Below are positions 1 through 16,372 of a DNA stretch of 16,372 bases, piece after piece. Position 1 is the stretch's first letter. Every line of letters begins with the position of its first letter. Source of the DNA: a candidate division Zixibacteria bacterium SM23_81 (GTDB taxonomy: Bacteria; SM23-81); contig LJUY01000060.1 in NCBI GenBank assembly GCA_001304015.1, positions 1 to 16,372 on the forward strand. The letters run 5' to 3'. The notes beneath the pieces were generated by a model. The model searched no databases. It was not told the DNA's origin and worked only from the letters and a program-made list of their open reading frames with translations. The translations under genes were made by a program, and so were the position numbers.

Positions 1-1034
1 GGCCCATAGCCGGCCTGTTCCGCTATAATCCACTCCCAGTTCAATGCCCATCTGGTCATATGTCTCGCCGATGGAGGTGCCTGCCGCCTTGGAGCGGTTA
101 TAGGCGGGCAGCAGGGCTACAGTGACAACAGGGGAGAAATACCGTGATAATCCCAGTTTGCCACTGGCCAGCCAATAATCATAGTAGACCTCGTCGGGAT
201 GGTCGTATGCCATCTGCTCCAGCTCACCCCTAAACACCAGACTCAATCCCGATCCCAACTGGTACTCTATATCGCTTTGGCCTGCCAGACTTAAATAGTC
301 CTGTCGTCCCTGCTGTCGAGCCGAGATTCTCCTCTCCAAGCGTGTGTCCAGGCGCAGATGCAAATTCCAGCCCATCAGGCCACTCAAAGTGGATACCAGA
401 GAGTGGTTCACATAATCCATCCCGCTGGAGTCGGGAACATCTCGAATGCATAGTCAAAAACTAGATCCCACATCCAATCCAACTCCGCCTCAAGACTTAC
501 CCTCGACTGGCTGAACCAATAGTCGCGGAAATATGAGGAGTTCTTCTCGTAGTTGACGTAGGACAGCCGCTGCTCGGTCCCCAAGCGGAGGCTGGACCCT
601 AAGGGCCACAATCCATCCACTCTGAATCGGTCCTCTGCGTAACTGCTGCCAAACAGGTCCTCTCCCTGCCACCAGTATTCCTTGAACTCCAGCTGATTCT
701 CCAGCCTGACCTGGGCATCTCGAAAGATGGCGGTGCTCCAGGTGCCGGTGAGGAGATTTTTCACAGACCGGTCGCTGAGGGCAACTTTATTCTGCACGCC
801 CAACCCTTTTTCCGCACCTCCCCCGTAACCGAAGACCATAGAAAAAGTCGTCTCGTCGAACTGGTCCAGTGTATCCTGATCACTGAGCCGGTACCGTTGT
901 CCCACCCAATCAAAAGCCATCCCCACATCCATATTGAAATCGCCGGGCAGCTCGATTCCCCAAACTTGATCTATCGAAAACCCTACGACGAGCACCCAAA
1001 GGGTTAGTTTGACCTTATGGATATATCTCCTCAA
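1..1034 (-). CDS. Outer-membrane beta-barrel protein, C-terminus off the window, with an apparent frameshift
   Basis: The reading frame starts at a TTG (1032-1034), ten bases after a GGAGGAG, and overlaps the end of the upstream lipoprotein gene by 20 bases. The first ~26 residues (basic start, LTLWVLVVGF, then QVWG) form a likely signal peptide. The rest alternates polar and hydrophobic residues, with many Trp/Tyr/Phe and short turns, as in outer-membrane barrels. This frame ends at a TGA at 408-410. The frame shifted by one base from about 441 down to 1 stays open for 147 codons and continues the same barrel-like pattern (DVPDSSGMDYVNHSL..., LHLRLDTRLERR, LSLVFRGELEQM). One missing base in the TTCGAGATG context around 440-446 would restore a single protein of at least ~345 residues, for example reading FE-DVPD. 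A sequencing or assembly error is more likely than a true mutation, but cannot be settled here. I do not recognise the family; it may be a channel or assembly scaffold working with the two upstream products. Confidence 0.7.
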
Positions 1035-1359
1035 CCTGTTGTTTCTCCTCCAGAAGCAGGATGCCTTGCTGAAGCACCTCTATGGCCGTTTCGTATTCCC
1101 CCATCAGGTAGAATTCCTCGGCCACATAGGCCAGCTCCCGGGCCTCTATCAGCTGGGGATCTTTGCCCCACTTCCCCTCAAGTTCCTCGAGCAGGCTGAG
1201 ATAACCTTCTTCCTGTCGATCATAAACCGACTGCCAGGACTCGACGGTGTATCGATGGGAATCCTGCGTGTCTCTCTTCGCGACGGAAGTCTTTGATGCG
1301 CAGCTCAGGCCGAGAAGAAGAAGCAGGGAAAGATGCAACATGAACAGACGCCGCATCAT
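1015..1359 (-). CDS. Small lipoprotein with TPR-like helical hairpin
   Basis: This 114-residue protein begins MMRRLFMLH followed by a Leu-rich stretch and GLSC, so Cys20 is the likely lipidation site. The -3 residue is Gly rather than Leu, which makes the lipobox imperfect. After a polar linker, residues ~67-105 form two amphipathic helices (ELAYVAEEFYLMGEYETAIEVL) with the A-x-x-x-G-x-Y-x-x-A pattern of a tetratricopeptide hairpin. Its start codon overlaps the stop of the upstream repeat-protein gene (ATGA at 1356-1359), and its 3' end overlaps the barrel gene, so all three are almost certainly co-transcribed and translationally coupled. By analogy with other TPR lipoproteins it probably tethers or helps assemble a partner at the inner face of the outer membrane. 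That role is inference from context. Confidence 0.75.
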   Translation of the reverse strand: MMRRLFMLHLSLLLLLGLSCASKTSVAKRDTQDSHRYTVESWQSVYDRQEEGYLSLLEELEGKWGKDPQLIEARELAYVAEEFYLMGEYETAIEVLQQGILLLEEKQQVEEIYP

Positions 1360-2405
1360 CCTGAGGTCTCTCCCACCAGCTCAAGGGCTTTGTCCACCAG
1401 ACGTCTGGCGATCTTAGTCTGAGCCAGAGCAAGTTTATACCGCTGAGTCGCCAGAAGACCTTTGGCCTTGTCCTGATGATTTTCGGCGGACAGGAAAAGT
1501 TGTACGGCCTCCCGATCCTGGCTCTCCATGATGATGGGGCGAACCCCTTCCATGAGTCCATCAGTGGCCCCGATGGTCCTTTTCACTCTCTCTGGATCAA
1601 TAGGTCCCTCCACCATACCTACCGCTCTGACCACAAATTCTCTGGCCTTTAGGGTGAGCTGATGGGCAACCTCGTATTTGCCCTCATCAAAAAATTCTCT
1701 CGCCCTGATCTGGGTCTGTACCCCCCTGTCAAGAAGTGCCCGAGCCTTCTCATGGCCGCTCTCTTCGATCAATGATCGGGCTTTATCAATAAGCCGATCG
1801 CTCCTGTCCAGCTCCCGACCCACCCGCTCTTGTCCCATATCCTCTTGCCGAAGCATGGTGATAATCTCTCGGGCCAGCTTATTGGCGTTCTTCAACAGGT
1901 GAAACGCCTGTTCGATCTGCCCCTCTCTCAAAGCCCCCTGGCCACGCTCAAATTGGCTCAAGGCCGTCTCCAGAAGGGCGGCTGCTCGTGGATTTTGGTT
2001 GACCCGCACCATCTTGGTGGCTATATCCAAGAGCTCGCTGGTGTTCTGAATCTGCCTGACGACAAACCGCCACCGCTCCGCGATCTTGATAGCTTCTTGA
2101 GCCAGCCCCCGGGCCGTCTTAGTGCCACTCAGGGCCAAGCGGTGCTGTCCCCGGTTATGAGCCATCCAGGCTTCCTTCTGGAGATTTTTAGCCTGATCCA
2201 GCAGTTCATGAGCCCTCTTACTGGGACAGCCCTCGTCGATGACCAGACGTTGGGCTTTAAGCAGCAACGCATCGGTCAATTCCAGCTCTCTCCGTGCCTC
2301 TACTCCACCCTGAGCGTTGGCCATTTGAATCCCTAGGCCTATCACCAGGACTGTAATGATAAATCCCAGTGAGAGTTTCATCTCAGTAAGTTTCTTGGTG
2401 CTCAT
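1356..2405 (-). CDS. Exported protein of four ~70-residue alpha-helical repeats
   Basis: I chose the ATG at 2403-2405 because an AGGAGG (2414-2419) lies eight bases before it; a longer reading from 2441 has no such site. The 349-residue product begins with a Sec signal peptide (hydrophobic residues 11-28, cleavage probably after AN-A-Q near 31-32). The remainder is almost entirely helical and consists of four units of about 70 residues at ~39-110, 117-186, 197-266 and 276-345. Each unit has the same order: L-x-x-A/V-x-x-L/M-x-x-x, then a short D/N/E-rich turn, A-x-x-L-L-x-x-A, a helix ending in G-Q/K-Y/H-x-x-A, then a basic A-R/K-x-L/F-x-x-x-A helix. The family is not one I can name; TPR-like or coiled-coil periplasmic scaffolds are the nearest analogues. 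It is the first gene after a sigma54 promoter and is coupled by a 4-base overlap to the lipoprotein gene. Confidence 0.8.
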   Translation of the reverse strand: MSTKKLTEMKLSLGFIITVLVIGLGIQMANAQGGVEARRELELTDALLLKAQRLVIDEGCPSKRAHELLDQAKNLQKEAWMAHNRGQHRLALSGTKTARGLAQEAIKIAERWRFVVRQIQNTSELLDIATKMVRVNQNPRAAALLETALSQFERGQGALREGQIEQAFHLLKNANKLAREIITMLRQEDMGQERVGRELDRSDRLIDKARSLIEESGHEKARALLDRGVQTQIRAREFFDEGKYEVAHQLTLKAREFVVRAVGMVEGPIDPERVKRTIGATDGLMEGVRPIIMESQDREAVQLFLSAENHQDKAKGLLATQRYKLALAQTKIARRLVDKALELVGETSG

Positions 2406-2465
2406 AGTAAAAACCTCCTCTTGAAAATGAAAAATGCGCACCGAAACCCCTCGTCATGCCAGTAT

Positions 2466-2481
2466 TGCAATCTCCGTGCCA
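2466..2481 (-). promoter_or_regulatory. Sigma54 (-24/-12) promoter of the envelope operon
   Basis: On the minus strand the bases read TGGCACGGAGATTGCA, matching every defined position of the sigma54 consensus TGGCACR-N4-TTGCW, including the GG and GC dinucleotides with correct spacing. Placing GC at -13/-12 predicts transcription from about 2455, giving a 50-base leader before the start at 2405. The gene immediately upstream encodes a sigma54-interacting activator, which supports the assignment. Confidence 0.9.
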
Positions 2482-2612
2482 GCTGCGAAGGTGAACAGAG
2501 CGTCTGAGTTGCTGTGCGCTTTACTTCTTTATTTACAATAACTTAAAAACTTACGCGGGAATCACCCTGGGACCTTCTTTGTCCCTTCCGATACACATCT
2601 GTGGACCTGGAG

Positions 2613-2636
2613 GTACAAAAACGTACTTGCGGGTAC
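2613..2636. promoter_or_regulatory. Candidate enhancer: three GTAC motifs at 10-bp spacing
   Basis: GTAC occurs at 2613-2616, 2623-2626 and 2633-2636. Each pair makes a 14-bp GTAC-N6-GTAC dyad, and all three face the same side of the helix. The array lies roughly 160-180 bp upstream of the predicted sigma54 start and just past the stop codon of the response-regulator gene. That is a typical distance for an NtrC-family activator site. Assignment to the adjacent regulator is inference. Confidence 0.5.
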
Positions 2637-2647
2637 ACGCTAGCCCT

Positions 2648-3988
2648 TCAATGACTGGGGGCTTCCCGGAGCCCCAACCTCTCCATCCTGGAATACAAAG
2701 CCCTCCTGGTGATCCCCAAAAGACGAGCTGCCTCAGTCTTGTTACCATCCGTTTGCCGCAGAGCCCTGAGAATTGACTCTCGCTCCAGCTGTTCCAAGTT
2801 AAGTTCACATCGAGCAGAGAGACTTGACGCCTCGGCAGGGGCCAAAAAGGGCAAATGAGCGAGCCCAATCCTATCACGCCCGGCCAAGATGACCGCCCTC
2901 TCGATGACATTCTCCAGTTCTCGGACATTACCAGGCCACATATAGGCCGTCAGCTGATTCAGTACTTTCTCGTCTATATCTCCAAGGCCTCTCCCACGTG
3001 CTTTGAGAAAGTGTTCCACCAGCACGGGGATGTCCTCTGGCCGCTCGCGCAGTGGAGGAACCGTGATGGGAAAAACGCTCAGCCGATAATAGAGATCCTC
3101 TCGAAAACTGCCTTCCCGAATGGCTCCTTCCAGGTTTCTGTTCGTGGCGGCGATGAGCCGGACATCTATGGATATGGTCTCCGTCCCGCCCACGCGGACA
3201 AGCTCTTTCTCCTGAAGCACGCGTAGCAATTTGGCCTGAAGGGAGGGGCTGATGTCTCCCACCTCGTCCAGGAAGAGAGTTCCCCCCTGGGCCAGCTCGA
3301 ACCGACCCAACTTCCTTTTGACGGCTCCTGTAAAAGCACCTTTCTCGTGGCCGAACAGTTCGCTTTCCAGGAGTGTCTCGGTCAAAGCGGCGCAGTTAAC
3401 TACCACCAGCGGCCCAGCAGAGCGGGGACTGCGGCGATGGATGGCCTCAGCCACCAGCTCCTTGCCTGTGCCACTCTCTCCCCGGATGAGAACGGTGACG
3501 TCGCTATGGGCCACCTTGTCGACCATGGACATCACCTGGTGCATCTTGGGATTGTTACCCATCACCATCTCATGTGCAACCCTGCGACTCAAATCTTCCC
3601 TGAGTTGCTGGTTTTCCATGACCAGGCGACGCTTCTCAGTGATTTTCTCCACCAACAGTGCCATTTCCTCGAGGTCGAAAGGTTTGACGATGTAATCATA
3701 AGCCCCTTGTTTCATCGCCGCAATGGCCGTCTGCACAGATGCATAGGCGGTCATCAATACCACCTCCGTCTCGGGGCTGGCCTTTTTGACGGCGCCCAGC
3801 AGCTCCAAACCGTCTACGGGAACCATCTTGAGGTCTGTGATCACGAGATCAAATTCTTGACGATCAATCAATTGTCGAGCCTTGTGGCTGTCTTCGATGG
3901 CGGTGACGTGATGACCTTTCTCCTCTAACATACCCTTCAGGATGACACACATCTTTCTCTCATCATCCACCACCAATATCTTGGCCAT
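2648..3988 (-). CDS. NtrC-family sigma54-dependent response regulator
   Basis: The 446-residue protein has the standard three domains. The receiver domain (1-~120) has the acidic pair D8/D9, phosphoacceptor D52 (ITDLKM), T80 and K102. The AAA+ sigma54-interaction domain (~142-375) has Walker A GESGTGKE at 170-177, the sigma54-contacting GAFTGA loop at 217-222, Walker B GTLFLDEV at 236-243, and the RPEDIPVL and WPGNVRELEN motifs. A Fis-type helix-turn-helix lies at ~412-440 (GNKTEAARLLGITRRALYSRM). All catalytic and sigma54-contact residues are intact, so it should activate transcription when phosphorylated by the kinase encoded 23 bases upstream. The start is an ATG preceded by GGGAG. The only strong sigma54 promoter seen in the window lies just downstream, making the three-gene envelope operon its most likely target. 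Confidence 0.95.
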   Translation of the reverse strand: MAKILVVDDERKMCVILKGMLEEKGHHVTAIEDSHKARQLIDRQEFDLVITDLKMVPVDGLELLGAVKKASPETEVVLMTAYASVQTAIAAMKQGAYDYIVKPFDLEEMALLVEKITEKRRLVMENQQLREDLSRRVAHEMVMGNNPKMHQVMSMVDKVAHSDVTVLIRGESGTGKELVAEAIHRRSPRSAGPLVVVNCAALTETLLESELFGHEKGAFTGAVKRKLGRFELAQGGTLFLDEVGDISPSLQAKLLRVLQEKELVRVGGTETISIDVRLIAATNRNLEGAIREGSFREDLYYRLSVFPITVPPLRERPEDIPVLVEHFLKARGRGLGDIDEKVLNQLTAYMWPGNVRELENVIERAVILAGRDRIGLAHLPFLAPAEASSLSARCELNLEQLERESILRALRQTDGNKTEAARLLGITRRALYSRMERLGLREAPSH

Positions 3989-4011
3989 AATATACTCTCC
4001 CTTGATTCCTA

Positions 4012-5319
4012 TTATATGGGCAAAAATAGGGTGACAGTGGTACCCTCGTTGGGCTGACTACGAACCTGAATCTTGCCATTATGGTCCTCGACGATTTTGG
4101 CCACGATAGCCAAACCCAGACCACTTCCCGTTTGTTTGGTCGTGTAAAAAGGCTCGAAAATCTTAGGCAGCTGCGATTCAGAGATGCCCTGTCCTGTGTC
4201 GCTTAGATCGAGGCGGACTTGTTTTTTCTGACGGCCCAAAGAAATGTCAAGCTCCCCCCCCTCTGGCATGGATTGAACAGCGTTCAGCAGCAAGTTGAGC
4301 AATGCCTGTTTGATTCGGGGGGCATCTAGACGGATGGGAGGCAGGTTTGGGGCTGAGGAAATATGGATTCGTACCCCTTTGTCGGTCAGTTCTCGCTGGG
4401 CCATGGCCACCGATTCCTTTACCAGATCCATCAGATTAACGGGGGACAGCTTAGGGGGTTCTATCCGGGCGAAATTTAAATATCGCGAGACGATCTCGTC
4501 CAAGCGATCCACCTCTTCTGGGAGAAATCCCAGCAGCTCCTCATCAGCCTCTGACATGGTAGGAGATGTGCGCAGGCGGTCTACGGCACCGCGGATGATA
4601 CTGAGGGGATTCCTGATCTCATGAGCCAAGTGGGCTGCCATGCGGCCCAGGTTAGCCAACGCGTCTGCGCGCAGAACAGCCATCTCAGCCCGAGCCACGG
4701 AATAGCTTAACTTGAGAAACAAAATCCCAACGGCAACTAGAAAGACGAGACTCACCCCTCCTATGATCAGCATGGTCCTCTTGAAGCTGTCCAAAACTCG
4801 AAAGTACCTGGCCGATGCCTCCACGCCCAGAATGGCCAGCACCTCACCTTCATCGTCCCTGGCGGGAGCATAAGCGCTTTTGAGAAAGAATCCGTCCACC
4901 GCGTAGAGACGGGAGGCGCTGGGCATACCGGAGGCGGCCAGAGTGACGGCCGCTTGATCTAGGTCAAAAGCTTGATCTCCTGCGCCGTACTTGGTGAGAC
5001 TACTTGTGCTGGCCAGGATCTTTCCCTCTAAATCGAAAATGGTGACGGTCTCCAAGCGGTTGTTCCCTTTAATTTGTTGCAGATAATCCTCTAACAGAAA
5101 CTGGGCGCCTGGTTCTTGAGCAGATTCTACCAGCTCGGGGCTCAACTCAAGAGTTGAGGTCACCGCGATGGCCTCAAGCCTCTGGCCTAACTGCTGATCC
5201 AGGTATCGGGATGCTTGCTCATAGAGCAGCCAGCCCGCCGCGTTGAAGAGCAACACGACGATGAGGAGAAAGAGGGCCAGCAGGATTAGTTGACGCCCCC
5301 GGAATCTAGTCATAACCAT
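4012..5319 (-). CDS. Membrane sensor histidine kinase, cognate to the downstream regulator
   Basis: I place the start at the ATG at 5317-5319, seven bases after GGTGAG (5327-5332). A GTG at 5331 would add four residues but has no ribosome site. The 435-residue protein has an N-terminal membrane helix (~11-33), a periplasmic segment of about 148 residues, and a second helix (~182-204). The cytoplasmic kinase core carries H-box HEIRNP (His233), N-box Asn346, DTGQGI (374-379), an F-box (IFEPFYTTK) and GSGLGL (398-403). The periplasmic part contains two strand patterns (TVTIFDLEGKILAS and GEVLAILGVEAS) that suggest a Cache/PDC-type sensor fold; no ligand can be inferred. There is no HAMP domain I can clearly see. 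It should phosphorylate D52 of the neighbouring regulator, with which it forms an operon. Confidence 0.93.
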   Translation of the reverse strand: MVMTRFRGRQLILLALFLLIVVLLFNAAGWLLYEQASRYLDQQLGQRLEAIAVTSTLELSPELVESAQEPGAQFLLEDYLQQIKGNNRLETVTIFDLEGKILASTSSLTKYGAGDQAFDLDQAAVTLAASGMPSASRLYAVDGFFLKSAYAPARDDEGEVLAILGVEASARYFRVLDSFKRTMLIIGGVSLVFLVAVGILFLKLSYSVARAEMAVLRADALANLGRMAAHLAHEIRNPLSIIRGAVDRLRTSPTMSEADEELLGFLPEEVDRLDEIVSRYLNFARIEPPKLSPVNLMDLVKESVAMAQRELTDKGVRIHISSAPNLPPIRLDAPRIKQALLNLLLNAVQSMPEGGELDISLGRQKKQVRLDLSDTGQGISESQLPKIFEPFYTTKQTGSGLGLAIVAKIVEDHNGKIQVRSQPNEGTTVTLFLPI

Positions 5320-5331
5320 ATGATCTCTCAC

Positions 5332-5798
5332 CGAAGCAAAGGGAATAGTTGCTCAACTGAAGAAGGTCTCTTTATTTCATAATAAGTTAGTATATCTGCC
5401 TGACCTTGTCAATATTTTCCGTTGCCCAGCTTGAGAAGATGGCCAAAATTTGTCAAAAAAGTGCTTGCATTTTGCCTTGGACTTCCGTAGATTTTAATCA
5501 GAAAGAGGGCTCTCCATTTGAAAACCGTTTTACAACGATCTAATGAAGGTAGCCCCCCAAAGTTGAGACTATTCGCCGTGACCCCCTTGGGGTAGCGATG
5601 ACAAAAAACTGAGGGTGGTCGTAAATCCTTTACCGTGTCGTATGAGATGTGTTTTTCAAATAATGAGCCCTCTTTTCTTGCCCGTTTTCCCCTCTTGACC
5701 CCCTTTCCTCTACACTGGGATGAAGATTTAGCAGCTCCTGGAACAGGTTTTTTCCTTCGTCTTAGGGTTCCCATTATTTCGCCCTTCCGGAGAAATGC
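5332..5798. other. Divergent intergenic region, no gene seen
   Basis: This stretch separates the minus-strand kinase operon from the plus-strand ABC transporter gene. Apart from the possible kinase promoter near 5384-5412 and a short perfect hairpin (ACCCC-CTT-GGGGT, 5581-5593), I find no coding region, RNA gene or convincing plus-strand promoter. Long antisense frames here run into the ABC gene and lack protein-like composition. Confidence 0.6.
5384..5412 (-). promoter_or_regulatory. Possible sigma70 promoter for the kinase-regulator operon
   Basis: On the minus strand a perfect TTGACA (5407-5412) is followed after 17 bases by TAACTT (5384-5389), a weak -10. It points toward the kinase start about 65 bases away. 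The -35 and spacing are good, the -10 poor, so this is tentative. Confidence 0.35.
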
Positions 5799-6713
5799 AT
5801 GCAAGCCCTTACACTGAAGAAAGTCCACAAGCGCTTTGCCCAAGTTACCGCTGTAGATTTTCTTTCCCTCCAGGTAGAGGAGGGCTGGATATATGGTTTG
5901 TTGGGGCCCAATGGCGCCGGCAAGACCACGACCATCCGAATGATTCTGAATATCATACAACCTGACCAGGGCCATATCTTTCTGTGGGGCGAAAAAGGAG
6001 CCGCTTTTACGGACCGGGTGGGATACTTGCCAGAGGAACGGGGCTTGTACCGTAAGATGAAGGTTTTGGACCTGCTGGTCTTTTTGGCCTCCATAAAGGG
6101 AATGAGGGCCAGCCAAACTCGGGCGGAAGCCCTTCGCTGGTTGGCGAAATTTGAGTTGGACGCATGGTGTCAGAGGAAGGTAGAGGAGCTGTCCAAAGGC
6201 ATGCAGCAGCAGGTCCAATTCATAGCCTGTGTGCTCCATCACCCGGACTTGGTTATCCTTGACGAGCCCTTCACAGGCCTTGATCCTGTCAACACAAGCC
6301 GACTCAAGGACGTCGTCCTGGAGCTCAACGCCCAGGGTACCACGGTCATCTTATCCACCCACCAGATGGAGCAGGTGGAGAGACTGTGCAGCCACATCTG
6401 CCTCATTAATCGGGGGCAAAAAGTCCTGGACGGCCGCCTTAGCGAGATTAAAAATGAATACGGTCAGAACACCGTCCGGCTGGAGTTTGACGGTCCCAAA
6501 ACCTTCCTGAATACAAGCCCTCTCATCGAGAAGATGGACCTCTATGGCCAATACGTGGAGCTGCGACTGAAGCCGGCCGCCGATCCTCAGGAGCTGCTCA
6601 GGACAGCCGTCCAAAGGACTTTTGTTCGAAAGTTCGAGATCGTCGAACCCAGCCTCAACGACATATTTATCGAAAAGGTGTCACTGGCGGATGGAGACGA
6701 ACGACCGGAGTAA
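5799..6713 (+). CDS. ABC transporter ATP-binding protein (NatA/YhaQ type)
   Basis: The 304-residue protein is a complete ABC ATPase. It has Walker A GPNGAGKT (36-43), a Q-loop region reading YLPEERGLY (77-84) with Glu where many families have Gln, signature LSKGMQQQ (131-138), Walker B LVILDEP (151-157), D-loop GLD (160-162) and switch His188. The PEERGLY segment and the ~80-residue C-terminal extension ending in LNDIFIEKV are typical of the NatA/YhaQ/CcmA-like group, which works with ABC-2 exporters. The start is the ATG after GGAG (5789-5792). Its expected permease partner lies two genes downstream at 8415-9677, with an FAD enzyme between them. The pair probably forms a homodimeric or heterodimeric inner-membrane exporter; the substrate (sodium, drug, lipid or peptide) cannot be told from sequence. 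Confidence 0.92.
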   Translation: MQALTLKKVHKRFAQVTAVDFLSLQVEEGWIYGLLGPNGAGKTTTIRMILNIIQPDQGHIFLWGEKGAAFTDRVGYLPEERGLYRKMKVLDLLVFLASIKGMRASQTRAEALRWLAKFELDAWCQRKVEELSKGMQQQVQFIACVLHHPDLVILDEPFTGLDPVNTSRLKDVVLELNAQGTTVILSTHQMEQVERLCSHICLINRGQKVLDGRLSEIKNEYGQNTVRLEFDGPKTFLNTSPLIEKMDLYGQYVELRLKPAADPQELLRTAVQRTFVRKFEIVEPSLNDIFIEKVSLADGDERPE

Positions 6714-6780
6714 TCGTCAGATCTCTCCATCCCATATCCTCTGTCACCATCGCCCAAGAAGCAATATATAAACTCACAAG

Positions 6781-8385
6781 ATGGTGGAGAAGTTGAACGT
6801 CATTCGCCCCATTCGTATCGAGACGGACGCCATCTGTCCCCGAATCGATGACTCCAAAGTGATCCAGGAGAGCTATGCGGAATACATGTCTGACGAAAGC
6901 CGGCTGGAGCACTCCTACGCCACCGCCCTTTATTTTCCCACCTCAACCGAGGAGGTGGTGGCTGCCGTGAAGGATGTCGCCGCCAGAGGAGAAAAACTGG
7001 TCGTCTCCGGGGCTCGCACGGGTATCGTGGGGGGAGCCGCGATGACCGAGCCTCACAATCTCGTATGCCTGGAGAAACTCCGGACGAAACTATCTCTGCG
7101 ATTCTATGAACAGGACGGTAACTGGCACGCAAAGATGGCGGCAGGAATCACGTTGGCAGATCTGGGCACGGCTCTGGAGGAGGGAAACTTTGAACACGCC
7201 GGCGAAGGCCCAGAAAAAACACTTTTTTATCCTGTAGATCCCACCGAAAAGACGGCCCTAATTGGAGGCAATGTGGCCACCAATGCCTCCGGAGCTAGAA
7301 CCCTCTTCTACGGCTCTACCAGAGATTGGGTGGAGTGGTTGCGGGTCGTCCTGGCCGACGGGCGTGTCCTCGAACTGCGGCGGGGGCAAGTTCGGGCCCT
7401 GGGATTTGAATTTCTCTTCGACGACGAGATGGGAGAGCTCCGCCCTCTTAAGTTGCCGGACATCACCATGCCTCGGACAAAGGCCACGGTGGGATACTTT
7501 TCCTCTCCTGATATGGACGCGGTCGATCTATTCGTGGGCTCGGAGGGAACCCTGGGCATCATCACCGAACTGGAACTGCGGCTCATCGAGCGACCGTCAA
7601 CCCTGATCGTATGCCAGCATTTTGACTCAGAAAACCGTGCCATCGACTTCGTGCTGGCCCTGAGCGCCAGCAAGGACCCCTCACCCATGGCCATGGAATA
7701 CTTCGATCCTCATGCCATTAACCTCCTTCGGCAGAAGAGGGCCGCAGATGGAAACTCCAGTTGTGTGCCCGAGCTGCCCGAAAGAATACAGGCGCTGGTC
7801 AGCGTAGAGTGGGCTATGAAGGAGGAAACGGAGATCGAGAAAATTGTCGACAGCCTAGAAAGAGTTCTCTCCCGGATAGGTGCGCGACCTGAGGAAAGCT
7901 GGGCGGGGTGTACGGTGAAGGAAGTGGAGAGGATGAGGGAGATCCGGCATGCGCTTCCGGAGACCATCAACGACATCATCGCGCAGCGCAAAACACGCGC
8001 GCCGGAGATTCACAAATTCGGCACGGACATCGCCGTGCCTCTGGAGCGCCTTAAGGAGATGGTGACCATCTACCGCCGCCATCTCGATGCTCGGGGTTTG
8101 GAATACGTGATCCACGGCCATATCGGTAACGGCCATTTACATGTCAATGTGCTGCCAAGGGACACACAGGAGTTTTCCGAGGCGAAAAAACTCTACCAGG
8201 GTTTTGCTCATGAAGCTGTTCGTATCGGGGGAAGTATCTCCGCTGAGCACGGAATAGGAAAAACAAAACGCGATTTTCTCTTCATACAGTACCCCCATGA
8301 AGCAGTGGAGCAGATGAGAAAGATCAAACAGGTATTCGATCCCGATGGCAGACTGAACCCAGGTGTGCTTTTTCATGAAGGGTGA
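6781..8385 (+). CDS. GlcD-family FAD-binding oxidase/dehydrogenase
   Basis: The 534-residue product belongs to the VAO/PCMH flavoprotein family that includes D-lactate dehydrogenase and the glycolate oxidase subunit GlcD. The FAD-binding half shows SGARTGIVGGA (77-87), GGNVATNASGART (162-174) and GSEGTLGI (253-260). The C-terminal substrate domain shows HGHIGNGHLHVN (445-456), E489-H490 in EHGIGK, and the closing FDPDGRLNPG. Family members oxidise 2-hydroxy acids using FAD and often a bound divalent metal held by the His/Glu motifs. In many relatives the motif reads GDGN-H; here it is GNGHLH, a modest departure. No iron-sulfur or CCG domain is fused. The exact substrate is unknown. No strong ribosome site precedes the ATG. 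The gene lies between the two halves of an ABC exporter; its stop is 29 bases before the permease start, suggesting co-transcription. Confidence 0.9.
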   Translation: MVEKLNVIRPIRIETDAICPRIDDSKVIQESYAEYMSDESRLEHSYATALYFPTSTEEVVAAVKDVAARGEKLVVSGARTGIVGGAAMTEPHNLVCLEKLRTKLSLRFYEQDGNWHAKMAAGITLADLGTALEEGNFEHAGEGPEKTLFYPVDPTEKTALIGGNVATNASGARTLFYGSTRDWVEWLRVVLADGRVLELRRGQVRALGFEFLFDDEMGELRPLKLPDITMPRTKATVGYFSSPDMDAVDLFVGSEGTLGIITELELRLIERPSTLIVCQHFDSENRAIDFVLALSASKDPSPMAMEYFDPHAINLLRQKRAADGNSSCVPELPERIQALVSVEWAMKEETEIEKIVDSLERVLSRIGARPEESWAGCTVKEVERMREIRHALPETINDIIAQRKTRAPEIHKFGTDIAVPLERLKEMVTIYRRHLDARGLEYVIHGHIGNGHLHVNVLPRDTQEFSEAKKLYQGFAHEAVRIGGSISAEHGIGKTKRDFLFIQYPHEAVEQMRKIKQVFDPDGRLNPGVLFHEG

Positions 8386-8414
8386 ATTTTGATTGTAACA
8401 AGTTAGGTCAGGTC

Positions 8415-9677
8415 ATGAGCAAAACGACCACGGTGATCAAAAGAGAGTATCTGGAGCGTCTTAAGAAGAAGAGTTTTCTCCTCGGCACGCTCCTGGGCCC
8501 CCTCCTGATGGCTGGGCTGATTATCGTGCCTGGGCTTCTGGTGACCGTTTCCACAGGGAAGCAATGGCGAATATCAGTGGTGGACCAGACTGGACAGATC
8601 TATCCCCAGCTACAAACGGCCCTCAGCGACACCCTTAAAGATGGTCAGCCCAGATACGTGTTGGAGGTGGTCGCCATCACCGCTGGACAGATGGATGCCA
8701 CGCGTCGAGCCCTCAGCCAACAAGTAGCCAGGGACCGAATCTCGGCTTATTTGATCGTTGGTCCTGGGGCTTTAAGCACAGGAGAGGCGGATTTCTACGC
8801 CAAAAACGTGGGCGATTTCACCGCCATCGATCGAATTGAAAGCGCCCTAACTCAAATCGTGGTGGAGAATCGGCTGAACCAAGAGGGGCTGGATCCTGAG
8901 CGTATCAAAAAACTTACCCAGGGTGTTCGCCTGAGGACCATGAAGGTTGGCAAAAGGGGCGAGCGAGAGAGTGGCTTTGGCCAGGTTTATCTGGAAACCA
9001 TGGTGTTTGTGATGATCTTGTATATGACCATCCTTCTGTATGGCGTGGCGGTGATGAGAGGGGTCATCGAGGACAAGTCCACCAGAGTAGTGGAGGTGCT
9101 TCTCTCCTCTATGCGCTCCACTCAGCTCATGGCCGGGAAAATCCTGGGCCTAGGAGGCGTCGGTGTGACTCAGTATTTGATCTGGATCGCTTTCGGTCTT
9201 GGCCTATCCACCTTTGGAGCCGCTTATCTTGGCCTGGGACAGATCATAAGAGCCATTTCTCCAAGTACTTTTTTCTACTTCCTTCTTTTCTATCTCCTGG
9301 GATATTTCCTTTATGCTACATTGTATGCCGGAGTGGGGGCCATCTGTTCCACAGAGCAGGATGCCCAACAGGTCCAGTTTCCCATCATTTTCCTACTCAT
9401 GTTGCCCCTCATGCTTTCGGCCCCAATCATCAAAAATCCGGACAGTGGTTTGGCCATAGTTCTCTCCCTGATTCCCTTTTTCTCTCCTATGCTGATGTTT
9501 CTGCGCATGAATCTGGTCACGCCTCCTCTGGGCCAGATTCTGGCATCCATATTCTTATTGTCGCTGAGTATCTTCCTGATGATCTGGTTGGTAGCCAAGA
9601 TTTTTCGGGTGGGCTTGCTGATATACGGGAAAAGAGCCACCCTTCCGGAAATCGTTCGGTGGATAAAGGCGAGCTGA
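8415..9677 (+). CDS. ABC-2 type permease (NatB/YhaP type)
   Basis: I chose the ATG at 8415, preceded by TTAGG, giving MSKTTTVIKREYLERLKKKSF, the typical N-terminus of this permease group; a GTG at 8382 overlapping the previous stop is an alternative. The 420-residue protein has one membrane helix at ~22-44, a large extracytoplasmic loop of about 150 residues, then five or six membrane helices from ~195 to the end, with the motif EDKSTRVVEVLLSSM after the second helix that is characteristic of YhaP/NatB exporters. It is the natural partner of the ATPase at 5799-6713, although the FAD oxidase gene separates them. The exporter probably moves a small molecule or ion outward; no substrate is evident. 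Confidence 0.9.
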   Translation: MSKTTTVIKREYLERLKKKSFLLGTLLGPLLMAGLIIVPGLLVTVSTGKQWRISVVDQTGQIYPQLQTALSDTLKDGQPRYVLEVVAITAGQMDATRRALSQQVARDRISAYLIVGPGALSTGEADFYAKNVGDFTAIDRIESALTQIVVENRLNQEGLDPERIKKLTQGVRLRTMKVGKRGERESGFGQVYLETMVFVMILYMTILLYGVAVMRGVIEDKSTRVVEVLLSSMRSTQLMAGKILGLGGVGVTQYLIWIAFGLGLSTFGAAYLGLGQIIRAISPSTFFYFLLFYLLGYFLYATLYAGVGAICSTEQDAQQVQFPIIFLLMLPLMLSAPIIKNPDSGLAIVLSLIPFFSPMLMFLRMNLVTPPLGQILASIFLLSLSIFLMIWLVAKIFRVGLLIYGKRATLPEIVRWIKAS

Positions 9678-10155
9678 CCTTTTGGTGAAAGGGAACAGGG
9701 CAATCAAATCGTATCGGCTCGCTCCACAGGCAGAGGCCTGACAAGCATCGGTTTCTCTCTTTTCGCCGTTACATTTGCTCGTTCTCCCTCGGCATCCTGC
9801 CTTTGGGCGGTTTCTTTTTTCCTGAACAAAAATGTCCGATTCTACTACCAAATGCGCGTTTGTCTATATACCCAAAAAGGCGTCGGAGTTCTTGACACTC
9901 ATAAGCCGCTCAGATATAGGCGATTTCAGCCTGAAGGCCAAGATGTGTCGAGAGACCAGACACTTTCGGTCTTTGAGCAGCTGTTTGCGGTCAGGAGAAA
10001 ACTTCTCTAACAACTTGTGTAAAAAAATGTTATGATGATGCCATCCCTGGTCCTGCCCTTGGTATGGTTCTTGCCCTAAATAAAATGGGGATATTGGGCA
10101 TATTCTATCTTATTAGAAAACAGGGCCTTATTCACTTTCTGGGAGGCTTGAAACC
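9678..10155 (+). other. Intergenic region without a convincing gene
   Basis: The stretch holds a small hairpin (CAGGC-AGAG-GCCTG, 9727-9740), a likely promoter (9892-9920), an imperfect hairpin around 9950-9975 (AGACC...GGTCT), and a TATGAT at 10031-10036. A 67-codon frame at 9832-10035 lacks a ribosome site and resembles nothing I know. The ~230 bases between the promoter and the next gene could be a long leader or a small RNA. Confidence 0.5.
9892..9920 (+). promoter_or_regulatory. Candidate sigma70 promoter
   Basis: A perfect TTGACA (9892-9897) is followed after 17 bases by TATAGG (9915-9920). It points to the small membrane protein gene at 10156, leaving a leader of about 230 bases. Confidence 0.5.
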
Positions 10156-10488
10156 GTGTCTATCCTGCGATGGCCCCTGCCAATCTCAAACAATGAGCCT
10201 CTTCTTAAAAAATTGCTTCTGGCCTTGATCCTGCTGAACATCGGCGACATGGTCTTCACCCTTTGGGGCGTGAGAACAGGCATCTTCGTGGAGGTCAATC
10301 CCCTTATGCGCTGGTGCCTGAACCAGGGAATGTCCTTTTTCGTGCTGGTCAAAACAGGCCTCTGTTTCCAGTTCGTTCTGGGATCAATTCTCATGGCCAA
10401 AAAGGTCCGTTATTTCGCTCTCTTAACTTCCTTTATAGTATTAATTTACTCGGTCGTAGTGATTCGATCCGTCGGTCTGCTTATCTAA
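10156..10488 (+). CDS. Small integral membrane protein, DUF5658-like
   Basis: The GTG start follows GGAGG (10142-10146) by nine bases. The 110-residue protein has three or four hydrophobic helices. It carries the conserved pattern NIGDMVFTLWGV...EVNPLM...FVLVKTG that I associate with the uncharacterised DUF5658 membrane family: an Asp in the first helix, a Glu-x-Asn-Pro before the second and a Lys in the third. Charged residues inside predicted helices at fixed spacing suggest a functional site rather than a simple anchor. The function of the family is unknown. It stands alone, with no clear link to the lexA cluster downstream. Confidence 0.75.
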   Translation: MSILRWPLPISNNEPLLKKLLLALILLNIGDMVFTLWGVRTGIFVEVNPLMRWCLNQGMSFFVLVKTGLCFQFVLGSILMAKKVRYFALLTSFIVLIYSVVVIRSVGLLI

Positions 10489-10667
10489 TCCCCCGAACTT
10501 CTCCCATCCTGCTCACGTTTTCCCGCGCGATTACCAGATAAGCCCTCCACCCTCTCCTTTCTTGCGTGGTATTACATCTTTTTTTTCCCCAACATAAGTC
10601 GCAAATCTTTTCTGGGGCTCTTTCAGACCATCTTCCTCGATTTTTGACCGCTCGGGCAAAAAAACCC

Positions 10668-10696
10668 TTGACTACTGAACAGAATTACAGTATAAT
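10668..10696 (+). promoter_or_regulatory. Strong sigma70 promoter of the lexA cluster
   Basis: TTGACT (10668-10673), a 17-base spacer, and TATAAT (10691-10696) make a near-consensus promoter. Transcription should start near 10703 and run rightward into lexA, giving a leader of about 395 bases filled with repeats. An SOS box occupies the spacer. Confidence 0.8.
10673..10692. promoter_or_regulatory. LexA operator (SOS box)
   Basis: The bases TACTGAACAGAATTACAGTA form a perfect 5-bp inverted repeat (TACTG-N10-CAGTA). They keep both outer arms of the E. coli LexA consensus TACTGTATATATATACAGTA; the centre differs. The site overlaps the last base of the -35 and the first two of the -10, so bound LexA would block the promoter. 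The LexA encoded downstream has the recognition-helix sequence SPN, as in the E. coli protein. Confidence 0.8.
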
Positions 10697-10720
10697 AAAG
10701 ATAAGACAACTTCTCTCTAT

Positions 10721-11020
10721 TGTCGAAGCTCGGTTGTCGGTGTCGAAGCTCGTATCGTGGATCGTTGATCGTTAATCGAGATTCGAGACTCGAGATTCGT
10801 GAAAAACATAGTGTCAATGGCAGTAGCAATGGCAATAGAAGTAAGCAGTAGGCAGTAGGCAGTAGGCACCAGGCTGCAGCCATGAAGTAGCAAACAGGTT
10901 CTTTACGAGTCTCGAGTCTCGAGTTTCTGATTTTCACGAATATCGAGTCTCCAGTCTCGAGTCTCTAGTCTCGATTTTTCGTGAAAGGATGTAAACAGCG
11001 CGTCGACCAACGAGCTTCGA
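10721..11020. repeat. Heptanucleotide-repeat and inverted-repeat region in the lexA leader
   Basis: TGTCGAAGCTCG occurs at 10721-10732 and 10741-10752, and its complement returns at 11010-11020. Heptamers of the type CGAGAYT run at 10777-10797 and their complements CGAGTCT (with variants) at 10906-10926 and 10944-10978. A 21-bp inverted repeat with one mismatch pairs 10785-10805 with 10931-10951. The transcript could therefore fold into a long imperfect hairpin. No protein-like frame is present. Confidence 0.75.
10847..10867. repeat. Short tandem repeat, three copies of AGTAGGC
   Basis: Three exact copies of the heptamer AGTAGGC stand in tandem, preceded by degenerate copies (AGTAGCAATGGCAATAG). 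The seven-base period equals that of the flanking CGAGTCT-type units. The block lies in the loop between the arms of the surrounding inverted repeat. Confidence 0.85.
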
Positions 11021-11097
11021 ATATCCACTGACGTAACGCACCTCGACGCCGACAACCGACCAACGACAGCCGGAAGCGGTGAAAAGGAGGGCACACC

Positions 11098-11706
11098 ATG
11101 AGACCGAGACTGACCGCCAGACAGAGGCAGATTCTCGATTTCATCTTAGAACAGATCGACTCCCGGGGGTTCCCCCCAACCATGCGGGAGATCGGAGCAC
11201 AATTTGGCATCTCCTCTCCCAACGGGGTCCGAGATCACCTGGTCGCCCTGCAGCGAAAGGAGTACCTGAAGAGAATCCCCGAGAAATCCCGCTCCCTGGA
11301 GGTGGCGGAGGATCTCAGGAGAGATCAGGGAAAGCCCATTCTGGGCAATATCGCCGCCGGCAAGCCCATCTTGGCGGAGGAGAATTTCCAGGGACTTCTC
11401 AACCTCAACACCCTCTTCGGACGCGATGCCGCCATCTTCGCCCTGCGCGTGGAGGGAGACAGCATGATCCAGGCGGGCATCTTCCATGGCGATTTCGTCA
11501 TCGTCAAACACCAGCCAGAGATTGCCCATGGAGAGATCGGCGTGGTCTACATCGAGGACGAGGCCACGGTGAAGAAAATTTTCGTGGAGGGGGATCAACT
11601 CCTTCTGCAGCCCGAAAACGACGCCATGAGTCCCGTGGTCATCGCCCGGGATGACGACCGACTCCGGGTTGGAGGGAAGGTGATTGGTGTGGTGAGGAAG
11701 ATGTGA
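11098..11706 (+). CDS. lexA: LexA SOS repressor / autoprotease
   Basis: The 202-residue protein has an N-terminal winged helix-turn-helix (LTARQRQILDFI, TMREIGAQFGISSPNGVRDHL). The recognition helix begins SPN, as in E. coli LexA. The self-cleavage site is Ala87-Gly88 (NIAAGKP), the nucleophile is Ser122 (VEGDSM) and the general base Lys159 (ATVKK), all at the expected spacing. It should repress SOS genes until RecA filaments trigger autocleavage. The ATG follows GGAGG (11086-11090) by seven bases. The first gene of a lexA-dinB-dnaE cluster, it is presumably autoregulated through the operator at 10673-10692. Confidence 0.97.
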   Translation: MRPRLTARQRQILDFILEQIDSRGFPPTMREIGAQFGISSPNGVRDHLVALQRKEYLKRIPEKSRSLEVAEDLRRDQGKPILGNIAAGKPILAEENFQGLLNLNTLFGRDAAIFALRVEGDSMIQAGIFHGDFVIVKHQPEIAHGEIGVVYIEDEATVKKIFVEGDQLLLQPENDAMSPVVIARDDDRLRVGGKVIGVVRKM

Positions 11707-11727
11707 CCTGCCGTGTTCGTTGGAAAG

Positions 11728-11867
11728 AGGATCCAAGGATTCCCCTTCCCCCCATCTCTACTACCCCAGGATTCCAGGGTTCAAGGGGAGAATCGAAAAT
11801 CAAACCTCTTATGCCATAGGGGGCGGGGTGGCACTTGAATCCTAGAATCCTTGAATCCTTGAATCCT
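11728..11867. repeat. 140-bp non-coding repeat, copy A
   Basis: This copy matches 13109-13248 over all 140 bases without gaps, with six differences, all transitions. Its ends are complementary: 15 bases at each end (AGGATCCAAGGATTC and GAATCCTTGAATCCT) pair with one mismatch. The right end is made of four tandem 8-mers TNGAATCC (11835-11866), with three more degenerate units at 11876-11899. No open frame is conserved. Confidence 0.85.
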
Positions 11868-11921
11868 CTTACTTATTGAATCCTCGAATCCCTGAACCCT
11901 TTAGACTCTCGAGAAACAATA

Positions 11922-13076
11922 ATGAATCGCCATATCCTCCACTTAGACCTCGACGCCTTCTTCGTCTCTGTAGAACGGGTCTTCAACCCACAGCTGCGCG
12001 GCAAGCCGGTTATTGTGGGAGGCGATCCCCGGGGGCGTGGTGTGGTGGCCTCCGCCTCCTACGAGGCCAGAACATATGGGATCCGCTCGGCCATGCCCCT
12101 GGCCCAGGCCAAGAAACTCTGTTCCCACGCCGTCTTTATTATCGCTCGCCATGCCCGCTACCAGGAATTCTCCGAGAAAGTCCTGAACATGCTCAGGAGA
12201 TATGCCCCCGTGGTCGAGGCGGCCTCGGTGGACGAGTTCTACCTGGATATGACCGGATGTGATCACCTGTACGGCAGCATCTTCGCCGTGGCCACCCAGA
12301 TCAAAGCAGACCTCAGGAAAAAGCTGGGTTTGCCGGCATCCATTGGCCTGGGTTCCAACAAGCTCATCGCCAAGATCGCTGCCGCCCTGAGCAAGCCCGA
12401 GGGCCTCCTATGGGTCTTCCCCGGCGAAGAGGCCTCCATCCTAGCACCCCTCCCCGTGGCCTATCTTCCGGGCATCGGCCTTCATACCCAGAGCAGACTC
12501 CAAGAGCTGGGCATCCGCACCATCGGAGAACTGGCCCAGTTTCCCCAACCTCTTTTGCTGACCGCCTTCGGCAAACACGGCCAACAGATGAACAACCGGG
12601 CTCGCGGCCTCTGCTCTCGCCCGGTCACAGAACACAGAGAGCCGAAAAGCCTGAGCCGGGAGGTGACCTTCAACACGGACACCATCGATCCGAGGACCCT
12701 GGAGATGGTTCTCTGCCGTCTGGCCGAGGGGGTGGGGTATGGGATACGACGGCTGGGGATGGCGGCTGGCACAGTGACCATCAAACTGCGCTACTCCGAC
12801 TTTCAGACCATCTCCCGTTCCCAAAGCGTCCCTCCCACTGATGACGACGTGGAGATCTTCCAGACGGCCCAGGCCCTGTTCAAAAAGGCCTTTTCCCGGC
12901 GAGTGCGCATCCGTCTTCTGGGCGTCAAGTTATCCAACTTGCTTGCCAAGAATCCCCAGGGCGCCCTTTTCGTTCCCCCGGAGGAAATCAAAAAGGAGCA
13001 ACTCCACCAAAGCACGGACAGCATTCGAGAGAGATTCGGGATGGAAGCCCTTCATCTGGGGAGGGCATTAGGGTAG
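11922..13076 (+). CDS. dinB: Y-family DNA polymerase IV
   Basis: The 384-residue protein is a full-length DinB. Metal-binding catalytic residues Asp9 (HLDLDAFF), Asp104 and Glu105 (SVDEFYLD) are all present, so unlike ImuB it should polymerise. Phe14 sits at the steric-gate position. The palm-fingers (VVASASYEAR), thumb (YLPGIGLHTQSRL, helix-hairpin-helix) and little-finger domains follow in order. QGALF at 346-350 fits a beta-clamp-binding motif of the QL(S/D)LF type. It performs translesion synthesis, inserting opposite damaged bases with low fidelity. The ribosome site is weak. It lies 215 bases after lexA, across repeat copy A, and has no SOS box of its own that I can find, so it is probably read from the lexA promoter. 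Confidence 0.95.
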   Translation: MNRHILHLDLDAFFVSVERVFNPQLRGKPVIVGGDPRGRGVVASASYEARTYGIRSAMPLAQAKKLCSHAVFIIARHARYQEFSEKVLNMLRRYAPVVEAASVDEFYLDMTGCDHLYGSIFAVATQIKADLRKKLGLPASIGLGSNKLIAKIAAALSKPEGLLWVFPGEEASILAPLPVAYLPGIGLHTQSRLQELGIRTIGELAQFPQPLLLTAFGKHGQQMNNRARGLCSRPVTEHREPKSLSREVTFNTDTIDPRTLEMVLCRLAEGVGYGIRRLGMAAGTVTIKLRYSDFQTISRSQSVPPTDDDVEIFQTAQALFKKAFSRRVRIRLLGVKLSNLLAKNPQGALFVPPEEIKKEQLHQSTDSIRERFGMEALHLGRALG

Positions 13077-13108
13077 AAAAGAATAGGATTCGAGGATTTG
13101 TTAAAGAC

Positions 13109-13248
13109 AGGATTCAAGGATTCCCCTTCCCCCCATCCTTACTACCCCAGGATTCCAGGGTTCAAGGGGAGAACCGAAAATCAAACCTCTTGTGCCATAG
13201 GGGGCGGGGTGGCACTTGAATCCTAGAATCCTTGGATCCTTGAATCCT
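13109..13248. repeat. 140-bp non-coding repeat, copy B
   Basis: This is the second copy of the element at 11728-11867, in the same orientation. The two copies flank dinB precisely within its intergenic borders. Terminal 15-mers are inverted repeats with one mismatch (AGGATTCAAGGATTC against GGATCCTTGAATCCT). Nearby degenerate units (GGATTCGAGGATTT at 13086-13099, CGGATTCTTGATTC at 13257-13270) show that the octamer motif extends beyond the conserved block. Confidence 0.85.
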
Positions 13249-13361
13249 TGCTTTTTCGGATTCTTGATTCTCTCATTGTGGCACTCTTACACCCTACACC
13301 CGGGGAGCAGTCGGGCGGGGCAGGGTACCCTATTCATTTCCAACTTCAGCCAAATTCCAAC

Positions 13362-16300
13362 ATGTTCACCCATCTCCACGTCCACAGCAATTTCACCTTT
13401 CTGTCCGGGGCAAACACCATCGAAGATCTGTTGCAACGCGCCCAAGAACTGGGCATGAAGGCTCTGGCCCTGACGGACAGAAACGGCCTGTACGGAGCCA
13501 TCCCTTTCTACAAGGCGGCTAAAGAACTGGGTATACAGCCCATACTGGGGACCGAGCTGAACGACCCGCAGGACTCGGAGATGCGGGCCGTGCTGCTGGC
13601 CGAAAGTCGAGAGGGGCTCTCCCACATCTGTCGCCTGATCACCCGGAGGAAGCTCCAGCAGGAATTTCATCTCATGGAGGCATTAGAGGAGGCTTCTCAG
13701 GGCGTGATCGTCCTCACTGCCAACCCAGCCCTGTTGGCGCGACTCTCCTCCACTTTCAAACCCGGTGTCCTGTACGGTGAGTTGATCCCCGCCGTGGACA
13801 AAAAGAGTCGCAAACGAGCCAGCCAGGTCATCGGCCTGGCCAAAAGGAGGGGCATCCCCCTGGTGGCCACCAACGACGTGCACTTTCTCCTTCCTGCCGA
13901 TCACCTCCGACACCGCCTCCTGCGGGCCATCGACGCCAACGGGACCCTGTTCTCCCTCAACGGGGAGGACCAGGCTTCTCCCCAGAGCTACCTGGCCTCT
14001 TTTGCCCAGATGAGCCGCGCTTGGGCGGAGATCCCAGAGGCCATCGAAAACACAGAGGCCATCAGGGAACGCTGCCACCTGGACCTGAAGCTGGGCACTT
14101 ACAGGTTCCCGAACTTCCCTCTGCCTCCGGGCGAAACCCCCTTCTCCTACCTCTGGAAGGTCTCCTTCGAGGGACTGAAGAGACGCTATCAGCCCCTGAC
14201 CGAGAGGGCCATCGAACGGTTGAAATACGAGTTGGAGATCATCGAAAACTTGGGATTCAGCACCTACTTCCTGGTGGTCTGGGACATCGCGCAGCGGGCC
14301 AAGGCGCTGCGAATCCCGACCATTGGACGAGGTTCGGCAGCCAACTCCATCGTCTCCTACTGCCTGGAGATCACCCACGTGGATCCCTTGGCCCACAACC
14401 TGTATTTCGAGCGCTTCCTCAACCCTCAGAGGCGATCCCCTCCAGACATCGATCTGGACTTCTGCTGGAAACGCAGAGACCAGATCCTCCAGTATGTCTA
14501 CAAGGCCTACGGCGAAGATCACGTAGCCATGATCTCCACCACCGTCACCCTGAAGGCCCGAGCCGCCATGCGAGAGGTGGCCAAGGTTCTGGGGCTGGAG
14601 GCCGAGGAGATCCGGAGAATCACCTCTCGGATACCCCACTGGGGCGTGCACGATCTGCGAACCGTCCGGGATGAATTCCCCGAGTGCCGAAATCTGCCCC
14701 TGGATCGGGAGCCCTACCGCACGGTGGTGGCCGTCGCCCAGAAGATCATGGGTTTCCCCCGCCACCTCTCGGTCCATCCCGGGGGCATGGTGATCTCCCC
14801 GGTGCCCCTCACCGACGACCTCCCCCTGGAGATGGCCCCCAAGGGTCTGGTCATCACCCAGTACGACATGTTCGCCGTGGAGGACCTTGGTCTGGTGAAG
14901 ATCGACCTGCTGGGGCAGCGCTCCCTAGGGGTGCTTCAGGATACAGTGGAGGCCGTGGAGAGACACCAGCGCCGTGGGCCGGAAGTGGAGAGCCTGCCCA
15001 TGATCTTCAGAGACGAATCCACCCGGCGGCTCATTCGAGAAGGCCAGACCATGGGCTGTTTCTACATCGAGTCGCCAGCCATGAGGGCTCTGTTGAAGAA
15101 GCTGGGCACGGATACCTTTGAGGGGCTCACCGCCGCCAGCTCCGTGATCCGCCCGGGGGTGGCCGAGAGCGGCATGATGGATCAGTACATCCAGCGACAC
15201 CACGACCCCACCAAAGCCCACTATCTCCATCCCAAGCTGAGGGAGCTGCTGGGAGAAACATATGGGGTCATGGTTTACCAGGAGGACGTCATCAAGGTGG
15301 CCCATCACTTGGCCGGAATGAGCCTGGGAGAGGCCGATCTGTTGCGCCGAGCCATGAGCGGCAAGCTCAGATCGGAGGAGGCCATGACCCGGCTCCGGGA
15401 TAGCTTCGTGGTTGCCTGCCGACGTCAGGGGGTGCGGAAAGAGGTGGCCCAAGAGGTCTGGCGACAGATCAAGAGTTTCGCCGGCTACGCCTTCTGCAAA
15501 GCTCACAGCGCCTCCTACGCCATTCTCTCTTTTCAGGTGGCCTACCTGAAGGCTCACTACCCAGCCGAGTTCATGGCCGCCGTGTTGTCCAACGGAGGTG
15601 GATTTTACGGAGCCGGGGCTTACATCCAGGAGGCGCGACGTCTGGGGCTCAAAATCCTATTGCCCGACATCAACAAAAGCGCCTATGAATACACCGGCTC
15701 CGATGGAGCCGTTCGCATCGGACTCATGCAGGTCAAAGGTCTCTCCCTGGCCTCTGTGGAGTCCATCCTCAAGGCTCGTGAGGAGGGCTATTTCACCTCG
15801 CTCTCGGACCTGAGGGGGCGAACCCAGGTGGGTCTCAAGGAGCTGCACACCCTGATTCGATGTGGAGCGCTGGACTGCTTCGAACTCAGCAGACCGGAGC
15901 TCCTCTGGCGACTGGAGGTCCTGGGCAAAGGTCCGGGAACATCTCGAAAGGCGAAGAACTCTCATGAGGTCCGCCGAGATCTGACCCACATCGTGCCCCG
16001 CATCCCGGAATACTCGCTCCACCAGAGATGTCTCATCGAGCTGGAGACCTTCGGCTTCATGGCCACCCGGCACCCCCTCCAGCTGCTGGTGTCCCAGCCC
16101 GACCCGGAGGGGGTGATCACCGCGGCCCAGATGGGGGAACACGTCGGCCATGAAGTCAGGATGATCGGGTGGCTCATCTCAGCCAAGAGAATCACCAGCA
16201 GGAAAAGCGGTCAGCCCATGAAGTTCATGTCCATGGAGGATCTCAGCGGGACCTTTGAGGTGACCCTCTTCCCCAGCGTCTATCGCCAATATGCCCCCCT

Positions 16301-16372
16301 GAGCCTGGGCTATGGACCGTATCTGGTGACGGGGAGGGTGGAGGACAGCTACGGCGCCTTCAGCCTGACGGC
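13362..16372 (+). CDS. dnaE: DnaE-type C-family DNA polymerase (SOS-cassette type), 3' end off the window
   Basis: An uninterrupted frame of 1003 codons runs off the window end. It starts with a PHP domain (HLHVHSNFTFLSG at 4-16, TNDVHF at 170-175). The polymerase core follows, with PDIDLDF at 361-367 (Asp364 and Asp366) and Asp515 (VKIDLLGQ) as the catalytic triad, RGSAANS (323-329) and the conserved KAHSASYA. A helix-hairpin-helix region and an OB-fold segment (from VRMIGWLISA) come last. Several PHP metal ligands are replaced: Asp by Ser in LSG, His by Arg in LTDRNG, so this domain may be inactive. Its place after lexA and dinB suggests the DnaE2/ImuC translesion polymerase rather than the main replicase. 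No ribosome site precedes the ATG; an in-frame GTG at 13278 also exists, but the PHP motif starts right at the ATG. Confidence 0.92.
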   Translation, partial: MFTHLHVHSNFTFLSGANTIEDLLQRAQELGMKALALTDRNGLYGAIPFYKAAKELGIQPILGTELNDPQDSEMRAVLLAESREGLSHICRLITRRKLQQEFHLMEALEEASQGVIVLTANPALLARLSSTFKPGVLYGELIPAVDKKSRKRASQVIGLAKRRGIPLVATNDVHFLLPADHLRHRLLRAIDANGTLFSLNGEDQASPQSYLASFAQMSRAWAEIPEAIENTEAIRERCHLDLKLGTYRFPNFPLPPGETPFSYLWKVSFEGLKRRYQPLTERAIERLKYELEIIENLGFSTYFLVVWDIAQRAKALRIPTIGRGSAANSIVSYCLEITHVDPLAHNLYFERFLNPQRRSPPDIDLDFCWKRRDQILQYVYKAYGEDHVAMISTTVTLKARAAMREVAKVLGLEAEEIRRITSRIPHWGVHDLRTVRDEFPECRNLPLDREPYRTVVAVAQKIMGFPRHLSVHPGGMVISPVPLTDDLPLEMAPKGLVITQYDMFAVEDLGLVKIDLLGQRSLGVLQDTVEAVERHQRRGPEVESLPMIFRDESTRRLIREGQTMGCFYIESPAMRALLKKLGTDTFEGLTAASSVIRPGVAESGMMDQYIQRHHDPTKAHYLHPKLRELLGETYGVMVYQEDVIKVAHHLAGMSLGEADLLRRAMSGKLRSEEAMTRLRDSFVVACRRQGVRKEVAQEVWRQIKSFAGYAFCKAHSASYAILSFQVAYLKAHYPAEFMAAVLSNGGGFYGAGAYIQEARRLGLKILLPDINKSAYEYTGSDGAVRIGLMQVKGLSLASVESILKAREEGYFTSLSDLRGRTQVGLKELHTLIRCGALDCFELSRPELLWRLEVLGKGPGTSRKAKNSHEVRRDLTHIVPRIPEYSLHQRCLIELETFGFMATRHPLQLLVSQPDPEGVITAAQMGEHVGHEVRMIGWLISAKRITSRKSGQPMKFMSMEDLSGTFEVTLFPSVYRQYAPLSLGYGPYLVTGRVEDSYGAFSLT

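Follow-up and report, generated by a model that had tools for sequence, protein, structure and literature searches.

In the ZraSR-ZraP system, an exported helical protein is encoded beside a kinase/regulator pair, and control by sigma54 and NtrC-type regulators is common for transport genes. Among outer-membrane proteins, those of the Slam/NilB type have both a TPR domain and a barrel, and the known Slam cargo has a common C-terminal eight-stranded barrel (PMC8406197). EzrA is a spectrin-like bacterial protein (PDB 4uxv, 4uy3) and, as of 2014, was the sole known bacterial example of the spectrin-like fold (PMC4243239).

The window, i.e. the whole stretch of 16,372 nucleotides that was analysed, carries on its reverse strand, in this order, the genes for a sensor histidine kinase (HK), an NtrC-type response regulator (RR), an exported repeat protein (REP), a small helical protein, likewise exported, and a predicted outer-membrane beta-barrel (BAR). 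The HK-RR pair adjoins these uncharacterised cell-envelope genes and very probably turns them on. Judged by sequence comparison, the module is a real and conserved system, since its genes, together with their DNA control signature, are found again in three or more bacterial phyla. REP and BAR were each found in 21 of 386 surveyed genomes, with 19 genomes common to both (hypergeometric about 6e-28), and REP was present in all five genomes of a second phylum. The complete order HK-RR-REP-small protein-BAR, with orthologues of the small protein placed between REP and BAR, was observed in genomes G148, G149 and G072, the order HK-RR-REP-BAR in G151, G181 and G280, and HK-RR-REP in G166. A profile search of contigs using a five-row REP alignment returned three records only, which were the contigs of G148, G151 and G149. 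The reading of the locus in the initial annotation as one signal-controlled envelope module was thus borne out by the co-occurrence of REP and BAR, the collinearity across phyla and the kept promoter signature described below. As to its question whether the envelope genes can be found apart from one another or from the regulator, REP and BAR are paired in the 19 shared genomes, and the RR orthologue and the promoter signature persist in loci without an adjacent HK/RR pair.

Upstream of REP, a sigma54 promoter with perfect −24/−12 elements, TGGCACGGAGATTGCA (2466-2481, reverse strand), gave an 11/11 match that was reached in none of 300 shuffles, and was found at the same place in loci L006, L026-L029, L005 and L030. 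Between RR and REP, three copies of a palindrome with the consensus TGTMCC-N4-GGKACA were detected on the same strand, the best score of which was likewise reached in 0 of 300 shuffles. The first, TGTACCCGCAAGTACG (2622-2637), precedes the −24 element by 156 bp and is kept in G001 (L006); the second, TGTACCTCCAGGTCCA (2602-2617), and the third, TGTATCGGAAGGGACA (2580-2595), follow at start-to-start distances of 20 and 22 bp, in agreement with the consensus promoter and phased upstream motif array noted at the outset. Palindrome and sigma54 promoter precede REP in most loci of several phyla, including loci in which HK/RR are located elsewhere; the sigma54 site upstream of REP is weak or absent in G280, G332 and G289, and neither element is present in that position in G205 and G166. 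HK adjoins an RR orthologue in G009, G161, G289 and G061, the HK-RR genes themselves being preceded by a palindrome in G009 and G061, and several genomes without an adjacent RR have an RR orthologue set off by a clear gap in score.

Scanning the window's own genome revealed, among 30 sigma54 sites, one other site with palindromes, located at the gene of a 308-amino-acid lipoprotein designated SIX, which is thereby predicted as a member by its motif. When a looser form of the palindrome was searched for in this genome, with one mismatch allowed, it was no more frequent than in the reversed control; only palindromes combined with a sigma54 site were informative. Among the exact palindromes of 15 genomes, those at several places without a sigma54 site were counted as chance. 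In G009, G061, G080, G223 and G327, five genomes other than that of the window, homologues of SIX are neighbours of REP or BAR. Stand-alone SIX genes carry the palindrome and sigma54 site in G000, G001, G148, G199 and G245, whereas SIX genes inside the operon lack a separate promoter of this kind. SIX, for which no Pfam match was obtained, was also present in 33 genomes without REP. Because SIX sits elsewhere in the genome, the module, contrary to what had been proposed, is not self-contained and has at least one further target. An FGDP lipoprotein (L115, L116, L124) belongs to the regulon of some genomes, with the palindrome and sigma54 site in G151 and G181, and more weakly in G280; it was not counted as a part because searches of the window's genome yielded no copy of it. 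The extra regulon members were mostly lipoproteins.

The gene of the small protein (1015-1359, reverse strand) overlaps the REP stop and the BAR start. TPR-like matches of its product remained below the Pfam cut-offs, no strict lipobox was recognized, and the orthologues in L027 and L028 lack the lipobox Cys; from these sequences the lipoprotein status is doubtful, and the earlier label of a TPR-like lipoprotein is in this respect weak. BAR (1-1034, reverse strand) is cut by the contig end and changes frame near 408-450, whereas a single open frame is kept in relatives. The 3′ end of BAR is on contig C29 (L242:8648-8959), which shares a 60-mer with the window start. A predicted model of the L129 BAR, the better part of which shows strands 9-15 residues long, had outer-membrane barrels as its top structural matches; its pLDDT of 44.5 denotes low confidence, and the structure is too uncertain for a strand count.

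These two proteins raise the possibility of surface-lipoprotein export resembling that of Slam/DUF560, in which BAR and a TPR-like periplasmic partner would move the co-regulated lipoproteins (SIX, the FGDP lipoprotein and a DUF4382 lipoprotein) across the outer membrane, with REP as a periplasmic holdase. Two of 12 BARs weakly match Pfam SlipAM (PF04575; best E 0.0021, one score of 16.1 bits against a cut-off of 22), the BARs of G080, G223 and G327 bear an N-terminal helical extension resembling a fused small protein, and the lipoprotein character of most additional members as well as the joint occurrence of TPR domain and barrel in Slam/NilB proteins (PMC8406197) would fit. However, the window-type BARs had no SlipAM match, a profile test of the small protein against that N-terminal extension was negative, and the C-terminal eight-stranded barrel of the known cargo was not recognized in SIX. 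We regard export of this kind as unlikely.

REP (1356-2405, reverse strand) has a signal peptide and about four repeats with a periodicity of about 79 amino acids, each predicted as three helices. The predicted model was all-helical (mean pLDDT 89.7), and its helix pattern fits a linear array of three-helix repeats with continuous helices. EzrA was among its best structural matches, with 162 residues aligned at 3.2 Å to 4uy3 and 339 residues to 4uxv; the VIA-align Z values of 11.0 (4uxv) and 9.6 (4uy3) lie below the roughly 13 that helical repeats can reach by common arrangement, and the match is thus within the range usual for such repeats. Spectrin itself was absent among the structural matches, and neither Pfam nor profile searches against the PDB gave a match of the REP sequence to EzrA or spectrin. 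On the basis of the model, REP is predicted to be an EzrA/spectrin-like rod.

As a soluble exported helical protein whose gene adjoins the HK-RR pair, REP could alternatively be mainly a free periplasmic chaperone analogous to ZraP or Spy, BAR and the lipoproteins then being quality-control or repair factors of a Zra/Cpx-like envelope stress response without a fixed complex. AtoSC and ZraSR are indeed among the nearest named relatives. RR (2648-3988, reverse strand) matches the Pfam receiver, sigma54 AAA+ and Fis-type HTH domains with E values of 3e-27, 1.5e-73 and 7e-14, and possesses the GAFTGA motif and the phospho-accepting D52 of NtrC-type sigma54-dependent response regulators. Against the curated NCBIfam cut-offs, though, it scored 435 versus 760 bits for ZraR, 483 versus 714 for AtoC and 424 versus 502.6 for PrsR, and HK too was far below the cut-off of its counterpart ZraS. 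Moreover, REP had no Pfam or NCBIfam match to the ZraP, Spy or CpxP families, and its tight pairing with BAR across phyla speaks for a joint rather than a generic role; we regard such a chaperone response as unlikely.

HK (4012-5331, reverse strand) comprises HisKA and HATPase domains and two transmembrane helices (residues 15-33 and 188-206) that flank a periplasmic domain weakly matching sCache_3_2; its orthologues share 35-39% identity over nearly the full length, including the sensor region, in L026-L029, and 73% in L006. As in sigma54 systems of the DctBD type, a Cache-type kinase that senses a small molecule might induce an outer-membrane porin and a periplasmic binding apparatus for nutrient uptake, and the OmpG-like structural matches of the low-confidence BAR model (pLDDT 44.5) and the frequent sigma54/NtrC control of transport genes would agree with this. 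We nevertheless consider uptake quite improbable, as genes for a transporter, a binding protein or catabolism are absent from the conserved part of the locus in every relative and the REP model does not resemble a solute-binding protein. That an ordinary orphan pair lies by chance beside unrelated envelope genes is exceedingly improbable even though kinase/NtrC pairs are common, with several NtrC-type regulators per genome, and is refuted at the level of association by the gene order, co-occurrence and promoter signature conserved across phyla.

The locus as a whole is best explained as a sigma54 two-component cell-envelope regulon, an explanation to which we give an even chance. The domains and gene pairing suggest that the extracytoplasmic part of HK senses a periplasmic cue and phosphorylates RR. 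With strong comparative support from the sequences, RR would bind the tandem palindromes, which are spaced by two helical turns at about 90-165 bp upstream, and would activate sigma54-RNA polymerase, thus turning on the REP-small protein-BAR operon and the separately located SIX, as well as other lipoproteins in some genomes and HK-RR itself in some lineages. These genes in all likelihood form one regulon, and its products, i.e. the predicted outer-membrane barrel BAR, REP as a putative soluble periplasmic rod built of spectrin-like three-helix repeats, the small helical protein and lipoproteins of the outer membrane, probably act together. Most likely they would constitute an outer-membrane/periplasm complex made on demand, in which REP could be a rod or holdase-like scaffold and BAR the membrane anchor; that it maintains or reinforces the envelope under stress is proposed tentatively. 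Envelope maintenance, lipoprotein export or uptake may each be inferred as the physiological role, and a physical trans-envelope assembly with a specific function in export, adhesion or repair is likewise conceivable. A bolder reading, which we hold to be rather unlikely, is a signal-induced envelope structure shared across phyla: a spectrin-like rod in the periplasm would be joined to a dedicated barrel of the outer membrane and to surface or outer-membrane lipoproteins. This would amount to a periplasmic skeleton that can be induced, and REP would be the first spectrin-like family of bacteria to be exported.

An unannotated envelope gene cluster thereby becomes a defined regulon, the DNA signature of which can be tested, in uncultured lineages of at least three phyla, tying four unannotated protein families (REP, the small protein, BAR and SIX) to one signal. 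Once signal and assembly are found, the few known systems of envelope maintenance or export would gain a further one. None of the four proteins matched a known family above cut-off, the module, in line with the initial view, corresponds to no named system, and no description of the module or the palindrome was found in open-licence papers.

Comparison with the described systems delimits the module further. Like ZraSR-ZraP and AtoSC, it combines a membrane kinase with an NtrC-type regulator and sigma54, but REP is not ZraP-like, a predicted outer-membrane barrel and lipoproteins are added, and RR and HK stay below the family cut-offs. With PrsK-PrsR of the PEP-CTERM/exosortase system it shares the sigma54 control of surface or envelope genes and a PrsR-like RR, whose score is nevertheless below the PrsR cut-off, and the match of HK to PrsK is confined to the catalytic part. 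Slam/DUF560 systems have an outer-membrane barrel, a TPR-like periplasmic part and lipoprotein partners, as is predicted for the module, whereas the Pfam matches here are weak and restricted to divergent BARs. Finally, EzrA is a linear array of three-helix repeats with long shared helices, an arrangement that REP would share according to its model; in contrast to EzrA, whose repeats of about 100 amino acids form a cytoplasmic domain, REP is exported and has shorter repeats without a sequence match, and if the EzrA/spectrin-like reading is true, it would represent an exported counterpart of the EzrA fold.

The minus strand of the window (16,372 bp, one entire contig of a genome assembly that totals 3.07 Mb, comprises 99 contigs and is incomplete) carries genes for a sensor histidine kinase (HK, 4012–5331), an NtrC-type response regulator (RR, 2648–3988), a helical repeat protein with a signal peptide (REP, 1356–2405), a small helical protein (1015–1359) and a predicted outer-membrane barrel (BAR, 1034 to the contig end). 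Only HK and RR were confidently identified by Pfam, which returned no family above cut-off for REP, the small protein or BAR; NCBIfam gave no match for REP, nor for relatives of BAR and of the lipoprotein SIX described below. Neighbouring genes in the REP-small protein-BAR series share a few bases, the pattern of a translationally coupled operon.

Searching genomes for conserved neighbourhoods of the repeat protein and the kinase/regulator pair, as the initial annotation had proposed, recovered HK-RR-REP in several phyla. In the same-family relative G001, REP was a fragment at a contig end with HK-RR upstream. REP was present in all five genomes of a second phylum, in the order HK-RR-REP-small protein-BAR in G148, G149 and G072 and HK-RR-REP-BAR in G151; three of these second-phylum contigs were BQJX01000031 (Gemmatimonadota bacterium DHS20C21), JAGQIB010000344 and JALGZR010000045. 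Outside both phyla, HK-RR-REP-BAR (G181, G280), HK-RR-REP (G166) and REP-BAR (G009, G060, G061, G203, G289) were found; REP was directly followed by a BAR homologue in G332, and by SIX and then a BAR extended at its N-terminus by a helical segment in G080, G223 and G327. Each HK compared could be aligned to that of the window almost end to end, sensor domain included.

REP and BAR each occurred in 21 of 386 genomes and together in 19 (hypergeometric about 6e-28), and SIX in 45, of which 12 also had REP (about 2e-7), figures to be read with the BAR and SIX profiles being derived from REP-neighbouring sequences and the genomes being non-independent samples; BAR distant from REP was nonetheless detected in G006, G161 and G298.

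The proposed consensus sigma54 promoter, TGGCACGGAGATTGCA (2466–2481, between RR and REP), was identical to the −24/−12 consensus, and the phased motif array was borne out as three TGTMCC-N4-GGKACA palindromes in the RR-REP gap, upstream of REP, with start-to-start distances of 20 and 22 bp. In 300 shuffles, no score equalled that of the promoter or that of the best palindrome. Sigma54-like sites were enriched in the whole genome (40 versus 8 in the reversed control). Among 30 such sites scanned there, one had a strong upstream palindrome, where shuffles predict none: at G000:C47:15803 (own genome), two palindromes 22 bp apart and a sigma54 site precede SIX, a 308-aa lipoprotein.

SIX is ∼35% identical to a G009 protein encoded directly downstream of BAR, and its homologues adjoin REP or BAR in G061, G080, G223 and G327. 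When outside the operon (G000, G001, G148, G199, G245) SIX had its own palindrome and sigma54 site, and when inside it (G009, G061, G080, G223, G327) it had none. Comparison thus upheld the motif-based prediction of SIX as a further putative regulon member. The signature also preceded a DUF4382 lipoprotein in G009 (L190:2556-3684; two palindromes, perfect sigma54 site) and an FGDP lipoprotein in G181 and G151, more weakly in G280, and was absent from FGDP homologues in the scanned REP-free genomes. The FGDP family (L115:9536-10576, L116:2372-3508, L124:12216-13397; 12 of 386 genomes, no Pfam match) carries a GGY..FG motif and G-x-F/W-x-G-x-W repeats. In G061 (L193:671-1136) a perfect palindrome lies just 5′ of a coiled-coil lipoprotein gene, with a weak sigma54-like site.

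REP lacking adjacent HK-RR was still preceded by palindromes and a sigma54 site in G009, G060, G080, G223 and G327. In genomes of this kind one RR clearly outscored the other NtrC-type regulators (for example 625 versus 530 bits in G009, 634 versus 540 in G327, 612 versus 509 in G289), but by a small margin in G223. A kinase adjoined the high-scoring RR in G009, G161, G289 and G061, and a perfect palindrome stood immediately upstream of HK-RR in G009 and G061.

BAR was split in the window into two overlapping frames (1–420 and 408–1034) that jointly match the single frame of relatives. G001 (L243) reads ...KKEVPDSSGLDY... in one frame, and the window VPDSSGMDY only in the other; the break, at 408–450, reflects an error in the assembly or else a real lesion. 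The BAR 3′ end was located on C29, another contig, which shares a 60-mer with the window start. A conserved, apparently DUF4159-like exported protein follows BAR in G000 (L242:7754-8455) and G001 (L243:1159-1944).

Elsewhere in the window, consecutive LexA-like, DinB/Pol IV-like and DnaE-like genes (11098–16372) resemble an SOS mutagenesis cassette. An FAD-linked oxidase gene lies between an ABC-2 exporter ATPase and permease (5799–9677), which are neighbours without it in G001 (L006), and 10156–10488 encodes a small DUF5658 protein (E 1.8e-17).

Genome comparison established the gene association and the common predicted promoter signature. RR probably binds the palindromes and would receive its signal from HK by phosphorelay; the products, at their predicted cellular locations, probably act jointly. 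We tentatively favour an inducible envelope-maintenance complex, a reading put at somewhat less than even probability; it competes with lipoprotein export of the Slam type, a chaperone response akin to that of Zra, and uptake of nutrients. The module was described in none of the open-licence papers found, and may be described elsewhere.

Of the envelope proteins such a maintenance complex would contain, BAR gave a low-confidence model whose best PDB matches were outer-membrane barrels. The small protein, initially annotated as a TPR-like lipoprotein, has TPR-like helices; the lipoprotein label was withdrawn because its lipobox is non-standard and the cysteine is missing in two loci (L027, L028). 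REP has a period of ∼79 residues, self-shift scores being highest at 79 and 158, although among 300 shuffles an individual one can score nearly as high. Its AlphaFold2 model (pLDDT 89.7, pTM 0.50) alternates ∼22-residue helices with long fused helices, the arrangement of spectrin-type repeats, and among PDB chains matched EzrA over 162 residues at 3.2 Å (4uy3) and over 339 (4uxv). As the Z-scores of these alignments are within reach of helical repeats through common arrangement, the likeness to EzrA is regarded as structural analogy, not homology.
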